From positions 62,001-126,000 of the forward strand of contig NZ_JAPPVQ010000013.1 of NCBI RefSeq assembly GCF_026768455.1: a DNA stretch of 64,000 nt, in the 5' to 3' direction. A program made the translations under genes and the position numbers. Below, piece by piece: positions 1 to 64,000 of this stretch (position 1 is the first letter of the stretch; each line of letters begins with the position of its first letter). Source of the stretch: Candidatus Nitrosotenuis cloacae (lineage in GTDB: Archaea > Thermoproteota > Nitrososphaeria > Nitrososphaerales > Nitrosopumilaceae). The notes below the pieces were generated by a model, which worked only from the letters and a program-made list of their open reading frames with translations, made no database searches and had not been told where the DNA came from.

Positions 1-1
1 G

Positions 2-712
2 GTGGCAGGGGTGGTGGCAAGAACCGTCTCATCATATTACAAAATCCCAATCTATCCGGTAAACCACGCAATAGGGCACGTGGAGCTTGGCAAGATGCTG
101 ACCGGAGCAAAAGACCCGCTGGTACTGCTGGTATCAGGCGGGCACACCGTCCTTGCCGCATTCAAGCAGAAAAAGTGGCGCATATTTGGCGAGACGCTTG
201 ACATCACACTTGGGCAGCTGCTCGACCAGTTCGGCCGCTCGCTCGGATTTGCCTCGCCGTGCGGAAAAAAGATAGAAGAGCTTGCACTAGAGTCGGAAAA
301 ATACATCCCATTACCATATTCCGTAAAGGGAAACGACGTGTCGTTTTCAGGACTGATGTCCGCTGCAAAAAAAGTCTCAAAGAACCGCCAGGACGCATGC
401 TATTCGCTGCAGGAGACCGCGTTTGCAATGATTGGCGAGGCAACCGAAAGGGCGCTCTCATTTACCGAAAAAAAGGAACTCATGGTGGTAGGCGGAGTTG
501 CCGCAAACAGGCGGCTGTCTGAGATGCTGCGAAAAATATGCAAAAGGCAGAACTGCAAGTTTTTCGTATCCCCGATTCAGTATGCCGGCGACTGCGGCTC
601 GCAGATTGCCTGGACCGGCCTGCTTGAGGCGTCGGTCAAAAAGGGCGCAAAGATAAGTGAGACGTTTGTCAGGCAGTCGTGGCGGCTGGATACGGTGGAA
701 ATTGACTACTGA
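2..712 (+). CDS. kae1: Kae1 (tRNA N6-threonylcarbamoyladenosine synthase), 5' partial
   Basis: C-terminal 236 residues of Kae1/TsaD/OSGEP, the catalytic subunit of KEOPS that makes t6A37 in ANN-decoding tRNAs. The frame is open to the window edge, and the family is usually about 330 residues, so roughly 100 N-terminal residues lie upstream. Visible motifs are NHAIGH (the second metal-binding histidine pair), LLVSGGHT, and the C-terminal GGVAANRRL and YAGDCGSQIAW stretches. The stop overlaps the stop of the convergent gene by 7 bases. bud32, its KEOPS partner, lies 0.5 kb downstream on the same strand but is separated by an oppositely oriented gene, so the two are not fused and probably not cotranscribed. 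Confidence 0.95.
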   Translation: MAGVVARTVSSYYKIPIYPVNHAIGHVELGKMLTGAKDPLVLLVSGGHTVLAAFKQKKWRIFGETLDITLGQLLDQFGRSLGFASPCGKKIEELALESEKYIPLPYSVKGNDVSFSGLMSAAKKVSKNRQDACYSLQETAFAMIGEATERALSFTEKKELMVVGGVAANRRLSEMLRKICKRQNCKFFVSPIQYAGDCGSQIAWTGLLEASVKKGAKISETFVRQSWRLDTVEIDY

Positions 713-1020
713 GACATTGCCTTTTCGATGTCTTTTTTCCAGCTTCCGGTGTTGAATACGCCGAACTTGTATGTCTTCTCCCCGTCGGCAGTCTTTACCG
801 TGATGCACGTTTTTTTAATGAGTATTCCCTCCTTCCACACCTTTGTGATGTCGTTTAGCTGCGCGTCAAGCAGGGTCTCCTCGAACCTTTTTGTAAAGTC
901 TGCAATCCTGCCGCGCGTCTTTTCAAACACTATTCTCTTGTTTGTCAGAGTCAGTATGCCTGCCCCAAGCGAGTCCTCGTTGCAGTCCTCCTGCTTTAGG
1001 CGTTTTTCGGATTCGTCCAT
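706..1020 (-). CDS. small PH/GRAM-like domain protein
   Basis: 104 residues with an acidic start (MDESEKRLKQ) and then a beta-rich pattern: ILTLTNKRIVFEK, ITKVWKEG, ITVKTADGEKTYKFGV, and a final amphipathic helix with W and KDIEKAM. Strand-strand-'TNKRIVF'-strand-C-terminal helix is typical of GRAM/bacterial PH-like domains. No signal peptide or membrane segment is seen, so it is probably cytoplasmic. The frame stays open further upstream, but the ATG at 1020 fits a TATA-like GTTATAAC at 1046-1053, the leaderless spacing seen across this window. It sits antisense between kae1 and bud32. The function is unknown. Confidence 0.7.
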   Translation of the reverse strand: MDESEKRLKQEDCNEDSLGAGILTLTNKRIVFEKTRGRIADFTKRFEETLLDAQLNDITKVWKEGILIKKTCITVKTADGEKTYKFGVFNTGSWKKDIEKAMSQ

Positions 1021-1033
1021 TTCTGCTTGTTGT

Positions 1034-1135
1034 GTGCAATTTTGAGTTATAACTCTACTTGATGGACTGCCAGCCCGTGATGGAAGCTGCCTGCGTACTG
1101 CCAAGCTCACCGCGCAATGATGGGCAAAATTGCAC
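1034..1135. promoter_or_regulatory. divergent promoter region with an 11-bp inverted repeat
   Basis: GTGCAATTTTG at 1034-1044 and its exact complement CAAAATTGCAC at 1125-1135 face each other between the PH-like gene (minus) and bud32 (plus). Next to the first arm, a perfect 12-base palindrome GAGTTATAACTC (1044-1055) encloses the TATA-like box of the minus-strand gene. The bud32 TATA-like box (GATAATATC, about 1205-1213) lies outside the repeat. It could be an operator pair for the minus-strand gene; no regulator can be named. Confidence 0.35.
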
Positions 1136-1236
1136 CTATCCGTTCCTGTAACAACATTGCACAATATCTGGCCGGCGCGTGGAAAACGACTGCGCCTGAT
1201 GTTAGGATAATATCTTGCGGCACAATAACCCAAATC

Positions 1237-1857
1237 ATGAAACTGCTCAAAAAGGGCGCAGAAGGCGACATCTTTCTAACAAAATACGACTCCAAGCAGG
1301 CAATACTGAAGACAAGAAAGAAAAAGTCGTACCGAAACCCCGAGCTTGACGAGCGAATCAGAAGGCAGAGGACCATGCGGGAGGCCGGAGTCATATCAGA
1401 GGCAAGGTCTTTTGGGGTGCTCACGCCACTGATATACCGGGTGGACACCGAACACTGCACCATCCTGATGCAGCATGTATGGGGAACGATGGTGCGAGAC
1501 CTTGCGGGAAAAAAGCTGGAGAGTGGCTGCGTGCAGATCGGAAGGATAACCGGCACGCTGCACAAAAACGGCATAATGCACGGCGACCTTACCACGTCGA
1601 ACTTTATACTACATCATAACAAGGTGTTTGCAATCGACTTTGGGCTGTCGCAGAGGACGCCAAGGCTGGAGGACCACGCAGTGGACCTGAGGTTGTTCAA
1701 GGAGATACTTGGAAGCGAGCATGTCGAGTCCATGAAGACGCTGTGGTCAAAGTTTCTGCAAGGGTACAAGTCGGCAGTGGGCAGCGAGAGATTCAACAAG
1801 GTATTACACCATGTGTCAGTAATAGAAGGGCGTGGAAGGTATGCGACGGTCGTATGA
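1237..1857 (+). CDS. bud32: Bud32 (PRPK-type KEOPS kinase/ATPase)
   Basis: 206 residues of the small atypical kinase Bud32, which activates Kae1 in KEOPS. Visible features: the glycine-poor N-lobe GAEGDIFLTKYD, the catalytic lysine in AILKTRKKKSYR, the catalytic loop HGDLTTSNFIL, and the metal-binding FAIDFGLSQ followed by EDHAVDLRLFKE, all standard for the family. The frame is open from 1117, but ATG 1237 (MKLLKKGAEGD) matches the usual family start and has a TATA-like box 25-30 bases upstream. Its end overlaps the rdgB start by 17 bases, so the two are probably cotranscribed. Confidence 0.95.
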   Translation: MKLLKKGAEGDIFLTKYDSKQAILKTRKKKSYRNPELDERIRRQRTMREAGVISEARSFGVLTPLIYRVDTEHCTILMQHVWGTMVRDLAGKKLESGCVQIGRITGTLHKNGIMHGDLTTSNFILHHNKVFAIDFGLSQRTPRLEDHAVDLRLFKEILGSEHVESMKTLWSKFLQGYKSAVGSERFNKVLHHVSVIEGRGRYATVV

Positions 1858-2395
1858 CGTGATGTTTGTCTCATCAAACAGGCACAAGTATTCCGAATCG
1901 CAAGAGATCCTAGAATCATTTGGGATCAGCCTCGGCTTTTTCAGGTCTGATCTACTTGAGATCCAGTCCGATTCTGTATACGAGATTGCCAAAAACAAGG
2001 CACTTGACGCATACGCAAAATGCAAAAAACCTGTAATCATTGAAGACGATGCACTGGTGGTAAAGTCGCTGTCGGGCTTTCCAGGGCCGTACTCGTCGTA
2101 CGTATTCAAGACAATAGGCAACGCGGGAATCGTAGATCTGGTAAAGAAGAGCAGGGCGGCGCATTTTAGTGCAGTCATTGCGTTTTGCGACAAGAAAAAA
2201 AAGCCCGTTTTATTTGAGGGAATAACACACGGCGCAATCTCAAAAAAGCCAAAAGGCAGGGGATGGGGATACGACCCAATCTTCATTCCGGCAGGAAAGA
2301 CTCAGACATACGCAGAGCTTGAGGAAAAAAATGCCGTATCCCATAGGTACCGCGCCCTGGCAAAGTTTGCTAGCTGGTTTGCAAATAGGCAGTAA
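1841..2395 (+). CDS. rdgB: XTP/dITP pyrophosphatase (RdgB/HAM1)
   Basis: 184 residues. It removes non-canonical purine triphosphates (ITP, XTP, dITP) as monophosphates. Family motifs seen: FVSSNRHKYSE (SxNxxK), EDDALVV (catalytic Asp), SGFPGPYSSYV, the nucleotide-selecting GRGWGYDPIF, and VSHRYRAL (SHR). Start ATG 1841 lies inside the bud32 3' end; an in-frame ATG at 1832 is possible. The 3' end overlaps the convergent taw1 by 26 bases. Confidence 0.95.
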   Translation: MRRSYDVMFVSSNRHKYSESQEILESFGISLGFFRSDLLEIQSDSVYEIAKNKALDAYAKCKKPVIIEDDALVVKSLSGFPGPYSSYVFKTIGNAGIVDLVKKSRAAHFSAVIAFCDKKKKPVLFEGITHGAISKKPKGRGWGYDPIFIPAGKTQTYAELEEKNAVSHRYRALAKFASWFANRQ

Positions 2396-3413
2396 TCCAG
2401 CGGTCGGTAAACCTCTGCTGGTTCTGCAAAACTACAATCCGTGATGATTCCGATTCGTCCATTACCGAATAGATCCCGCTTTTTCTTGCCACCTCTCCTG
2501 CAAAATAGCTCACCTCCTCAAACTCTAGCATGTCTGTTCTTTGCAGCCTGTTTGTGGAGCGTCCTATGTGCATGTACGATTTTATCTCGATAAAGTGGAC
2601 GTTTGCCCTTTTTACCATGTCCGCAAACGCGCGAATCGACTGCTCAGAGTCGTTGTAACCTCGAATCAGCGTGACTCGCAGGACCGTCCTTGTGTCAAGC
2701 TCAGACATCATCTCAAGGGTGCGGTTCCACCTCTCCCAAGAGTCGTCGTACCTTGGCTTGTTTATTGCAACAAACGAGTCATAATCTGCGGCGTTTGTAG
2801 AAAGGTACAGCTGCGTTGGAAGCGCGTCCTCGTCCTTGAGCCTCTGTATCATGTCCGGCTCCTGGCCGTTTGTGACAAGAAATATCGACTTTGTCGCCTT
2901 GAGCGACTTTAGGTATCTTATCAGCTGGGGAAGCTTTGGGTACATCGTCGGCTCGCCTGAAAGCGATATTGCATAATGGCTTGGCAGGAGCGACTCGTCA
3001 AGCTTTTTTCTGTCCGATCTCGGGTCCCCATAGTGGCCCATTATCAGCCCCCTTCGCTCCTCCATCAGTTTGGCAAGCATCTCTTCTGGCTCGGCGACCT
3101 TTGATGCGTCCATCTTTAGAGAGTCGTAAAACTCCATCGGGCGCCAGCAGTAGACGCACCTGTTCTCGCAGTGCATCCCTGCAGGTGAAAACTCCATACA
3201 CTGGTGCGTCGATATTCCGTAGAACTTGTGCTTGTAGCAGCTCCCCTCGCCCTTGAACGATTTTTTTGTCCAGTGGCACAACTCGACTGTGGCGTGGTCT
3301 GCCACGCCGTACTTTGCCTTTTTGAGCTGCTTTAGAATCGACGGCTTGATCTGGATAAGCTCGTTTTCATATGTCTCACCTGAGCAGCTCATTGGAATGT
3401 CATCCCATTCCAT
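2370..3413 (-). CDS. taw1: 4-demethylwyosine synthase Taw1 (TYW1-like radical SAM)
   Basis: 347 residues. This radical SAM enzyme builds the tricyclic imidazopurine of wyosine on G37 of tRNA-Phe using pyruvate. The cluster motif is CENRCVYCW (CxxxCxxC), with a further upstream Cys in HQCMEF as expected for the second cluster of TYW1/Taw1. SLSGEPTMYP, FLVTNGQEP and LSTNAAD are family signatures. The frame opens at 3461, but ATG 3413 or 3392 fits better because TATA-like stretches (around 3433-3460) lie just upstream of them. It lies convergent to rdgB. Confidence 0.93.
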   Translation of the reverse strand: MEWDDIPMSCSGETYENELIQIKPSILKQLKKAKYGVADHATVELCHWTKKSFKGEGSCYKHKFYGISTHQCMEFSPAGMHCENRCVYCWRPMEFYDSLKMDASKVAEPEEMLAKLMEERRGLIMGHYGDPRSDRKKLDESLLPSHYAISLSGEPTMYPKLPQLIRYLKSLKATKSIFLVTNGQEPDMIQRLKDEDALPTQLYLSTNAADYDSFVAINKPRYDDSWERWNRTLEMMSELDTRTVLRVTLIRGYNDSEQSIRAFADMVKRANVHFIEIKSYMHIGRSTNRLQRTDMLEFEEVSYFAGEVARKSGIYSVMDESESSRIVVLQNQQRFTDRWITAYLQTS

Positions 3414-3492
3414 CAGATATGAAACCTTCGAGCATATATGGGTAAATATTATAAAATACACCCTCGATTTTGCAAAAACTTTGAACTAATTC

Positions 3493-3500
3493 TTAAATAT
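3493..3500 (+). promoter_or_regulatory. TATA-like box upstream of the candidate ncRNA
   Basis: CTTAAATA lies in an AT-rich stretch between taw1 (minus) and the folded RNA. A start 25 bases downstream would be near 3522-3525, giving the RNA a short leader of about 30 bases. corA has its own TATA-like box at 3688-3694, so the RNA is likely a separate transcript and not merely the corA leader. Confidence 0.4.
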
Positions 3501-3556
3501 GATAATTTCCTATATGGAGTAATGCGGAAGGATGTAATATCCAACAAATAATCCGC

Positions 3557-3650
3557 GCGTGGCCTAGCAGAACAGTTAGGTGGTCCATGAACGCATTGGC
3601 GTTATGGCAGTGAGAGGTGTTCTCTCGACGTTCTGCACTTGCGGCCACGC
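3557..3650 (+). ncRNA. candidate structured ncRNA, unknown family
   Basis: A compact fold can be drawn by hand. The outer 8-bp helix GCGTGGCC (3557-3564) pairs with GGCCACGC (3643-3650). A 7-bp helix GCAGAAC (3567-3573) pairs with GTTCTGC (3630-3636), with UA/ACUUGC as the internal loop. These enclose two hairpins: CCAT-g-AACGC/GCGTT-ATGG (3585-3607, 9 bp with one bulge, loop ATTG) and GAGAG/CTCTC (3612-3626). The result is a three-way junction with a single-stranded AGTTAGGTGGT arm. It is not a tRNA, since no TTCRANY T-loop or normal D-arm exists. It could be a stand-alone small RNA or, less likely, a regulator of the CorA gene 70 bases downstream. Confidence 0.6.
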
Positions 3651-3719
3651 CACCATAATTTCCACAAGCAGCAGACGCTAATCAAAATTTAAATCCATTA
3701 TCCTAGTCAAGTTGCTAAA

Positions 3720-4742
3720 TTGAAAAAGGAGCTCTTCATCAGCAAGCTGCCGCATTTGAGGCGGCACCCACAGCAAGACGACGTCATGCAGAGCCACACG
3801 GAGACCGTGCAGGGACACGGGTTTTCGTGGACCGACATACAAAACCCGACCCGCGCAGAAATCGACAAGCTTGGGGAATCGTACAGCTTCAACACGCTCA
3901 ACTTGGACGACTCTGTGTCAAAGATACAGCTTGCAAAAATAGACAGCTATGACGATCATTCCTTCATAATACTGCACTTTCCGCCGATGGTGATAAAAAA
4001 GGGGATGCCGCGAGTCAGCCAGCTTGCCGTGTTTATTGGAAAGGACTATCTGGTCACGATTCACAACGGCGAGCTAAAGCCGCTGGTGGACATGTTCATG
4101 CAGTGCAAGGAAAATGACCAACACCGAAACCACATCCTTGCCAAGTCGCCCGGATTTTTATTATACAAGATAATCGACGCGCTAGTCGACGACCTACTTC
4201 ACACGCTAAGGAGGATTGTTGCAAACCTTGACGAGATAGAAGACGACGTGTTTGATGAGAACAAATCCACCCCGAAAAAGATCTCAGTGCTCAGGCGCGA
4301 GATCACCATTCTGCGAAGAATCGTCCACCCGCTACGAAAAATAGTGCTGGAGACATCAAAGAATACACAGCGGTTCTCAAATCCCGACGACGACCTGGCA
4401 ATACACTTTGACGACGTAATCGACCACATCGACAAGGTCGCAGAGACGCTGGACGAGGCAAAGGAAACAATGGAGATCTACAAGGATACCGACTTTATGC
4501 TCAGCACCGAAAAGTCAAACAAGATACTTGCCACACTTACCATAATATTCACGCTGTCAATTCCGGCAACCGTGATCGGCGCCATATACGGAATGAATGT
4601 AAATCTCCCCGGCGGAATCCAGACCGGCAGCTGGGACGCGCTTGGGCCGTACACCACGTTTATCACGATGGTGTCAATATCGACAATACCTGCGGTGCTG
4701 ATGTTCCTGTACTTTTTTAAAAGAAAGTGGCTTGCAGAGTAG
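3720..4742 (+). CDS. corA: CorA-family divalent cation (Mg2+/Co2+) transporter
   Basis: 340 residues starting at TTG 3720. TTTAAAT at 3688-3694 gives leaderless spacing. It has a large soluble N-terminal domain, a long charged helical stretch around residues 150-270 (LDEIEDDVFDE, LRREITILRRIVHPLRK), and two C-terminal membrane helices. The first helix ends in the pore signature YGMNV near residue 294, and a basic tail (FKRKWLAE) follows. These are the defining CorA features. It forms a pentameric channel in the cytoplasmic membrane; substrate selectivity cannot be read from the sequence. The structured ncRNA lies directly upstream. Confidence 0.93.
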   Translation: MKKELFISKLPHLRRHPQQDDVMQSHTETVQGHGFSWTDIQNPTRAEIDKLGESYSFNTLNLDDSVSKIQLAKIDSYDDHSFIILHFPPMVIKKGMPRVSQLAVFIGKDYLVTIHNGELKPLVDMFMQCKENDQHRNHILAKSPGFLLYKIIDALVDDLLHTLRRIVANLDEIEDDVFDENKSTPKKISVLRREITILRRIVHPLRKIVLETSKNTQRFSNPDDDLAIHFDDVIDHIDKVAETLDEAKETMEIYKDTDFMLSTEKSNKILATLTIIFTLSIPATVIGAIYGMNVNLPGGIQTGSWDALGPYTTFITMVSISTIPAVLMFLYFFKRKWLAE

Positions 4743-4744
4743 AC

Positions 4745-4831
4745 CTAGAGCCACGGAAATAGGTAGTTTACGCCCCACCAAACTACCGCCACGGTTATCG
4801 CCATTCCAATGAACCAGCCTTTTCCTTGCAT
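4745..4831 (-). CDS. 28-residue single-span membrane protein
   Basis: MQGKGWFIGMAITVAVVWWG followed by VNYLFPWL and a stop. It is one hydrophobic helix with aromatic ends and a positively charged start. A TATA-like ATTTATTAC (reverse complement of about 4853-4861) lies 22-30 bases before the ATG, so leaderless expression is plausible. It sits tail-to-tail with corA, 2 bases apart, with tRNA-His behind its promoter. Size and composition resemble small subunits or regulators of membrane complexes, but no family is recognised. Confidence 0.5.
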   Translation of the reverse strand: MQGKGWFIGMAITVAVVWWGVNYLFPWL

Positions 4832-4920
4832 AATTCGTAGTTTTTGCTAGTTTGTAATAAATCTGCGCCTGATTTTCTCGCAGTTAGGTTAATACTTGAT
4901 TCCAAGTAGGGCATTTTAGC

Positions 4921-4993
4921 GGCCTTCGTAGTACAGTGGCTAGTATAGGGGACTGTGGATCCCCGGACAGGGGTTCGATTCCCCTCGAGGGCC
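4921..4993 (+). tRNA. tRNA-His (anticodon GTG)
   Basis: The cloverleaf is complete. The acceptor is GCCTTCG (4922-4928)/CGAGGGC (4986-4992), followed by T8-A9. The anticodon stem GGGGA/TCCCC carries loop CTGTGGA, and the T-stem AGGGG/CCCCT carries loop TTCGATT. The base before the acceptor is G (4921) and the discriminator is C (4993), so the G-1:C73 pair that marks tRNA-His appears to be genome-encoded. CCA is not encoded. A TATA-like TTAATACTT lies about 25 bases upstream. No intron is seen. Confidence 0.95.
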
Positions 4994-5011
4994 TACATAA
5001 TTTTAGTATCA

Positions 5012-5027
5012 AAATTTGATCAAATTT
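5012..5027. repeat. 16-base perfect palindrome
   Basis: AAATTTGATCAAATTT lies between tRNA-His and the BNR-repeat gene, in AT-rich DNA. A partial echo, GCAAAATTTGAG, follows at about 5042-5053. It could be an operator for the accessory gene starting at 5151 or part of the tRNA terminator region. Confidence 0.35.
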
Positions 5028-5064
5028 GTGCCTAATTTTTTGCAAAATTTGAGGGACTTAAATC

Positions 5065-5104
5065 TCAGGTTTCACTTCCACAAAGGGCCTGAAACCTGAT
5101 TTTT
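5065..5104 (+). terminator. stem-loop followed by a T run
   Basis: TCAGGTTTC (5065-5073) pairs perfectly with GAAACCTGA (5091-5099) around a 17-base loop, then a run of five T. A TATA-like CTTAAATC at 5057-5064 abuts it. It could end a short transcript from the tRNA region, or be an RNA element or operator upstream of the gene at 5151. Confidence 0.35.
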
Positions 5105-5150
5105 GAATTTGGAAAAATGCTAAAATACATTTTGATTGGATCTGGTTTAC

Positions 5151-6083
5151 TTGAATAAAAATCCAAAAATGTTTGCGTTAGTCATAGGAATCACAGTAGC
5201 TGTTGGAGTTGGCGCATCAATTGCCATTTCACCAGATACACAACCCCCAAAAACCGAATCAACTGAAAATCCAAGAACCATATTTTGGAGACATATTCAC
5301 GGCCTTGGAATAGAACCATCTGACAGAAGCATTTTGTACATTGCAACACACGGTGACTTTTACCAAAGCGTAAATGGTGGCCCTCCAGTCAAAGTAGACG
5401 AACAAAGAGCCGACTACATGGCATTTAACGCTCCGTATAACGAAGGTGTTCCACTCTATGCAAGCGGACATCCTGCAACTGGCGGAAATACTGGACTGAT
5501 CAAAAGCGCAGATGGCGGAAAAACCTGGCAGCAAGTTGCCACAATACTGGAACCGCCTGTTGATTTTCATGCAATGGGCGTAAGCAAATCCAATCCTGAC
5601 ATAATAATTGGATTTGACAGTGCAGGACGCGGATTATTCAAGACTACAGATGCCGGCAAAAGTTGGGAAACATTACCTGTGCCAGATTACATAACCACGC
5701 TTGTCATTGATCCTGGTGATTCGAATGTGGTGTTTGCAGGTTTTGCTGGAAGCCAGAAAGGGGTGTCTAAATCATTGGATGGTGGAACAAGCTGGACTTT
5801 GCTTGATCAGTACAAGGGACTCACAGTCCTTACGTTGTCTTTTGACGATGCTGGTGTTTTGTATACTTACACTTCAGAGCAAGGACTTGCAAAATCATCG
5901 GACATGGGTAAAAATTGGGTAAAAGTCGGAAAGCCGAGTTTGACCATAATGAGTATTGCAGCTGACTCGCAGAATGGGATAATCTATGTTGCAGGGTATT
6001 CTCCAGATGGCTTTCAAGAGGTTTACAAAAGCTCTGACGATGGAAACAAATGGGATTTGATAGCAACAAACAAGGAACTCTAA
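5151..6083 (+). CDS. membrane-anchored BNR/Asp-box beta-propeller (YCF48/sortilin-like)
   Basis: 310 residues from TTG 5151. A TATA-like TAAAATAC at about 5121-5128 fits a leaderless start, though the frame opens at 5136. One hydrophobic helix (FALVIGITVAVGVGASIAI) serves as signal or N-terminal anchor. A propeller follows with at least five Asp-box motifs: SADGGKTW, TTDAGKSW, SLDGGTSW, SSDMGKNW, SSDDGNKW. Such domains occur in sialidase-like enzymes, photosystem assembly factors and VPS10-type binding proteins. No catalytic residue set is evident, so a binding or scaffold role outside the cell is more likely than hydrolysis. The coding DNA looks more AT-rich than the housekeeping genes. The Cys-rich gene follows at once. 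Confidence 0.75.
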   Translation: MNKNPKMFALVIGITVAVGVGASIAISPDTQPPKTESTENPRTIFWRHIHGLGIEPSDRSILYIATHGDFYQSVNGGPPVKVDEQRADYMAFNAPYNEGVPLYASGHPATGGNTGLIKSADGGKTWQQVATILEPPVDFHAMGVSKSNPDIIIGFDSAGRGLFKTTDAGKSWETLPVPDYITTLVIDPGDSNVVFAGFAGSQKGVSKSLDGGTSWTLLDQYKGLTVLTLSFDDAGVLYTYTSEQGLAKSSDMGKNWVKVGKPSLTIMSIAADSQNGIIYVAGYSPDGFQEVYKSSDDGNKWDLIATNKEL

Positions 6084-6206
6084 ATGACTCAAATTAGATG
6101 TGCTGACTGTGGTTGTCTTCCTTCTGAATGCAAGGCCAGTAAATCAGCAAGTGAATGTCCGAATTGCATTTTGGAGAAATGTTGTTGTTTTGCTCTTCTA
6201 CAATAA
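6084..6206 (+). CDS. 40-residue Cys-rich protein (metal-binding candidate)
   Basis: The ATG follows the stop of the BNR-repeat gene with no gap. The product has nine cysteines in 40 residues: CADCGC near the N-terminus, then single Cys in PSECKA, CPNC, and a final EKCCCF. The spacing resembles metallothionein or a compact zinc/copper/Fe-S site and not a classical zinc ribbon. No membrane segment or signal is seen. Immediate adjacency suggests cotranscription with the propeller protein. It matches no family I recognise. Confidence 0.6.
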   Translation: MTQIRCADCGCLPSECKASKSASECPNCILEKCCCFALLQ

Positions 6207-6256
6207 AAATTAGATAGCGGTGTTGTAAGTCAATGCATATCTCAGTAAAAGCTAAA

Positions 6257-6456
6257 TAGTTCTGTTAGGTATACAAAACTCAATTGAAGGACAAATCAAA
6301 CACAGGAAATCCTTCGATAGTGCAAGGGACACAAACCTTGGATCGAAGTCACCTCGAGAGCCTCTTATCACTGATTTCGATTCCCAAAGGTCGTCGACCT
6401 TTTACTATTGAAGGACATTGGACCTGTACAATTACAAGAAAAGGGTAAGACGCACA
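6257..6456 (+). repeat. direct repeat, left copy (flanks AbiE module)
   Basis: Bases 6257-6343 (87 bases) are identical to 8516-8602. A second similar block, 6400-6456, matches 8620-8677 with a few differences, including one base missing in CTATTGAAGGACATT. Between the blocks this copy carries about 40 extra bases, including AAAGGTCG-T-CGACCTTT (6386-6402). A 54-codon frame (6284-6448) and alternative frames are open, but they shift relative to the right copy, so this looks like a decayed coding remnant. DNA from 6457 to 6640 continues with open but unrecognised frames. Confidence 0.85.
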
Positions 6457-6647
6457 ATCACGCAGTACCAGCGGAGCAACAACTACAACACCAAAAAGTG
6501 ATCGAATTTACGAACAAACTCATCGCTTAAAATCTGTCATACGCCAGAATCTGGAAGTTCATACAAAGTCTGTGCGAAATCGTCATGCGTCAACAGCAGC
6601 CGTACCTAAACAAGTCGTGTTGGATTTGAGGGGGACTTGGCAGTCAT

Positions 6648-7580
6648 CTACCTTGTGCCATCTATTTTTTTTACCAGTTTTTGTAGATATTTTGTGAAGT
6701 CATTCACGAATCGATCAAACACCTTGTCGTTAAATTTCTCAATCAGCAGACTCTTTTCTGTTCCCCAATCAAACATGTTCCCCTTTTCCAAAAGTCGCTT
6801 TTTCTCGTCAAAATTCCTTCTGAATCTCTCGTAATGCTTCAATGCATAATTGATTTTTGGAATGACGCATTTTTCGACATCTTTAGGTTGTATTTTCAAT
6901 TTCTTTGAAACGAAGAATATATCGACGAAATCTCTTGCTTTTACCGCCCTTCTTGTCATCAATGCCCTTATCTTTTCACTAAGAATCTCTTTCGCGCTGT
7001 AAACTTCAAACGGCACAGCTGACGCGTATATCGGATATTCCCTGAATAGGCCCTCAAGTTTTGGGTTCTTGCCTTTGACAAGGCTCTTCAATCTCCCTTT
7101 TCTGGGTTTCAGGCACAAGATGTCAACAAAATTTATCTGAACTTTCAATAGCTTTCTGTCTTTCAGTATGGAGTCATACCAGACCTTGAACGTGCATACT
7201 CTTCCTCGACTGATCAGTTCTACGTAATCTCTGTTTTCCTTATCCAACTTGAAGTCAAGACCTCGCTTGCTGGCTATTTTTTCAAGAATCTTGCCTGTTT
7301 TTTCAATGATTCCAGACAAGTCTCTGTTGACATGACCTCCTGTCTTTCCGGCGAATCTGGACTGATCCTTCCACGTGAAGTCGATGTCCTCCGAGAACCT
7401 CAGATATCCTATGTAGTTCTTTATCAGACATGTGCCTCCCTTGAAAAGGAAATTTTCTGAAAAGAATGTTTCCTTGGAAAGGTCTGACAACACTAGGTGT
7501 AGCAGTATGTCTTTTTCTATCATTTCCTTTCGCTCGATTCCTTTTAGATCTGCAATTTTGTCCACAAAATCCATCATCAT
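6648..7580 (-). CDS. abiEii: AbiEii-family nucleotidyltransferase toxin
   Basis: 310 residues of the type IV toxin-antitoxin / abortive-infection nucleotidyltransferase. The polymerase-beta-type active site is visible: FLFKGGTCL (GG[ST]), then RFSEDIDF (DxD) near residue 65, a later central basic region, and KARDFVDIFF (the RDxxD motif IV) near residue 217. Family members transfer nucleotides, in known cases to the 3' end of tRNAs, and halt growth or block phage. It overlaps the antitoxin gene by 4 bases (ATGA), so translation is coupled. The coding DNA is more AT-rich than the flanking core genes. Confidence 0.9.
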   Translation of the reverse strand: MMMDFVDKIADLKGIERKEMIEKDILLHLVLSDLSKETFFSENFLFKGGTCLIKNYIGYLRFSEDIDFTWKDQSRFAGKTGGHVNRDLSGIIEKTGKILEKIASKRGLDFKLDKENRDYVELISRGRVCTFKVWYDSILKDRKLLKVQINFVDILCLKPRKGRLKSLVKGKNPKLEGLFREYPIYASAVPFEVYSAKEILSEKIRALMTRRAVKARDFVDIFFVSKKLKIQPKDVEKCVIPKINYALKHYERFRRNFDEKKRLLEKGNMFDWGTEKSLLIEKFNDKVFDRFVNDFTKYLQKLVKKIDGTR

Positions 7581-8218
7581 TTATTCATCGTCTCCGCTAT
7601 GTTTGCGACTGTTTTTGGATAATTTTTGGAATATTTCCTGATCTTTTCCCTGGAGGTGTTTTCTGCCCATTCTGACACATCCATTTCCGCCCTCATTGCG
7701 TCTTTACCTTCCTGAGTCATCAGGTAAATGAAATCAAGAATGGTTTTTTCTGGATCAGAGTAAGGCAGCATTGTGTTTTTTGATCTTATCACACCAAAAC
7801 TCAGCAACGACGGTGAGATTTTTACAAATCGGAACTTGTATCCGGAAATGGTGACTGGCTTGGCACGGAACAATGAATCGCTGATAACCTCGTCGATTGT
7901 AAAGTATTCGTGTGTCATATTGTTAAGTTTCAGCGCAGTATGCAATCCAAAATACCAGTTCTTTACACCCTTCAGCTCGAGCCCCTTTGCTACAAGCTCT
8001 AGATGGCTGTACTTACTCTTCTTCATCTTTGCTTCTTCCAGTGACTTGATATAGAATATTCCACGAAATATTCTCACAACATACTTCATCTTCAGAAGAT
8101 AGTGGATAGCCGAATCGTACTTCAGTTTGAATAGCTTGCAGTACTCTTTTAGGTCCTTAGAAGTCACAAACTCCTTTTTCTCTAACCATAATTTCTCTAG
8201 TAATACGGTCGTTTTCAT
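7577..8218 (-). CDS. abiEi: AbiEi-family antitoxin / transcriptional repressor
   Basis: 213 residues. The N-terminal winged-helix segment (KEFVTSKDLKEYCKLFKL, then MKYVVRIFRGIFYIK) is followed by the AbiEi_4-type domain, with FGLHTALKLNN, VTISGYKFRF, and the signature YSDPEKTILDFIY near residue 156. AbiEi proteins neutralise AbiEii indirectly and repress their own promoter by binding repeats there. Matching palindromes are present directly upstream (8221-8296). It is the first gene of the two-gene operon. Confidence 0.88.
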   Translation of the reverse strand: MKTTVLLEKLWLEKKEFVTSKDLKEYCKLFKLKYDSAIHYLLKMKYVVRIFRGIFYIKSLEEAKMKKSKYSHLELVAKGLELKGVKNWYFGLHTALKLNNMTHEYFTIDEVISDSLFRAKPVTISGYKFRFVKISPSLLSFGVIRSKNTMLPYSDPEKTILDFIYLMTQEGKDAMRAEMDVSEWAENTSREKIRKYSKNYPKTVANIAETMNK

Positions 8219-8220
8219 CT

Positions 8221-8296
8221 TATATCACTACCTACCATAAAATGGTACCTTCTGATATATATCATAATCCACCACAATATGGTATCTTGTGATATA
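8221..8296. promoter_or_regulatory. AbiE promoter with nested palindromes (candidate AbiEi operators)
   Basis: Two 15-base near-palindromes, TACCATAAAATGGTA (8233-8247) and CACCACAATATGGTA (8270-8284), match at 12 of 15 positions and are 37 bases apart. Each is followed by a CT-TNTGATATAT stretch; the first such stretch forms the perfect palindrome TGATATATATCA (8253-8264). The whole region is bracketed by TATATCAC (8221-8228) and its complement GTGATATA (8289-8296). This is the place and style expected for cooperative autorepression by AbiEi. Confidence 0.7.
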
Positions 8297-8298
8297 TG

Positions 8299-8515
8299 AC
8301 GTTTTACTGGCTTAAATCTATGCCTTAGACATAGCGGAATCTCACACCCGTAACCTAGTTCTTATCACGTCCAACATCTGGATGGTAAACTGTACTACAT
8401 TTGTGGCAATTTCGTCAAGGACAAGAGATTCTGTCCTAATGCAAGTTCTTCCATTTCAGATTAGAGAACGCGTCCATTCTCGACTATTGGGGATCGAATC
8501 TAGGAGGAAAAGCTA
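8299..8515. other. gene-poor stretch with a possible decayed coding remnant
   Basis: No intact gene is seen. One plus-strand frame reads HLDGKLYYICGNF then VKDKRFCPN before a stop (about 8377-8465), a CxnC pattern that could be a scrap of a zinc-binding protein or transposase. Short inverted repeats such as CTATG/CATAG (8320-8336) occur. The stretch lies inside the repeat-bounded island and is probably degraded mobile-element or gene debris. Confidence 0.3.
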
Positions 8516-8677
8516 TAGTTCTGTTAGGTATACAAAACTCAATTGAAGGACAAATCAAACACAGGAAATCCTTCGATAGTGCAAGGGACACAAACCTTGG
8601 ATAGGGCCCCTCGAGGATCTTTTACTATTGAAAGGACATTGGACCTGTACAACTACAAGGAAAGGGTGAAACACAAT
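8516..8677 (+). repeat. direct repeat, right copy (flanks AbiE module)
   Basis: The first 87 bases are identical to 6257-6343, and 8620-8677 resembles 6400-6456. The offset between copies is 2259 bases, with the AbiE operon between them. This copy lacks the roughly 40-base inner segment of the left copy and has one extra A in CTATTGAAAGGACATT, so the reading frame differs. No terminal inverted repeats or transposase gene are seen with either copy. Confidence 0.85.
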
Positions 8678-8801
8678 TGGAAAAAGAAACAACCACACGT
8701 TGCAAACAAATGAAAATAAAGCTAATCTGGACTTCCATATGTAAGCCATTTAAAAATGATCTACTGGCATCTTTATTAGCCTAAAATTTTACTTTCAGAC
8801 A

Positions 8802-11312
8802 TTGCGGTTTTTACTGGCTTCTATATTTCTGGTGTTTTTACTCGTAAACTCTGTGACGTTTACAAATTTTGCATTCGCATATGAGAAAGAAAACCATTAC
8901 TGGCTAAAGATTGCGCTGGCGCTGAACTGCGGCTTTACTCTGGATGAGGCAAGGCTGATTGGAATCGGCGACTTTAGCATAGACGAAGACCCAGATACGC
9001 AGCCAGTCCGCTCAGGCTCTGATCAGAGCAACCCGAAATGGAAGTGGCACGCACTGCCCACTGAGAATCCTGACACTGACAAGAACGCAGTATCCAAGGG
9101 GAACCAGCAGATAAAACAAAGACAGCACGAGCTGTACGAGCGCGCAATGAACGAAAAAAACACGCCGCTCAAACTATTCAAGTTCGGCCAATACCTCCAC
9201 TACCAGGAAGACAAGTGGAGCCATTGGGGATATACTACTGGAATGGGGCACGCAGTGCCAAACATAACTCCTGGAATGGATAGCCCTGATGAAACACACG
9301 CAAATCCAGAGTCGTACCGCTACATGGTCTTTGACAGCATGGTAAATCTTGGCAAGCTGGCAAAATCACTTGGCAAGGACACCGCATGCGTATCGGATCT
9401 GGTTCCACTTGATACGTACAAATCTGCGCCAGAGTACGGCAAGGACTTTCCATGGTTTAGCCCGCAGGAGATAAAGCGCGCAAAGGATCCAGAAAAGTTC
9501 AAAAAATCTGTAGACTGGCACCTCGCAGACTGGGGCAAGACCGCTCTGATAAACGAGGTGATCATAGTATCTGATGATAGTGGAGACGACGGTGTCACCG
9601 ATTCATTTGTCTCATACATTGCCAAAAAGACAGGCGTCTCAAAGTCGGACATTGCAAAAAAGTACGACTATTTACATGTCGACATTGACGAGTCTGGCAA
9701 CACCAAAAAACTCCCTGACAATCTGATAAAATCGGTCGCGCCAAAACATAGCAAGACCTCTGACTCTAAAGCAAAGATTCCAAGCACAGACAAGGTCGTA
9801 AAAAACGCCAAGCTACCGCAAGCCGGCTTGGACCAGATCAAGTCATTTTACAAAATCAACACGCAGATCCAAAAGGTCGCAACCCTACTCTACAAGACAA
9901 ACGACGCGGAGGCCAAAACACTCAAGGGATTTTTGAGTGACACCAAGGGAATTTACAGTAAAACCAAGAACCCGGACGCACAAAAATTGGCACAAAAAAT
10001 AGAAAAACAGCTCAAGGACGCAGATTCTGATAAAAAGAATCTAGCCAAGCATGAGAGCCAGTCAAAGCAGCTGGTGCAGCAAGTCGCAAAAATAGCAACA
10101 AGCAACGGAATCAAAAAATCCGAACTGGACAAGACGGTAAAGGAAGCCAAGCAAAAAGATTCGCCAAAAAATCCAAAGCTAAAAGATGGCAAGGGCTCTC
10201 AGTTGGATCATGGCGCCATTGGTTCCGGATTACTGTCGTTTGATGAAACTGACGAATTAGCAAGAATACTCTTTGACGCTCCAACAGAATCAGACAAGCA
10301 GGATCAAAAGTACATTAAACGCGCCTATGAGCACATGAAAAAGGAGTTAGAAGTCACAATGGACCAAGACGCTCCTCCAGAGTCAATACTTGACGACGTT
10401 GACACTGAAATTCGCGGCCCCGACACAAACGAGCTAAAGCCAAGCAAGGAATCCAAAGACACCAACCAGAACCAAGCCCCACCGGAGTCAATACTTGACG
10501 ACGTAGATGTCTTGGGGCCTGACGCGCGTGCACCAAAGTCGGATCAGGGCCTCAAGCACGGCGAGGTCGTGCCTGGACTGGGGCGATACGGAATTGACTG
10601 GGGCGACACGCGCGAAGACATGATAAACATGGCCAATCAGCAGTATGACGAATTACAAAAGCAGCTGGAGGATCAAACAATACTGTTTGATATTCAGAGC
10701 CGGCTAAATGATCTAAAACAGAAAATAGTGATAGAAAAGCCAAAGACCGAATCGGTAATCCAAAAAAATCCTGCCAAATTACCGGACGCAAAACCTGCTG
10801 AGACAAAGCCGGCAGAGCCAAAGCAAACCAACACAAAGCCGGCACTTACCATACCAAAGCAGGTGACACAGGAGGCAACCGGGCCATCCGGCGCAAGCGT
10901 GGCCTACTCGGTATCAGCCCAAGACCGAGAGGACGGTGCCATCACTCCTACATGCGATCATCCGTCCGGCTCTACGTTCCCAATTGGTACAACCTCGGTA
11001 ACGTGCACCGTAAAGGACTCTCACAACAATTCCGTTTCTGGCTCCTTTACAGTGACCGTCAGGGACACCACTCCTCCAAACATCCCGGCATTTCAGCCGA
11101 CGGAGGGAGTGCGTGACGAAACAGGAGTGCAGGTATTCTTTACTGTGGTTGCAAATGACCTAGTTGACGGCGAGGTTCCGGCAACCTGCAACTATCCGTC
11201 GGGCTACAAGTTCCCAGTTGGGAAAACGGTCTTGACCTGTACTGCATCTGATTCCCGTGGAAACCAGTCGTCACGATCGCTTGAAATCACAGTAACGATA
11301 ACAGAGTCCTGA
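8802..11312 (+). CDS. secreted phospholipase C/nuclease-like N-domain plus HYR-repeat protein
   Basis: 836 residues from TTG 8802 with a signal peptide (LLASIFLVFLLVNSVTF..AFA). Residues about 27-200 resemble zinc-dependent phospholipase C/S1-P1-type helical domains: ENHYWLKIALAL, HALPTEN, and a His/Asp-rich HYQEDKWSHWGY followed by GHAVPN. The zinc ligands cannot be proven by eye. The middle is a long Lys/Asp-rich, coiled-coil-like region (about 290-480). A duplicated APPESILDDVD unit follows (about 523 and 558). Two HYR-like Ig repeats (about 700-755 and 765-830) each contain paired Cys and the PIGTTSVTCTV or PVGKTVLTCTA signature. No C-terminal anchor is seen, so it is probably released or surface-bound. 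Confidence 0.7.
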   Translation: MRFLLASIFLVFLLVNSVTFTNFAFAYEKENHYWLKIALALNCGFTLDEARLIGIGDFSIDEDPDTQPVRSGSDQSNPKWKWHALPTENPDTDKNAVSKGNQQIKQRQHELYERAMNEKNTPLKLFKFGQYLHYQEDKWSHWGYTTGMGHAVPNITPGMDSPDETHANPESYRYMVFDSMVNLGKLAKSLGKDTACVSDLVPLDTYKSAPEYGKDFPWFSPQEIKRAKDPEKFKKSVDWHLADWGKTALINEVIIVSDDSGDDGVTDSFVSYIAKKTGVSKSDIAKKYDYLHVDIDESGNTKKLPDNLIKSVAPKHSKTSDSKAKIPSTDKVVKNAKLPQAGLDQIKSFYKINTQIQKVATLLYKTNDAEAKTLKGFLSDTKGIYSKTKNPDAQKLAQKIEKQLKDADSDKKNLAKHESQSKQLVQQVAKIATSNGIKKSELDKTVKEAKQKDSPKNPKLKDGKGSQLDHGAIGSGLLSFDETDELARILFDAPTESDKQDQKYIKRAYEHMKKELEVTMDQDAPPESILDDVDTEIRGPDTNELKPSKESKDTNQNQAPPESILDDVDVLGPDARAPKSDQGLKHGEVVPGLGRYGIDWGDTREDMINMANQQYDELQKQLEDQTILFDIQSRLNDLKQKIVIEKPKTESVIQKNPAKLPDAKPAETKPAEPKQTNTKPALTIPKQVTQEATGPSGASVAYSVSAQDREDGAITPTCDHPSGSTFPIGTTSVTCTVKDSHNNSVSGSFTVTVRDTTPPNIPAFQPTEGVRDETGVQVFFTVVANDLVDGEVPATCNYPSGYKFPVGKTVLTCTASDSRGNQSSRSLEITVTITES

Positions 11313-11409
11313 CTACAATAAGTGAGATGGCAGAGTTCTGATGGCGTAGCAAAACGTGCATGAACAACCGATTCGTAATATTTATCAACATGTTGGCAAG
11401 TTGTTGCTC

Positions 11410-12213
11410 ATGATAAAACCCGTCTTCTTTATCCTGATTGCCAGTATTATGCTGCTGTCAACATTTACCCAGGCCAGTCTTGTATCTGCTGTACCTAATG
11501 AGAAACTATCAGTACCCAAGCACGCACTTGAGATTGCACCCGGGATATACCATCTGGGACAAGCAAAAGACAAGGATGGAAAAATAGTTGAAGGAATAAT
11601 GATTATCGACTACAAGAGCGGAAGTGCAAAACCGTCGGGAGTGGGCGGAGGTAAGAGTAGCCCGACCTTGTGTTATTCATTTTTGGCAAGCGGCGCAAAA
11701 TGGAAGGCCCAGGAACCATGGGTGATCAACCCGTCAAACAACGAGGGACTGGATTCGACGTTTGTATTTACCAACACCGCAGCAAACATCCAGAAATGGG
11801 AGGCTGCTGGAGCAGGCGACATATTCGGAGAGGGAAGCCAAACGACATCGGCACTATCTGCTGACGAGATTGCCCCTGACGGAGTCAACGAGGTCTACTT
11901 TGGAATAATTGACGACCCAAATACAATAGCAGTAACCATAGTCTGGGGCGTCTTTAGCGGCCCTGTAAAGCACAGATACCTCAGCGAGTGGGATCAGGTG
12001 TTTGATGAGGACTCGTTTGACTGGAGCTCAAGCGGCGAGGCAGGCAAAATGGACTTTGAGAATATCTCCACACACGAAATAGGGCATGCATTTGGAATGG
12101 GACACCCAAGCAGCTGTGCAGAAGAGACAATGTACGCATATGCGTCAAACGGCGAAACCAAGAAGCGTGATCTAAACTCTGGCGACATTGCCGGAATCAG
12201 TGCCTTATACTAG
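11410..12213 (+). CDS. secreted matrixin-like zinc metalloprotease (M10-type)
   Basis: 267 residues from ATG 11410. AATATTTA at 11382-11389 gives leaderless spacing, although the frame is open from 11356. A hydrophobic signal (FFILIASIMLLSTFTQASLVSA) precedes the catalytic region. HEIGHAFGMGHP matches the HExxHxxGxxH zincin motif, and ETMYAYA is the Met-turn; both are hallmarks of matrixins. A short pro-like segment (LEIAPGIYHLGQ) follows the signal, but a cysteine switch is not evident. It follows the HYR protein on the same strand after about 100 bases. A role in processing surface proteins or external peptides is inference. Confidence 0.85.
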   Translation: MIKPVFFILIASIMLLSTFTQASLVSAVPNEKLSVPKHALEIAPGIYHLGQAKDKDGKIVEGIMIIDYKSGSAKPSGVGGGKSSPTLCYSFLASGAKWKAQEPWVINPSNNEGLDSTFVFTNTAANIQKWEAAGAGDIFGEGSQTTSALSADEIAPDGVNEVYFGIIDDPNTIAVTIVWGVFSGPVKHRYLSEWDQVFDEDSFDWSSSGEAGKMDFENISTHEIGHAFGMGHPSSCAEETMYAYASNGETKKRDLNSGDIAGISALY

Positions 12214-12215
12214 AC

Positions 12216-12243
12216 TCTGCACATCAGAAAGCCGTAGTGCAGA
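12216..12243 (+). terminator. stem-loop after the metalloprotease gene
   Basis: TCTGCAC (12216-12222) pairs with GTGCAGA (12237-12243) three bases after the stop. It is followed by AT-rich DNA without a strong T run. A second perfect palindrome, GCAGATATCTGC, lies at 12293-12304. Together they fill the 154-base gap before the next small gene. Confidence 0.35.
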
Positions 12244-12367
12244 CATTGTTAAAAATTATGACTAGTCTGATATCCTGACGTTGCATTGCACTGCAGATAT
12301 CTGCTGTTTTCCTGGCTCTGAGAGGCTAATGCGTGTTGTTGTAAAAACCACTCTAGTTTGAAGAAAA

Positions 12368-12553
12368 ATGCAAACTCTTCACAAAGAACAAAAGATTGCA
12401 ATCTCCGTCGGAGTAACTGCGATCCTGGCCGCGATTGGTATTGTAGCGGCATTGATGTCGGTTTCATCCGGCATTGATTCTCCAAAACTGGAGGTTCCCA
12501 TACATGGAAACAACATGCCAGAAATGATCGTGATTCCTGACGAGGCAAACTAA
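12368..12553 (+). CDS. 61-residue single-span membrane protein
   Basis: A short basic N-terminus (MQTLHKEQK) is followed by a helix of about 22 hydrophobic residues (IAISVGVTAILAAIGIVAAL) and a 30-residue outside tail rich in Pro, Ile and Asn, ending in IVIPDEAN. The layout is that of a signal-anchored small protein. It is followed directly by a clear stem-loop terminator, which supports it as the last gene of a transcript. No family is recognised. Confidence 0.55.
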   Translation: MQTLHKEQKIAISVGVTAILAAIGIVAALMSVSSGIDSPKLEVPIHGNNMPEMIVIPDEAN

Positions 12554-12559
12554 TCCCCA

Positions 12560-12585
12560 GTTGGCAAACGCCAACAATTTTTTTT
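12560..12585 (+). terminator. stem-loop with T8 tract
   Basis: GTTGGC-AAAC-GCCAAC (12560-12575) is a 6-bp stem with a 4-base loop, followed by AA and eight T. It lies 7 bases after the stop of the small membrane protein. Archaeal termination mainly needs the T tract, and the stem is an additional cue. Confidence 0.75.
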
Positions 12586-12622
12586 ATCCAAAATATTCGT
12601 GTTTTCCTTGTGCAAAAATCTC

Positions 12623-12860
12623 CGATAATCACGACATCGTATAACTTTACGATGCGAGCGGGAAAGCTCGAACCCTTTAGGGTCGGGAGTATGTCAGACG
12701 CAATCTGCAAATGCTGGATAATGCATGCATCAATCCGACAACTGATCCTGATTATGACTATCACGTCGTATACACAATAAACTTGTGGCACCTGGTGCAT
12801 TCGTACCTGTCTCTGAATCCTGCCATCCTGACCTTGGCCTCATGCGAGCAGGTTTTTTGA
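12623..12860 (+). other. intergenic stretch with tandem hairpins and a 49-codon ORF of doubtful status
   Basis: Two adjacent hairpins can be drawn: CGAGC/GCTCG around GGGAAA, then ACCCT/AGGGT (about 12654-12682). A TATA-like CAAAATATTC lies near 12589-12598. An ORF from ATG 12711 to 12860 encodes 49 residues with a hydrophobic middle (VVYTINLWHLVHSYLSL) and resembles no family I know; a second frame from GTG 12610 is also open. The stretch could hold a small RNA, a short gene or a decayed gene. Confidence 0.25.
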
Positions 12861-12898
12861 TCTATAGACATCCGGTATGATCTGGCGTTCCTTCCAAT

Positions 12899-13858
12899 TT
12901 AGGCTGTCGGAGCTGCAACTGCCTGCGGTTTTATCTCTTGCATGTTCTTGCCGAATTCATCGGGCTCGATAAACGCCCGATACCTGTTCCGTATGGTGAC
13001 CTCCGTGACGCCAGATGCGATAGATATCTCCCTTTGGGACACCTTGACGTTGTATTTCAGACACGAGGCATACAGTGCTGCTGCGGCAAGACCCATCGGA
13101 CCCTTTCCCGCAGTCTCCTCCCTCTCGCTTGCATCCTTTAGCATCTCAAGGGCATACCTCTTTGTCTTCTCGTCAAGCCCTATCTTGCTTGCTATCTTTG
13201 AGATGCAGCTTACCGCATCTATTACCGGCATTCTCAGATCAAGCTCGTTGACTAGCATCCTGTAGCTTTTGGAGATGGACTTTCTTTTCACGTTGAGCTC
13301 ATCAGCAAAGTCGTTCAGCGTCCTTGGCGTACCAGTATCCCTACATGCTGCGTACGTGGCCGCGCCTATGACATCGAGCACGGACCTGCCCCTGACCAAG
13401 CCCTTTCCTGCGGCCTTTCTGTAAATCTGAGCTGCCCTCTCTATTACCGAATCAGATAGTGTGAGCTTGTCCTTCAGCTTGTCAAGTTCCATGAACGCGG
13501 CCCTCAGGCTCCTGCCTGCCTTCTCTTGTGTCTGGCTTCTGCTGTCCCAAATTCTGAGTCGTCGCATGTCCTGCTTCATTGACGCCGAAAGAGACTTGCC
13601 AGCCGCATCCCTGCCTTCGCTGCCTATTGTAGTGGCAAGGCCCCTGTCATGTATTGCAAGCGAGTTTGGTGCACCGGTTCTACTCTTGTCACTTGAGCTG
13701 TCCGCAAAAGAGCGCTGCTCTGCTCGCGGATCCTCGATGCGCTCAACTACTACGTTGCCGCAGTGCTGGCAGAATCTCTCGCCAGTAGATCCATCGGTAA
13801 GCATGAATCCACCACATCTAGTACAACTCCCTTTAACATTCAAAACTTGCATAATCAT
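12899..13858 (-). CDS. tfb: transcription initiation factor TFB (TFIIB homologue)
   Basis: 319 residues. The N-terminal zinc ribbon has CTRCGG and CQHCGN (Cys pairs near 13/16 and 31/34). A B-reader/linker region with DRGLATTIG follows, then two cyclin-like core repeats: AAQIYRKAAGKGLVRGRS with AATYAACRDTG in repeat 1, and AAAALYASC plus the C-terminal HTH SQREISIASGVTEVTIRNRY in repeat 2. It bridges TBP-DNA and RNA polymerase. Members of this phylum usually carry several TFB paralogues, so this one may serve a promoter subset. The Lrp-type sensor gene sits 9 bases upstream, probably in the same operon. Confidence 0.96.
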   Translation of the reverse strand: MIMQVLNVKGSCTRCGGFMLTDGSTGERFCQHCGNVVVERIEDPRAEQRSFADSSSDKSRTGAPNSLAIHDRGLATTIGSEGRDAAGKSLSASMKQDMRRLRIWDSRSQTQEKAGRSLRAAFMELDKLKDKLTLSDSVIERAAQIYRKAAGKGLVRGRSVLDVIGAATYAACRDTGTPRTLNDFADELNVKRKSISKSYRMLVNELDLRMPVIDAVSCISKIASKIGLDEKTKRYALEMLKDASEREETAGKGPMGLAAAALYASCLKYNVKVSQREISIASGVTEVTIRNRYRAFIEPDEFGKNMQEIKPQAVAAPTA

Positions 13859-13867
13859 GATTCCAGC

Positions 13868-14116
13868 TTATTGACTCTGCTTTTCCTTCTCGCTGCCCAT
13901 CAGAGTCAGAGTGGAGCGAATCCTGTCGATTCCTCTAATCTGTGTGGCGATGATCTCCTTTACTATCTCTACTGACGATGCCTCAATCTTTGTTATGATG
14001 TCGTATGCGCCAAACACTCCGCGTGTCTCCTTTATCTTGCTGATTGCCTTTAGCTGTGAGAAGACATTTTCTTCTGCACCAAGCTCGCAATTTATCAAAA
14101 CGTACGCAGTTGTCAT
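13868..14116 (-). CDS. stand-alone Lrp/AsnC ligand-sensing (RAM) domain protein
   Basis: 82 residues: AYVLINCELGAEENVFSQL, then KETRGVFGAYDIITKIEAS and IRGIDRIRSTLTLM. This is the complete alpha-beta RAM/ACT-like fold of Lrp regulators without any HTH. Such orphan domains form oligomers and may sense amino acids or dimerise with full-length Lrp proteins. Position 9 bases before tfb suggests coexpression and a possible role in modulating that factor (inference). The 250 bases upstream contain only promoter-like AT-rich DNA, with CATATATAG near 14239-14248. Confidence 0.88.
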   Translation of the reverse strand: MTTAYVLINCELGAEENVFSQLKAISKIKETRGVFGAYDIITKIEASSVEIVKEIIATQIRGIDRIRSTLTLMGSEKEKQSQ

Positions 14117-14368
14117 TTATTGCATCACCGCATTATCTGTTGTGACGTATTTTCCGGCTGCATTTTTTTTCAAGACACAAAAACTAGCAATTGCAAAATC
14201 GCGTACGTAGTAACTCATGGTATTGTATACCGGTTAACGCATATATAGTGATGCTTTATGTTGCTGATAATTTATTGGCTTTTGTGCCTGATTTCTTGAT
14301 ATTTGTTTGATAAATCAAATTTTGCCTGTACGCCATAAAAACACCTCATCTGACCCCAGTACATTTGT

Positions 14369-14521
14369 CTACTGGGGATTCCAGTGGCAGTCGCAGTTGC
14401 ATCCTTTCTGGCATCTGACCCTCTTGCAGTCCGAGCAGATCTTTCTGCGCCAGTATGTTGAACTCACACCGCTATAATGGCAATTCAACCTAATTAACTC
14501 TGCCAGGTTCTTATGGTACAT
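14369..14521 (-). CDS. 50-residue Cys-rich putative zinc-binding protein
   Basis: The likely start is ATG 14521 (MYHKNLAELIRLN), although the frame opens at 14560. The C-terminal part is dense in ligands: ICSDCKRVRCQKGCNCDCHW, giving six Cys and one His within 20 residues, preceded by basic YWRRK. This could hold one or two zinc ions or bind nucleic acid. It lies divergent to the small zinc-finger genes. Confidence 0.5.
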   Translation of the reverse strand: MYHKNLAELIRLNCHYSGVSSTYWRRKICSDCKRVRCQKGCNCDCHWNPQ

Positions 14522-14644
14522 CCGCGTAGTGTTGTTGCGTAGTAGTGTGAGTTTGCACATCCGTGAGGAAAGACTGAAGTGACTACTCAGCTACGCCTGA
14601 AGACCTTTTACTTGCCTTATATGTCAGTGACGACCTAATTAGGC

Positions 14645-14752
14645 ATGTTTAAAAATTTATTTTCGAAACTGAAACGAAAGCAGGAACTGACTAGTGCAGA
14701 CGCACCAAAAGGTTCTGAAAAAAACACCGAAAAGAAGGAAAATGATCTATAA
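14645..14752 (+). CDS. 35-residue Lys-rich micro-protein
   Basis: It begins MFKNLFSKLKRKQEL with an amphipathic, strongly basic helix, then a Ser/Lys/Glu-rich tail ending EKKENDL. Its last codons overlap the start of the zinc-finger gene by 11 bases, which supports both as genes translated together. The N-terminal helix could bind membrane or nucleic acid. No family is recognised. Confidence 0.45.
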   Translation: MFKNLFSKLKRKQELTSADAPKGSEKNTEKKENDL

Positions 14753-14843
14753 CTGCAAGGACTGCAGTTTTCGTTGGGTCGGTTGGATGGACACATTTTT
14801 CAAAGTCATCGAACACGAAAAAACTCACCTTCAAAACAAGTAG
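14742..14843 (+). CDS. 33-residue single C2H2-type zinc finger
   Basis: IYNCKDCSF, then WVGWMDTFFKVIEHEKTH: Cys5-x2-Cys8 and His25-x3-His29 with aromatic core residues, i.e. a whole protein made of one C2H2-like finger. The His pair sits in a helix as in classical fingers. It is coupled to the preceding basic micro-protein by an 11-base overlap. DNA or RNA binding, or protein bridging, is possible. Confidence 0.6.
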   Translation: MIYNCKDCSFRWVGWMDTFFKVIEHEKTHLQNK

Positions 14844-14912
14844 TCGACTCTCCTGCGCACAAATCACTTGATCTTACAAAGACCTAAATCAGACTACGAC
14901 ACTTACTGTGCG

Positions 14913-15062
14913 ATGAGATGCGAGAACTGCGGCGAATTGTTAAGGGAGCCAAAACTTCAAACCCATGACAAAACAGAAAACGGAAAAACTCGCACTGAAG
15001 AGACAACCGTCTGGACGTGCAGCAACTGCGACCAGATATACAGCAAAACAGTAGCAGTCTAG
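14913..15062 (+). CDS. 49-residue zinc-ribbon protein
   Basis: ATG 14913 gives MRCENCGELLREPKL, a charged middle, then VWTCSNCDQIYSKTVAV. Two CxxC knuckles about 30 residues apart form a simple zinc ribbon of the kind found in many small archaeal proteins. An upstream TTG at 14868 would add 15 residues that look less conserved. It follows the zinc-finger gene by 69 bases on the same strand and is convergent to the radical SAM gene. Confidence 0.6.
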   Translation: MRCENCGELLREPKLQTHDKTENGKTRTEETTVWTCSNCDQIYSKTVAV

Positions 15063-15087
15063 TTAATCACATGTGATTGTTTTTGAT

Positions 15088-16035
15088 CTATCCCTTCAGT
15101 CCTGCCTGCACCAGTACTGAGTAGCAACCAAGGCCGCAGTCCTCGCAAATCGGCTTCATCGACTCTTTCTCTGCGCTCCCTATGCAGCACGGCATCTTTT
15201 CGCGCCCCATGTGGTCGACCGACAGGATGGCCCACGTAGGACAGTCCACCGGCGTGGTGCCCACTCCGCCCCAGCTCCTCTTCATCAATTCCAGCTGCTT
15301 TGTCGGGTTTATGATATAGTCCTTGAACTCTTTTTTCATAGATATTATGTCGTCTACCAGTCTGGTCCTCTCAGGCCCAAACGGCATGAAGAGTGGGTCG
15401 CCCTTTGCAAACGGCGTGTGGAACTGGAATCCTATCTTGTTGGTGCGGCCGTGCCACTCCTCCACCACCTGCCTTACGGTATGGTGGTTTACCGAGTTTA
15501 TCGTCATTGTGATCCAGATGTCCTTCCATGCCTTCTCCCCGTTCTTTTTGATATAGTCCATGACGTTCTTTTTTGTCGACGCATATGCGCCATTTCCACG
15601 TATCTTGTCGTGGATCTCCTCCGTTCCATCAATTGAGATCCAGTAAAAGTAGAGGTTGTCGTATTTCTTCAGTGGAAGCGTGCCGTTTGTCACAATGCAC
15701 GCCCTTTTCGGAAACTCTTTTACGAATAACTCTATGACGTCCGGCCTCAGGGTCGGCTCTCCCCCAACTAGTGTGACAATGAAGACGTGCTGCTTTTTGA
15801 ACTTGTTCTGTATGATCTCCTTCCACTGCTGTACTGTGAGCTCCTCGTTCTCCTTTCTGTTGAGCCACCAATAACAGTGCGTACAGTGCAAATTGCACAC
15901 GTTTATGATGTCAGCCGAGCCGTAGATCGGGCTTTTCTTGTTAAACAACTTGTAATTTGCAAATTTCAACAACAGATGGAAGTAGTCTGGCGTCTCCTGC
16001 ATGATCTGCCTAAAGCCCCTTCCCATTATCTCCAT
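15088..16035 (-). CDS. radical SAM enzyme with C-terminal Cys cluster
   Basis: 315 residues. The cluster motif is CNLHCTHCYWW (CxxxCxxC); LVGGEPTLRPD is the SAM-binding GGEP motif, then CIVTNGTLPL and YWISIDGTEEIHDKIRG follow. C-terminal cysteines (DCPTWA, MPCCIG, PICEDCGLGC) suggest an auxiliary-cluster, SPASM/HpnH-like tail. Targets could be a peptide or a lipid. The frame extends to 16059, but a TATA-like AATTAAAAAG near 16066-16075 favours ATG 16035 (MEIMGRGF). It is divergent from the dehydrogenase at 16103. Confidence 0.8.
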   Translation of the reverse strand: MEIMGRGFRQIMQETPDYFHLLLKFANYKLFNKKSPIYGSADIINVCNLHCTHCYWWLNRKENEELTVQQWKEIIQNKFKKQHVFIVTLVGGEPTLRPDVIELFVKEFPKRACIVTNGTLPLKKYDNLYFYWISIDGTEEIHDKIRGNGAYASTKKNVMDYIKKNGEKAWKDIWITMTINSVNHHTVRQVVEEWHGRTNKIGFQFHTPFAKGDPLFMPFGPERTRLVDDIISMKKEFKDYIINPTKQLELMKRSWGGVGTTPVDCPTWAILSVDHMGREKMPCCIGSAEKESMKPICEDCGLGCYSVLVQAGLKG

Positions 16036-16102
16036 GATACAACTTGGCATCCGTTTCAATTAAGACTTTTTAATTGCAGAAATGAATCCATTCTGATTCT
16101 AA

Positions 16103-17053
16103 ATGAAGGCGCTGTACTTTGATGGAATGAATCTTGCAATGGACGCAAACCGCCCAGAACCAAGGCCCGGCGAGGCACTGGTGCGGGTAAGGCTTGCCGG
16201 CATCTGCGGCACCGACCTTGAGATGATCCGCGGGTACATGGCGTACAGCGGAATCCTGGGGCACGAGTTCGTCGGCGTGGTGGAAAGGTCAGACAATCCG
16301 GAACTCACAGGAAAGAGGGTGGTAGGTGAGATCAACGTAGGGTGCGAAAAGTGCGACTATTGCAGATCTGGAGTCGAGCGCCACTGCCCTGAGAGGACCG
16401 TCCTTGGAATATACAAAAGGGACGGGGCGTTTGCCGAGTACCTGTCCCTGCCGGAAAAAAATCTCCACGTAATTCCGGATGCGATATCTGATAAGCAGGC
16501 AGTATTTGTTGAGCCGCTTGCGGCAGCATTTGAGATCGACGAGCAGCTCAGGATGGCGCCAAACCAAAAGATTGCAGTGGTAGGAGACGGCCGCCTTGCG
16601 CAACTAATTTCAAGGGTGCTAAAACTCAACCACCAAAACCTTGTCTGCTTTGGAAGGCACCAAAACAAGCTTGCGATGCTGCAAAAGACGGGAGTCAAGA
16701 CAAAGACTCGGATCGAGGCTGCAGATGAGCACTCATTTGATGTGGTGGTGGAGGCAACAGGAAGGGAGGGCGGATTTTCCGACACCATGAGACTTGTGCG
16801 CCCGCGTGGAACAATAGTGCTCAAATCCACAATTGCATCAAAAAACAAAATGGACTTTGCACCCGCGATAATCAACGAGATAACAATAGTGGGCTCGCGC
16901 TGCGGCCCGTTCCGACCCGCAATCAACGCCCTTGCATCGGGGCTGGTAAACGTGGACGACCTAGTCAGCGCAGTCTATCCAATTTCGGAATACAAAAAAG
17001 CATTTGAGGAGGCGGCAAAGCCTGAGAACCTAAAGATCCTCCTAAAACCCTAG
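16103..17053 (+). CDS. zinc-dependent medium-chain (MDR) alcohol/polyol dehydrogenase
   Basis: 316 residues. The N-terminal GroES-like domain has the catalytic zinc ligands CGTDLE and GHEFVG near residues 33 and 54. The structural zinc loop CEKCDYCRSGVERHC has four Cys. The nucleotide-binding domain has VVGDGRLAQ (GxGxxG variant) and later VVVEATGREGG. It resembles threonine/sorbitol/alcohol dehydrogenases acting with NAD(P). It is shorter than the usual 340-350 residues mainly through a compact C-terminus. The substrate is unknown. Confidence 0.87.
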   Translation: MKALYFDGMNLAMDANRPEPRPGEALVRVRLAGICGTDLEMIRGYMAYSGILGHEFVGVVERSDNPELTGKRVVGEINVGCEKCDYCRSGVERHCPERTVLGIYKRDGAFAEYLSLPEKNLHVIPDAISDKQAVFVEPLAAAFEIDEQLRMAPNQKIAVVGDGRLAQLISRVLKLNHQNLVCFGRHQNKLAMLQKTGVKTKTRIEAADEHSFDVVVEATGREGGFSDTMRLVRPRGTIVLKSTIASKNKMDFAPAIINEITIVGSRCGPFRPAINALASGLVNVDDLVSAVYPISEYKKAFEEAAKPENLKILLKP

Positions 17054-17397
17054 AATATCCCGTACTTGCTTGACTCCATTTCCTCTTTGATGGCAAACTT
17101 GACCTTGAGCGATTTCTGGTCCATCTTTTGCTGCATCCACGAAATGAACTTTTTATCAGGCGTCTTGCCCTTCAGTCTGTCAAAGTCTGGCCCCATTTGG
17201 TCTGCAAGCTTTTGAACCAGCTCGGACCTTACCGACACTACGTAAAAGTGCCAGCCAAACGCAAACTCTGAATCCGTCACCACAAAGCCGTCGGTCTCGT
17301 GGACCATCTCCTCAAGGCGGCCCAGAATGGAGTTTATCTCGCTGCTGGTCCTGTCGTAATCCGTAGCAGAGACGTTGATGCTTATCCTGCTTTGCAT
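17050..17397 (-). CDS. conserved-looking hypothetical protein (115 aa)
   Basis: A soluble alpha-beta protein: ISINVSATDYDRTSSEINSI, then FVVTDSEFAFGWHFYVVSV and a lysine-rich C-terminal helical part (FISWMQQKMDQKSLKVKFA). No signal, membrane span or catalytic motif. The 3' end overlaps the dehydrogenase stop by 4 bases. No family is recognised. Confidence 0.6.
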   Translation of the reverse strand: MQSRISINVSATDYDRTSSEINSILGRLEEMVHETDGFVVTDSEFAFGWHFYVVSVRSELVQKLADQMGPDFDRLKGKTPDKKFISWMQQKMDQKSLKVKFAIKEEMESSKYGIF

Positions 17398-17439
17398 GGG
17401 AATACTAGCATTTTACAAGATAAAAGGCTGACTCTGCTT

Positions 17440-18198
17440 TCATTCTATGAGGTGCTTTACCTCTATTCCAAAAAAGTTCCTCAGTATCTCAATGTAGCTC
17501 TGCACCGCAGGTGGTATCTCGTCCGTGCACGAAAGCCCAAGCTTTCTTGCGTTTATCCAGATCATCATGGTCTGCAGAATCGTCAGGAACCTGTCGTTTC
17601 CGGCATCGGGGGATCCCACTGCCTTTGTGTATCTTTCGGCAAACTCCCACGCGGTGGTAAAGTCGATGCACTCTGTGTCAAATACTGCAATCAGCTGGTC
17701 CCGCAGCGTCTTTGCCTGCTTTAGCGGCGTCTGGTGCAGTATGTATGGAAAGCTCACCCTGCTCGGAAGTATGCCTGGCAGTGGATCAAATATGGTAATT
17801 ATCTTGCAGCCCTGGCCCAGACTGGAGAACCTGTCCAGCATCTTTTCTGTTATGGAAGTGTCTGAAAACCAGAACAGTACTACGGTTGCATCCGACATGT
17901 CCGTATTCAGAATGTCCTCGCACCGTACAACAGAGTTTTTCAGGTTTTTTCTGGCAATCATGCCCTGCGCGTCTGAGATCTTTTCTGGATCAATGTCTAC
18001 TCCTACTGCCTTTCTTACGCAAAACTCTTCTGCCACCGCAAGCCCGTTGCCCGTGCCGCACCCAAGGTGGTAGAACACGTCATCCTTTCCAACCTCTGCA
18101 AATTTGAGAATCTCCCTGATGGAATCATCCAGAAGCTGGACCTGCTCGCCCGATATTATGGACGGCGGCAATGACGCAATGTACTCCTCAATCTTCAC
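17440..18198 (-). CDS. class I SAM-dependent methyltransferase
   Basis: 252 residues. FYHLGCGTGNGLAVA is motif I (SAM-binding), AVGVDIDPEKI is the acidic motif II, VRCEDI is motif III and VVLFWFSD is the post-II strand. The N-terminal helical segment before motif I and the 'LGCG' form recall DOT1/aKMT-type protein lysine methyltransferases, but the target cannot be read. The C-terminal 100 residues are unusual and helix-rich, and may select the substrate. Confidence 0.78.
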   Translation of the reverse strand: MKIEEYIASLPPSIISGEQVQLLDDSIREILKFAEVGKDDVFYHLGCGTGNGLAVAEEFCVRKAVGVDIDPEKISDAQGMIARKNLKNSVVRCEDILNTDMSDATVVLFWFSDTSITEKMLDRFSSLGQGCKIITIFDPLPGILPSRVSFPYILHQTPLKQAKTLRDQLIAVFDTECIDFTTAWEFAERYTKAVGSPDAGNDRFLTILQTMMIWINARKLGLSCTDEIPPAVQSYIEILRNFFGIEVKHLIE

Positions 18199-18236
18199 AA
18201 ATGTAATCCGGTGTTCAGAAATTTATTCTATCGCGG

Positions 18237-18509
18237 CTATTCCCGTATGCTCTCAAGTGTGGACACTGCCTGCCACAGGGTGACCCTTACGTATGACGGC
18301 ATGTTCGGGTCCTGCGTTATGTCGTCCAGCTGGCTGATTGCGTTTGCGGCGCGCACCGACATAGAGTCTTCTCCTGCCTTGAGGCTTGCGACCAGATCCG
18401 AGATGTTCTTTTTGATATTCTTTGGGGTGGTCGGGTTTGACGCAATCTGAGTCAGCGTCTGGATTGCGACATCAAGCGATTTCTGATTCTGCACCTTTTT
18501 GTCTGCCAT
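18237..18509 (-). CDS. UPF0147 family protein
   Basis: 90 residues, all helical: SLDVAIQTLTQIASNPTTPKNIKK, SDLVASLKAGEDSMSVRAANAI, DPNMPSYVRVTLWQAVSTLE. The TPKNIKK and VRAANAI patterns and length match the archaeal UPF0147 family, a small four-helix bundle of unknown role. It is in the minus-strand block between the methyltransferase and the Rieske gene. Confidence 0.85.
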   Translation of the reverse strand: MADKKVQNQKSLDVAIQTLTQIASNPTTPKNIKKNISDLVASLKAGEDSMSVRAANAISQLDDITQDPNMPSYVRVTLWQAVSTLESIRE

Positions 18510-18545
18510 GCCCTGCCATTTTGTAATAGTTACTCGTTTTAAAAC

Positions 18546-18854
18546 CTACACTTCGACAAAGACGTTGTCCGACTCTATTACTGTCCTGTATGATTTGAGG
18601 TCCCTAATCTTGGCTGGAAACTTTTCCAGCTTGCCTGACATGCAGTTGAACTTTGCCCCGTGCCAGCCGCACGTGATGACTCCGCCCTCAAGCGCTCCCT
18701 CGGAAAGGCTGGCCCCGGCATGAGTGCACGTGTCGTCGCACGCGTAAAAGACTCCGTCGATGTTTGCAACAAGAATGTCCCGTCCGTCTATTGAGACCTT
18801 TTGCATCTTGCCTGAAGGAATGTCCGATACCTTGCCGACTATTATCTTGCCCAT
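18546..18854 (-). CDS. Rieske-type [2Fe-2S] ferredoxin
   Basis: 102 residues, soluble. The cluster ligands are visible as CTHAGASL (CxH) and CGWHGAKF (CxxH), about 18 residues apart, with the glycine-rich loops usual for dioxygenase-type Rieske ferredoxins. No membrane anchor is present, so it is an electron carrier and not a cytochrome bc subunit. Its partner oxygenase or reductase is not in the window. Confidence 0.92.
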   Translation of the reverse strand: MGKIIVGKVSDIPSGKMQKVSIDGRDILVANIDGVFYACDDTCTHAGASLSEGALEGGVITCGWHGAKFNCMSGKLEKFPAKIRDLKSYRTVIESDNVFVEV

Positions 18855-18885
18855 AGCACGACTTGTCTGTTATAGTTTAATATTG

Positions 18886-19749
18886 TTATTGCACGAACCT
18901 GACGGTATTTTCCAGCCTTCCAAGGCTCTCAATCTCCATCTCTATCTTGTCGCCGTCCTGCAGGAATACCGCGTTTGGCTTATTCAGCATTACGCCAGCC
19001 GGTGTGCCAGTAGATATGATGTCGCCCTTTTCAAGCGTCATCACCTTGCTTATCTTTGCTATTATGGACGGGATCTTGATGAACATGTTCTCAGTGGACG
19101 AGTTCTGTCTCTGCTCGCCATTTACCATCGTCTTTAGCTTTAGCTTCTGCGGGTTTGGTATCTCGTCTGCCGTAGTTATCCACGGGCCGCACGGGGCAAA
19201 CGTGTCAAATCCCTTTGCCCTGCCGAACTGCTTGTCCTGCGCCTGTATGTCCCTTGCAGAGACGTCGTTGAACACCATGTAGCCAAATATTGCGCCCATC
19301 GCATCCTTTTCCTCCACGTTCTTGCAGTCCTTGCCTACTATGAGTGCAAGCTCCACCTCATAGTCCAGCTGCTTTACAAATCCTGGGCACACAATGTCCG
19401 AGTTCGTCCCATTAAGTGTGGTCCTCGGGATTATCACTATTGCAGGCTCTGTGGGCGGAGTGAGGTTCTGCTCCTTTGCGTGGTCCATGTAGTTGAATGC
19501 AAGGCAGATTATCTTTGGCGGGTTTGGAATCGGGGCAAGTATCTTTGCGTCTGAGAGCTTTACCTTGTACTCAAGGTCCGGCTTTTGCGACATGACCTCG
19601 CCGTACCATCCGTCAAAGAGGAACTCCTTTATCCCAAGCGGAATGGGAATTCCAGTCTTTGATATTATCTCCTCCTTTGTGGCAATGCGGCCGTCCCTTA
19701 CAAAGCCATAAGTCTCCTTACCTGAAATCAAAAACCTGCCTATTCTCAT
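18886..19749 (-). CDS. fumarylacetoacetate hydrolase (FAH) family protein
   Basis: 287 residues. The metal ligands are recognisable: DYEVELALIVGKD (E-x-E) and FNDVSARDIQ (D). The substrate loop GRAKGFDTFAPCGPW and the late GDIISTGTPAGV are family signatures. Members cleave or decarboxylate beta-keto acids (acylpyruvases, oxaloacetate decarboxylases). The N-terminal 60 residues form the accessory domain. gltX follows upstream with a 6-base gap. Confidence 0.9.
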   Translation of the reverse strand: MRIGRFLISGKETYGFVRDGRIATKEEIISKTGIPIPLGIKEFLFDGWYGEVMSQKPDLEYKVKLSDAKILAPIPNPPKIICLAFNYMDHAKEQNLTPPTEPAIVIIPRTTLNGTNSDIVCPGFVKQLDYEVELALIVGKDCKNVEEKDAMGAIFGYMVFNDVSARDIQAQDKQFGRAKGFDTFAPCGPWITTADEIPNPQKLKLKTMVNGEQRQNSSTENMFIKIPSIIAKISKVMTLEKGDIISTGTPAGVMLNKPNAVFLQDGDKIEMEIESLGRLENTVRFVQ

Positions 19750-19755
19750 TGTTCC

Positions 19756-21465
19756 TCACTTGTGTGTGTAAATTGCCTGCAGCGACGAGTCCTTTCTGCA
19801 GTATCCGAATCTGACAAACTGAATCTCTTTTCCCTCTTTAAGCTCCAAATAGTACGGCTCTGTAAAAACGTTAAGCTCCTCAAGACTCCTCTCGTTGAAC
19901 TCGTCCCCAAAGAACAGCTGGCTTGGGACAAGTATCTTTATGCGCTGCGCCGTATGCTCTGCCACCCAGTGCACCTTGGGGATGCTCTGCTTTAGCTCGT
20001 CTCCTGTGTACCTGCCCTCGGCAGCCTCGCCAGTCCTTGTAATCTCCACATTTCCAAGCCCCATGAACCGCACCTCGCCTCCCACCTTGAAATTCTGCAG
20101 GTCCTCCTGCTCCACCAAAAACTCCTCGCCAAGCTCCACCGTCCTTGAGCCCATGTCCTTTGTAGGGTGGTTGTGCATCGTAATCGTCTTTGATGGAATG
20201 CCTGTGATCCTAAATGCCTCCGGGTTTTTCACCATGTGCAGCCTGACCGACTCCCCGTCGACTATCTTCCTGTTGAACGACTCTAGCGTCTCAAAAGGAG
20301 CAAGCGTGTCTGCCTTTGTGAATCCAAGTGACAGGACGAACTTGCGTATTGCGTCCTGCCTTATGCCGCGCCTTCTTAGCGCCTCAAGTGTCGGCAGCCT
20401 CGGGTCGTCGTACCCTCCAACCTTTCCCTCCTCGATTAGCGGCCGCAGTATCCTCTTTGATACCGGCATCCCCTCAAACCCAAGCCTCGAAAACTCGATG
20501 ACCTTTGGCTTGCGCATCTTTAATCTGTCCAAAATGGAATAATACAGCTCGTTTCTCAGCTCGTACTCTTTTGTCCTAAACGCATGCGTCACGCCGTCAA
20601 TGCTGTCCTCTATTGCGACTGCAAAGTCGTAGCTTGGGTACACCCTGTACTTGTCGCCAAGCAGCGGGTGCTTTGTGTCTATTATCCTAAACATCACAGG
20701 ATCGCGCATCACGGTGTTGTCCGACTTCATGTCGCCGCGGAACCTCATTATGGCCTCGCCCTGCTTGTACTTTGAAAACATCCTCTCCCATCTCTCGTTA
20801 TTTTGCTCCTGCGAGCCAAAGCTGCACTTGCACGCCCTCATCTCGCGCCTGTCGGAGCTTATCGACTCTTGCTTGCACGTGCAGATGTACGCAAAGTTCC
20901 CGTCCAGCATCTCCCTACCCTTGGCATATAGCAGCTCCATGTCGTCTGAGGTGTTCTTTACTATGTCGTACTTTACCTCAAGCCAGTCGAGGCCGACCTT
21001 GATTGCCGCATAATACTCCAGCCTTTCTGCCTCCGGGTTTGTGTCATCAAATCGCAGTATCAGCTTGCCGCCGTACATCCTTGCGTACTCCTCGTCGATG
21101 ATTGCGGCCTTTGCGTGCCCTATGTGGGGGTACCCGTTGGGCTCCGGCGGAAACCTCGTGATCACCTTTCCGTGCTCTGCCCCCTCAAGTGGCGGCAGGC
21201 CCTCGCGCTCCTCGTGCTTTTGCGGCTTTTCTGCCATGATGTCTGGATACTTTTCCGCAATCTCCGCTCTCACCTGTTCCGGAGTCATCTGGTTTACCAT
21301 TCCTACAATCTCAGAAATCGTCGGCATCACGTCCTTTACCTGCGTTCGAAGATGCGGCTCCTGCCCGAGAATCTTTGCCAGAACTATCTTGTCCTGCGTC
21401 TTTCCGTGCTCAAGGGAGTTCTGCAGAGCTAGCCGGCGTATCTTGTCTGCTATGGACGCATCCAT
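19756..21465 (-). CDS. gltX: glutamyl-tRNA synthetase, archaeal type
   Basis: 569 residues of class I GluRS. It has TRFPPEPNGYPHIGHAKAA (HIGH motif near residue 110) and VSKRILRPL (KMSKS-like loop near residue 345), plus an archaeal/eukaryal beta-barrel anticodon-binding C-terminus. The N-terminal extension of about 95 residues is typical of archaeal GluRS. Because archaea form Gln-tRNA indirectly, it is probably non-discriminating and charges tRNA-Gln too. A GlnRS is not excluded by motifs, but archaea lack one. Its ATG overlaps the stop of the GGPP synthase gene (TAATG). Confidence 0.93.
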   Translation of the reverse strand: MDASIADKIRRLALQNSLEHGKTQDKIVLAKILGQEPHLRTQVKDVMPTISEIVGMVNQMTPEQVRAEIAEKYPDIMAEKPQKHEEREGLPPLEGAEHGKVITRFPPEPNGYPHIGHAKAAIIDEEYARMYGGKLILRFDDTNPEAERLEYYAAIKVGLDWLEVKYDIVKNTSDDMELLYAKGREMLDGNFAYICTCKQESISSDRREMRACKCSFGSQEQNNERWERMFSKYKQGEAIMRFRGDMKSDNTVMRDPVMFRIIDTKHPLLGDKYRVYPSYDFAVAIEDSIDGVTHAFRTKEYELRNELYYSILDRLKMRKPKVIEFSRLGFEGMPVSKRILRPLIEEGKVGGYDDPRLPTLEALRRRGIRQDAIRKFVLSLGFTKADTLAPFETLESFNRKIVDGESVRLHMVKNPEAFRITGIPSKTITMHNHPTKDMGSRTVELGEEFLVEQEDLQNFKVGGEVRFMGLGNVEITRTGEAAEGRYTGDELKQSIPKVHWVAEHTAQRIKILVPSQLFFGDEFNERSLEELNVFTEPYYLELKEGKEIQFVRFGYCRKDSSLQAIYTHK

Positions 21466-22442
21466 TACAAGCTCCTCTTTACAACAAAATCCAGAAGCGA
21501 TATCATCTCTGTCTTGGCAGAGCCAGAATATGCCGAAAGCGACTGCTTTGCCTTTTGCGCGTACTTGAGCGCCTCGTTCCTTACGTCGTTTTCGATGTCA
21601 AGCTCACGCATTGCGTCCACTGCTGACTGGATGTCCTTTTTTGTAGCCCTCTGGTTTCCAAACACCTTGAGGATCATCCTCCTTCTCCTCGGGTCCGCCT
21701 TGCGTATTGCAAGCAGGATGGGAAGCGATTTTTTGCCCTCGCGCAGGTCGTTGCCCACCGGCTTTTTTGTCACCTCGGGATCGCCTAGGACCCCGATGTA
21801 GTCGTCCGTGATCTGAAATGCAACTCCCAGATTCCTTCCAAATGACGCAAGATTTTCAATGTCCCTTGCGCTCCTCTTTGCGCATATTGCACCCATGGCG
21901 CACGACACCTCAAATAGCGCCGACGTCTTTTTTTCGACCATCTCTATGTACTCTGATCTCTGCGGGATCTTTTTCCCCTCGGCCATCTTTATGTCGAGCA
22001 CCTGGCCCTCGCAGACATCCACGCACGCCTCCGCAAGCCTTGAGACCAGCTTTGATGACGTGTCTGGATCCCGAATGTTGTCAACTGACACTATCTGAAA
22101 CGCCTTTGAGAACAGCACGTCGCCTGCAAGTATCGCAAGCGGCATGCCGTACCTGGTGTGGACCGTCGGCACCCCGTGCCTCATCTCGTCCCTGTCCATT
22201 ATATCGTCGTGCACCAGCGTGAAATTGTGAATCATCTCTATTGCGGCAGCTGCTGCAAGGGCCATCTTTGGGGAGCCCCCGAGCACCTGGCAGCTCTTTA
22301 TGACAAGGTACGGCCTCAGCCTCTTACCGCCGTTCACTATCAGGTGGGCGGACGCCTTGTACAGCTCAGTCGGCCTTCCGTCCAGCCTTGAGCCGAGGTA
22401 TTTGTTTACCATCCTTGCCGTGCTCTTTAGGGTGTCAGTCAA
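21465..22442 (-). CDS. geranylgeranyl/polyprenyl diphosphate synthase
   Basis: 325 residues. The first Asp-rich motif is LVHDDIMDRDEMRHG (DDxxD) and the second is DDYIGVLGD. GGKRLRPYLV is the family N-terminal signature. It makes the C20 chains of archaeal membrane lipids. The frame is open to 22601, but TTG 22442 (LTDTLKSTARMVNKY) overlaps the idi stop as TTGA, a typical coupled start. Residues before the Asp motif (IHNFT) are compatible with a C20 or longer product. Confidence 0.92.
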   Translation of the reverse strand: MTDTLKSTARMVNKYLGSRLDGRPTELYKASAHLIVNGGKRLRPYLVIKSCQVLGGSPKMALAAAAAIEMIHNFTLVHDDIMDRDEMRHGVPTVHTRYGMPLAILAGDVLFSKAFQIVSVDNIRDPDTSSKLVSRLAEACVDVCEGQVLDIKMAEGKKIPQRSEYIEMVEKKTSALFEVSCAMGAICAKRSARDIENLASFGRNLGVAFQITDDYIGVLGDPEVTKKPVGNDLREGKKSLPILLAIRKADPRRRRMILKVFGNQRATKKDIQSAVDAMRELDIENDVRNEALKYAQKAKQSLSAYSGSAKTEMISLLDFVVKRSL

Positions 22443-23077
22443 TTTACAATTCTCCAGTCGTTTGTGGGAAAGTGGAACTGCAGCGATTTTTCCAGCTTGT
22501 TCTTGAACTCGGGTCTGATCCACTTTGCCGCAGTCTGCTTGTGCTTTTCGAGCATCGCCTTGTCCGACTCGGGGAGCAGGTGCAGCGCAACTATCATCCA
22601 CGGGCAGTACGACGCCGGGTTCCTCTCAATGTCGGAGAACAGCTCGTCGCTGTCCACCCACCTAGTCTCGCTTATCTCGTCTGGGACGAGCTTCATTGAG
22701 AACCGATCATCCACAATACCAATCAACGTGCCACACACCTCGTTTTCCGATCCCACGTCCTTGTACGGCACGTGGTACTCGAACTTGAAGAGATAGTCCA
22801 ATTTGCAGAACGCTCCAATCTCCTCAGGCAACCTCCTCTCCGCAGATGAGACGTACGTCTCTGTCTTCCTTGGGTGGCTTGCAACCGTTCCGTCCCAGTC
22901 CCCGGGCCACAACATCTTGCTTGGGCTCCTTCTTGTGAGCAGGAGCTTCCCCTCCTTGTTGAAAAGTAAAACCGTAAACGCGCGATGCAGCTTGCCGTTT
23001 GGCAGGTGGCACTTTACCTTCTCCTCCGTCCCTACCGGGTTGTCATTGCTGTCAACCAAAATGAGATATTCTTCCAT
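22439..23077 (-). CDS. idi: isopentenyl-diphosphate isomerase type 1 (Nudix fold)
   Basis: 212 residues. It interconverts IPP and DMAPP. CHLPNGKLHRAFTVLLF holds the metal His, WDGTVASHPRKTETYVSSAERRLPEEIG covers the Nudix box region, and FEYHVPY with NEVCGTL and SYCPWMIVAL are type-1 signatures. Many archaea use the unrelated FMN-dependent type 2 enzyme, so the type-1 form here is a lineage feature. It abuts ipk and overlaps the GGPP synthase start, giving a coupled isoprenoid operon. Confidence 0.92.
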   Translation of the reverse strand: MEEYLILVDSNDNPVGTEEKVKCHLPNGKLHRAFTVLLFNKEGKLLLTRRSPSKMLWPGDWDGTVASHPRKTETYVSSAERRLPEEIGAFCKLDYLFKFEYHVPYKDVGSENEVCGTLIGIVDDRFSMKLVPDEISETRWVDSDELFSDIERNPASYCPWMIVALHLLPESDKAMLEKHKQTAAKWIRPEFKNKLEKSLQFHFPTNDWRIVN

Positions 23078-23821
23078 CTAACTACCCCGGAATAATGTGC
23101 CCTCAAACTTGTTCTTTTGTATTGCGTCCGTGATCCTCTGCGGCTTGTTGCCGTTGACAAAAAATACCTTCAGGCCCATCCTTGAGATCCTAGTAGCCTC
23201 CTCCACCTTGCGCCTCATGCCGCCTGTCACGTCCATTGCCACGTCCTGCGTGGAAAACGAACTTCCTCTCATGTCGTAAATGAGTTTCTTTGACTTGAAA
23301 TCTGAATACAGGCCGTCCACGTTTAGCACGAAGATGGATAGTCTTGGACGCAGAACCTTTGCCAGGATGCTCATTATCCTGTCCCCTGACAGTATGTACG
23401 ACTTTTTTGCCCCGTACCACAACGCGTCCCCGAACGTGACAGGTACTAGTCCGGACTCTGCTATCTTTTTTATCTCGCGCACCTTTGCCGGAATCGGCCT
23501 GTTCCCTGACATAAAGTCGGTCGGCGGCAGACTGTACGGGCTAACTCTGTTCCTTACAAGCGAGTCCAGGATTATCTTGTCCAGTTGTATCATCGAGTTT
23601 TTCACGATTGCGACTCCGCGAGTGTCGTACCTTGCCGGCTTTGTGTGCATGTCGTACTTGACGGACCAATAGTGTCCAAACGAGCCGCCCCCGTGAACTA
23701 TGACGTATGGCTCGCGGATCTTTTTGAGCTGCGACGTTATCTTGTTTATGGTTGAAACCCTCGGAGACAGCGGCCTTTCCTTGTTGGTGATGATGGATCC
23801 TCCGAGCTTGATTAGTATCAT
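23078..23821 (-). CDS. ipk: isopentenyl phosphate kinase
   Basis: 247 residues of the amino-acid-kinase fold: ILIKLGGSIITNK, IVHGGGSFGH with the catalytic His used by IPK, VLNVDGLYSD and DVTGGMRRKVEEA. It phosphorylates isopentenyl phosphate to IPP, the last step of the archaeal alternative mevalonate route. It directly follows mevalonate kinase and precedes idi. Confidence 0.95.
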   Translation of the reverse strand: MILIKLGGSIITNKERPLSPRVSTINKITSQLKKIREPYVIVHGGGSFGHYWSVKYDMHTKPARYDTRGVAIVKNSMIQLDKIILDSLVRNRVSPYSLPPTDFMSGNRPIPAKVREIKKIAESGLVPVTFGDALWYGAKKSYILSGDRIMSILAKVLRPRLSIFVLNVDGLYSDFKSKKLIYDMRGSSFSTQDVAMDVTGGMRRKVEEATRISRMGLKVFFVNGNKPQRITDAIQKNKFEGTLFRGS

Positions 23822-23860
23822 ATTTTTTCACAAAAATTGGCAGTTAAAAAGTATGCAGGC

Positions 23861-24811
23861 TCACTCTTTTTTCTGCCGCAGTCCCACCGTGTCTATCTTT
23901 GTCGCAAAGCACTCGTAGTTTGCGCCAAGCGCCATGACAGTGCTTCCGATGTTTGCCTCATCCACAAGCGATATCGTGCAGCCTCCGTCGCCTGCACCAG
24001 TTATCTTTGAGCCGTACGCAGTACGGCTTGCAAGCGACACCATGGAATCAAGCGTCTCATTTGACACTCCTATCTGCTCTAGGAACTTTTGGTTCTGAGA
24101 CATCTTCTGACCCACTCCCCTTAGGTCGTTTTGTCGTATCGCATCAAGTGCGTCCTCGATTAGCGACTCCTCCTGCCTACACAGAAGAGAAAAGATTGCC
24201 GGGTTGTTCTCCTTGTACCTTCTCACCCTGGACACCACCTCGCTTGTAGAATGTACCATCTTTGAGTTTGCCACAACGAACTGGAGCATCGCGTCTGCGT
24301 CTATCCTGTTTATCTCGCCGTGCCTGTGGTACTCTATTATCCCGCCAAACGTGCAGACGCTGCAGTCCGCACCCGACGTGTTCTCAAAGATCGTCCTTTC
24401 TGCGTCGATTGCAATCTTTAGGATCTCTTCTTTTGTGTATTGTGTGAACAGGCCGCTGATGGAGCCGGCAGCTGCGACGCAGCATGCAGAAGACGACCCA
24501 AGGCCCACACCTGCCGGAAACCCGGCAGTCACAACTATGCGCATCCCGGAACCGGAGTTGAACTCCCTGAGCATCCTTTGCGCAACAAACGCAATCGGCC
24601 TTAGCACCTGGTCCACTCTATCCATCGGATCGTCTCTGAGTATGGTCGCCTGCCCGAGGTCCGATCTTATCTCTATCTTGCCAGTGTCGGTCAGCTCCGA
24701 TTCTACTGTGATGTGCCTGTCAATTGAGCACAGGATTGCCCTTCCGCCGTACACGATAAAGTGCTCGCCAAAAAGTATTATCTTTCCCGGGGCTGACGCT
24801 ATCGACTTCAA
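23861..24811 (-). CDS. mvk: mevalonate kinase
   Basis: 316 residues, GHMP kinase family. KIILFGEHFIVYGG is the N-terminal signature, AGFPAGVGLGSSSACCVAA is the ATP loop (motif 2), and KITGAGDGGCTISL is motif 3. It makes 5-phosphomevalonate. Its start overlaps the MEMO gene end by 4 bases (ATGA). With ipk, idi and GGPP synthase it forms a near-continuous lipid-precursor cluster; the phosphomevalonate steps must be encoded elsewhere. Confidence 0.94.
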   Translation of the reverse strand: MKSIASAPGKIILFGEHFIVYGGRAILCSIDRHITVESELTDTGKIEIRSDLGQATILRDDPMDRVDQVLRPIAFVAQRMLREFNSGSGMRIVVTAGFPAGVGLGSSSACCVAAAGSISGLFTQYTKEEILKIAIDAERTIFENTSGADCSVCTFGGIIEYHRHGEINRIDADAMLQFVVANSKMVHSTSEVVSRVRRYKENNPAIFSLLCRQEESLIEDALDAIRQNDLRGVGQKMSQNQKFLEQIGVSNETLDSMVSLASRTAYGSKITGAGDGGCTISLVDEANIGSTVMALGANYECFATKIDTVGLRQKKE

Positions 24812-25635
24812 GTGAATATTATGGATGCGTATCCGACCACTGAGCTCTTGTCCCCTGACACATCACCGCTTGTCGCGTACTTGAGCAGCTCGCCCTTTTC
24901 TGCCCCCATTTTTTTACACGCAACCATCGTGGATGCAATCGCCCCGTAGCCGCACGCAGTCACCCTCCTTTCCTGCAACGTGTGGTAAAATCCCTCTACG
25001 TCCATCTGTAGTATCGGCTCAATTAGCGCCATATCTTGTTTGTGCGCAAAGTCGTTCTGCTCGTAGTGGGTAAAGTCCGACGACCCGACTATCATTATCT
25101 TCCTCTTCCTGGCAAGCTTTGCGATTGCAGAGCCCACCTCGAGCGAGTACTCATAGTCCTGGTCGTTTAGTATTATCGGGAGTATCTTGAACGGTTTTTT
25201 GTAAAACTCTTGAAGCATTGGCACCTGCACCTCGATGCTGTGGTCCTTTGTGTGGGAGAAATAGTCTATCTCGATTATCTTGGAGTACCCGTTTATCTCG
25301 TCTGCCGCATCCGAGTCCACCTCGACTCCGCCAAGCGGCGTCTCCCATACTGCGTCCTTCATGGTGGCAATGCTGCAGCCGATTCCCCAGTGGTTGGGCC
25401 CAAGTATCACTGCAAGCTCAAAGTCCTGGCCTGATATTGCAGAGAACGAGTGCGTGGCGACCGGGCCGGAATAGACGTACCCTGCATGGGGGCATACTGC
25501 CCCGTACACCTTTTTGTGAGTCGTGAATTTGCCTGCGCCGAATTTGTGAAACGTGCAGTCCTCGATTAACTGCTCTAGTTGACTTTTTTCCTTTGGATAG
25601 AACATGCCAGCAACAGCCGGTGTTCTATTTCGCAT
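24808..25635 (-). CDS. MEMO1 family protein
   Basis: 275 residues. Family signatures: RTPAVAGMFYP at the start, CPHAGYVYSGPVA, LGPNHWGIG, DHSIEVQVPMLQ, and VGSSDFTHY with EPILQMD. The fold is related to extradiol dioxygenases, and the metal-site histidines (PHAGY, PNHWG, DHSIE) are present. In archaea it is often next to rps2 and mevalonate kinase, as here. A lipid-pathway role has been suspected for the family but is not shown by this sequence. Confidence 0.93.
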   Translation of the reverse strand: MRNRTPAVAGMFYPKEKSQLEQLIEDCTFHKFGAGKFTTHKKVYGAVCPHAGYVYSGPVATHSFSAISGQDFELAVILGPNHWGIGCSIATMKDAVWETPLGGVEVDSDAADEINGYSKIIEIDYFSHTKDHSIEVQVPMLQEFYKKPFKILPIILNDQDYEYSLEVGSAIAKLARKRKIMIVGSSDFTHYEQNDFAHKQDMALIEPILQMDVEGFYHTLQERRVTACGYGAIASTMVACKKMGAEKGELLKYATSGDVSGDKSSVVGYASIIFT

Positions 25636-26259
25636 CTACTCTAGTTCCTCGTCGGTGATCTTTGTCTCGAAATCGTCGATTTCGTACTTCATCGGGTCGT
25701 TCTCAGTCATCTGGCCCTTCTGGATGAGTATGTCGCGGGCCAAAAGCCAGAACACTGTCGCAAGGGACTTTCTTCCCCTGTTGTTTGCCGGAATCACCAA
25801 GTCTATCTTGGATGTCACGTTGTCCGTGTTTGAGATTCCGATTACTGGAATTCCTGCGTTTGTTGCCTCGATGATTGCCTGCGAGTCAACCTGCGGGTCT
25901 GTGATTATCACCATCTTTGGTTCTGTATAGTATGGAAGCGAAGGATTGGTAAGAGTGCCTGGCATGAAGCGGCCGAGCATCTTTTTTGCACCTGTTATCT
26001 CGCAGAATCTCTCTACTGGGGTCGTGGCATATTCCCTTCCGGAGCACACGAGAACCTTTTCGAACTCGATCCTGTTTACAAATTTTGCAGCCGTGCTGAT
26101 TCTTGCAAGCGTCTTGTCAAGGTCTATCATGTACAGTCCCTCCGGGCTTGCCTTTGTGATGAAAGGCTGCATGAAGGTCGTCTTTACAGTGGTTCCGACC
26201 CTGATTCCAGTGGAGAGGATCTTCTTTTTGATGTCTTGACTTTCTGCTTGCTGACTCAT
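25636..26259 (-). CDS. rps2: 30S ribosomal protein S2
   Basis: 207 residues from ATG 26259 (MSQQAESQDIKKK); the frame opens at 26289. GLYMIDLDKTLARI, VLVCSGREYATTPVERFCE, GRFMPGTLTNP, PKMVIITDPQVDSQAI and IPVIGISNTDN are archaeal S2 signatures. A TATA-like CTTTAATAC lies upstream near 26292-26300, which may start the S2-to-GltX transcript. It abuts MEMO without a gap. Confidence 0.96.
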   Translation of the reverse strand: MSQQAESQDIKKKILSTGIRVGTTVKTTFMQPFITKASPEGLYMIDLDKTLARISTAAKFVNRIEFEKVLVCSGREYATTPVERFCEITGAKKMLGRFMPGTLTNPSLPYYTEPKMVIITDPQVDSQAIIEATNAGIPVIGISNTDNVTSKIDLVIPANNRGRKSLATVFWLLARDILIQKGQMTENDPMKYEIDDFETKITDEELE

Positions 26260-26325
26260 ATCTGCGATTTTAAATCTCAGCCAAGCCACGTATTAAAGCT
26301 ACTGTCATTGTGCGGCAAAAACCGC

Positions 26326-27561
26326 CTAGAGCGACGCCATCGATTTGACGTGATCCTCTGAGAGCCTGACAAGCTCGTTCAGCTTTGCAATTCTCTCTCC
26401 GCCAAGTACGCCCACCTTGAGCATCTTGGAGCCGGTGGCAATTCCGATGTGGGAGATCTGGTGGTCCACGGACTCGCCTGACCTGTGCGACGTGATGATT
26501 CCAATTTTGTTCTGCGTGGCAATCCTGGCAAACTCTAGTGCGTCATAAAGGCTGCCTGCCTGGTTGACCTTCAGTATCACGCCGCTGCACGACTTTTTTG
26601 AGACCGCCTTTTTGAGTATCTTTGGGTTTGTCACGGTGAGGTCGTCGCCTGTTATGAGCACCCTTGGGAACTTTTTTGCAAGTCTTGCCATGTCCGCAAA
26701 TGCCTCCTCGTGCACTGCGTCCTCCGCATAGATGAGCTTGTACTTTTTGATGATTCCTGCCGCAAAGTCCACCTGCTCGTCCGGCGTGTTCTCAAAGCCG
26801 GCCCGGTCGTAGACGTACTTTTTCTTCTTCTCGTCCCACTGCGTCGACGACGCAAAGTCCACTCCAAGTGCCACCTCCTTTCCCAACGTGTAACCCAAAC
26901 TTTCGCACGCCCTTGCGGATACCTCGAGTGCCTCCTCGTTGTCCATCTGCGGGGCCCATCCTCCCTCGTCCCCACGGCCCTTTGTAAAGCGCGGATCCTT
27001 TTCCTGCAGCACTCGCCCAAGCTCCTTGTGTACTGCAAAGTTTGTCTCTATTGCCTCCCTTACCGACTTTGCACCAACCGAGCAGATGAGTATCTCCTGG
27101 ATGTCAGGTGTGCCGGGGCCTGCGTGCGCTCCTCCTCCCAGTATGTTGCCAAGTGGGAACGGGAACCTTGGGTTCCTAGTCTGCGATATTATCTTAAACA
27201 TCGGCTCGCCGCACGCCCTTGCGGCAGAGTCCATCGATGCGATTGTGACTGCGTAGGCGACTGCTCCGCCTATCTTGGAATAGTTTGACGTGTCATCTAT
27301 CTCCCTGATGACACCCTGGATTGATTTTAGGTCGTCGGACTCTAGGCCGATGAACCTTTTGATGTTCTTCTGGAGCACCTGCAGGCTTTTTTCTGCCTTG
27401 TTGTCCGCAAAGCTCTGCGCCTCGTACTTGCCAACGCTGGCACCTGACGGGGCGCAAGCGCGTCCCATGTGCTCCTTGTCCGATATGACGTCGACCTCGA
27501 TGGTCTTTGCTCCGCGACTGTTGTATAGGATTCTGCCTCTAACCGATGAGATCTTTGGCAA
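26326..27561 (-). CDS. eno: enolase
   Basis: 411 residues. It converts 2-phosphoglycerate to phosphoenolpyruvate. Signatures: ILYNSRGAKTIEVDV (where bacteria have DSRGNPT), APSGASVGKYEA, GNILGGGAHA, GDDLTVTN, LKVNQAGSLYDA (catalytic Lys) and ITSHRSGESVDHQISHI. It starts 2 bases after the rpoN stop, as in the common archaeal rpoN-eno-rps2 order. Confidence 0.97.
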   Translation of the reverse strand: MPKISSVRGRILYNSRGAKTIEVDVISDKEHMGRACAPSGASVGKYEAQSFADNKAEKSLQVLQKNIKRFIGLESDDLKSIQGVIREIDDTSNYSKIGGAVAYAVTIASMDSAARACGEPMFKIISQTRNPRFPFPLGNILGGGAHAGPGTPDIQEILICSVGAKSVREAIETNFAVHKELGRVLQEKDPRFTKGRGDEGGWAPQMDNEEALEVSARACESLGYTLGKEVALGVDFASSTQWDEKKKKYVYDRAGFENTPDEQVDFAAGIIKKYKLIYAEDAVHEEAFADMARLAKKFPRVLITGDDLTVTNPKILKKAVSKKSCSGVILKVNQAGSLYDALEFARIATQNKIGIITSHRSGESVDHQISHIGIATGSKMLKVGVLGGERIAKLNELVRLSEDHVKSMASL

Positions 27562-27563
27562 GT

Positions 27564-27800
27564 TTACTCTAGCTCAGATTGTACTTCTAAGTAGCGTCTC
27601 TGGATTGCTTCGTAGAACGGAATTATCTGCTGCATCGTCTCGACCGTAGTGAGCATCATCCTTCTGCAACAGTATCTTTTGATGCCAAGCGAGTCCAATA
27701 CCTTGCCTGGTTCCTCGCCTGCCTTCACCCTGTTCTGATAATCTTCGTGTTTGTCTGCAATTAGATTTCCACAAGTAAAACATCTTACTGGAATTAACAC
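27564..27800 (-). CDS. rpoN: RNA polymerase subunit N (RPB10 homologue)
   Basis: 78 residues. MLIPVRCFTCGN with GIKRYCCRRMML carries the four zinc cysteines in the unusual CxxC...CC layout of RPB10. EYQNRV-like DYQNRVKAGE is also conserved. It helps assemble the subunit D/L platform. The C-terminal tail (QRRYLEVQSELE) is slightly longer than in many archaea. It heads the eno-rps2 block and is divergent from tRNA-Leu. Confidence 0.96.
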   Translation of the reverse strand: MLIPVRCFTCGNLIADKHEDYQNRVKAGEEPGKVLDSLGIKRYCCRRMMLTTVETMQQIIPFYEAIQRRYLEVQSELE

Positions 27801-27849
27801 GAAATCGAAAAGTGATTAAGGTTATAAAAACCCTGCATGGAATTTGTCT

Positions 27850-27934
27850 GCGGGAGTTGCCAAGCCCGGCCAACGGCGCTAGCTTGAGGGGCTAGTATCT
27901 TAGGATTTCGTGGGTTCAAATCCCACTTCCCGCA
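27850..27934 (+). tRNA. tRNA-Leu (anticodon GAG)
   Basis: Acceptor GCGGGAG (27850-27856)/TTCCCGC (27927-27933) with discriminator A, as in leucine tRNAs. The anticodon stem CTAGC/GCTAG holds loop TTGAGGG, so the anticodon is GAG. A long variable arm (ATCTTAGGAT region) marks class II. The T-loop is TTCAAAT within GTGGG/CCCAC. A TATA-like TTATAAAAA at 27823-27831 lies about 22 bases upstream. No intron. Confidence 0.95.
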
Positions 27935-27940
27935 TCCTCT

Positions 27941-28552
27941 CTACTTTCTGGACTTTATGCTCCGGATGAGCTCAGATCGCCTTATCTCCTCTGTTATTGC
28001 GATTCGGGTCTCCTCAACTAGAATTCTGTCTACGTCCAGCTTTTTCCTTGCCTCTTTTACTATTTTATCATAGTATGCAAACGGGTACAGTGTAAGGTAC
28101 AGGTCCTCCATCACCTCGAAGATCTTTTTTGCGTCGTCCACATCTCCTGCCCGTATCTTGTCGTAGATGTTGCGCCTCATCTCGCCGATGCAGTCAAGCA
28201 GGCCGAGTACGTACGATTCCTCTTTTACCTTGAGTGCCTCGGCTGTAGGCACCTGTCTACCCTCAATTATGGCAAGCAGAGAGACTGCCTCGACGTATTC
28301 CTGCTCCGGAGTTATGAGGTATCTGTGCAGGCTTGCATCCGTCTCGCGTCTGTACTTTTCCAAAAGCTTGCCTGCTGCCTGCGACTTTTTTTTTGCATCC
28401 GTGATGTTGTTTCTGTGGCATTCTATGATGGACTCGCTGCACAGGTTGATTATCTGGCGCGTGTTCTTAATTAGGATCTCCCTGTCGTCGTGGGTCTTTT
28501 CTAAAACCTTTGATATTTTGTTAAGCGAGTTTTTGGCATTTTTCAGCAACAT
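27941..28552 (-). CDS. translin family protein
   Basis: 203 residues from ATG 28552, almost wholly helical. SLNKISKVLEKTHDDREILIKNTRQIINLCSESI, then YVEAVSLLAIIEG, SYVLGLLDCIGEMRRNIYDKIR, and YPFAYYDK match archaeal translins. These form octameric RNA/ssDNA-binding shells and, with TRAX-type partners, cleave RNA; acidic pairs such as EYVEA and DCIGEMRR could be catalytic. It lies head-to-head with nnrE and tail-to-tail with tRNA-Leu. Confidence 0.85.
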   Translation of the reverse strand: MLLKNAKNSLNKISKVLEKTHDDREILIKNTRQIINLCSESIIECHRNNITDAKKKSQAAGKLLEKYRRETDASLHRYLITPEQEYVEAVSLLAIIEGRQVPTAEALKVKEESYVLGLLDCIGEMRRNIYDKIRAGDVDDAKKIFEVMEDLYLTLYPFAYYDKIVKEARKKLDVDRILVEETRIAITEEIRRSELIRSIKSRK

Positions 28553-28624
28553 GCTAAAGCCACGCAGGTCTTGCATAAGTTGCTTTCCAATTGCTTTATT
28601 TTATGTGACAAAAATGATCTGACT

Positions 28625-29269
28625 GTGGAGATCACAGTCAAGCAGATGTACCAGATAGAAGAGAACGGCCACCAGATGGGATTCCCCCGGCAGCTCATGA
28701 TGGAAAACGCGGGCGCATCGATGGTAAAGAACATAGCGGCCACGTTCGGCGACCTCTCTACAAAGAGCGTGCTCGTGTTTGCGGGGCTTGGCAACAACGG
28801 AGGCGACGCACTCGTCGTTGCAAGGCACCTGGCAGGGCACAAAAGTAAGGTCACAGTCGTGCTGCTTGGCGATCCTGCCGACATCAAGACCGTCGAGTGC
28901 AGGACGAACTGGCAGATACTGGAGAAGATGAAGTCTGTCACAATATCCACATTGCCGCAGGTAATGGATGCAAAGCCTGACATTGTAGTGGACGGAATAC
29001 TCGGCACCGGCATCTCTGGCGCGATACGTGAGCCGCATGCAACCGCAATCAATCTGATTAACAAAATTAACGCGTTCAAAGTGGCAGTGGATGTGCCGTC
29101 CGGAGTCGATCCCGACAACGGCCAGACTGCGGACGTGTTCGTCAAGGCGGACATGACTGTCACGTTTCACAAAATGAAGCGCGGCATGCCAAAGAGGTCC
29201 GACCTGTGCGGCGTCATACTTGTGGAAAAGATCGGAATTCCACCCGAGGCGGAGACTGGCGTGTTATGA
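28625..29269 (+). CDS. nnrE: NAD(P)HX epimerase (YjeF N-terminal domain)
   Basis: 214 residues from GTG 28625; TTTATTTTATG at about 28593-28604 gives leaderless spacing, but ATG 28646 is also possible. MMENAGASM, FAGLGNNGGDALVVAR, VDGILGTGISGAI and AVDVPSGVDPDNG are the family motifs. It repairs hydrated NAD(P)H epimers. Only the epimerase domain is present; the dehydratase domain often fused in archaea is absent here. ATGA overlap with the MBL gene. Confidence 0.92.
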   Translation: MEITVKQMYQIEENGHQMGFPRQLMMENAGASMVKNIAATFGDLSTKSVLVFAGLGNNGGDALVVARHLAGHKSKVTVVLLGDPADIKTVECRTNWQILEKMKSVTISTLPQVMDAKPDIVVDGILGTGISGAIREPHATAINLINKINAFKVAVDVPSGVDPDNGQTADVFVKADMTVTFHKMKRGMPKRSDLCGVILVEKIGIPPEAETGVL

Positions 29270-29880
29270 TAGTGCACCAAGTTCCCGTCGGCAACATGCA
29301 GAACTTTACGTATGTTGTGGAGGACGAGGACACAAGCGAGGCGCTGCTAATCGACCCGTCGTGGGACCTCGACGAGATAAACCGGATCATAGAAAAAAAC
29401 GGGCTGAAGATAAAATACATCGTAAACACACATCACCATTTTGATCACACAATAGGAAACGACGCCATGGCAAAGCAGACCGGCGCAAAGATCGTCCAGT
29501 ACAAGACGTCTGAGATAAAGCACGACGTCGACGTATCGGAAGGAGACAAGATAAAGTTCGGAAACTCGGAGCTTGCAGTGATTCACACGCCGGGACATTC
29601 CAAGGACAGCATGTGCCTTGTGGGGGACGGCAAGATATTTTCCGGCGACACACTTTTTGTGGGCACGTGCGGGCGGGTCGACCTGCCAGGAGGGGACGCA
29701 CGCGAGCTGTACAACAGCCTAGTCAACGTGCTTCGAAAGATGGACGACAGCCTCGTGATGTACCCTGGCCACAACTACGGCCCCACTCCGACATCCACAC
29801 TTGGAGCTCAAAAAAAGATGAACTTTGTAATGCAGCCGCGCAGCGAGCAAGAGTTTCTGGAAATAATGGGAATTGCATAA
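29266..29880 (+). CDS. MBL-fold hydrolase (glyoxalase II / persulfide dioxygenase-like)
   Basis: 204 residues from ATG 29266. Metal motifs: THHHFDHTIGN (HxHxDH), VIHTPGHSKDS, FSGDTLFVG, and YPGHNYG at the end. The stretch GTCGRVDLPGGDA resembles the ETHE1/persulfide dioxygenase signature more than classical glyoxalase II, so sulfur-thiol detoxification is one possibility. It is translationally coupled to nnrE (ATGA) and overlaps the cobT start by 8 bases. Confidence 0.88.
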   Translation: MIVHQVPVGNMQNFTYVVEDEDTSEALLIDPSWDLDEINRIIEKNGLKIKYIVNTHHHFDHTIGNDAMAKQTGAKIVQYKTSEIKHDVDVSEGDKIKFGNSELAVIHTPGHSKDSMCLVGDGKIFSGDTLFVGTCGRVDLPGGDARELYNSLVNVLRKMDDSLVMYPGHNYGPTPTSTLGAQKKMNFVMQPRSEQEFLEIMGIA

Positions 29881-30958
29881 GGACATCCAAATCCACGTTG
29901 ATCCCGGCAGGGGATCGGAGTTTCTCGGACACCTAGAACAAAAACACTTTCTGTTCTCACTTGTGCTGTCGTACACGGAGACCTGCACCATTCCTGGAAT
30001 CACAATAGCTGGCAAGAATCCTGAGATGCTCCAGTACACACCGCCTGCGGACGCAGAGTTTCTCAACTTTGGCTACTGCAAGTGCGTCGACGCAATACCG
30101 ATGACGCCCGACGGCAAGCCGACTCCCGGCCTTCTCACCAAGACTGCACTAGAGTCTGCAAGCATCTCAAACGTGGTGATAAATGCCGGCAGCAAGATTG
30201 CGCCGATGATGCCGTACTTTGAGATGGGACTTCCGTTTGGAAAAAACATAGCAGAAGAGCAGGCAATGTCGCCAGATACTGTATCCCATGCAGTAGAATA
30301 CGGAAGGATGATCGGAAGGAGCCTTGGCTCGTCCACCGACTGCCTTGTGATAGGCGAGAGCATACCTGGCGGCACCACCACTGCGCAGGCGGTGTTGACA
30401 GGACTTGGGTTTGACGCAAAGGTGAGCAGCAGCATGCATGACAACCCGCTTTCGCTAAAAAGCAAGATTGCTGCAACTGCGCTGCAGAGGGCAAACTCCA
30501 AAGAGCCGTTTGACATAGTGTCTGCCGCAGGTGACCCGATGATCCCAACAATCTCCGGGATACTCTCCACCGCATCGTCTCAGACAAAGGTGATACTTGC
30601 GGGGGGAACGCAGATGGCATCGGTCCTTGCATTTGCCAAGGCAACCGGATACAACAGGGAAAATGTCGCAGTTGCCACAACGTCCTATGTGATTGATGAC
30701 CCGTCTGCCAACCTGGTTGACACAATACGGCAGATAGACAAGGTCCCAGTGTTCGGAGTCAGGCTGGCACTTGGCAGCTCAAAGATCCCAGGACTGAAGG
30801 CGTTTGCGGATGGCTACGTAAAGGAGGGGGTCGGCGCAGGCGGTGCGACGCTTGCCGCAATGCTCAAGGTGGGAATCAATTCAGAAGAACTCTTGGGTCT
30901 GACCGAGGCACAGTATGTAGACACTATTTCACGGTCACAGACTTTGCCAGGTTCCTAG
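29873..30958 (+). CDS. cobT: nicotinate-nucleotide-dimethylbenzimidazole phosphoribosyltransferase family (archaeal CobT-like)
   Basis: 361 residues from TTG 29873, inside the MBL stop region. Archaeal CobT-type features: TPGLLTKTAL, VVINAGSKIAPMMPYFEMG, AVEYGRMIGRSL, VIGESIPGGTTTAQAVLTGLG, and the C-terminal VGAGGATLAAMLK. It would activate the lower-ligand base for cobalamin assembly. Ammonia-oxidising archaea make cobalamin, so the context fits, though the base source is unknown. The 3' end overlaps convergent glmS by 35 bases. Confidence 0.85.
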   Translation: MHKDIQIHVDPGRGSEFLGHLEQKHFLFSLVLSYTETCTIPGITIAGKNPEMLQYTPPADAEFLNFGYCKCVDAIPMTPDGKPTPGLLTKTALESASISNVVINAGSKIAPMMPYFEMGLPFGKNIAEEQAMSPDTVSHAVEYGRMIGRSLGSSTDCLVIGESIPGGTTTAQAVLTGLGFDAKVSSSMHDNPLSLKSKIAATALQRANSKEPFDIVSAAGDPMIPTISGILSTASSQTKVILAGGTQMASVLAFAKATGYNRENVAVATTSYVIDDPSANLVDTIRQIDKVPVFGVRLALGSSKIPGLKAFADGYVKEGVGAGGATLAAMLKVGINSEELLGLTEAQYVDTISRSQTLPGS

Positions 30959-32681
30959 GATAGTCCGGGTCCGTGTTCTTTTCGATTGCACAATAGTATG
31001 ACAGCAGCTGAATTGGCACTATCTCAATTAGCGGATAGAACGCGTCGTCCATTGCCGGAATCTCTATCCAGTGGTCGTACACGTCGCTTGGCTTGTCTGA
31101 GACTCCGATTATCTTTGCCCCTCGCGCCTTTATCTCCCTGGCACTGGTCAGCGTGTCTGCATACGTGTGGTCGTTTGGGTTGATTATGATGACATATACT
31201 GTAGAGTCCATCAGCGCAAGCGGGCCGTGCTTTAGCTCGCCCCCGGGTATGCCTTCTGCGTGGATGTACGTAAGCTCCTTCAGCTTCAGTGCTGACTCGG
31301 CGGCAATCGGATAGTGCACCGCGCGCCCCAGAATGTAAATGTCCTTTACCTCCCTGAGCTCGCGCGCCACCTGCTTTATCTTGGAGTGGTCCGAGAGCAC
31401 CCTTGCAACAGAGTCTGATATCTTTTTGCTGTCTATTTTGATGCAGCCATCGCACAGCTTTTCGGTTATCTTGTAGATTATGCTCAGCTGCGACGTAAAG
31501 CTCTTCGTTGCGGCAACGCCTATCTCCGGCCCGCAGTTCATGCCTAAAACGAGCGCGGACTCTTGCGCAAGGGACGACGTGAGCATGTTTACAATCGACA
31601 CAATCTTTGCATTGTGTTTTTTCGCAATGTTGACTGCCTCCAGTACGTCGGCGCTCTCGCCGCTCTGCGATATGGCAATCAGTATGGAGTTTGGCTCAAT
31701 AGAGTCTGGCGAGAAGAACAACTCGCTTGATATTATCGGCTCGATCTTTATCTTTGCGTGCTTTTGCCACAGGTACTTTGCGACAAGGGCCGCATTGTAG
31801 CTGGTGCCGCTTCCGGTGATGTAGATGTTCCTTGCGTGCCTGATGAACTCCGTGGCGCTGTTTATCGCATCACGCGAGTTCTCGCCTGCCTGGATTATCG
31901 TATCTGGCTGCTCGGAGATCTCCTTTAGGGTATAGTGCGCATAGTCACCCTTGTACACGTCTGCAAACTCTTTTGAGACCTTTGTTATCTGGTGCTTTAC
32001 TGGGTTTCCGTCAAAATTGTAAATCTGAATTCCTATTCTGTCAAGTATGACAAACTCGCCGTTGTCCAGGTAAATTGCGTCGTCCGTCTTTTCAATGAAT
32101 CCAAGCACGTCGCTTGACAAAAAGTAGCCGTGCTTTCCTATCCCGATTATGAGCGGCTCGTGATACTTTGCTGCCGCAAGCGTTCCATTCTCAAACATGG
32201 CAACAAACGCATAATGGCCCCTTATCTGTGAGGTCGTCCTTATCATTGCCTTCTTTACGTCGAGCGTCTCGTCGTAGTTGAACTGCAGTGCGTTTGCTAT
32301 CACCTCGCTGTCCGTCTGGCTCTTGAACTTGTATCCGCGCTTTTCAAGGTCCGCCTTTAGCTCCTCATAGTTTTCAATTATCCCGTTGTGCACTATGGCA
32401 ATCTTGCCTGAGCTACTCGGGTGCGGATGCGCGTTTACGTCTGTGACATTGCCGTGTGTGGCCCATCGCGTGTGGCCTATTCCCATGTGCCCTGGCAGTG
32501 CGTCCAGATGCAGCGAGTCGTTTACCTCCGCCACCTTTCCGACTCCCTTTTTGACTAGGATCTGCTGGTCCTTTGTCGCAACCCCGACGCTGTCATACCC
32601 TCTGTATTCCATGCGCTTGAGGCCTCGAACCAGAATCGGGGCGGCCGTACCGTCCCCATAATAACCGATAATTGAGCACAT
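30924..32681 (-). CDS. glmS: glutamine-fructose-6-phosphate aminotransferase (isomerising)
   Basis: 585 residues. MCSIIGYYG exposes the catalytic N-terminal Cys2 after Met removal, with GIGHTRWATHG and HNGIIENYEELK for the glutaminase domain. Two SIS domains follow (ITGSGTSYNAAL, ISQSGESADVLEA, LGRAVHYPIAAESALKLKE). The C-terminus DYPRNLAKSVTV is the conserved synthase tail. It feeds UDP-GlcNAc and hence protein glycosylation and surface sugars. Confidence 0.97.
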   Translation of the reverse strand: MCSIIGYYGDGTAAPILVRGLKRMEYRGYDSVGVATKDQQILVKKGVGKVAEVNDSLHLDALPGHMGIGHTRWATHGNVTDVNAHPHPSSSGKIAIVHNGIIENYEELKADLEKRGYKFKSQTDSEVIANALQFNYDETLDVKKAMIRTTSQIRGHYAFVAMFENGTLAAAKYHEPLIIGIGKHGYFLSSDVLGFIEKTDDAIYLDNGEFVILDRIGIQIYNFDGNPVKHQITKVSKEFADVYKGDYAHYTLKEISEQPDTIIQAGENSRDAINSATEFIRHARNIYITGSGTSYNAALVAKYLWQKHAKIKIEPIISSELFFSPDSIEPNSILIAISQSGESADVLEAVNIAKKHNAKIVSIVNMLTSSLAQESALVLGMNCGPEIGVAATKSFTSQLSIIYKITEKLCDGCIKIDSKKISDSVARVLSDHSKIKQVARELREVKDIYILGRAVHYPIAAESALKLKELTYIHAEGIPGGELKHGPLALMDSTVYVIIINPNDHTYADTLTSAREIKARGAKIIGVSDKPSDVYDHWIEIPAMDDAFYPLIEIVPIQLLSYYCAIEKNTDPDYPRNLAKSVTVK

Positions 32682-32728
32682 TTTCGCTATTGATCTGACA
32701 AATCTAGTATTTAGAGATAAAGATTCTT

Positions 32729-33280
32729 TTATGCAGATGATTCTTCGGCGGCCTCTGGTTTTACTTCCGGTGCCGGCTCTGGTGCCTTTGCCTGCAGCGT
32801 TGCCTGCATTCTGTCTGAGAGGCCGATTTTGTCCTCTTCGCCCACGTTTACGACATATGATGGAATTGTGATTATCCTGTCGCCAATTGTTACGTGGCCG
32901 TGAACTATGGCCTGTCTTGCCTGGTATGGTGTCTTAAACGAGAATTTTTTTTGCACGATCGTCTGCAGTCTTCTTCCGAGCATCGTGTTGATGTCCAAGT
33001 TGAGCACGTCATCTAGTGTTGCGCCCTCTTTTACCAGTCCGATTCTCACAAGTGACTTCATCAGAATCGGCTCCTTCTGCTCCCTGATCTCCTGTCTTAA
33101 AGCTAAAAGTGATCTTGCCTGGTGTCTGACTCGGGACAGCTCCGTCCTAGTCTTCCACAGCTCGCGTTTGTTCTTCAGACCGTACACACCTAATGTGTTG
33201 AGGTCCTCCATCATGAAATCGTAATTTAGTGGACGCTTTGGTTTTCGCCAGACTCTACTTGGATACCTTGGATCTCCCAT
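32729..33280 (-). CDS. rps4: 30S ribosomal protein S4
   Basis: 183 residues. MGDPRYPSRVWRKPKRPLNY is the archaeal S4 start, MLGRRLQTIVQKK and ARQAIVHGHVTIGD cover the S4 RNA-binding fold, and the tail is Ala/Pro/Glu-rich (QAKAPEPAPEVKPEAAEE). It follows rps13 by 10 bases in the usual S13-S4 order; S11 and rpoD do not follow. Confidence 0.97.
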   Translation of the reverse strand: MGDPRYPSRVWRKPKRPLNYDFMMEDLNTLGVYGLKNKRELWKTRTELSRVRHQARSLLALRQEIREQKEPILMKSLVRIGLVKEGATLDDVLNLDINTMLGRRLQTIVQKKFSFKTPYQARQAIVHGHVTIGDRIITIPSYVVNVGEEDKIGLSDRMQATLQAKAPEPAPEVKPEAAEESSA

Positions 33281-33290
33281 TCACTTCCAC

Positions 33291-33923
33291 CTATTTCTTT
33301 GCCTTTGCATCAGCTGGTGCCTTTGCTGGTGCTGCGGCTTTTGCCGGCGCTGCCGCCTTTGCTCCAGCTGCTGCCGGTGCGGCTGCTGCAGGAGCTCCTG
33401 CTGCCGGTGCTGCTCCAGCTGCTGCCGGCGCTGCTGCAGCGGCTGCTGCTGGCAACACCTTGCCTCCCTTCTGCACTCCTACTGATGCGCCCTTGCGTCC
33501 TGTGGTACGAGTTCGCTGTCCTCTAACTTTTAATCCATACATGTGACGAAATCCTCTCCAACTGTTTACTGACTTTTCTCTCTCTATGTCGTTTCTTACT
33601 GTAAAATCGATATCTGATGAAATTAGGTGCATTGTCTGGCCAGTCTCTAGGTCCTTTCTTCGATTCAGCATCCAAACTGGGAACTTCATCGTAGATGGGT
33701 CTCTTAGCGACTTTTCGATGACCTCGACCTGGCTGTCCGTCAAAAACCCGATGTTGCTGTTTGGGTTCAGGTTCAGCGACGTGATTATGGCGTTGGCAAA
33801 GTTCTGGCCGACTCCCTTTATCTGGGTGAGGCCCACTGTGAGCTTTTTAGCCCCTGGAATGTCTTTTCCAACAATCCTGACAATGTGTCTGTACTCTTGT
33901 GCGGACAAGTATTGGGAGGTCAT
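33291..33923 (-). CDS. rps13: 30S ribosomal protein S13 with Ala/Pro-rich C-terminal tail
   Basis: 210 residues. The S13 core is clear: [51 protein letters not shown], and [25 protein letters not shown] near residue 145. After it comes an extension of about 55 residues made of Ala, Pro, Gly and Lys ([16 protein letters not shown]...), ending AKAKK. Plain archaeal S13 ends near residue 150. The tail resembles H1-like basic/Ala-rich extensions and may contact rRNA or be a lineage-specific low-complexity growth. Confidence 0.95.
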
Positions 33924-34019
33924 TCCGACCCCGATAAAAACCCTGCTTTGAAAATGTATAATCCAAAGCCGATTTCTCCCTCAGTAATATTATAAGATAA
34001 TCCGCCGTAACTGTATTGT

Positions 34020-35648
34020 TTGTCTGATCTAAGAGAGTCCATACGCAAAGTCTACAGCTCTCAGCCTGCCTACGTGGAGACAAGGGCGGGCCTTCCAGAA
34101 AATTATCTGCAAATCAAAACGCTTGGCGATCTGCTGGACATAAACTACAAAATAGTAGAGGCAAAGGAGCAGCTCAGGCGGAACCTGATGTCGCTGATGC
34201 GCTCAGGCGGAAAAAAATACCCGGAGATACTTGGGTATGACGACGACGTGGTGCCCGCACTTGACAGGGCGATTCTTTCGTGTCACGACGTGTTTCTTAT
34301 CGGCCAGATCGGGCAGGCAAAGACAAAGCTTGTCGAGACCATCGCAAAGAACCTGCTCTCGCCAATTCCTGTGGTGGAGGGCAGCATCACAAACGACTGC
34401 CCGATGGATCTTCCGGCAGACGACCTTGCCTTGCTTCTTGACGGACAAGAGCCGGACGGCACATCTCCCAAGTTCTACGTAAGCCCAGAGAGCGCGCAAA
34501 AAATACTTGACAACAAGCTTGACACTAAAATAAAGTGGGTCGACGGTCACTCCAGATTCCGGTATGTGCTTGCCACTCCTGACATATCTGTAAAGGATCT
34601 GGTGGGATACATCGATGCAATCAAGGTCGCAAAAAAGGGAGTCGAGATGTTCCGAATCGACTCGTACTCGCCTGGCCAGCTGATGCAGGCAAAGCACGGA
34701 ATATTCTGCATTGACGAGCTGCCTGTACTGGATCCAAGAAAGCAGGTCGCACTGCTGTCCGTTTTACAGGAGGGGCGTTACACGACGGGCTCGTACCCAG
34801 TCACATTTGAGCCAAGGACCATCTTCTTTGCAACCGCCAATCCGATTGACTACACTCATTCCGGCAAGATAATCGAGCCGCTCTATGACCGACTGAAGAG
34901 CCACATCCACACACACTATCCAAAAACAATCGAGGACGAGATGATGATAATTTTACAGGAGGCACGGACTGCCAACTGCTTTGTGCCGGTGTTCGTTCTT
35001 CGCACGCTTGCAAGGCTCGTACAAAAGGCGCGCGCAAATCCTGACATCAACCAGGCAAAGGGAGTAAGCGTGCGATTTGGAATACATGGACTGGAGTTGC
35101 TGGTCGGCGAATCGGAGAGGACGAGGGCCATTTTACACAACACAAGTGTGGTGCCGCGCCACTCAGACATGTACTGCCTGTCGCAGATTGCCAAGTTCGA
35201 GCTTGCGGAAATGGACGACACTCTGGAGAACCGCCACAAGGTGTTTTGCCAGTTGCTGGACGAGTCCATCCGGGAGACGTGCCTTGAGTATGTACAGGGA
35301 GTCGAACCAGCCACGCTTGACTTGATTCGGCAAGAGTTCTCCGGCAAGACCTTTGGGGTGTCGCAAAAGACTGTGTGGAAGAACGGGCAGGCCTCGTACG
35401 AAAACCAGCTTGCCGGCTTTGCAGGCCTTGCCGGCCTTGTCAGCTCAAAGCTGGACCAGGCAAAAAGGGAACAGCAGGAGCTGGAGGCAAAGCTGACCGA
35501 AAACAACATCTCAAGCAAGAACGCCCACATTGAGGATTCCATGATTAATGAGACAAAGTCGGCTGTGTTGGAGATAATACTTGACGGGCTCTGCTTTGTC
35601 AGCCCCAAGGTAATAGACAAAAAAGAGTCCGCATATGTCGCAGCGTAA
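34020..35648 (+). CDS. MoxR/ChlI-type AAA+ ATPase
   Basis: 542 residues from TTG 34020; ATATTATAAG near 33987-33996 fits leaderless spacing. The P-loop is IGQIGQAKTKLVE, with Ala in the usual last-Gly place as often in MoxR. Walker B is GIFCIDELP, and the sensor region is TIFFATANPIDYTHSG. A helix-2 insert (GYIDAIKVAKKGVEMFRIDSYSPGQL) marks the MoxR/Mg-chelatase clade. The C-terminal 200 residues are helical. It pairs with the VWA gene that overlaps it by 14 bases. Such pairs act as metal-insertion or complex-remodelling chaperones. Confidence 0.9.
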   Translation: MSDLRESIRKVYSSQPAYVETRAGLPENYLQIKTLGDLLDINYKIVEAKEQLRRNLMSLMRSGGKKYPEILGYDDDVVPALDRAILSCHDVFLIGQIGQAKTKLVETIAKNLLSPIPVVEGSITNDCPMDLPADDLALLLDGQEPDGTSPKFYVSPESAQKILDNKLDTKIKWVDGHSRFRYVLATPDISVKDLVGYIDAIKVAKKGVEMFRIDSYSPGQLMQAKHGIFCIDELPVLDPRKQVALLSVLQEGRYTTGSYPVTFEPRTIFFATANPIDYTHSGKIIEPLYDRLKSHIHTHYPKTIEDEMMIILQEARTANCFVPVFVLRTLARLVQKARANPDINQAKGVSVRFGIHGLELLVGESERTRAILHNTSVVPRHSDMYCLSQIAKFELAEMDDTLENRHKVFCQLLDESIRETCLEYVQGVEPATLDLIRQEFSGKTFGVSQKTVWKNGQASYENQLAGFAGLAGLVSSKLDQAKREQQELEAKLTENNISSKNAHIEDSMINETKSAVLEIILDGLCFVSPKVIDKKESAYVAA

Positions 35649-36966
35649 CCTCACCAATTTTACCTACTATCTGGCAAACGAGGAAAAGCAGCAGGGCAAC
35701 GAGGGCGGCTCAAAGCCCGACGACGCCACGCTGGAAAGGATGCTTCAAACGCTTGCGTCCCAGGCGATGAGGGAGAGGACGCCCACGCTTGAGGAACTAG
35801 AGGGTGCACTAAAGAGCGACATGCAGCAAGCCGACTCTGGCGAGACGCAGCAGTCAGAGTCTGTGGAAAGCTCCGAATCGATCACAAAGCTTCTGATGGA
35901 GCGCGGATACCTGCGCGACGACAAGCACTGGCTCACAAAGAAGGGATTCCTTGCAATAGGCAACCAGATACTGCGGGATCTGATGAGCAAACTGAATGCC
36001 GGCGACTTTGGGATGCACGAGATAAAGTCGGTCGGAAGCGGCACTACTGTTCTTGACACTACCAAAAAGTTTGAGCTTGGCGGGGATCTAAAGATGGTCA
36101 ACGTGCCAGTAACCATACTCAACGCGGTGAGCAGAATCGGAAAGACCAGATCCGACCTAAAGTTCCCACTCGACGTAAGCATCGACGACTTTGAAGAGTT
36201 TGAGACGGTAGAAGACGTACGGGCATCCGTTGTATACTGCATAGACTTGAGCTCCACCATGAAGTCGTCCCTTGCGGATTCTGGCATGAGCAGAATCGAT
36301 GCGGCAAAGCGCGCTCTGTGGAGCCTCTACATCTTGAACAACAAGTTCTTTCCAAATGACTCTATCACAGTGGTCGGGTTTGCCTCCATGGCGTCAATTG
36401 TAAAGCCTCTTGACATCCCGTTCCTAAAGACGTATGACGCAAACGACGAGTTCCTGCACTATACAAACTACCAGGCCGCGTTCAGGCTGGCGCAAAAGAT
36501 ACTGCAAAAAGACACAGCAAAGAACAAGCGAATAGTGATGATAACAGACGGCCAGCCAAGCGCGTGCTTTGTGGACAACGACTCGCAGAAAAGCAGCATA
36601 CTGTCCGAAAAGCCGTACTCTAACTTTTACGAGCCAAGTGACGCGTTACTCTCAAAAATAAGGAGCGAGCGCAACATCAAGATCGAGGATGCGGGGAACC
36701 TCGTCTACCTGTGTTATAGGTACAAAAAGGTGGACCCAAAGATCGACGAGCGGACTATGGCGGAGGCAAAAAAGTGCAGGCGCGACAACATCGAAATTGA
36801 CACAATCGTGGTGAGCGAGGAGACGGACCTGCTAAACTATGTACAGCAGATGGAAAAGGAACTCCGGGGCAGGACGTACCACATCAACCAGAACAACATG
36901 GACCGCGTACTAGTCGTGGACTATCTGTTCAACCACAAGAAATTATTAACATCCAAAAACACGTAA
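35635..36966 (+). CDS. VWA-domain protein (ChlD/CoxE-like partner of the MoxR ATPase)
   Basis: 443 residues. The N-terminal half is charged and helical (LERMLQTLASQAMRER, LKSDMQQADSGETQQSE). The VWA domain starts near residue 198 with VVYCIDLSSTMKSSLA, i.e. the DxSxS-like MIDAS form, continues with SITVVGFASMA, and has RIVMITDGQPSAC (TDG). The MIDAS site would bind Mg2+ and a protein ligand. Overlap with the ATPase start region indicates one functional unit; the client is unknown. Confidence 0.88.
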   Translation: MSQRNLTNFTYYLANEEKQQGNEGGSKPDDATLERMLQTLASQAMRERTPTLEELEGALKSDMQQADSGETQQSESVESSESITKLLMERGYLRDDKHWLTKKGFLAIGNQILRDLMSKLNAGDFGMHEIKSVGSGTTVLDTTKKFELGGDLKMVNVPVTILNAVSRIGKTRSDLKFPLDVSIDDFEEFETVEDVRASVVYCIDLSSTMKSSLADSGMSRIDAAKRALWSLYILNNKFFPNDSITVVGFASMASIVKPLDIPFLKTYDANDEFLHYTNYQAAFRLAQKILQKDTAKNKRIVMITDGQPSACFVDNDSQKSSILSEKPYSNFYEPSDALLSKIRSERNIKIEDAGNLVYLCYRYKKVDPKIDERTMAEAKKCRRDNIEIDTIVVSEETDLLNYVQQMEKELRGRTYHINQNNMDRVLVVDYLFNHKKLLTSKNT

Positions 36967-36970
36967 AGTC

Positions 36971-37270
36971 GTGGAAGTCGACAAGGCCAAGATAGCAGAG
37001 AACCTCTTTGATCCGGACGTGTCCGTGATCCTAGCAGAGCTTGAGCACGGCCCAAAGGAGTCAAAAAAACTGGCAGAAGACCTTGCCATATCTGAGGACG
37101 AGATAAAAAGCAGACTCGGGTTTCTCATCGGTGCGGAATTTGTACTGGTATCGGAATCACCGCTGTCGTATTCCGTGGATGCGTCCAAGATCTCGCAGGT
37201 AATGGAAAACGATGAGAACTACAAAAACGTAGTCGACGGACTGACCGAGCTTGACAGCTATCTCAACTAG
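36971..37270 (+). CDS. 99-residue winged-helix-like protein
   Basis: Starts at GTG 36971, 5 bases after the VWA gene. The pattern VSVILAELEHGPKESKKLAEDLAISEDEIKSRLGFLIGAEFVLVSE is a winged helix: a 'gene-off' helix, the helix-turn-helix, and a wing. The C-terminal helix (YKNVVDGLTELDSYL) could dimerise. It may regulate the MoxR-VWA operon it ends, or serve as a protein-interaction wHTH. Its stop overlaps the convergent membrane protein by 8 bases. Confidence 0.65.
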   Translation: MEVDKAKIAENLFDPDVSVILAELEHGPKESKKLAEDLAISEDEIKSRLGFLIGAEFVLVSESPLSYSVDASKISQVMENDENYKNVVDGLTELDSYLN

Positions 37271-37757
37271 ACCTTCTGGTCTTTACGGCATAGATTATCG
37301 CAATTACGACTCCGACAAACCCTGACACGATGGTTGCCTGCCCGAGTATGTTCAGCGCAACTATTGCCTTGTCTGGCATGTGTGACATCGCAATTATTGC
37401 CGGCACCTCACCTGAGCTCTCCAGCACAAGCTTGTATTCGCCGCTTGTGGTGATCTCAAACTCCTCCTCTGTCGACTTTTCCGTTATCTCCTTTGAGACT
37501 ATCTCCTGGCCTGTAGGATCCAAAACCCTTGCAACTGGCAAGTTTCCGACTGCCTCCGTGTGCACTACGAACACGCCAGTGCCTGCAACTGCCGGGTCTA
37601 GCGCCTTTACCACCTCTAGCGGTGCAGCCTGGCTTGACGTTCCCTCCACCACGGAGACACCCTGCGTTACAAGATACGAACCAAAGAACGAAAGCAGCAT
37701 TCCTGCGGCTACAAGCCCGCCTGAAATGAAAAGTATGATGTGTGGTCTTTTCATCAA
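37263..37757 (-). CDS. two-span membrane protein with external domain (164 aa)
   Basis: An N-terminal helix (IILFISGGLVAAGMLLSFFGSYLV) and a C-terminal helix (ILGQATIVSGFVGVVIAIIYAV) flank an outside beta-rich domain of about 85 residues (VFVVHTEAVGNLPVARVLDP, FEITTSGEYKLVLESSG), ending KTRRSS inside. The domain resembles emp24/GOLD or carbohydrate-binding beta sandwiches in style only. It is divergent from the multicopper oxidase, so the operators at 37806-37840 could regulate both. Confidence 0.7.
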   Translation of the reverse strand: MMKRPHIILFISGGLVAAGMLLSFFGSYLVTQGVSVVEGTSSQAAPLEVVKALDPAVAGTGVFVVHTEAVGNLPVARVLDPTGQEIVSKEITEKSTEEEFEITTSGEYKLVLESSGEVPAIIAMSHMPDKAIVALNILGQATIVSGFVGVVIAIIYAVKTRRSS

Positions 37758-37805
37758 TGTACAACCTTTGGAGGCTCTATATGTGGTTTGCAGCGTGGGA
37801 TGAAA

Positions 37806-37850
37806 AGTTAGCCTAGGCTAACTTTCTTAGCATGGGCTAACTTTTAAATA
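37806..37850. promoter_or_regulatory. paired DtxR-like operators plus TATA box before the oxidase/ZIP operon
   Basis: Operator 1 is an 18-base perfect palindrome, AGTTAGCCTAGGCTAACT (37806-37823). Operator 2, TTAGCATGGGCTAA (37827-37840), matches its core TTAGCCTAGGCTAA at 12 of 14 positions. Centres are 19 bases apart, so two dimers would bind the same helix face approximately. TTTTAAATA (37842-37850) follows at once and is 28-36 bases before the oxidase start. The half-sites resemble DtxR/IdeR boxes (TTAGGnnAGnCTAnnCTAA). A repressor bound here would block TBP/TFB. Confidence 0.75.
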
Positions 37851-37877
37851 AACAAACCGACTATCAATATTTAGAAA

Positions 37878-38915
37878 TTGCATCATTTCTCAAAAATGGT
37901 ATTTGCCCTAGCTATAACTGCGATCTTTGCCGCATTTTATTTTGCCTACCCCGGACTGTCCGATGCAAAGCCCGAGGAAAAGGCGTTCGTTACACACAAC
38001 GGCGCGGTGATGCGAACCACCGGCGAGGTGCTGGACCCGATATACACGTCGCAGACAGTAGAGTTTGATCCCGACAAGTACCTGCGCCAGTTCAACTACG
38101 GCCGAGTCTCAGCACTTCCTGACGGCAAGGTGCTGCGTGAGTTTACAATAATTGCAGAAGATGACAAGATGATGGAGGTCTCACCGGGAGTGTTTTACAA
38201 CGTGTGGACCTTTAATGGAACGGTGCCCGGGCCCACAATACGGGCAACCGAGGGGGACGTGGTCAGAATCAAGTTCATCAACAACGGATCAAAATCACAC
38301 ACGATGCACTTTCACGGAATCCACGAAGCAGAGATGGACGGCGTATTTGAGATAGTCGGCTCCAAGGGGCAGTTCACGTACGAGTTTGAGGCGCTGCCAG
38401 TCGGCGTTCACCCGTATCACTGTCATGTGATGCCGCTTGAGGAGCACATAGTACACGGACTGTACGGAGTGTACATAGTGGACCCAAAGGAGGGAAGACC
38501 ACCCGCGGATGAAATGGTGATGGTACTGAACGGATTTGACACCGACTTTGACACCGAGAACAACTTTTACGCGGCAAACTCTATTCCGTTCTACTATCAG
38601 CACCATCCAATCCAGATCAATGTGGACGAACTGATCCGTGTGTATGTGGTAAACATGGTCGAGTTTGACCCGATAAACAACCTTCATCTGCACGGAAACC
38701 TGTACCATTACTATCCGACCGGCACTGACACCGTGCCTTCGACGTACACTGACATGATAACTCTGTCACAGACTGAGCGGGGAATAATGGAGTTCAAGTA
38801 CGACTATCCTGGCAAGTACCTGTTTCATGCGCACAAAGTAGAGTTCTCAGAGAAGGGATGGGTAGGCCTGTTCCTAGTAAAGGGCGACTCTGAGGAGACA
38901 GAATATGGAAATTAG
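37878..38915 (+). CDS. two-domain multicopper oxidase, exported
   Basis: 345 residues from TTG 37878 (or ATG 37896). An N-terminal signal (VFALAITAIFAAFYFAYPG) leads to two cupredoxin domains. Domain 1 has MHFHGIHE (HxHG), then HPYHCHVMPLEEHIVHGLYG: the HCH pair, a T1 His, and Leu where an axial Met often stands. Domain 2 has NNLHLHGN and FHAHKVEF without a T1 Cys. Thus T1 copper is only in domain 1 and the trinuclear/T2 ligands come from both, a type-C-like layout that works as a trimer. Substrate may be Cu(I), Fe(II), Mn(II) or nitrite. It overlaps the ZIP gene by 11 bases. Confidence 0.88.
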   Translation: MHHFSKMVFALAITAIFAAFYFAYPGLSDAKPEEKAFVTHNGAVMRTTGEVLDPIYTSQTVEFDPDKYLRQFNYGRVSALPDGKVLREFTIIAEDDKMMEVSPGVFYNVWTFNGTVPGPTIRATEGDVVRIKFINNGSKSHTMHFHGIHEAEMDGVFEIVGSKGQFTYEFEALPVGVHPYHCHVMPLEEHIVHGLYGVYIVDPKEGRPPADEMVMVLNGFDTDFDTENNFYAANSIPFYYQHHPIQINVDELIRVYVVNMVEFDPINNLHLHGNLYHYYPTGTDTVPSTYTDMITLSQTERGIMEFKYDYPGKYLFHAHKVEFSEKGWVGLFLVKGDSEETEYGN

Positions 38916-40080
38916 CAAGACATCCAAGGCAAAACTTGTGGCAAGCGGAGTAATCCCGTTTGCATTTCTGGTAATTATGATTGCATACATCTTTGGCCCA
39001 GGTGCGGACCTGCTGGGCCTTGGTGTGGCACTGCCTGAGATCACAATAGAAAAGGTGGACTTTGTCGGCCCTGAGATAGTCGTAACAGTGCGCAACACGG
39101 GACCAATCCCAGTAGAGGTCGTGATGGCAGACGTAAACGACAGGATACAGCCTGCAGCAATAGAGCCTGACAGGTTCCTGGAGCGATTCGAATCGGCAAC
39201 CGTGAGAATACCATTTGATTGGAACGTGGCAGAGCCGTATATTGTCGGGCTGACAGTCGGCGACGGGACCCGTTTTGAAAAAGAGATAGCGGCCGCAGCA
39301 CCGGCTCTTGTCCCAAACATCGAGCTTGCATCATTCTTTGCAGTAATTGGGACGTATGTTGGAATCATTCCAGTTATGATAGGACTGCTCTGGCTTCCGT
39401 TCATCAAGAGGATAAGCAAGAACAAATATCATTTTTTCCTGGCACTTACCGCAGGGCTGCTCCTGTTCCTTGGAATCGACTCCATCGAGGAGGCACTCGA
39501 GGTATCAAAGGAAAGCCTTGCCGGAAGCTTCAACCCGGTGCTGCTAGTCGCAACTGTCACGGTACTGTCGTTTTTGGGACTGTACTATTCGGCAGAAAAG
39601 CTGACAAAGCGGGCAGAGTCGTCAAAGATGACCAAGCCCGTGGCAATAGGACTGATGATAGCAATAGGAATCGGCCTGCACAATTTCGGCGAGGGCCTTG
39701 CAATAGGGGCGGCAATAGGACTTGGCTCGATTGCATTTAGCACCTTTCTAATAGTGGGCTTTGCGCTCCACAACACGACTGAGGGAATCGCAATCGCAGC
39801 CCCGCTGTCTCGCGGCAAGCTGATGGTGGGAAAGCTTGCAGCACTTGGGATGATTGCGGGGGCTCCTGCGATATTTGGCGCATGGGTGGGCGGGTTTGTC
39901 TACTCGCCGTTTACCTCAGTGGTGTTTCTGTCAGTGGGAGCAGGCGCAATATTTCAGGTAATCGTAATAATATTGAAGTGGATCCGAGAGGAGGGCGACA
40001 GGAACCTTTCAAGCGCTGCAGTGGCGTCCGGGTTTGCAGTAGGTATGGTGGTGATGTACCTTACAAGCATACTGATCTAA
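38905..40080 (+). CDS. ZIP-family metal transporter with extracytoplasmic N-domain
   Basis: 391 residues. One N-terminal helix (GVIPFAFLVIMIAYIFG) is followed by a beta-rich outside domain of about 100 residues (ITIEKVDFVGPEIVVTVRNTG...). About eight helices form the ZIP core. The metal-path signatures are IGLHNFGEGLAIGA and FALHNTTEGIAIAA (HNxxEG twice). ZIP proteins bring Zn2+, Fe2+ or Mn2+ inward. The outside domain is extra to plain ZIP and could take metal from the oxidase encoded by the overlapping upstream gene (inference). Confidence 0.9.
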   Translation: MEISKTSKAKLVASGVIPFAFLVIMIAYIFGPGADLLGLGVALPEITIEKVDFVGPEIVVTVRNTGPIPVEVVMADVNDRIQPAAIEPDRFLERFESATVRIPFDWNVAEPYIVGLTVGDGTRFEKEIAAAAPALVPNIELASFFAVIGTYVGIIPVMIGLLWLPFIKRISKNKYHFFLALTAGLLLFLGIDSIEEALEVSKESLAGSFNPVLLVATVTVLSFLGLYYSAEKLTKRAESSKMTKPVAIGLMIAIGIGLHNFGEGLAIGAAIGLGSIAFSTFLIVGFALHNTTEGIAIAAPLSRGKLMVGKLAALGMIAGAPAIFGAWVGGFVYSPFTSVVFLSVGAGAIFQVIVIILKWIREEGDRNLSSAAVASGFAVGMVVMYLTSILI

Positions 40081-41438
40081 AATGGCTCTGGGTGTATAGT
40101 TATGACGGAGTTTTTGAACCTGCCCCGTATGCTGTGCTCTATCTGAGATGTTATGTCGTGGACTCTCTCGATTGTAAGGCGGCGCTCAAAGGAGCAGTTG
40201 ATGTCTATTTTCTTGAGGTCCTCAAAGTTCAGCGTGACGATGCGCCCTATCTTCTTCACCTCGGGGTGTTCCTTTAGGATGGCAATTATCTCCTCGTCCG
40301 TAGTCTTTGGCTCGCTCTTCAAATCGGTTGGAATGGCAATGTGAGGCTCAAGGTGTATTGTGATGTTCTCAATTTCGGGCATCGCGCCGCGTATCTTGGA
40401 CTCTATTGCGTCCGCAAGATTGTGGGCGTCCTCCAGCGTCATCTGCCTGTCCACCATCACGTGCAGGCTGACAAACTTGTCCCCGCCTGCGGTATGGTGT
40501 GAGACGTTGTGGATTCCCTTGACTCCTGCCACGCCTGACGCAATGTCGTAAATCTTTGAGTCAAGCGGCACGTCCTTCCAGCTCGGCTCAAAGTGGACCG
40601 TTATCTCGGAGTTGGGGATGGACCTTTTGATGTTGTCCTCGACGTGACTGCTTATCTCGTGCGCCCTGTCAAAGCTCACGTCCGCCCTAAGAGATATTGT
40701 GACGTCCGCAAAGATGACGTCGCCTGACCTGCGCATCAGTACCTGGCCCACGTCGAGCACCCCTCCAGTCGATGTCGCAATCTCTCTTACCTTCCTTACC
40801 AATTCTGGCGAGATTATGTCGGTAAGCTCCTGCGCAGTCCTGTGTATCAACTTGAAACTCAAAACGCACAGCAAAATCCCAAGGACGAGTGCTGCTGCAA
40901 AGTCCGCGTCATGGACTCCTATGTTCGCAAGAACTATCCCTGCAATCACCACCAGCGTGGAGCCTAGGTCCAAAAATGCGTGGTAAAAGTCGGCCCTAAG
41001 CGTGCTGCCGCCTATTCTGTTGATTGTTTTTTTGAGCAAAACTATTCTGAAAACATCTATGCCTATCGTGTACACTGCGGCCACCAGCGCCAGCATGCCT
41101 GGAATAATCATCGGCTCTGTGCTCTGCATTCTGGTTATTGACTCGTAAATGAAAAACGCGGCGATCAGAAATATCGCAATTCCGCCAATCAGTCCTCCAA
41201 GCGACTCGACCTTTCCATGTCCGTACGTGTGCTCAGCGTCCGGCGGCTTGATTGCGTACCTTGCTGCAACCAGCAGAACCGCAGTCACCACGCTGTCCAA
41301 GAGCGCGTGCACGCTGTCGGTAAGCAGCGCAAGGCTGTTGGATGTTATCCCAAAGACGAACTCTACTGCAAACGCGGAAAGTATGGCGACAAGTGATATC
41401 TTTAGTACGTTGGTTCTCTGCGCAAACACATTCTGCAT
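40077..41438 (-). CDS. cation diffusion facilitator (CDF) exporter with three C-terminal domains
   Basis: 453 residues, about six membrane helices. Metal sites: LLTDSVHALLDS (HxxxD in TM2), HTYGHGKVESLGG loop, and ADFYHAFLDLGS (HxxxD in TM5). After the membrane part come three successive ferredoxin-like CDF domains, each with a pattern HxI-xxxIexxIr-xxxxxxITiHxEP: near residues 210-295 (ending VHFEPSW), 300-370 (IHLEPH) and 385-453 (IHPEPF). Normal CDFs have one. It exports Zn/Fe/Mn/Co. It converges on the ZIP importer with a 4-base overlap. Confidence 0.9.
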   Translation of the reverse strand: MQNVFAQRTNVLKISLVAILSAFAVEFVFGITSNSLALLTDSVHALLDSVVTAVLLVAARYAIKPPDAEHTYGHGKVESLGGLIGGIAIFLIAAFFIYESITRMQSTEPMIIPGMLALVAAVYTIGIDVFRIVLLKKTINRIGGSTLRADFYHAFLDLGSTLVVIAGIVLANIGVHDADFAAALVLGILLCVLSFKLIHRTAQELTDIISPELVRKVREIATSTGGVLDVGQVLMRRSGDVIFADVTISLRADVSFDRAHEISSHVEDNIKRSIPNSEITVHFEPSWKDVPLDSKIYDIASGVAGVKGIHNVSHHTAGGDKFVSLHVMVDRQMTLEDAHNLADAIESKIRGAMPEIENITIHLEPHIAIPTDLKSEPKTTDEEIIAILKEHPEVKKIGRIVTLNFEDLKKIDINCSFERRLTIERVHDITSQIEHSIRGRFKNSVITIHPEPF

Positions 41439-41452
41439 TCAAGAGACTACTG

Positions 41453-41464
41453 TTAACCGGCTAA
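41453..41464. promoter_or_regulatory. weak operator-like site in the CDF/S-layer intergenic region
   Basis: TTAACCGGCTAA is an imperfect palindrome sharing the GGCTAA half-site with the oxidase/ZIP operators. It lies 14-26 bases upstream of the CDF start and overlaps its likely TATA region (TTATTAGCC on the minus strand). Shared control of ZIP import and CDF export is possible, but one half-site may arise by chance. Confidence 0.3.
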
Positions 41465-41527
41465 TAACCTCTCCACGAATGACTTGTACGATAACATTAT
41501 CTTTGATGAGCGAAAATTAACCGTGAT

Positions 41528-44470
41528 TTGAACAAGCTGGCATTATCCCTAGCAGTATTTCTACTAATTCCAATTACAATGGCCCACGCCCAGTCGCAGC
41601 CAAACCTGTACGTCTCTGCGGAGAACTCTGTCCACAACAACCACTTTGAGGGCTCGATGGTAGTAGAGGTGATAGTAAACGATCCATCCATATCAGACAC
41701 GGGCGACGGCAAGGGCGAGCCGGACGTCACCATAAACGGAAAGACGCTCAGGATGGTACAGGCAACCGACGGAAGGTGGTACGCATACTTTGCAAACGTC
41801 GACAGGGCAAAGGCGGCAGACCAGATAGCATTTGACTCTGGAGTTCCTGGAACTGGCCTTGACTTTGGCGTCTTTTGCAGCAAGGACACCACGTCCCTTG
41901 GAGCGTCATTTACAGAGTCGGACGGAATCGCAGTACCGCGTTCCATAACGGGCGCGACAAACGGCAACTCTGGATTTAACACGTGCACTGGGGCGCCATC
42001 TGGAACAAACATCAACAACGTGGTGCGATACCCAAGGACGATAAACACAAACCCTGCCATCCCGTCAGGACAGATAGGACTTGACGACGACGCATGGCCC
42101 ATAATACAGCTCTTCTCATTTAGCAGCGACGTCGTCATACAGTACAACGGTGCAGGAAGCACCCAGCAGGTCACACTGCAATACGACGACATACCAAACA
42201 TCTCGCTTTCACTTGACAGGTCAAACTACCCGCCAAACTCGGAGGTCTTTGCAACCATCCGTGACATGCAGCTAAACCAGGACCCTACTGCCCGCGACTC
42301 GTGGACATTCAACGTAGTGTCTCCTCAGGCAGTATTCTATGCGGCGTTTACCGAGGGCGGCTCCAACGCCGCAAACGGAGGCGCAGGACTTGTCAACCTG
42401 GTATCAAAGCTGTCCAACATAGGATTTGAGAAAAACGGCAAGGTCGCCATGAGCCTTGGCAGCGTGGTACAGCTCAGATCAAACGGATTCCAATCATCTA
42501 CTGCAACCGACGGAACTACGACATACCAGAAAATCGTGACATTCGTGGAGACGGAGCCAAACTCTGCAGTCTTTGAGACTGCCGACTTTTCCGACAGGTC
42601 AAACATCGGAATACTCTCGACTGCACCTCGTGGACAGTCGGGCAGCATCGAATACAACTCTAATTCGGTTTCCATAGTATCCGGCCTTGGTAACGCAGAC
42701 ATCTCGCTAGGCTCATCACAGATTCTGCCTGGCAATAAAATCCCAGTAAGGGTGACCGACCCGGACCAGAACGTAAACGGCGGCGCAAGGGACAGGCTGG
42801 AGATGTTTAGAAGCTCGGCGCTAATCCCGTCACTTACAATAGGCAGCCCTGCCACACTTGAGGACGCAGGCAGCGTAAAGATCTACGCCCTTTCAGGCGA
42901 CGCGCTTGCAGGAGGAAACTCTGTCACATCGTCCGTCCCGGACACAAACGCAGACAGGCTCGTCCTTGATACAAGGTCGTCAACTGGAATTGCAAACCAG
43001 AGCTTTGAAAAAATGTCCGTCAACCTCGGGCTTTCTGCAGCACAGCTGCAGTCCATCCTCATTGACACTGCAGTATCTGGCAACTCTGGGACGAACTGGA
43101 TAAACTATGATTTACGATCGCTTGAAAAGCAACTTGGCATAACGGACTATTCTGACACATCAATCTCGCTCTACTTTGGACTTGCCGACCCGACACCTGT
43201 CACGCTGGTGAGTGCCGGCAGCATGACTGGCCCGCAGGGATTCCTGCAGATAGGGAGCTCAGCAGTCACCCAGATATCATCCGAGTCGGGGTCCGCGTTT
43301 TTGGTGATCAACTTTGATGCATCAAGCAACTCTGCTGCGCAAGGAACCATATCCACCGAGACTGACACGCAGCCGATCATAGTGGACATGTTCTCGTTTG
43401 GACAAAAAGGAACGACCGACGTAAACAACGCGGTGTACCGATTTGAACTAAGGGAGACGACTCCAAGCTCCGGAATATTTGCAGGCACCATGGAGTATAC
43501 CATTGCAAACCAGCTGAACCAGTTTGATGCAAGTCTAATCCGCACGCTAAGGCCGATCAACGAGGACGTCAAGTTCTTTGTCAACCAGAGACTGATTGAC
43601 GAAAAAGGAATCAACATACATTATTCGGATCTGGACCAGACCGGCGTCACAACCGGCACATCGTCAAAGAGTGACATTCTGACACACTCTGGCAGCGTGT
43701 CATTGAACTCAAAGACATTCAGATTCGGCTCGCCAGTTACAGTGATTCTAGTCGACTCTGACCTCAACGTAAACCACGACGAAATAGACATCTATTCCGT
43801 AATAGACAACCCCTCGTCTGCAGATGTGGACACGGTGGGAGGCTCAGGCGGCATGCTGCTTGAGGTGCTAATAAAGGACGTCCGATTCAAGCGCTGCACA
43901 ATAAACGGCGTGGAATACGGCGGACTTGCCGCAACCGGATTTGCCCTAATTGAGACCGGCCCAAACACCGGCCGCTTTGAGGGCACATTCAAGATGCCAT
44001 CACAGATATGCAACAGGGACGGAACGAAGCTAATGTCGCCAGCAGGTGGAATCGTCGACCTCAAGTACCACGACTTTAGGGACTCGTCAGGACAGCAGAA
44101 CATATTCGGCCTTTCCAAGACGCCAACAAAAGACGTGACTGCCAAGACGCCCACAAAGGAGGCAAAGCCGCAGATAAAGTCAAAAACATACAACCTGCCG
44201 GCATACGGCAAGACGACGGAGATTCCAATTACCGGAAAGGTGCCAAACTACAAGTCTGGCACAAAGGTGCAGTTCACCCTGACAAAGCCCGACGGAAAGA
44301 CCATCAACCTAGATGTCACTGCAACAAAGACTGGACTGTACAAAGTTCTAGTGACCCTAAAGCACAACTCTCCGACAGGACCATACTCGATTGACATCAA
44401 GTATCTAAAGTCCCAAGTTGGCAAGGTGTCATTTAATGTGGTCGACTCTAAAGCTCTTGCCAAAAAATAA
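41528..44470 (+). CDS. S-layer-like surface protein
   Basis: 980 residues from TTG 41528 with a signal peptide (LALSLAVFLLIPITMAHAQ). The mature N-terminus, PNLYVSAENSVHNNHFEG, and the VTINGKTLRMVQATDGRWYAYF stretch resemble the start of ammonia-oxidising archaeal S-layer proteins. Repeated Ig-like modules with motifs such as VRVTDPDQNVN and VILVDSDLNVNHDEID (Ca-site-like D-x-D-x-N) and TxPxSGIFAGTMEY/TGPNTGRFEGTF run through the middle. The C-terminus is basic (SKALAKK) with no anchor. At 980 residues it is shorter than the main S-layer proteins I recall (about 1700), so it may be a second S-layer or accessory lattice protein. Confidence 0.82.
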   Translation: MNKLALSLAVFLLIPITMAHAQSQPNLYVSAENSVHNNHFEGSMVVEVIVNDPSISDTGDGKGEPDVTINGKTLRMVQATDGRWYAYFANVDRAKAADQIAFDSGVPGTGLDFGVFCSKDTTSLGASFTESDGIAVPRSITGATNGNSGFNTCTGAPSGTNINNVVRYPRTINTNPAIPSGQIGLDDDAWPIIQLFSFSSDVVIQYNGAGSTQQVTLQYDDIPNISLSLDRSNYPPNSEVFATIRDMQLNQDPTARDSWTFNVVSPQAVFYAAFTEGGSNAANGGAGLVNLVSKLSNIGFEKNGKVAMSLGSVVQLRSNGFQSSTATDGTTTYQKIVTFVETEPNSAVFETADFSDRSNIGILSTAPRGQSGSIEYNSNSVSIVSGLGNADISLGSSQILPGNKIPVRVTDPDQNVNGGARDRLEMFRSSALIPSLTIGSPATLEDAGSVKIYALSGDALAGGNSVTSSVPDTNADRLVLDTRSSTGIANQSFEKMSVNLGLSAAQLQSILIDTAVSGNSGTNWINYDLRSLEKQLGITDYSDTSISLYFGLADPTPVTLVSAGSMTGPQGFLQIGSSAVTQISSESGSAFLVINFDASSNSAAQGTISTETDTQPIIVDMFSFGQKGTTDVNNAVYRFELRETTPSSGIFAGTMEYTIANQLNQFDASLIRTLRPINEDVKFFVNQRLIDEKGINIHYSDLDQTGVTTGTSSKSDILTHSGSVSLNSKTFRFGSPVTVILVDSDLNVNHDEIDIYSVIDNPSSADVDTVGGSGGMLLEVLIKDVRFKRCTINGVEYGGLAATGFALIETGPNTGRFEGTFKMPSQICNRDGTKLMSPAGGIVDLKYHDFRDSSGQQNIFGLSKTPTKDVTAKTPTKEAKPQIKSKTYNLPAYGKTTEIPITGKVPNYKSGTKVQFTLTKPDGKTINLDVTATKTGLYKVLVTLKHNSPTGPYSIDIKYLKSQVGKVSFNVVDSKALAKK

Positions 44471-44586
44471 TCTCAAACCATTTGGATTTTTTCATAAAGT
44501 CAAAAAAGGTTCAAGAAAAGTATGATAAAGTCAATTTTTCTTTTATAGAATACATAAATACCCTGAGATGTTGTACAAGCCTAGAA

Positions 44587-45696
44587 ATGAGCGTAGCTGG
44601 ACGACCTATAGTAGTATTTCTGTCAATAATTGCTCTTTCAATAGGTTTTGCCACAGCTTACGGACAGCTCGTCGATGGCACAGTACCACCGCTCTCAATC
44701 AAGACGGAACTGCCGCTTTATGATCAGGGAGACACAGTGACATTTAGCGGACTGATAAAGACGCCGGATGCCAACAACGTAATTGATGTCACACTTCGTG
44801 TGGTTGGCCCGCTAGTCAACGGCACCTCAAGCCAAATTGTTCAAATTAAGCAGATAAAGCCGCAACTTGACGGCTCTTATGAAGGATTTTTCATTGCTTC
44901 TGGCCCATTGTGGCAGAAAAAAGGAGATTACAAGATTCTAGTTAACTATGGTCCTCAAAAGGCAGAGACTACATTCTTCTTCAACGGCGGAGACGGAAGT
45001 GCCGGAATCGACACACCACCACCGCCACCACCACCAAAATGTGGCGAAGGCGAGGTACTAAAGAACAACGTCTGTGTGCCATTTGAGCAGGAAAAGCCAC
45101 AGTGTGGCGCAGGTACCGTGTATGACGCAGCAACCGGCACGTGCATAGTCGCACCGCCAGTAGAGTGTCCTCCAGGACAAGTACTGGTTGGCGGACAATG
45201 CATTGACGAGCCACCGGAGGAGGAGACAAAGACTCCGACATGCGGCCCTGGCACAGTAGCAAAGGACGGAATCTGTGTGCCTGCTACAACTGAGACTGGC
45301 GGCAAAGAGGGTGGAGGATGCCTGATTGCGACAGCGGCCTTTGGCTCAGAGCTTGCACCGCAGGTACAACTGCTCAGAGAGGTCCGAGACAACGTACTGT
45401 TTAGCACTCATTCCGGAACAACATTCATGACTGCGTTCAACGGCGCATACTATGCGTTCAGCCCGACGGTCGCAGACTGGGAGAGAAACAACCCGATGTT
45501 CAAGGAAGTGGTAAAGACCGCAATCACACCGATGCTGTCAACACTGTCCATACTGAACTATGTCGACATCGACTCGGAATCAGAGATGCTTGGATACGGA
45601 ATCGGCATCATACTGCTGAACATCGGCATGTACTTTGTCGTGCCAGCAATAGTGATAGTCAAGGCAAAGAGCATAATCCAGAGAAGACGCCTCTAA
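44587..45696 (+). CDS. CFI-box surface protein with poly-Pro and Cys-repeat linker
   Basis: 369 residues from ATG 44587 (TATA-like ACATAAATA near 44551-44560; the frame opens at 44482). A signal peptide is followed by an Ig-like domain (IKTELPLYDQGDTVTFSG...YKILVNYGPQKAETTF) related to the N-domains of the PEFG-CTERM proteins at 53-56 kb. Then come seven prolines and four Cys-pair units (PKCGEGEVLKNNVCVP, PQCGAGTVYDAATGTCIV, VECPPGQVLVGGQC, PTCGPGTVAKDGICVP). GGGCLIATAAFGSELAPQVQ is the CFI-box domain. A final hydrophobic helix (GIGIILLNIGMYFVVPAIVI) and basic KSIIQRRRL complete a C-terminal anchor. Confidence 0.82.
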   Translation: MSVAGRPIVVFLSIIALSIGFATAYGQLVDGTVPPLSIKTELPLYDQGDTVTFSGLIKTPDANNVIDVTLRVVGPLVNGTSSQIVQIKQIKPQLDGSYEGFFIASGPLWQKKGDYKILVNYGPQKAETTFFFNGGDGSAGIDTPPPPPPPKCGEGEVLKNNVCVPFEQEKPQCGAGTVYDAATGTCIVAPPVECPPGQVLVGGQCIDEPPEEETKTPTCGPGTVAKDGICVPATTETGGKEGGGCLIATAAFGSELAPQVQLLREVRDNVLFSTHSGTTFMTAFNGAYYAFSPTVADWERNNPMFKEVVKTAITPMLSTLSILNYVDIDSESEMLGYGIGIILLNIGMYFVVPAIVIVKAKSIIQRRRL

Positions 45697-45727
45697 GATT
45701 ATTATAGCCAACCATTTCACTTCCTTT

Positions 45728-46051
45728 ATGCACGTAGAGTACGAGGAATTTGACTCGGTTCAGGACATATTTTCCTACATGGCGTCCGTAATGCCGCCAA
45801 TGAAGAATGCGATGCCGATCAACTACTACAAGGGATACGTCTTTGCATTCATCCCGCTGACTCACAGCAACGACAACGTGTACCTGATGATATACACAAA
45901 AGGCACACTTGACGGAAGGATCCTAGAGTTTGACATCAGCGCAAACACGTACAGAAAGGTCAACGCCATAGAGCGAGCAGACAAGACCTACTTTATTGTC
46001 ATAACGCCAAAGAGAAACACGATTGCAGACGAAGCAATAAAGAAACTCTGA
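45728..46051 (+). CDS. hypothetical protein (107 aa)
   Basis: A soluble alpha-beta protein: YEEFDSVQDIFSYMASVMPP, YYKGYVFAFIPLTHSNDNVYLMIYTKG, ILEFDISANTYRKV, and TYFIVITPKR. There is no signal or membrane helix. It starts 31 bases after the CFI-box gene on the same strand and could be cotranscribed. No family is recognised. Confidence 0.65.
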   Translation: MHVEYEEFDSVQDIFSYMASVMPPMKNAMPINYYKGYVFAFIPLTHSNDNVYLMIYTKGTLDGRILEFDISANTYRKVNAIERADKTYFIVITPKRNTIADEAIKKL

Positions 46052-46069
46052 TTATTTTTAAAAAATATC

Positions 46070-47638
46070 TTATCTGGTATAGGTGGGTGCCGCAATAGAT
46101 CTGCTTCTTGCGTACTTTTCGACGATGTCCTCTGGAAGCTTTCCATTGAAGAGGTCCTTGCAGAGTCCCCTGAGGTACCTCATGATTGCCCATGTTCCGG
46201 CCTTGATCAATCCGTACATGAAGACCTTCATTGGAGGTCCGTACGTCTTGTTTCGCAGTATGATTGGCACTATGTCGTTTATGACCCTGAGGTTGTTCTC
46301 CCAGCATCTCCAAAACAGCGTAAACTGCGCCTCGTTTAGGTTGCCAAAGTGCATAGAGTTCTTTTCAGAAAAGTCCTGATACAGCAAAGGTGCCACAAGG
46401 CCCCTAAAGCCTGTCTTTCTAAAGTCCTCGATTAGGTCTATGGTGTACTGAGTCTCGTCCGGCGTCTCGTCTGGCCATCCTATGATGAGCGTTGCTGCCG
46501 GGAACCAGTGGTTCTCGTTCATGACGCGTGCGCCCTCTCGGACGACCCATCCCCATTCGTCAGTTGAGAACGGCTTTGTCTTGACTCCAAGGTGCTTTTT
46601 GACCATCCTTGGCGCAACCGTCTCTATTCCGAGATTGGTTGCAAGCCATCTGCCGTTTGTGTGCATCTCGTTGATCTCTGACATTTGTTTTAGTAGTAAT
46701 GGGTCTGCTGCGACTGCGGAGAATGTCATGTGTGTGGTTCCAACAAAGTTTGCGCCCATCGACTTTAGTCCGCGCCACAGCTCGGTGATTGCGTCGCGGT
46801 TTGGCTGAAAGTCCTTGCTGTCGCATCCGTACAGCAGCATCTCATCTGAGTGCAGCCAAATGGAGTCAAATCCATAGTCGAGGTTTATCTTTGCCTCGTG
46901 CTGGAGCCTCTCGATTGGCAGGTCCTTCTTTGATCTCTTGTTTACGTCGCAAAAGTCGCATCCTCTTCCGCATCCGCGCATCGCCTCGATTAGCGAGTTT
47001 ACAGTCGGGCCCTCGATTACCGGTATGTTCTGTATGTTCTTGACAAAGCAGTGCATCAGCTCTGGCGCGTCTCCGCCCTCGAGATCCTTGAACAAGTCAA
47101 GCGCAAGCTCGTCTGCCTCGCCTACTACAACCGTGTCAATTCCATGAATCTTCATTCTGTCCGACTTGGCAAGCTCCCACGCGCCGTTACCGCCTACTAC
47201 TACCTTGAAATCGTATTTCTTTTTTAGCTGAATGATATCTGCACACATTCGCTTGAACTTCATTGCCACGTACGACAGCTTTTCAGGCGACATGGTTGTG
47301 GTGACCGGCGCCATTCCTAGCGGGTCCATCACGTTGATTCCCACTACCTTGGTGTCTGGGCCGATTGCCTTTTGTAAATAATCCGGATTAGCGACAAATA
47401 CTTCCTCTCTCTTGTAACCTTGCAGCAGTGCGCTCTCCACTCGCCTGAGTCCCACCTGGGCAACCTTTGCCTCGCCGGTGTTCGGGTCTGTCTCCACTGC
47501 CGGGCAGAATACCTTGTCAAAGACCCACTCTGGGAGCAACTCGTACGGCCCGCATGCTATGAATCCGTAAAGAAAATTTCCGCGATAATTGGTCATCAGA
47601 CTACGATCTGCGGTGAGTACTATTCTTCTGCCAGCCAA
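46070..47638 (-). CDS. B12-binding-type radical SAM enzyme, candidate GDGT ring synthase
   Basis: 522 residues. The N-terminal half looks like a cobalamin-binding-type Rossmann domain (VVGINVMDPLGMAPVTTT, FKVVVGGNGAWELA, VVVGEADELALDLFKDL). AMRGCGRGCDFCDVNKR gives the CxxxCxxC cluster near residue 220. TLIIGWPDETPDETQY is the late radical SAM strand. The C-terminal part is helical with many aromatics. Size and layout fit the Grs enzymes that form cyclopentane rings in GDGT lipids, which would match this phylum, but other lipid- or tRNA-modifying B12 radical SAM families are possible. Confidence 0.7.
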   Translation of the reverse strand: MAGRRIVLTADRSLMTNYRGNFLYGFIACGPYELLPEWVFDKVFCPAVETDPNTGEAKVAQVGLRRVESALLQGYKREEVFVANPDYLQKAIGPDTKVVGINVMDPLGMAPVTTTMSPEKLSYVAMKFKRMCADIIQLKKKYDFKVVVGGNGAWELAKSDRMKIHGIDTVVVGEADELALDLFKDLEGGDAPELMHCFVKNIQNIPVIEGPTVNSLIEAMRGCGRGCDFCDVNKRSKKDLPIERLQHEAKINLDYGFDSIWLHSDEMLLYGCDSKDFQPNRDAITELWRGLKSMGANFVGTTHMTFSAVAADPLLLKQMSEINEMHTNGRWLATNLGIETVAPRMVKKHLGVKTKPFSTDEWGWVVREGARVMNENHWFPAATLIIGWPDETPDETQYTIDLIEDFRKTGFRGLVAPLLYQDFSEKNSMHFGNLNEAQFTLFWRCWENNLRVINDIVPIILRNKTYGPPMKVFMYGLIKAGTWAIMRYLRGLCKDLFNGKLPEDIVEKYARSRSIAAPTYTR

Positions 47639-47718
47639 CTACGTTAAGACTTCTAATATACTATAAATTATTTTCTGGTTTTTTCAAGCTTAAATTAGAC
47701 TCGATACTAGCTCAGCCG

Positions 47719-48441
47719 ATGAAGAACGTAAGCGAACCTAGACACGCAGAGCCCCATCTATCGGAATCGAGCGGAATTAGGGACTTTGTATTCGGATTCG
47801 GCGACGGCATCAACACCTCGCTTGGAATCGCGGCCGGAGTGGGAGGGGCAGACGTCTCATCTAATATCATAATACTTGCAGCACTTGTAGGCATGTTCAC
47901 TGGGGCAAAGGCAATGGCAGTGCAGAACTATCTTGCAGTAAAGGCGCAGCGGGAGCTACTCAGGTCGGAGATTGCCCGCGAGGAGTGGGAGATTGACAAC
48001 AAGCCCGACATAGAAAGAAAGGAGATAGAGGAGATTTACCGTGCAAAGGGGTTCGATGGAAAGGACCTGGAGATGGTGGTAAACAAGATCACATCCAACA
48101 GAAAGGTCTGGCTTGATACGATGCTCACAGAGGAACTAAAGCTGAACATCGAGGTAGTGGGAAACCCGATAAAGAGCGCCTTTAGGATGTTTGGCGCGTT
48201 TTTGGTCGGCGGCATACTTCCGATAATACCGTTCTTCTTTTTGAGCGGCTACCTGCCACTAGTTATTGCAATCGGAATCAGCCTTTCGACTTCGTTTATG
48301 GTGGGGGCAGTAAAGTCACGACTTGCACAGACCAATGTTCTCAAGGGGGGACTGGAGATGGCAGGACTTGGAACGGGAATTGCACTTGTCGGCTTTGGAA
48401 TAGGGACCGAACTTGCAAACTTTGGAATTATCGACGTCTAG
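47719..48441 (+). CDS. VIT1/CCC1-family iron/manganese transporter
   Basis: 240 residues; CTTAAATT at about 47689-47696 precedes the ATG with leaderless spacing. IRDFVFGFGDGINTSLGIAAGVGGA is the family TM1, and ALVGMFTGAKAMAVQNYLAVKAQRE is TM2 with its cytosolic helix. The Glu-rich insert (EIAREEWEIDNKPDIERKEIEEIYRAKG) is the metal-binding domain of VIT1-type proteins. Three more helices follow. It removes or stores Fe2+/Mn2+. It is convergent to larB with a 14-base overlap. Confidence 0.9.
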   Translation: MKNVSEPRHAEPHLSESSGIRDFVFGFGDGINTSLGIAAGVGGADVSSNIIILAALVGMFTGAKAMAVQNYLAVKAQRELLRSEIAREEWEIDNKPDIERKEIEEIYRAKGFDGKDLEMVVNKITSNRKVWLDTMLTEELKLNIEVVGNPIKSAFRMFGAFLVGGILPIIPFFFLSGYLPLVIAIGISLSTSFMVGAVKSRLAQTNVLKGGLEMAGLGTGIALVGFGIGTELANFGIIDV

Positions 48442-49207
48442 CCTGCGCCCTGTTTGCAATGTTTGCAGCAACGGCACCTGCGCCAATTCCGTTATCAATG
48501 TTTACTACAGATAATCCAAGCGAGCAGCTCTGCAGCATCGACGCAAGAGCTGCGACGCCTTTTTCCCCATATCCGTATCCGACCGATGTTGGAAGTCCTA
48601 TCACCGGCACGTCGACAAGGGATGACACCACAGATGCAAGGGCGCCTTCCATGCCTGCTGCAACTATTATCACGTCCACCTCGTCTTCGATGAATTTTTT
48701 TATCACGGGGAACATCCTGTGCATGCCGGCAATACCTACGTCATAGCTGCAGACGCACGTGCACTTCATGGCCTCGCAGGTGAGGCGCGCCTCCTCTGCA
48801 ACGCCTATATCCGATGTTCCTGCCGTGATTATGCCAACCTTTCCGCCTGATACCTTTGATGACTTTTTGTAAATGAGAACGGTGGTGGTGTTCTTGCCCT
48901 CACTTGTCTTAAATCCGCTCTTTTTTGCAAAGGCGACGATTTTCTTATAGTCGTTCTTTGGTATTCTTGATACTAGAACAGAGTCGGATTTTGCAAGCAC
49001 CTTTTTGACTATCTTTCTTACCTCGTCAGGCTGCTTTCTTTCCGCAAAGATGACCTCCGGTATTCCCTTTCTGTACTTTCGTCCCATGTCTATTTGCGCA
49101 AAATCCTCTATCTTTTCAACAGAGTACAGCGACAGCATCTTCCTTGCTTCCTGGACGCTAATCTTTTGCATCTTTAGGGATTCTAAAATGTCAAGTAGCT
49201 CCAACAT
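48428..49207 (-). CDS. larB: LarB, nickel-pincer cofactor biosynthesis (P2CMN synthase)
   Basis: 259 residues. LarB carboxylates and hydrolyses nicotinic acid adenine dinucleotide to start the nickel-pincer nucleotide (NPN) cofactor. Signatures: IDMGRKYRKGIPEVIFAERK, ITAGTSDIGVAEEA, DVGIAGMHRMF, IIVAAGMEGALASVVSSLVDVPVIGLPTSVGYG (AIR-carboxylase-like core), and VVNIDNGIGAGA. Together with larC and larE 1-2.3 kb away the full NPN pathway is present; no larA is in the window. A malate dehydrogenase gene lies between larB and larC, upstream of larB on the same strand. Confidence 0.93.
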   Translation of the reverse strand: MLELLDILESLKMQKISVQEARKMLSLYSVEKIEDFAQIDMGRKYRKGIPEVIFAERKQPDEVRKIVKKVLAKSDSVLVSRIPKNDYKKIVAFAKKSGFKTSEGKNTTTVLIYKKSSKVSGGKVGIITAGTSDIGVAEEARLTCEAMKCTCVCSYDVGIAGMHRMFPVIKKFIEDEVDVIIVAAGMEGALASVVSSLVDVPVIGLPTSVGYGYGEKGVAALASMLQSCSLGLSVVNIDNGIGAGAVAANIANRAQARRR

Positions 49208-49238
49208 GGGTTGTATGTGGATTTATTTAAAAAACTGA

Positions 49239-50147
49239 TCAGATGCCCGCAAGTGCGGCCTTGACGCCGCTTACGCCCTTGTCGAACCATTCCTTTTCCT
49301 GCGAGTCCAAGTCAAGCTCGATTATCTTCTCCACTCCCTTTCTTCCAATCACTGCCGGAACTCCGATTGACACATCAGAGTGGCCGTATTCGCCGTTTAG
49401 CGGCGTTGCGACCGGGATGACCTTCTTTCGATCCTTAAGTATTGCCTCAACTATGGCAGAGATTGCGTTTCCTGGGGCGTGGACGGTTGCCCCCTTGAGC
49501 TCAATTACCTTTGCTGCAACCTGTCGTGTGTCCTGTACAAGCTGGTCCATCTTTTCCTTTGAGAGCATGCTTGAGAGCGGTGCCCCTGATACGGTGGAAA
49601 ATCTCGGCAGCGGCAGCATGTTCTCGCCGTGCTCGCCTATGACTAGCGCCCTAATCGAGTCCCTAGAGTATCCTGTCGCCTCGTGGATGAACTGGGTAAA
49701 TCTTGATAGGTCCAGCATGTTTCCCATGCCGACAATTCTGCTTCTGTCAAATCCCGATGTCTTGTATGTGATGTGCACCATTGGATCCAGCGGATTTGTG
49801 ACAGGGACTATGATTGCATTGCCTGCGTGTTTTTTGATGTTCTCTACCACATCCTTGACAATTCCTGCGTTTATCTTGAGAAGGTCCATCCTTGTCATGC
49901 CAGGCTTTCTGCCAGAGCCTGCTACCACCACCACTACGTCTGAGCCACTCATGTCTGCATAATTGTTGGAGCCCCTTACCTTGACGTCGATTCCCTGCTC
50001 TGAGAGCATGTGGTTGAGGTCCATTGCCTCTCCCTGCGGGAGGCCGTTTACTACATCTAAAAGCAAAATCTCTCTGTCGACTCGTCTGAGGGCAGAAAAC
50101 AGTGCGGCGTCTCCACCGACTTTGCCGGAGCCGATTATTGTGAGCAT
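49239..50147 (-). CDS. mdh: malate dehydrogenase (LDH-like type)
   Basis: 302 residues. [20 protein letters not shown] is the NAD(P) loop, [19 protein letters not shown] holds the Asp that binds the ribose, [19 protein letters not shown] has the substrate Arg, VTNPLDPM, and [12 protein letters not shown] supplies the catalytic His. It belongs to the [LDH-like] MDH group. Its stop is 31 bases before larB, so larB may be cotranscribed with mdh from the promoter near 50150-50180. It is divergent from larC. Confidence 0.93.
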
Positions 50148-50277
50148 ATGGTGCGACTTTAAAATTCAATAATTAAATCTATTGCATGAATTTTACAATT
50201 TGAAATCGGTTCCGATGTGCTGATTCGTCCCAACTGCATACCTGAGAATTTATATGCATTTTTGGAATTACTCTGTC

Positions 50278-51498
50278 ATGGTTCTGGTAATCGATTCCCA
50301 AATAGCTGGGATATCCGGCGACATGCTGCTGTCGTCCCTTGTACACCTTGGCGCAAGCAAGTCGAAGGTAATCGACGGCGTCATGACGTCGCAAAATTAT
50401 CTGCACCACTCTAAAATTAAAAAAATCGATTTCAAAAAAGTCAACAAGCACGGAGTCCAAGCAACATCGCTTGTGCTGAATCTGGACGAGCACCACCACG
50501 AAAGAAAGGGGGTGGAAATAATGGACTGCATAACAAAGACATCAAAAAAGGTGGGCCTCTCAGAAAGGGCATCCGAGTTTGCAGCAAACAGCATAAGCAC
50601 GTTGATCGAGGCGGAATCGAAAATTCACGGAGTCCCAAGGAACTCGGTCCACTTTCATGAGGCATCCAGCATTGACACCGTAATAGACATCGTAGGATGC
50701 GCAATCGCACTAGACGACCTGCGGTATATGGAAGACGAGATTGTGGCAACCCCGGTGGCAGTAGGAAGCGGCACGGTGACGTTCTCGCATGGAACGGTGT
50801 CAAATCCTGCCGGCGCAATACTTGAGATATTCAAAAAGTCAAAGATGGCAATATGTGGGAGCATGATACAAGAAGAGCTTACCACGCCAACTGGCGCAAG
50901 CATGCTGGTGAACCTGGCAGACAGGTGCTCAGAGTTCTATCCGATGATGAACGTCAAGTCAATAGGATACGGGGCAGGACAAAAAGACCTTGAGGGATTC
51001 TCAAACGTACTAAAGCTGGTGCACGGCCAGCCGCTTGGCGGACTGGGCTCGGACCGGGTTGTAATACTTGAAACCAACGTGGACGACGTATCCGGGGAGG
51101 TGCTTGCGCACACAGTCGACATGCTGATGGGGGCCGGAGCAAAGGACGTCACGATAATTCCAACAATTACAAAAAAGGGCAGGCCAAGCCACATCGTTTC
51201 CATAATGTGCGACTCGGAATCCGCAAGCCACCTAAGCAACATGCTGATCTCAGAGACCGGCACGCTTGGCATAAGAATCAGAACATCTGACAGGCTGGTG
51301 GTTCCGCGACAAGTCATAACTATGAAGGTGCGACTGCGCAACAAAGAGTTTGCAGTAAGATGCAAGATTGCCAAGGGCGCACACAAGCAGTTCAAGGTGG
51401 AGTACGACGACATCAAGGCGATATCAGCAAAACTATCACTCACATTCAAGCAGACCGAAGAATTAATCAAAGCAGAAGTGACAAAGCTACTAAAATGA
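50278..51498 (+). CDS. larC: LarC, nickel insertion (CTP-dependent) for the NPN cofactor
   Basis: 406 residues from ATG 50278 (the frame opens at 50254). IDSQIAGISGDMLLSSLVHLG is the family start (DxxAGxSGDM). HGVPRNSVHFHEASSIDTVIDIVG is the HFHEVG-type region, ATPVAVGSGTVTFSHGTVSNPAGA and ELTTPTGASML follow, and METNVDD-like LETNVDDVSGEVLAHTVDML occurs near residue 265. It is one reading frame, without the programmed frameshift known in Lactobacillus larC1/C2. Its stop overlaps larE (ATGA). Confidence 0.93.
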   Translation: MVLVIDSQIAGISGDMLLSSLVHLGASKSKVIDGVMTSQNYLHHSKIKKIDFKKVNKHGVQATSLVLNLDEHHHERKGVEIMDCITKTSKKVGLSERASEFAANSISTLIEAESKIHGVPRNSVHFHEASSIDTVIDIVGCAIALDDLRYMEDEIVATPVAVGSGTVTFSHGTVSNPAGAILEIFKKSKMAICGSMIQEELTTPTGASMLVNLADRCSEFYPMMNVKSIGYGAGQKDLEGFSNVLKLVHGQPLGGLGSDRVVILETNVDDVSGEVLAHTVDMLMGAGAKDVTIIPTITKKGRPSHIVSIMCDSESASHLSNMLISETGTLGIRIRTSDRLVVPRQVITMKVRLRNKEFAVRCKIAKGAHKQFKVEYDDIKAISAKLSLTFKQTEELIKAEVTKLLK

Positions 51499-52295
51499 AC
51501 AAGCTGGAGAGCCTAAAGGGCTGGTTTTCTGACAAAAATGGAGCAATAGTGGCACTGTCAGGAGGGGTGGACAGCGCCCTTGTTGCGTATGCGGCATACC
51601 ACACACTTGGGAATGCGGCACTTGCAGTAACTGCTGACTACAAGACGCTGGCACAAGAAGAGCTGGAATCTGCAGCAAGGATCTGCAAGGAGATTGGAAT
51701 AAGACATGTAATCATCACATATGACGAACTTGAAAACGAGGATTTTGTAAAAAACGACTCAAACCGATGCTTCCACTGCAGGACGGAGCTGTCCGCACAC
51801 CTCAGGGACGTATCACGAAAAGAGGGAATCGACTTGATAGTGGACGGAACAAACACCGACGACCTTGGGGAGTATAGGCCGGGAATTGTCGCACTCAAAA
51901 ACAACGACGTGCGCAGCCCTCTGGTGGAGGTGGGCCTCTCAAAGAGCGATATACGAAGCATTGCAAGATCTGCAGGCCTGTCCGTATACGACAGACCGTC
52001 AAATTCCTGCCTTGCGTCACGAATCCCATGGGGCCAGCGCGTCACCGCAGAAAGGCTTGCCAGAATCGAGGTCGGAGAGACGTTTGTCAGGCAGATGTTT
52101 GGCGCAAAGCAGGTCCGCGTAAGGGACATGGACGGGACCGCAAAGATAGAGCTTGGACGCGACGAAGTATTCCTATTGTCACAAAAAGAAAAGCTTGACA
52201 GCCTTACTGAAAAACTGCTATCAATCGGATTTAGTTCGGTCGAAGTCGACCCAGACGGATACAGGCCGGGAAAAATCAACGTGATTGCAGATTGA
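51495..52295 (+). CDS. larE: LarE, ATP-dependent sulfur insertase for the NPN cofactor
   Basis: 266 residues of the PP-loop family. IVALSGGVDSALVAYAA is the SGGxDS ATP loop. NRCFHCRTEL and VDGTNTDDLGEYRPG follow, and SNSCLASRIPWGQ carries the Cys at the position of the sacrificial cysteine in the Lactobacillus enzyme. The extra CxxC (near residues 92-95) could alternatively support an Fe-S-dependent, catalytic sulfur transfer. The start overlaps larC (ATGA) and the stop overlaps the cysteine desulfurase start (TTGA), so sulfur supply appears hard-wired to this step. Confidence 0.92.
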   Translation: MNKLESLKGWFSDKNGAIVALSGGVDSALVAYAAYHTLGNAALAVTADYKTLAQEELESAARICKEIGIRHVIITYDELENEDFVKNDSNRCFHCRTELSAHLRDVSRKEGIDLIVDGTNTDDLGEYRPGIVALKNNDVRSPLVEVGLSKSDIRSIARSAGLSVYDRPSNSCLASRIPWGQRVTAERLARIEVGETFVRQMFGAKQVRVRDMDGTAKIELGRDEVFLLSQKEKLDSLTEKLLSIGFSSVEVDPDGYRPGKINVIAD

Positions 52296-53455
52296 TATAC
52301 CTAGACCACGCCGCGTCAACTCCCGTGCGAGACGAGGTGCTCCAGGAGATGCTCCCGTACTTTAAGGAAAGCTACGGCAACCCGTCGTCAATTCACAGAT
52401 ACGGAAGGATTGCAACAAAGGCAATAGATGCTGCAAGAAAGAGAATCGCAGAAATAATAGGCGCAAAGCCAGACGAGATACTCTTCACGTCAGGTGGAAC
52501 GGAATCAAACAACACTGCGATATTTGGCGTGATGGGCCAAAACAAGGGCCATCACATGATTACATCCACAATAGAGCACGACGCGGTGCTGGAGCCGTGC
52601 AGAAGACTGGAACAGCAGGGATGCAGCGTGGTGTATCTGAAGGTGGATGGCGCCGGCACAGTAGACGTTGAGGATCTGAGAAAATCGATCACACCTGACA
52701 CCGCACTTGTCAGCATAATGCTTGCAAACAACGAGGTGGGGACGATCCAGCCGATAAAGGAGATATCGCAAATCTGCAAGCAGCACAACGTACTGCTTCA
52801 CACGGACGCAATACAGGCAGTCGGAAAGATTCCAGTAAACGTGGACGACCTAGGTGTCGACATGATGTCGATTTCATCTCACAAGATAAACGGGCCAAAG
52901 GGAATCGGCGCGCTGTACATCCGGCGCGGAGTCAAGCTTGACCCATTTGTCCTAGGGGGCGGGCAGGAAAACGGAATGCGGTCCGGAACAGAGAACGTGG
53001 CAAACATTGTGGGATTTGGCAAGGCGTGCCAGATTGCAAGGGAGGCGCTTGAAGAAAACGGCGCGCACCTGCGGGAACTGCGCGACCACCTAATTGAAAA
53101 GACCATCAAGGAGATATCGCACGTTACGATAAACGGACACAAAGAGAACAGGCTCCCAAACAACGCGCACTTTACGTTTCTTGGAGTGAGCGGCGAGGAC
53201 CTCATCATAAAGCTTGACGAGCACGGAATTGCCGCATCGACAGGCTCTGCATGCTCGGTGCGAACGCAAAAGGCGTCTCACGTGCTGATGGCAATGGGAT
53301 TCTCACACGAGCAGATAACAGGCTCCCTCAGACTCACGGTCGGACTGAACAACACGGTAGAAGAAATAGACCGGACGGTGGATGTTCTAAAAAAAGTAAT
53401 TCCGGAACTTCGAAGCGTCTCGCCGTTCAAGGCAAAGTATGGCTTTACTAACTGA
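52292..53455 (+). CDS. iscS: cysteine desulfurase (NifS/IscS type)
   Basis: 387 residues from TTG 52292, coupled to larE. IYLDHAASTPVRDEV is the start signature, and FTSGGTESNN and STIEHDAVLEP contact PLP. LHTDAIQAVGKIPV and MSISSHKINGPKGIGALY hold the PLP Lys. STGSACSVRTQKASHVL contains the persulfide Cys in the mobile loop. It provides persulfide for Fe-S clusters, thiolation or LarE. The 3' end overlaps the convergent PEFG-CTERM gene by 8 bases. Confidence 0.94.
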   Translation: MIYLDHAASTPVRDEVLQEMLPYFKESYGNPSSIHRYGRIATKAIDAARKRIAEIIGAKPDEILFTSGGTESNNTAIFGVMGQNKGHHMITSTIEHDAVLEPCRRLEQQGCSVVYLKVDGAGTVDVEDLRKSITPDTALVSIMLANNEVGTIQPIKEISQICKQHNVLLHTDAIQAVGKIPVNVDDLGVDMMSISSHKINGPKGIGALYIRRGVKLDPFVLGGGQENGMRSGTENVANIVGFGKACQIAREALEENGAHLRELRDHLIEKTIKEISHVTINGHKENRLPNNAHFTFLGVSGEDLIIKLDEHGIAASTGSACSVRTQKASHVLMAMGFSHEQITGSLRLTVGLNNTVEEIDRTVDVLKKVIPELRSVSPFKAKYGFTN

Positions 53456-54281
53456 TTCTGATTAGGTTTCTTCTTGCAGACACTACTATTGCGGTCGTGA
53501 CTGCCGCAACTAGCACCAACATCGCAACTGTACCAAACTCTGGTATCACCTGCGTTCCAATTATCTCAATGTCCGAGTCCCCGTCGAGGAACTGTACTGT
53601 GATCACCCTGGAATCTGCGTCTGCCGACTCTTGGTACGGCACCTGGACTCCGTCAATCTGTATGATGTACGTGTCATCGGTGGTTCCGTCCGATTTTTTC
53701 GCATCTATCCATTCTCTTCCAAGGTCCAGCGTAAGCGTGCCGTCGTTGTCGGTCTGAATCTGCACAATTAGTGCAAACATGTCTGGGTCGATGAACATGT
53801 TCTTTATGGTGCCCCCGCGTATGGTGTACGGCACGTCAAATGTGCCCGAGTCGCCTGACTTTACCTCAAAGATCTGCGTGGTAGTTGACGTCGACTCTTT
53901 TGTCTGGTACTCAAAGCTTACCTCGTACACGTTGCCGCTTATTCCGTAGGTTGACTTTACCGTGTACATGCCGTCTTTTTTGAAGTAGACTCCGTCAGCA
54001 ACCACCGTATGTGTGAAGCTACCGTCCTGGGCTACGTCGACTTGGGCAATCTCCACCATGGTCTGGTTTCGGAATATCTGTATGAGTATGGGTGTTTTTT
54101 CCAGCACTGCGTCCACCTTTCCTGATATCACTATGGTTTCCCCCTGCTCGTAGAATTTTTTTCCTACGCAGAGCTTGCAATCAGTGACCTGAGCTGCCGC
54201 CTGCTGGGCCACAACCAAGGATACAAACAAAACAAAGACTACAAAAACGCTAGTATATTTCACAACAAAGTTGTATGACAA
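53448..54281 (-). CDS. PEFG-CTERM surface protein, copy 1
   Basis: 277 residues. A signal peptide (SVFVVFVLFVSLVVAQQAAA) is followed by CKLC and an Ig-like N-domain (KFYEQGETIVISGKVDAV...FKKDGMYTVKSTYG). A second beta-rich domain follows (VPYTIRGGTIKNMFIDPDMFALIVQIQT, LTLDLGREWIDA). The C-terminus is VIPEFGTVAMLVLVAAV, then a hydrophobic helix and VSARRNLIRIS: PEFG motif, transmembrane helix, basic end. Archaeosortase would cut at the motif and move the protein to a surface anchor. Confidence 0.88.
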   Translation of the reverse strand: MSYNFVVKYTSVFVVFVLFVSLVVAQQAAAQVTDCKLCVGKKFYEQGETIVISGKVDAVLEKTPILIQIFRNQTMVEIAQVDVAQDGSFTHTVVADGVYFKKDGMYTVKSTYGISGNVYEVSFEYQTKESTSTTTQIFEVKSGDSGTFDVPYTIRGGTIKNMFIDPDMFALIVQIQTDNDGTLTLDLGREWIDAKKSDGTTDDTYIIQIDGVQVPYQESADADSRVITVQFLDGDSDIEIIGTQVIPEFGTVAMLVLVAAVTTAIVVSARRNLIRIS

Positions 54282-54335
54282 TCGTATATTTCTTTTTCGT
54301 GGGATTGGTACTAAAAAATGAAAAAATTAGTGGCC

Positions 54336-55247
54336 TTAGTATCTTGGTAAGATGCTAAGTCGTGTTCTGGCAGAAACCGCAATTATTGATACAATTGCTA
54401 CTGCTAGAATTATTGCTGCCATTGTGCCAAATTCTGGCACTGCCCATGTACCAATGATCTCGACTTGTGTTGCCCCTTCTGGGAATGTAATGTCAATTGT
54501 TCTTGATTCGTCGTCGCTTCCTGTTTCTTCAAAGTCAGCTTCCTCGTCGTCTACTAGGACGATGAAGTCGGTGTCACCACCGTTTGACTGTGATTCCAGA
54601 ACACTTCTTGGAATTTTCAAAGAGATTGAACCATCACTTTCTGTTTCAATCATCAACACAATTGAGGATGTAGCACTGCTGACTGAAGCCTTTGTTACAA
54701 TTGCGCCACTTGATTCAAATGGTACACAATATACTGTGCTTCCGCCCTTTAATGCAAGTTCGTCTGCATTGCATGCTGCTCCCTCTTCTTCGCCGGATTC
54801 ACCAACCAGCTCCACCATGACCTTGTCGTTGATTTCTTGTGGGCCATACTGTGCTCTGATGGTATACATGCCGTTTTGCTTGAAGAGTGCTCCCTGAGTG
54901 GTAAATGTCGTCTCGAAGGTGTTGTCTTCGCTAACATCTACTTGTCTTACAGTGACTAGGTTGTTTTGTGGACCGTACACTGTGACTGTTACTGGAGCAT
55001 CACCTCTCAGATTTGCAACTGCGCCGGATACAACAATCTCGGACTCGTGATCATATAGTTTCTGATCGGTCCAAATCTTCAGTGGCACGTCGTTTTGTCG
55101 CGCCAAGTTGGCCTTGCTGTAAATGTCGTCGCTGCCACAATCTGGGCATGCTTCTTCGTCGAAGGAAGATGCATAAGTTGGTACTACTGCTAAAATGCCT
55201 GCTGCAGCTGTTATGGCAATTAGCACTGATAGTGCATAACTATTCAT
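54336..55247 (-). CDS. PEFG-CTERM surface protein, copy 2
   Basis: 303 residues. Signal peptide (ALSVLIAITAAAGILAVVPTYA), then an acidic segment with CPDCGSDD, and an Ig-like domain (WTDQKLYDHESEIVVSGAVANL...FKQNGMYTIRAQYG). A second beta domain (AIVTKASVSSATSSIVLMIET, ISLKIPRSVLES, FIVLVDDEEADFEETG) leads to TWAVPEFGTMAAIILAVAIV and a basic tail (ARTRLSILPRY). The arrangement and C-terminus are paralogous to the next copy. It is separated from copy 1 by 54 bases and copy 3 by 62. Confidence 0.88.
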   Translation of the reverse strand: MNSYALSVLIAITAAAGILAVVPTYASSFDEEACPDCGSDDIYSKANLARQNDVPLKIWTDQKLYDHESEIVVSGAVANLRGDAPVTVTVYGPQNNLVTVRQVDVSEDNTFETTFTTQGALFKQNGMYTIRAQYGPQEINDKVMVELVGESGEEEGAACNADELALKGGSTVYCVPFESSGAIVTKASVSSATSSIVLMIETESDGSISLKIPRSVLESQSNGGDTDFIVLVDDEEADFEETGSDDESRTIDITFPEGATQVEIIGTWAVPEFGTMAAIILAVAIVSIIAVSARTRLSILPRY

Positions 55248-55309
55248 CTTGATGGCGATTAGAGTATTGACTATTTATGTATATTTAAAAAATGAAAAAA
55301 GTTGACGAT

Positions 55310-56143
55310 CTAGTATTTTGGCAGTATATTTAATCTGCTTCTGGCAGAGACCGCAATTATAGATACAATTGCCACTGCTAGAATTATTGCAGCCATTGCA
55401 CCAAATTCTGGGATTACCCATGTGCCGATGATCTCGATTTGGGTCGTACCTTCCTCAAACTGTATGGTCAAGGTGCGATCATCTGCTGTGGTTATTTCCT
55501 CAAAGTCTCCCTCAGATCCGTCTACTAGAACGAAGAAACTGTCGTCTTCTCCGCTTTGTCCGTCAGGACCTAGTTTTGCATCTATTACGCCTCTTGGCAA
55601 GATCAGTGTTACTTCACCATCACTGGTAGTCTCAAGCGTGACTATCAACGACTTGGCTGCTATGTCTGGTTCAATGCTGATGATTTTGCCTCCTTTTATA
55701 GAATATCCTACAAGGAGCTCAGGATTGCCAGTCACGGCTATTGTCTTTGTTCTAGGACCGGTCTGCTCGCCAGATCCGCCAAATTCAAAGGTAGTCTCTG
55801 CTACTCGTGAGTCGGTTCCATAGAGAACCTTTACTGTGTATGTCCCTGCTGATCTCCATAGTGCTCCACCCGCTGTGATGTCGATTCCATAGGTATTGTC
55901 CTCTGAAACCTCCAACTGCTCTACGGTCACCAAGTTTCCGTTAGCTGCTATTACCTGCAGTGTTACTGGATAGCCTGAGAGTCTTTCTCGGACTTGGCCA
56001 GTTACGGTTATGGATTCGCCGTCCTCGTATGCCTCTTTGTCTGTAGTTACTGTAATTGCATCTACAAGTTGAGCATAAGCTGGTATAGATACACCTGTGG
56101 CCAGAATTGCAAATACTGCGATTGCTGTGTACAGAGTACTCAT
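55310..56143 (-). CDS. PEFG-CTERM surface protein, copy 3
   Basis: 277 residues. Signal peptide (YTAIAVFAILATGVSIPAYAQ), then VDAITVTTDKEAYEDGESI, an Ig-like domain ending LWRSAGTYTVKVLYG, and a second domain (SIKGGKIISIEPDIAAKSLIVTLET, VTLILPRGVIDAK, FFVLVDGSEGDFEEI). The C-terminus TWVIPEFGAMAAIILAVAIV plus SARSRLNILPKY is nearly the same as copy 2. Tandem duplication is likely. Its own promoter is probably in the 150-base gap before rpoH, which it faces away from. Confidence 0.88.
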   Translation of the reverse strand: MSTLYTAIAVFAILATGVSIPAYAQLVDAITVTTDKEAYEDGESITVTGQVRERLSGYPVTLQVIAANGNLVTVEQLEVSEDNTYGIDITAGGALWRSAGTYTVKVLYGTDSRVAETTFEFGGSGEQTGPRTKTIAVTGNPELLVGYSIKGGKIISIEPDIAAKSLIVTLETTSDGEVTLILPRGVIDAKLGPDGQSGEDDSFFVLVDGSEGDFEEITTADDRTLTIQFEEGTTQIEIIGTWVIPEFGAMAAIILAVAIVSIIAVSARSRLNILPKY

Positions 56144-56232
56144 GTTGCTTATTCGTTCTTACAAATACTATTTAAGGTTAAGAAAAAAATCATTGACTAA
56201 AAACGAAAAATATTGACTTCTATGGATCTTGA

Positions 56233-56246
56233 TTAAATATATATAA
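56233..56246 (+). promoter_or_regulatory. TATA box of the rpoH-rpoB-rpoA operon
   Basis: TTAAATATATATAA is the strongest TATA-like element before rpoH. A start about 25 bases on (near 56265) would leave a leader of about 30 bases, containing GGGAGGTTTTTC, a possible ribosome-binding GGAGG at 56255-56260. The operon is thus not leaderless, unlike many genes here. Confidence 0.6.
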
Positions 56247-56297
56247 AGTCTGTAGGGAGGTTTTTCAGTTTGTGTGGTAATTTTACATATTTAGCTA

Positions 56298-56570
56298 ATG
56301 CTATCCAAGGTGAACAAGTTGGCAACTAAGAAAAGCCATGTTCTTGTACCTGATCACGTATATGTCCCAAAGCATGAGATCATGACCAAAAAAGAGGCAG
56401 AAGAGGTCCTGAAAAAATTCAACTGCAAGCCAACCGAGATGCCGCTGATATTTGCAAACGATCCGGCAATCATCGGACTTGGCGTAAAACCGGGCGACAT
56501 GATACGAATCACAAGAAAGAGTCCAACTGCAGGCGAGAGCACTTACTTTAGGTACGTGGTGGAAGTATAA
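56298..56570 (+). CDS. rpoH: RNA polymerase subunit H (RPB5 C-terminal homologue)
   Basis: 90 residues. HVLVPDHVYVPKHEIMTKKEAEEVL, then LPLIFANDP-like MPLIFANDPAIIGLGVKPGDMIRI, and TAGESTYFRYVVE match archaeal RpoH. It sits at the polymerase jaw. The stop overlaps the rpoB ATG (TAATG), coupling the two. Confidence 0.97.
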   Translation: MLSKVNKLATKKSHVLVPDHVYVPKHEIMTKKEAEEVLKKFNCKPTEMPLIFANDPAIIGLGVKPGDMIRITRKSPTAGESTYFRYVVEV

Positions 56571-59500
56571 TGGCAGACTCTTCTAACAAACGCTGGCCAA
56601 TCATTCAGGACTTACTAAAGCGAGAGGGAATCGCAAGACAGCACCTCAACTCATTTGACGAATTTCTAGAGCGCGGACTGCAGAGCATAATCGACGAGGT
56701 CGCACAAATCGAGATCGAAAATGCAGAGTATCCTTACAAGATTCAGCTTGGCAAAGTAAAACTGCAACAACCGCGAATGATGGAGCTTGACGGTTCAATC
56801 ACACATATCACTCCGGCGGAGGCAAGACTTCGAAACGTTTCATACTCTGCACCAATCATGATGGAGGCAAGCGTAGTAGAGGACGGAAAAATTCTGGAAT
56901 CCAGATTCGTCCACATCGGCGACATCCCGGTGATGGTGAGATCAAACGCATGCATTCTGCACAACTTTTCAACTCAGAAGCTAATCGAGCACGGCGAGGA
57001 TCCAAACGATCCTGGCGGATATTTCATAATCAACGGCTCAGAGCGAGTCATAGTAGGACTAGAAGACCTCTCATACAACAAGATAATAGTTGACAAGGAA
57101 AAGGTCGGAGGCAACGATGTCTTCAAGGCGAAGGTGTACTCCTCAATCGTCGGATACAGGGCAAAGCTTGAACTCGTAATGAAAAACGACGGACTCATCG
57201 TCGCAAGAATTCCTGGCTCTCCAGTGGACATCCCAGTTGTAACTCTGATGCGCGCATTGGGACTAGAGTCAGACAGAGAGATTGCAGCAGCAGTGTCGCT
57301 TGTGGACTCTATCCAAAACGAATTGGAGGCATCATTTGAAAAGGCAGGCGAGGTAAAGACAACCAAGGACGCAATCGTATACATCAGCAAGAGAATCGCA
57401 CCAGGAATGTTAGAAGAATTCCAAATCAAAAGAGCAGAGACGCTGCTTGACTGGGGACTCTTGCCACACCTAGGCAAGCACCAGGAGAACAGACGAGAAA
57501 AGTCCCAGTTCCTCGGCGAGGCAGCATGCAAACTAATCGAATTAAAACTCGGATGGATATCGCCTGACGACAAGGACCACTATGGAAACAAAGTGATCAA
57601 GTTCGCAGGCCAGATGCTCGCAGACCTGTTCAGGACCGCATTTAGAAACTTGGTCCGCGACATGAAATACCAGCTGGAAAGATCCGGACAAAAGCGCGGA
57701 ATCAACGCAGTAGCTGCTGCAATACGACCGGGAATTGTATCTGACAAACTAAACAATGCAATCGCAACAGGAAACTGGGGACGAGGCAGAGTCGGAGTCA
57801 CACAACTGCTCGACAGAACAAACTATCTCTCAACAATATCTCACCTAAGAAGAATCCAGTCACCTCTGTCCAGAACTCAGCCGAACTTTGAGGCAAGAGA
57901 CCTGCACCCGACACACTTTGGACGAATCTGCCCAAGCGAGACACCGGAAGGCTCCAACTGTGGGCTGGTAAAGAACCTGGCACTTTCAGCAATCATATCA
58001 GTTAACGTATCACCAGAAGAGATTGTCGAAAAACTGTACGACCTTGGAACCGTCCACTTTACCGACGCAAAAGAGGATCTAAAGCGCGACGGAACCCGAG
58101 TCTTCGTGGACGGCCGACTGGTAGGATACTACAAGGACGGCGACAAGCTTGTCGAGTCTCTCCGCGAGCTGAGACGAAGCTCAAAGATACACCCGCACGT
58201 AGGAATCTCGTTCTACAAGCCGGGAGTGGAGGGCGCAACAAAGCGACTATACGTAAACTGCAACGCAGGACGCGTGCTCAGACCATTAATAGTAATCAAG
58301 GACGGAAAGCCGCTCGTAACTCAGGAGCTAATCGACAAGATATCTAAGAAGCTGATGTCATGGAACGACCTGCTCAGAATGGGCGTCATAGAACTAAACG
58401 ACGCAAACGAGGAGGAGAACTGCTATCTTACACTTGACGACAAGGATACAAAAAAGTTCACACACCTTGAGATATTCCCATCAGCAATACTTGGTGCAGG
58501 CGCATCAATCATCCCGTACCCGGAGCACAACCAGTCGCCAAGAAACACATACGAGTCCGCAATGGCAAAACAAAGCCTCGGATTCTCAACTCCGATGATG
58601 AACACCAGCACCTACGTAAGACAGCACTTTATGTGGTATCCGCAGACACCAATCGTAACTACAAAGGCAATGAACCTGCTCGGACTTGAGGACAGACCGG
58701 CAGGACAGAACTGCGTAGTGGCAGTGCTGCCATTTGACGGATACAACATCGAGGACGCAATTGTGATCAGCAAAGCTGCAGTGGACAGGGGACTTGGCAG
58801 AACATTCTTCTTTAGAATTTACGAGGCAGAAGCAAAACAGTATCCTGGCGGAATGAGGGACAACTTTGAGATTCCAAACGCAGAGGACAACATACGCGGA
58901 TACAAAGGAGAAAAGGCATACCGATTACTAGAAGAGGACGGAGTCATCGCAACAGAATCTGCTGCAACAGGCGGAGACATTCTGATTGGAAAGACCAGTC
59001 CTCCAAGATTCATGGAAGAGTACAGAGAGTTTGAATCAAAGGGCCCGTACCGACGCGACACATCAATTGGCGTCAGACCATCAGAGACTGGAGTGGTGGA
59101 CACTGTAGCAATGACACAGTCAAGCGAGGGCGGCAAGATGTACAAGATTAGAGTTAGAGACATGAGAATTCCGGAAATCGGAGACAAGTTCGCATCAAGA
59201 CATGGACAAAAGGGAGTAGTCGGAATCCTTGCAAGATACGAGGACCTGCCATACACTGCAGAGGGAGTAATCCCAGACGTTCTCATCAACCCGCACGCAT
59301 TCCCGTCCCGTATGACTGTGGGCATGTTCATGGAGTCGATCTCAGGCAAGGCAGCGGCAGTACGAGGCGCCAAGTTTGACGGCTCTGCGTTCGTCGGAGA
59401 AAAGATGGATGAGATCAAGGCAGCACTTGAAGGCGGCGGACTAAAGTATTCTGGTAAAGAGGTAATGTACGACGGAAGAACCGGCAAGCCGTTCCAGGTA

Positions 59501-59917
59501 GAGGTATTCATCGGAGTAGTATACTATCAAAAACTGCACCACATGGTCGCAGACAAGATTCACGCAAGAGCAAGAGGACAGGTCCAGATGCTCACAAAGC
59601 AGCCAACAGAAGGAAGAGCAAGGGGCGGAGGTCTCAGATTCGGTGAAATGGAACGTGACTGCCTGATTGCATACGGCGCATCAATGATTCTCAAAGACAG
59701 ACTGCTTGACGAATCAGACAAGTCCGAGATATTTGTCTGCGAGAGATGTGGTCTTGTCGCATATCATGACGTTAAACAAAGAAAGTATGTCTGCAGAGTC
59801 TGCGGAGACAAGGCAAAGGTGTCATCTGTCTCAGTAGCATATGCGTTCAAACTACTACTGCAGGAAATGCAGAGCCTTAACGTAGCCCCAAGATTGATGA
59901 TAAAGGAGAGAGTGTAA
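56570..59917 (+). CDS. rpoB: RNA polymerase subunit B (unsplit RPB2 homologue)
   Basis: 1115 residues, a single chain covering both B'' and B'. Key blocks: GGYFIINGSERVIVGLED (lobe), GRICPSETPEGSNCGLVKNLA (fork), LPFDGYNIEDAIVISKAAVDRGLG (active-site Asp), FASRHGQKGVVG (hybrid-binding Lys), and the C-terminal zinc ribbon CERCGLVAYHDVKQRKYVCRVCG. It overlaps rpoA by the TAATG junction. The unsplit form contrasts with split B in methanogens and halophiles. Confidence 0.98.
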   Translation: MADSSNKRWPIIQDLLKREGIARQHLNSFDEFLERGLQSIIDEVAQIEIENAEYPYKIQLGKVKLQQPRMMELDGSITHITPAEARLRNVSYSAPIMMEASVVEDGKILESRFVHIGDIPVMVRSNACILHNFSTQKLIEHGEDPNDPGGYFIINGSERVIVGLEDLSYNKIIVDKEKVGGNDVFKAKVYSSIVGYRAKLELVMKNDGLIVARIPGSPVDIPVVTLMRALGLESDREIAAAVSLVDSIQNELEASFEKAGEVKTTKDAIVYISKRIAPGMLEEFQIKRAETLLDWGLLPHLGKHQENRREKSQFLGEAACKLIELKLGWISPDDKDHYGNKVIKFAGQMLADLFRTAFRNLVRDMKYQLERSGQKRGINAVAAAIRPGIVSDKLNNAIATGNWGRGRVGVTQLLDRTNYLSTISHLRRIQSPLSRTQPNFEARDLHPTHFGRICPSETPEGSNCGLVKNLALSAIISVNVSPEEIVEKLYDLGTVHFTDAKEDLKRDGTRVFVDGRLVGYYKDGDKLVESLRELRRSSKIHPHVGISFYKPGVEGATKRLYVNCNAGRVLRPLIVIKDGKPLVTQELIDKISKKLMSWNDLLRMGVIELNDANEEENCYLTLDDKDTKKFTHLEIFPSAILGAGASIIPYPEHNQSPRNTYESAMAKQSLGFSTPMMNTSTYVRQHFMWYPQTPIVTTKAMNLLGLEDRPAGQNCVVAVLPFDGYNIEDAIVISKAAVDRGLGRTFFFRIYEAEAKQYPGGMRDNFEIPNAEDNIRGYKGEKAYRLLEEDGVIATESAATGGDILIGKTSPPRFMEEYREFESKGPYRRDTSIGVRPSETGVVDTVAMTQSSEGGKMYKIRVRDMRIPEIGDKFASRHGQKGVVGILARYEDLPYTAEGVIPDVLINPHAFPSRMTVGMFMESISGKAAAVRGAKFDGSAFVGEKMDEIKAALEGGGLKYSGKEVMYDGRTGKPFQVEVFIGVVYYQKLHHMVADKIHARARGQVQMLTKQPTEGRARGGGLRFGEMERDCLIAYGASMILKDRLLDESDKSEIFVCERCGLVAYHDVKQRKYVCRVCGDKAKVSSVSVAYAFKLLLQEMQSLNVAPRLMIKERV

Positions 59918-62900
59918 TGTCAGTTCAAACAGTAAAAGCAATCGATGGAATCAAGTTCTCAGTCTGGTCTCCTACGGAAATCAGAAAGTACTCCGTTGCA
60001 GAGATCACAGCACCTGAAACATACGACGAAGACGGAATGGCAGTACAGGGTGGACTGATGGACGGACGCCTTGGAACACTCGAACCGGGACAAAAATGCC
60101 TCACATGCGGAAACACCGCGGCAAGATGCCCAGGACACTTTGGACACATCGAGCTTGCAGAGCCGGTACTGCACATCGCATTCATTGACAATATCCACAA
60201 ACTATTACTTGCAACATGCCGCTCCTGCTCAAGACTAAAGCTCCCTCAAGAGGAGCTTGACACATATGCGCAGGTCCACAAAAAAGAGGCGGCGTACACC
60301 ATCATCTCGCAAAAAAGAATCCCAGACGAGATACTGGACAAGGCAAAGAAGGCAAAAGAGTGCCCACACTGCGGCAAGCCACAGTACGACCTGATATTCA
60401 CAAAGCCGACCATCTTTATAGAAAAGACCGAAATCGGCGAACACAGACTGCTCCCAATCACAATCAGAGAGAGATTCACACAAATCCGCGACGAGGACAT
60501 ACGACTTCTTGGATACGACTCTACCACCGCAAGACCGGAATGGTTCATCCTGCAGGTACTACCAGTACCGCCGGTAACGGTAAGACCGTCCATCATACTT
60601 GAGACAGGAATTCGCTCGGAGGACGACCTCACACACAAGATGGTAGACATCATCAGGGTAAACCAGAGACTAAAGGAGAGCAAGGACGCAGGAACACCAC
60701 CGCTCATCGTGCAGGACCTAGTGGACCTATTACAATATCACACAACCACATACTTTGACAACGAGGTATCTGGAATACCGCAAGCTCACCACCGCTCTGG
60801 CAGGCCGCTAAAGACTCTGACACAGAGACTCAAGGGAAAGGAAGGACGATTCAGAGGATCACTCTCTGGAAAAAGAGTCGACTTTTCAAGCAGAACCGTA
60901 ATCTCGCCTGATCCAAACTTGGACCTCGGAGAGGTAGGAGTGCCGGAGACTGTGGCAAAGAAGCTCACCATTCCTGAGATTGTCACTGAATGGAACATCG
61001 AGAGAATGCGAGAGCTGGTAATCAACGGCCCAGACAAGTTCCCAGGAGTCAACTACATTGTACGACCTGACGGAGTGAAAATAAGACTGGACTTTGTAGA
61101 GGACCGCTCCATAATCGCACAGAACCTCGAAGTGGGATATCTTGTAGAAAGACACCTAGCAGATGACGACATTGTAATGTTCAACAGACAGCCGTCACTT
61201 CACCAAATGTCAATCATGGCACATTATGTCCGGGTGCTTCCTGGCAAGACATTCAGACTACACCCGTCGGTATGCCCACCATACAACGCAGACTTTGATG
61301 GGGACGAAATGAACCTGCACGTACCGCAATCCGAGGAGGCAAGAGCGGAGGCAATCTTACTAATGAGAGTCCAGGACCAGCTTATCTCACCAAGATACGG
61401 CGGACCAATCATCGGAGGACTAAGAGACTTTATCACAGGATCATACCTGCTGACAAAGGACGACACCGTACTCACACCGCAAGAGTTTGCCAATTATGCG
61501 ATGCTTGGAGGATACGACGGACCACTGCCGGAGCCTGCAGCAAAGAGCAAGGACGGACCAATGTTCACAGGAAAACAGCTATTCTCATTATTCCTACCAA
61601 CAGACTTTAACTTTGTAATCACATCCAAGTGGTCCAAGGGAACAAAGGGACAGCAAAAAGACGTAGTAATCAAAAACGGCCAGATGATATCTGGAGTAAT
61701 CGACAAGGCATCCATTGGAGCAGAAGAGCCGGAAAGCGTGCTGCACAGAATCGTAAAGGACTATGGCAACACAATCGCAAAGAAATTCCTAAACTCGGTA
61801 CTCATCGTCGCAAAGCAGTACATCACGCACTATGGATTCAGCTACGGATACGGAGACCTTGAGCTGTCAGACAAGGTAAAGTCCGACATACACGCAGGAA
61901 TCGACGAGACGTACAACCAGGTGTATGATCTGATTTCACAGGCAAAGAAGGGAACACTCAGACTGACAAGGGGACTTTCAGCAGAGGAGGCACTTGAGGC
62001 TTACATCGTAAACGAGTTATCAAAGGCAAGAGACAAGGCAGGAAACACCGCGGACCAGCAGCTGGACAAGAACAACGCAGCAAGAATCATGGCAACAACT
62101 GGCGCAAGAGGTTCCGCACTCAACATCGGCCAGATGGCAGGCGCCCTAGGCCAGCAGTCCCTGCGTGGAAATAGGATCAACAAGGGATACAACAACCGCG
62201 CACTGCCGCACTTTAGAGAAGGCGACGACAACCCAGATGCACACGGATTTGTAAAATCAAACTATAGAGACGGACTTTCAGCAATCGAGTTCTTCTTCCA
62301 CGCAATGGGTGGACGAGAGGGACTCGTAGACACCGCAGTCAGAACACAGCAAAGCGGATACATGCAGCGAAGGCTCATCAACGCACTCGAACACATCAAA
62401 CTTGAATACGACGGAACCGTAAGGGATCCTCACGGACACATCATACAGTTCCTGTACGGTGAAGACGGAATCGACGTATCAAAGTCCGACCACGGCGAGG
62501 CATTCAACATCAACAGACTGGTGGAATCTGAGACAATAGTCGACTCTGGCAAAAAGGCAACAAAGGAGGAATCAGAGGAACTTCTCAAGAAATTCACAAA
62601 GACGTTCAACCCAAGACTGACAAGTCTCGTGGAAGAGGGAATCTCACACTCAAAACTGAGCAGGGACGGAGTCGACAAGGTGCTCAAGAAGGCACTCGAC
62701 TTGTACAACAAGGCAAAGGCAGAGCCAGGACAGGCAGTGGGAATCGTAACTGCACAGTCCATCGGTGAGCCAGGAACTCAGATGACACTTAGAACATTCC
62801 ACTTTGCAGGAATCAGAGAGCGAAACGTAACACTCGGTCTTCCAAGACTCATCGAGCTGGTGGACGCAAGAAAGAAGCCGGTCACCCCGACAATGGACAT

Positions 62901-63705
62901 CTACTTGGAGGAAAAATACAAAAAGTCAAGGGAGAAGGCAATCGAGGTAGCAAGAAACACGCTCCAGACAAAGGTCAGCGCACTAGTTGAAAGCGCGGAC
63001 ACCGACTACTCATCACAGATTACGATCGAGTTGAGCCCTGCAGCGCTAAGCCAGAGGGGATGCACAGTAGAAGAGGTGGAGGCAGCACTGGCATCGAACA
63101 AGAAATTCAAGTTCGAGACAAGCGGACACACACTCACACTCACACTCGCAGAGACATCCGATGCGCCGACAGTAATTGCAATTAGAAACAAGGTACTCAA
63201 CGCAATAGTCAAAGGAGTTCCAGACATCACGCGAGTCACAGTCGCACAAAAGGACGAAGAATGGGTCATTCAGACAACCGGCTCCAACCTTGCAAAGGTG
63301 CTCGAGATTGACGGAATCGACAAGCGAAACGTCAGGACAAACAACGTCTTTGAGATTGCAGCAACACTTGGAATTGAGGCGGCAAGAAACGCGCTGATTA
63401 ACGAACTATCTACAACACTGGAGGACCAGGGACTTGAGGTGGACTCTAGATACATCATGCTCGTAGCAGACATGATGTGCTCACGAGGATACCTGCAGCA
63501 AATCGGACGACACGGAATCGCAGGAACAAAGGACAGCGTCCTTGCAAGAGCCGCATTCGAAATCACAGTACCTACAATCGCAGAGGCAGCCCTGACCGGA
63601 GAGGTCGAGGAACTAAAGGGTGTGACTGAAAACGTCATAGTAGGCAGCAACATCCCTGTAGGCTCAGGAACAGTCGACCTGTTCATGCAAGTATCAAAGA
63701 ACTAG
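59917..63705 (+). CDS. rpoA: RNA polymerase subunit A, fused A'+A'' (RPB1 homologue)
   Basis: 1262 residues in one frame. A' part: KCLTCGNTAARCPGHFGHIEL (zinc clamp), FRGSLSGKRVDFSSRTVISPDP, VMFNRQPSLHQMSIMAH, and YNADFDGDEMNLHVPQ (catalytic NADFDGD near residue 460). A'' part: PGQAVGIVTAQSIGEPGTQMTLRTFHFAG (trigger loop region), and TRVTVAQKDEEWVIQTTGSN through SRYIMLVADMMCSRGYLQ. In most archaea A' and A'' are separate genes; the fused form is a known mark of this phylum. A T-rich stretch follows the stop (63708-63714). Confidence 0.98.
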   Translation: MSVQTVKAIDGIKFSVWSPTEIRKYSVAEITAPETYDEDGMAVQGGLMDGRLGTLEPGQKCLTCGNTAARCPGHFGHIELAEPVLHIAFIDNIHKLLLATCRSCSRLKLPQEELDTYAQVHKKEAAYTIISQKRIPDEILDKAKKAKECPHCGKPQYDLIFTKPTIFIEKTEIGEHRLLPITIRERFTQIRDEDIRLLGYDSTTARPEWFILQVLPVPPVTVRPSIILETGIRSEDDLTHKMVDIIRVNQRLKESKDAGTPPLIVQDLVDLLQYHTTTYFDNEVSGIPQAHHRSGRPLKTLTQRLKGKEGRFRGSLSGKRVDFSSRTVISPDPNLDLGEVGVPETVAKKLTIPEIVTEWNIERMRELVINGPDKFPGVNYIVRPDGVKIRLDFVEDRSIIAQNLEVGYLVERHLADDDIVMFNRQPSLHQMSIMAHYVRVLPGKTFRLHPSVCPPYNADFDGDEMNLHVPQSEEARAEAILLMRVQDQLISPRYGGPIIGGLRDFITGSYLLTKDDTVLTPQEFANYAMLGGYDGPLPEPAAKSKDGPMFTGKQLFSLFLPTDFNFVITSKWSKGTKGQQKDVVIKNGQMISGVIDKASIGAEEPESVLHRIVKDYGNTIAKKFLNSVLIVAKQYITHYGFSYGYGDLELSDKVKSDIHAGIDETYNQVYDLISQAKKGTLRLTRGLSAEEALEAYIVNELSKARDKAGNTADQQLDKNNAARIMATTGARGSALNIGQMAGALGQQSLRGNRINKGYNNRALPHFREGDDNPDAHGFVKSNYRDGLSAIEFFFHAMGGREGLVDTAVRTQQSGYMQRRLINALEHIKLEYDGTVRDPHGHIIQFLYGEDGIDVSKSDHGEAFNINRLVESETIVDSGKKATKEESEELLKKFTKTFNPRLTSLVEEGISHSKLSRDGVDKVLKKALDLYNKAKAEPGQAVGIVTAQSIGEPGTQMTLRTFHFAGIRERNVTLGLPRLIELVDARKKPVTPTMDIYLEEKYKKSREKAIEVARNTLQTKVSALVESADTDYSSQITIELSPAALSQRGCTVEEVEAALASNKKFKFETSGHTLTLTLAETSDAPTVIAIRNKVLNAIVKGVPDITRVTVAQKDEEWVIQTTGSNLAKVLEIDGIDKRNVRTNNVFEIAATLGIEAARNALINELSTTLEDQGLEVDSRYIMLVADMMCSRGYLQQIGRHGIAGTKDSVLARAAFEITVPTIAEAALTGEVEELKGVTENVIVGSNIPVGSGTVDLFMQVSKN

Positions 63706-63748
63706 ATTTTTTAAAACCCATAAATCCAATTGACGGCATCTGCAGTTT

Positions 63749-64000
63749 GTGCTAAAGTATGTCGCCCTACTGCTTTTGGTAATTTCAACGGGCTCTGCGT
63801 TTGCGCAGATCCCAGACTATGACAAGCCGTATGCCCCAATCTACACCGACAAGTCAGTCTACAGCTGGACTGACAAAGTCCGCATAACTATTGCTGCACC
63901 AAGCTGGAACGAAAACACCCACGGAATCGACTCGATTGGAGACGACTCTGATCATGCAGTCAAAATATCCACTGCATCACACAAGCTGGAGCCGTACCGA
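63749..64000 (+). CDS. secreted protein, 3' partial
   Basis: 84 codons to the window end from GTG 63749. A TTTTTTAAAA stretch at about 63709-63718 gives promoter-like spacing. LKYVALLLLVISTGSAFAQ is a signal peptide. The mature part starts IPDYDKPYAPIYTDKSVYSWTDKVRITI, followed by APSWNENTHGIDSIGDDSDH. The 'YTDKSVYSWTDKVRI' pattern resembles the Ig-like N-domains of the sortase-tail surface proteins nearby. A C-terminal anchor cannot be checked. It replaces the ribosomal/NusA genes that follow rpoA in many archaea. Confidence 0.75.
   Translation, partial: MLKYVALLLLVISTGSAFAQIPDYDKPYAPIYTDKSVYSWTDKVRITIAAPSWNENTHGIDSIGDDSDHAVKISTASHKLEPYR

Follow-up and report, generated by a model that had tools for sequence, protein, structure and literature searches.

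The compact structure upstream of corA in Candidatus Nitrosotenuis cloacae raises the question of whether it is a leader of that gene or a gene in its own right and, in the latter case, whether its product is a non-coding RNA. The window analysed here comprises 64,000 nucleotides (contig NZ_JAPPVQ010000013.1 of assembly GCF_026768455.1, positions 62,001 to 126,000 of the forward strand), and positions are counted from its first letter. The first-pass annotation had read the structure as an independent small non-coding RNA folded into a three-way junction, with Mg2+-linked control of corA as the alternative.

Fold, parts and identity of the RNA gene

The locus contains the following features, listed from 5' to 3':

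3492-3499, plus strand: TATA box of the RNA gene, cTTAAATA, present upstream of nearly every homologue
3508-3514, plus strand: TCCTATA element just 5' of the predicted transcription start, found in most aligned promoters
3522-3551, plus strand: predicted leaderless mini-ORF, ATG CGG AAG GAT GTA ATA TCC AAC AAA TAA = MRKDVISNK*
3525-3556, plus strand: P0 hairpin domain made by the ORF (predicted fold of the window copy)
3557-3564, plus strand: 5' strand of P1 (8 bp), GCGTGGCC, pairing with 3643-3650
3567-3573, plus strand: 5' strand of P2 (7 bp), GCAGAAC, pairing with 3630-3636
3585-3594/3599-3607, plus strand: P3 hairpin (9 bp), CCATGAACGC/GCGTTATGG, with a single bulged G3589
3612-3616/3622-3626, plus strand: P4 hairpin (5 bp), GAGAG-GTGTT-CTCTC
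3630-3636, plus strand: 3' strand of P2, GTTCTGC
3643-3650, plus strand: 3' strand of P1, GGCCACGC
3688-3694, plus strand: separate corA TATA box, TTTAAAT, outside the RNA, recognised from the sequence and also seen in other members of the genus

Helices P1 to P4 span exactly 94 nt (3557-3650), and all four, including the 9-bp hairpin with one bulge, lie where the first-pass annotation had placed them. Its claim that the pairing exceeds chance is borne out by the folding energy of this segment (-40.7 kcal/mol, z = -3.18), which was equalled by 2 of 200 dinucleotide shuffles and was better than the other 198. The segment 3521-3655 folds at z = -3.13 (1 of 200 shuffles as good), and the wider interval of the first-pass annotation, 3493-3720, at z = -2.24 only. 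In the window copy, P0 is predicted to pair the GCGG region at 3524-3527 with CCGC at 3553-3556 and, further inside, GGAT with ATCC. Both promoters claimed at first pass, a TATA-like box upstream of the RNA and a separate one for corA downstream of it, are present, the corA start codon lying at 3720, downstream of TTTAAAT. The TCCTATA element may function as a melted or -10 region. The mature RNA probably ends shortly 3' of the P1 3' strand; four or more consecutive T occur within 20 nt of the RNA end in 145 of 171 homologous loci, a feature that is weak in the window copy. Most likely, the RNA gene is about 135 nt long and consists of a leaderless ORF/P0 part followed by the three-way junction of P1 to P4.

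Compensating changes in related genomes had been proposed at first pass as a check of the helices, and they are abundant. In an alignment of 63 distinct homologues, 97.3% of the pair cells are paired and 24 of the 28 pairs have changed compensatorily on both sides, values that 0 of 500 shuffles and none of six slid controls come near. Among 33 diverse members, 96.1% of the pair cells are paired and 25 of 28 pairs have changed on both sides, with such changes in P1 (7 of 9 model pairs), P2 (7 of 7), P3 (7 of 7 modelled pairs) and P4 (4 of 5). RNAalifold, supplied with no structure, returned the same helices from 96 rows (22 of 25 pairs with two-sided changes), in an alignment that had been fitted to the covariance model and is hence biased towards structure; when 27 copies were aligned freely with MAFFT, the fold came out unchanged, with compensation in six pairs. 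As covariation is found in all helices, the comparison indicates that the junction fold is conserved under selection. In some copies of the genus, codons 8-10 (ACAAAUA) could pair perfectly with the P2-P3 linker (AUUUGU); inspection by eye showed that this pairing is not conserved, and it was rejected as a general feature. No conserved single-stranded target-binding segment was found across genera.

A covariance-model search against Rfam, the other check suggested at first pass, matched no family: at the gathering threshold, Rfam 15 gave no hit in the window or in the homologous loci, and at E values up to 10 only chance matches. The denial of a tRNA, SRP or RNase P identity also holds. ARAGORN placed no tRNA or tmRNA at the RNA locus, its only hits in the window, tRNA-His and tRNA-Leu, lying elsewhere, and SRP RNA (RF01857) and RNase P RNA (RF00373) were rejected as identities because both genes were found elsewhere in the same genome. 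Inspection of the alignments by eye revealed no conserved boxes of the kind that mark box C/D or H/ACA guides. Literature on archaeal and thaumarchaeal small RNAs, structured-RNA surveys and leaderless or dual-function RNAs contained no description of the element, in a search for which subscription papers were mostly out of reach; the element may have been detected earlier in N. maritimus transcriptomes or published elsewhere.

Distribution and gene neighbourhoods

By DNA search, the element was detected in all 17 genomes of Nitrosotenuis, most of which carry it twice, and in a single further genus. The first covariance model, built from 27 copies, was positive in 17 of 17 genomes of the genus and in 170 of 200 Nitrosopumilaceae genomes, covering 16 of 22 genera with one to five copies per genome. 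A wider model matched 80 of 250 genomes across the order and 30 of 200 across the phylum, all of them Nitrosopumilaceae, and when 33 genomes were searched anew with the model of greatest diversity, no other family of the order yielded a match. With lax filters, four further genera of the apparently RNA-less set yielded matches or weak matches. Among 84,980 species genomes scanned for the motif, 118 stretches matched, all but two of them in thaumarchaeal or unspecified archaeal records. The two exceptions (L206 and L211) are contigs binned as Hyphomicrobiales and Chitinophagaceae MAGs and score 110-117 bits, which suggests that these are misbinned contigs of Nitrosopumilaceae. None of the IMG/VR viral contigs carried the motif pattern.

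The absence of the RNA from genus g11 was considered and rejected, since diverged copies were located at the syntenic place by way of the convergent neighbour gene. These homologues keep the junction (28 bits with model R2, 59 bits with model R3) and show no visible nine-codon ORF, so that the junction appears to be the more basic part and the ORF a part that can be lost. Two of them (L268, 1930-2051, and L270, 1840-1924, both on the minus strand) have an almost wholly rewritten P1, the same type of P4 loop (G-N-A-A/G-U) and a common 5' segment, GGTTGCAAAAATCC, where the ORF would be. The 0.8 Mb genomes of genus g5 (G020, G065 and G080) possess amoA and gave no RNA with lax filters; in G020 and G065, no homologue of the convergent neighbour protein was found. 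Genuine loss of the RNA in these smallest genomes is possible. An accessory role for AMO was dismissed on the phylogenetic profile, because amoA is present in genera in which no RNA was detectable (g5, g8 and g14) as well as in other families that lack the RNA.

At the commonest locus, common to many genera, a short-chain dehydrogenase gene diverges upstream of the RNA, a gene for a small predicted membrane-anchored protein (no Pfam match) converges on it at a distance of 0-13 nt, and TFB often comes next. Other paralogues are situated between aroC and aroA or beside a purP-like gene, and the location between taw1 and corA occurs only in Nitrosotenuis, where the RNA precedes corA by 67-116 nt on the same strand. 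The downstream gene is convergent in 136 of the 163 loci in which it could be called; same-strand cases are mostly copies next to corA. Together, the TATA box of its own, the mostly convergent neighbour, the terminal T-run and the several unrelated neighbourhoods argue for a stand-alone RNA gene of a multi-copy family and against a corA leader.

The Mg2+-linked control of corA entertained at first pass finds no support in this comparison, given that corA adjacency is confined to the genus of the window and that the other copies mostly face a convergent gene. Cis-acting control of a downstream gene in general, whether by a Mg2+ sensor or by a translation-coupled attenuator, has been largely refuted by synteny, and we regard it as very improbable. 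The same-strand position shortly before corA in the genus of the window would fit it, and a leader ORF followed by a structure does resemble an attenuator; however, the prevalence of convergent genes makes a cis-regulatory role unlikely, the neighbours of the paralogues differ (corA, the small predicted membrane-anchored protein, aroA, purP-like, TFB) and provide no consistent cis target, corA is equipped with a separate promoter downstream of the RNA, and no codon is enriched in the ORF.

Further observations concern individual loci. A third paralogue, shorter at about 121 nt, occupies the opposite strand between aroC and aroA in several genera (g4, g12, g15; loci L221, L224, L226, L229 and L257, at about 3001-3121), with the P4/P2 part most divergent. 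Locus L250 carries tandem RNA copies about 190 nt apart (3001-3120 and 3310-3428), each with its own TATA box and mini-ORF (nine and eight codons). On the minus strand of the window, an AbiEii nucleotidyltransferase toxin (PADLOC, E = 1.3e-57) and its AbiEi partner (4.8e-50), a type IV toxin-antitoxin pair, are encoded at 6648-8218, about 1.7 kb beyond tRNA-His (4921-4994).

The nine-codon reading frame

The ATG at 3522 lies 26 bp from the centre of the TATA box, a distance at which the transcript should be leaderless, and opens a frame of nine codons that is closed by TAA at 3549-3551, 5 nt before P1. This geometry was compared in 175 distinct RNAs, with the start codon picked solely by its distance from the TATA centre; the copies are related by descent, and the counts are therefore not independent. 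The distance is 26 bp in 156 and 25-27 bp in 170 of the 175, and the codon found there is ATG (168), GTG (5) or TTG (2). From this start, the frame runs for nine codons in 158 RNAs and for eight in 12, the latter being shorter by exactly one codon (3 nt), and ends in TAA (110), TAG (45) or TGA (15). Among the deviant copies, L155 and L095 have lost the usual stop, so that their frame runs on to the following stop inside P1, L099 has no ATG at the aligned place, and L081 is truncated. Protein genes in the RNA loci show no more than a weak TATA peak (25-26 bp), and general leaderlessness of such genes was accordingly left out of the argument.

In the last 10 nt before P1, 167 stop triplets share the frame of the ORF, against 2 and 11 in the other frames; for 25 representatives of less than 72% identity, the corresponding counts are 23, 1 and 1. 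The spacer between the stop and P1 varies freely from 2 to 5 nt (3, 4 or 5 nt in 169 of 170), and the distance from the start to P1, taken modulo 3, is consequently spread over all phases (63/79/28). Being in phase with the AUG and out of phase with P1, the stop is tied to the AUG and not to the helix, a pattern that we take to mark translation and not an RNA motif. The constraints on start, length, stop and phase, as read from the sequences, strongly support a putative leaderless mini-mRNA of the dual-function small RNA class. Of the independent small non-coding RNA described at first pass, the promoter, the stand-alone character and the real junction thus stand, and the term non-coding probably does not: with a predicted leaderless nine-codon ORF as its 5' third, the RNA is probably not purely non-coding.

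The encoded residues, by contrast with length and frame, are not conserved. The 88 ORFs compared specify 81 different peptides, with the initiator Met as the sole residue common to all; related copies read MPKDIIPID, MRKDINPID, MSLVVKSGD, MAEKSRQMT and VIVESLQMA, among others. Among similar ORFs, the synonymous share of single-base codon differences is 0.220, against a chance expectation of 0.227. The amino acids thus appear to evolve neutrally, in a test that is confounded by the overlapping P0 hairpin. The hairpins formed by the ORFs are stabler than those of codon-shuffled versions (mean z = -2.73 for the 88 ORFs), so that structure accounts for some of the constraint on the sequence. Such pressure confounds the test of neutrality, yet it cannot create a reading frame.

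Proposed mechanism and comparison with known systems

We hypothesise that the RNA is both a trans-acting structured RNA and a leaderless mini-mRNA, in which the act of translation matters and the peptide does not, a reading for which we see the chances as evenly balanced. The mRNA entry of the ribosome is expected to lie about 10-12 nt from the P-site codon, and the fixed spacing between the stop and P1 means that a ribosome could finish the ORF with P1 at the entry. We propose the following hypothetical sequence of events, in which (i) the ribosome would load directly on the 5'-terminal AUG, with no leader; (ii) it would melt P0 and translate nine codons of free sequence; (iii) it would terminate just as its leading edge reaches the base of P1, with P1 at the mRNA entry; (iv) the three-way junction would act in trans as the effector, on the ribosome or on other RNAs, while translation of the ORF would couple the folding, stability or activity of the junction to the state of translation. 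The comparison itself demonstrates the conserved structure, its distribution, the promoter geometry, the constraint on ORF start, length and stop, the absence of constraint on the peptide and that of a consistent cis target; transcription and translation of the RNA, the effector role of the junction, the coupling and the trans target are what we infer from it. More tentatively, and with confidence well short of even, we suggest that the RNA represents a novel archaeal RNA class: its leaderless nine-codon ORF, fixed in length and free in sequence, would have the sole task of delivering a ribosome to the base of the junction, and the RNA would thereby read out or control translation.

The main competing view is that of a plain structured ncRNA acting in trans, with the apparent ORF as an untranslated by-product of a conserved 5' hairpin and initiator sequence. 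It would account for the wider conservation of the junction than of the ORF, the g11 copy that lacks the frame, the extra stability of P0 over shuffled hairpins and the unconserved amino acids. We nevertheless consider it unlikely, as a hairpin leaves unexplained the interchange of ATG, GTG and TTG and of TAA, TAG and TGA, the eight-codon variants that are shorter by exactly 3 nt, and a stop whose phase follows the AUG instead of P1. The same reading frame could conversely make the RNA a micro-gene, the product of which would be the nonapeptide (a signal, an inhibitor or the precursor of a modified peptide), with the junction acting as a 3' UTR that confers stability. The fixed number of nine, rarely eight, residues across very divergent copies and the multiple copies with varied peptides are in line with this view; the residues, however, are free of purifying selection (81 peptides from 88 ORFs), and the junction is conserved far beyond the needs of a UTR and persists without the ORF in g11, which renders a peptide gene distinctly improbable. 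A minigene or hibernation device, in which the ORF would trap ribosomes or peptidyl-tRNA, the junction would block mRNA entry and an abundant RNA would lower translation, is suggested by the sequence evidence that underlies our preferred reading, in particular the combination of a short, sequence-free ORF with a helix at the ribosome entry. In a tRNA trap the last sense codon would be important, but this codon varies, and we rate such a device as slightly less probable still than the peptide gene.

An ORF that is preserved in length and frame and not in its residues is unusual, and it raises a testable question, namely whether translating a meaningless peptide can be what makes a small RNA work. 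Nitrosopumilaceae are among the most abundant marine archaea and carry out much of the global ammonia oxidation, and no regulatory RNAs of the family turned up in the literature searched. The presence of the RNA in nearly all Nitrosopumilaceae, even in reduced genomes of about 1.2 Mb, suggests that it is probably important. The alignment and the covariance model are ready for searching existing transcriptomes for this new RNA family.

In bacteria, dual-function sRNAs (SgrS/SgrT and Spot 42/SpfP, for example) combine a short ORF and an RNA function on one molecule, as is proposed here. Their peptides are conserved and functional, in contrast to the unconserved peptide of the Nitrosopumilaceae RNA, the ORF of which is predicted to be leaderless and is of fixed length. 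The structured ncRNA Tan1, abundant in marine group II Euryarchaeota (PMC5069720), is comparable as a lineage-specific archaeal RNA of an abundant type with a complex predicted structure and no assigned function; its description sets it apart by its length of 229 nt and its occurrence in another phylum. The sRNAs of Haloferax volcanii are archaeal small RNAs found on ribosomes as well, and in the accessible part of the report most are without a detectable protein product (PMC12482152); that part describes neither a fixed leaderless nine-codon frame nor a conserved three-way junction for them, and they do not appear homologous. The closest parallel in design is rnTrpL/peTrpL of Sinorhizobium meliloti, a trans-acting attenuator sRNA whose 5' end coincides with the ATG of a leader ORF of 14 aa (PMC7298713). 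On our reading, both would be small leaderless mRNAs and riboregulators with the AUG of a tiny ORF at the 5' end, followed by a structured RNA and a terminator. However, rnTrpL derives from an attenuator before trpE(G) and has Trp codons in its ORF, whereas the Nitrosopumilaceae RNA mostly lacks a same-strand downstream gene and has no conserved codon; it also has many paralogues, a promoter of archaeal type and the three-way fold. As far as our searches show, neither rnTrpL nor the Haloferax sRNAs are homologous to it. The RNA is thus best filed as a family new to Rfam 15, of the leaderless or dual-function small RNA kind, with the sequence-free ORF as its unusual feature.

Follow-up and report, generated by a model that had tools for sequence, protein, structure and literature searches.

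Two tandem palindromic boxes in front of a multicopper oxidase–ZIP permease operon are probably an MntR-type operator that represses a divalent-metal importer, most likely one for Mn(II), judging from sequence comparisons among related genomes. The operon lies in a 64-kb stretch of DNA, analysed here as a whole and called the window, from a genome of 1.68 Mb in 18 contigs. The closest named relatives of the oxidase, MCO1, are found in Candidatus Nitrosotenuis and other Nitrosopumilaceae, and the window genome is therefore that of an ammonia-oxidising archaeon (AOA).

A two-domain multicopper oxidase overlaps a ZIP-fold permease gene

The MCO1 gene (37896..38915, plus strand) encodes a two-domain multicopper oxidase with a signal peptide, in which PF07732 and PF07731 both score above cut-off; its start is ATG 37896 or TTG 37878 and its stop codon occupies 38913-38915. 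The nearest solved structures are 3gdc and 7rab, and the copper-ligand pattern HxH/HCH is invariant (12/12). The permease gene (38905..40080, plus strand) begins with ATG 38905 and overlaps the end of MCO1 by 11 nt, which bears out the overlap proposed in a sequence-only reading of this DNA. A ZIP gene lies 3' of MCO1 at 86/87 loci from the same family as the window genome and at 21/22 loci from other families, counting those with room for it. This pairing of a two-domain oxidase with a ZIP gene places the enzyme in the AOA MCO1 lineage, an assignment made from the gene pairing together with the descriptions in excerpts of the literature. We infer that the role of the operon is metal import.

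The permease scores only 20.8-21.4 bits against PF02535, below the Pfam gathering score (cut-off 35.1), and its class was read from an AlphaFold model (pLDDT 86.5, about 90 in the beta-sandwich). In the model a single N-terminal transmembrane (TM) helix is followed by an outer beta-sandwich and then by the ZIP core. This core matches BbZIP in fold (VIA Z 20.0, rmsd 3.7 over 229 residues), the eight top hits of the structure comparison are all BbZIP chains, and both HNxxEG metal motifs are present in TM helices of the ZIPs listed. The extracytoplasmic sandwich (aa 43-131; 39031..39297, plus strand) follows the N-terminal helix and resembles FlaF, FlaG and archaellins, with a match to FlaF 4zbh at VIA Z 11.9 and rmsd 2.1 over 91 residues; in a 27-member alignment its invariant columns are spread throughout. 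FlaF of the archaellum binds the S-layer. The modelled sandwich is possibly a docking domain for the S-layer or for MCO1 and, more speculatively, it may anchor the importer beneath the S-layer beside MCO1.

Two further genes flank the operon. A cation-efflux gene of the CDF type (40077..41438, minus strand; PF01545, PF16916, TIGR01297) is convergent with the ZIP gene, overlaps it by 4 nt at the 3' end and encodes an exporter with HxxxD in two helices. It recurs next to many MCO1–ZIP loci, an importer–exporter neighbourhood that does not imply membership of the regulon. On the other side, a gene for a small membrane protein without a Pfam match (37263..37757, minus strand) is divergent from MCO1, and the operator lies in their common intergenic region.

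Tandem palindromes abut the promoter of the operon

Box 1 (37804..37825, unstranded) is a perfect 22-bp palindrome, AAAGTTAGCCTAGGCTAACTTT, with the 14-bp core TTAGCCTAGGCTAA at 37808-37821, and is the sole spacerless perfect palindrome of at least 18 bp in the whole 64-kb window. Box 2 (37827..37840, unstranded), TTAGCATGGGCTAA, matches the core at 12/14 positions and follows box 1 by exactly 19 bp. A TATA-like element, TTTAAATA (37843..37850, plus strand), begins 2 nt downstream of box 2, which would place box 2 over the position of the TFB-recognition element. The sequence-only reading had described a perfect palindrome of 18 bp, a second copy with a 12/14 core match and a TATA box directly behind them: the palindrome is indeed perfect but measures 22 bp, and both the second copy and the position before the TATA box hold. 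The iron operator of DtxR and IdeR is an interrupted palindrome of 19 bp, TTAGGTTAGSCTAACCTAA. Here a 14-bp even palindrome is instead repeated every 19 bp, with half-sites (TTAG..CTAA) like those of DtxR/IdeR boxes.

Taken alone, the window makes a weak case for the motif, with three occurrences against 1.5 expected at up to three mismatches. The decisive test was the comparison with relatives. We compared 129 distinct MCO1 loci with at least 260 nt of upstream sequence, 107 from the same family as the window genome and 22 from other families. A box with at most two mismatches stands upstream of MCO1 at 99/107 same-family loci (none in 50, one in 27, two in 22), as against 0.3% of shuffled upstreams and 0.1% of coding chunks (n=1040). 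The remaining 8/107 lack a box of this quality and have three (4 loci), four (2) or five (2) mismatches. A second box matching at 10/14 positions or better is found at exactly 19 bp in 81/107 same-family loci, compared with at most 6 of the 107 for any other spacing between 10 and 39 bp, and six loci have further boxes in the 19-bp phase. Beyond the family, 9/22 loci have a box with up to two mismatches and 14/22 one with up to three; a search of 24 other-family genomes with a box-plus-TATA pattern gave 14 matches, one each in 14 genomes, 13 of which belong to MCO1 by position. The TATA-like element starts 1-4 nt past the proximal box at 117/125 loci having a box with up to four mismatches. 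The double operator of the sequence-only reading is thus confirmed, and strengthened, by its conservation across relatives.

Two sets of loci depart from this arrangement. The divergent same-family loci L206, L207 and L208 have longer MCO1 frames and a box that is absent or has four mismatches, which suggests that the switch has been lost or that another promoter is used. Genome G195 has two MCO1 copies: the first is boxed, has no copy nearby of the published copper-limitation motif discussed below and, by its position, would correspond to NVIE_000600 of N. viennensis, and the second (L187) is without a box and has stop codons within the matched stretch.

Among the matches listed, nearly all the best boxes lie at MCO1

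A scan of the window genome at up to three mismatches found 14 places, against 81 for the same pattern read backwards. Within two mismatches, the only site besides the operator boxes is TTAGCATATGCTAA at C14:384097; it lies over the start codon of a gene for a small secreted-type protein, has no tandem box and was taken as a chance match. The genome scan that the sequence-only reading had proposed thus gives no second gene with a strong copy in this genome. A looser tandem pattern (three mismatches), run on 121 genomes, was swamped by chance matches, the controls mostly exceeding the pattern, and we claim no wider regulon.

Among the matches listed, distinct sites with at most one mismatch are nearly all at MCO1. 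The exceptions opened, again among the matches listed, are seven sites in genus g19 (TTAGCCTAGCCTAA and its mirror), single sites ahead of unrelated genes in G103 and in G079, and two sites where a contig stops; one of these, in G077, leads into a signal peptide like that of MCO1, and the other is on C136 of G094. In the seven g19 genomes the related site TTAGCCTAGCCTAA falls in the stretch that separates hemD from sufB, immediately ahead of the latter. The sufB gene is seen at L130 (site at about 2501-2514) and L165 (about 2001-2014), and the five other sites (L166-L170) were assigned to it from alike surrounding sequence. The second DtxR protein, which is IdeR-like and is described below, may use this site as an operator.

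The same boxes precede an MntH-type NRAMP in relatives that lack MCO1

A strong-type NRAMP (NRAMP-A, scoring about 360-412 bits and including a fragmented copy in G027) is present in 23/121 same-family genomes, and 22 of these 23 are without MCO1. The 71 near-complete genomes of the family (at least 95% complete, at most 5% contaminated) comprise 49 with MCO1 only, 18 with NRAMP-A only, none with both and four with neither; G041 and G077, in which a contig end truncates the MCO1 copy, are counted as MCO1-positive, and G105, whose only match is a 43% relative, is not. The Fisher test on this exclusion ignores phylogeny, and the pattern in part reflects phylogenetic clumping: two genera account for 19 of the 23 NRAMP-A genomes (g9, 14; g6, 5), with two more in g15 and one in g1. 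In g15 and g1 the swap occurs within the genus, where sister genomes have MCO1. The four near-complete genomes with neither system are G018, G056, G075 and G114, and neither MCO1–ZIP nor NRAMP-A is therefore indispensable.

We sampled 22 NRAMP-A loci, which represent 20 of the 23 genomes. Each has a box with no more than four mismatches before the gene (two mismatches in 11, three in 9, four in 2), and in 19/22 there is another box at 19 bp. The DPGN and MPH motifs are intact in all 22 proteins, and the two tested score 504 and 472 bits with the MntH model, above its cut-off of 430. Since the same boxes stand before MCO1–ZIP and before an MntH-type NRAMP, one type of operator and regulator appears to serve two exchangeable importers, one of them of the manganese kind. 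The window genome itself has no NRAMP match and a single ZIP match. An operator common to manganese-importer genes, the mark of an MntR regulon, is found in the relatives and not in the window genome; the expectation that the motif would be shared with other metal genes accordingly holds for the relatives, through the boxed NRAMP/MntH, and fails for the window genome, which has no second strong copy. NRAMPs carry divalent ions, and this one replaces the pair with no oxidase in the same operon, so that the transported ion need not be an oxidised one; that the pair may oxidise and then import a metal, as the sequence-only reading had it, gains no support here.

The linked regulator resembles MntR

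The search for DtxR-family genes, also suggested by the sequence-only reading, found two in the window genome, L011 and L012. The best PDB match of L011, the core gene, is B. subtilis MntR (E 7e-28), and the protein passes the NCBIfam MntR equivalog PRK03902 by a margin of only 0.1 bit (138.1 bits against a cut-off of 138). The metal ligands of B. subtilis MntR are numbered D8, E11, H77, E99, E102 and H103; their equivalents, read from an ungapped alignment to 1on1, are present in 36/36 MntR-like homologues (duplicates included). L012 is a SloR/ScaR/IdeR-like DtxR protein.

An MntR-like gene lies directly 5' of the boxes–MCO1–ZIP unit, on the same strand, at 11/106 same-family loci, in ten of them intact and in one as a decayed copy, and immediately 3' of ZIP at 8/21 other-family loci. 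At the 129 MCO1 loci no linked regulator is of the IdeR/DtxR type, an IdeR-like (L012-type) gene adjoining 0/129. The upstream copies form one clade (support 100/99), in a tree whose rooting is unreliable because the outgroup branch is very long; MntR thus became linked to the operon at least twice. The boxed NRAMP of G103 has an MntR-like gene running divergently from it. The decayed copy (L217, 942-1325 as oriented) has several stops and lies upstream of a perfect box and an intact MCO1, which suggests that its role can pass to the core MntR encoded at another place in that genome.

On these data the linked regulator is of the MntR (manganese) type and not of the DtxR/IdeR (iron) type. The interpretation in the sequence-only reading is therefore partly supported: the DtxR/IdeR-like character that it gave the boxes is right for the superfamily and wrong for the subfamily, and its proposal of a DtxR-superfamily operator placed to block an oxidase–permease promoter gains support at the sequence level from the two arrangements in which DtxR genes adjoin the operon and from the boxes on NRAMP/MntH.

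A model for metal-dependent repression

With the sensed metal, most likely Mn(II), in ample supply, MntR dimers carrying it would bind both boxes, 19 bp apart. Since the gap between the proximal box and the TATA-like element is so short at most loci, such dimers would cover the promoter: occupation of the TATA-adjacent box would keep TFB and TBP away, and MCO1–ZIP would be off. When the metal became scarce, the repressor would be released, the oxidase and the ZIP importer made, and the metal restored. We infer repression by the metal-bound protein, occlusion of the promoter and Mn(II) as both signal and cargo. MCO1 needs copper, and a shortage of copper would in this scheme reduce metal import and lead to derepression, which would explain a rise under copper limitation; in yeast, lack of copper starves the cell of iron. 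By this analogy we put forward, tentatively and as somewhat less than an even bet, that MCO1–ZIP is a copper-dependent manganese uptake system that replaces MntH and is induced through MntR at low manganese, its rise under copper limitation being secondary.

Discussion

The published view of the operon is that ZIP imports the Cu(II) which MCO1 forms by oxidising Cu(I), and that copper is the switch. MCO1 is itself a copper enzyme, and PMC7785015 and PMC12448741, in the portions available, argue for copper: under copper limitation the operon goes up in N. viennensis (MCO1 log2 0.81, permease log2 1.33; PMC7785015), and a rise is stated for N. maritimus (PMC12448741). The rise of MCO1 favours copper over the Mn(II) reading. 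It is, however, small beside that of MCO4 (log2 4.3 and 7.0 in the same portion of PMC7785015), the linked regulator is MntR-like and of no known copper-sensor type, and what takes over the function behind the same boxes is an NRAMP of the MntH type. The motif published for copper limitation in N. viennensis, TTCSGSMTTTGWACYANT, has no match in L186 at up to three mismatches, and its four matches in the window (2.4 expected) fit chance, one of them at 37132, about 670 bp from the boxes and within a coding region. A copper regulon marked by TTCSGSMTTTGWACYANT was rejected, with nothing above chance in L186 or the window, and we consider copper control of the operon quite unlikely.

A true Fet3-like case, with MCO1 a ferroxidase and a repressor that senses Fe(II), also seems unlikely to us, for all that it would suit several observations: the window genome has the second, SloR/ScaR/IdeR-like DtxR protein, the half-site is similar to DtxR/IdeR boxes, as noted above, and the related g19 site TTAGCCTAGCCTAA precedes an iron-sulphur gene, sufB. 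NRAMPs carry Fe(II) too and MntR-like proteins are not always manganese-specific, both of which weigh against manganese specificity. Nevertheless, IdeR-like genes adjoin 0/129 MCO1 loci, no member of the MntR ligand set is missing from the linked proteins, which have the D8 and E99 equivalents too, and the partner has the divalent-ion ZIP fold and is no FTR1. It is very improbable that a different regulator acts on the boxes and that the MntR genes are accidental neighbours. As many as 95/106 same-family loci have no adjacent upstream MntR-like gene, but linkage takes two gene orders in separate families and a third beside the boxed NRAMP of G103, and a DtxR-family gene is present in 119/121 same-family genomes (84/84 of the better ones).

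An MntR-type operator in front of a divalent-metal importer has its nearest counterparts in bacteria. As in the MntR regulon of B. subtilis and E. coli (mntH), the AOA regulator passes the MntR model with six ligands and the target in AOA without MCO1 is an MntH-type NRAMP; the AOA system differs in being archaeal, in its 19-bp-phased 14-bp palindromes abutting the TATA box and in its main target, the oxidase–ZIP pair, which is absent from the passages of the MntR literature compared. SloR of S. mutans (mntH and sloABC) is likewise a metal-dependent member of the DtxR superfamily with adjacent palindromes at a manganese-importer promoter, and the passages available describe cooperative repression from adjacent boxes at mntH and say that B. 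subtilis MntR binds cooperatively too (PMC12096823). The same passages give SloR a C-terminal FeoA domain and 6-6-6 elements (PMC12096823), unlike the AOA MntR, which is short (153 aa) and has a different box.

The gene pair and its order are identical to those of the published AOA MCO1–ZIP, which the excerpts available read as copper acquisition (PMC7785015, PMC12448741, PMC7819960). These excerpts mention no operator or DtxR/MntR regulator, and the available text of PMC7785015 has 0 occurrences of 'DtxR' and of 'palindrom'. The parallel with yeast Fet3-Ftr1 drawn in the sequence-only reading is already in print there, for copper (PMC7785015). The system is like Fet3-Ftr1 in pairing a multicopper oxidase with a permease; it differs in that the permease has the BbZIP fold and is not of the FTR1 family, and in its regulator and probably its metal. 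Kerou 2016 is said to treat the AOA pair as well. The likeliest precedent is work by Leyn and Rodionov in 2015, which reportedly gives a comparative prediction of archaeal FetR, MntR and ZntR palindromes with ZIP and NRAMP targets; that work aside, the titles and abstract openings searched contain no link between AOA or Thaumarchaeota and DtxR, MntR, manganese or NRAMP.

AOA rank with the most abundant nitrifiers, and explanations of their habitats draw on their metal needs. From sequence comparison, a pair thought to gather copper appears to stand behind a switch of the manganese-sensing type, and in relatives without the pair the switch would stand before a classic manganese importer. If MCO1–ZIP is an MntR-controlled importer of manganese (or of manganese and iron) that swaps with MntH, the copper-limitation data will need re-reading, and a link between copper and manganese in nitrification would become testable. 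The box would then also be a ready marker of which metal importer each lineage depends on.
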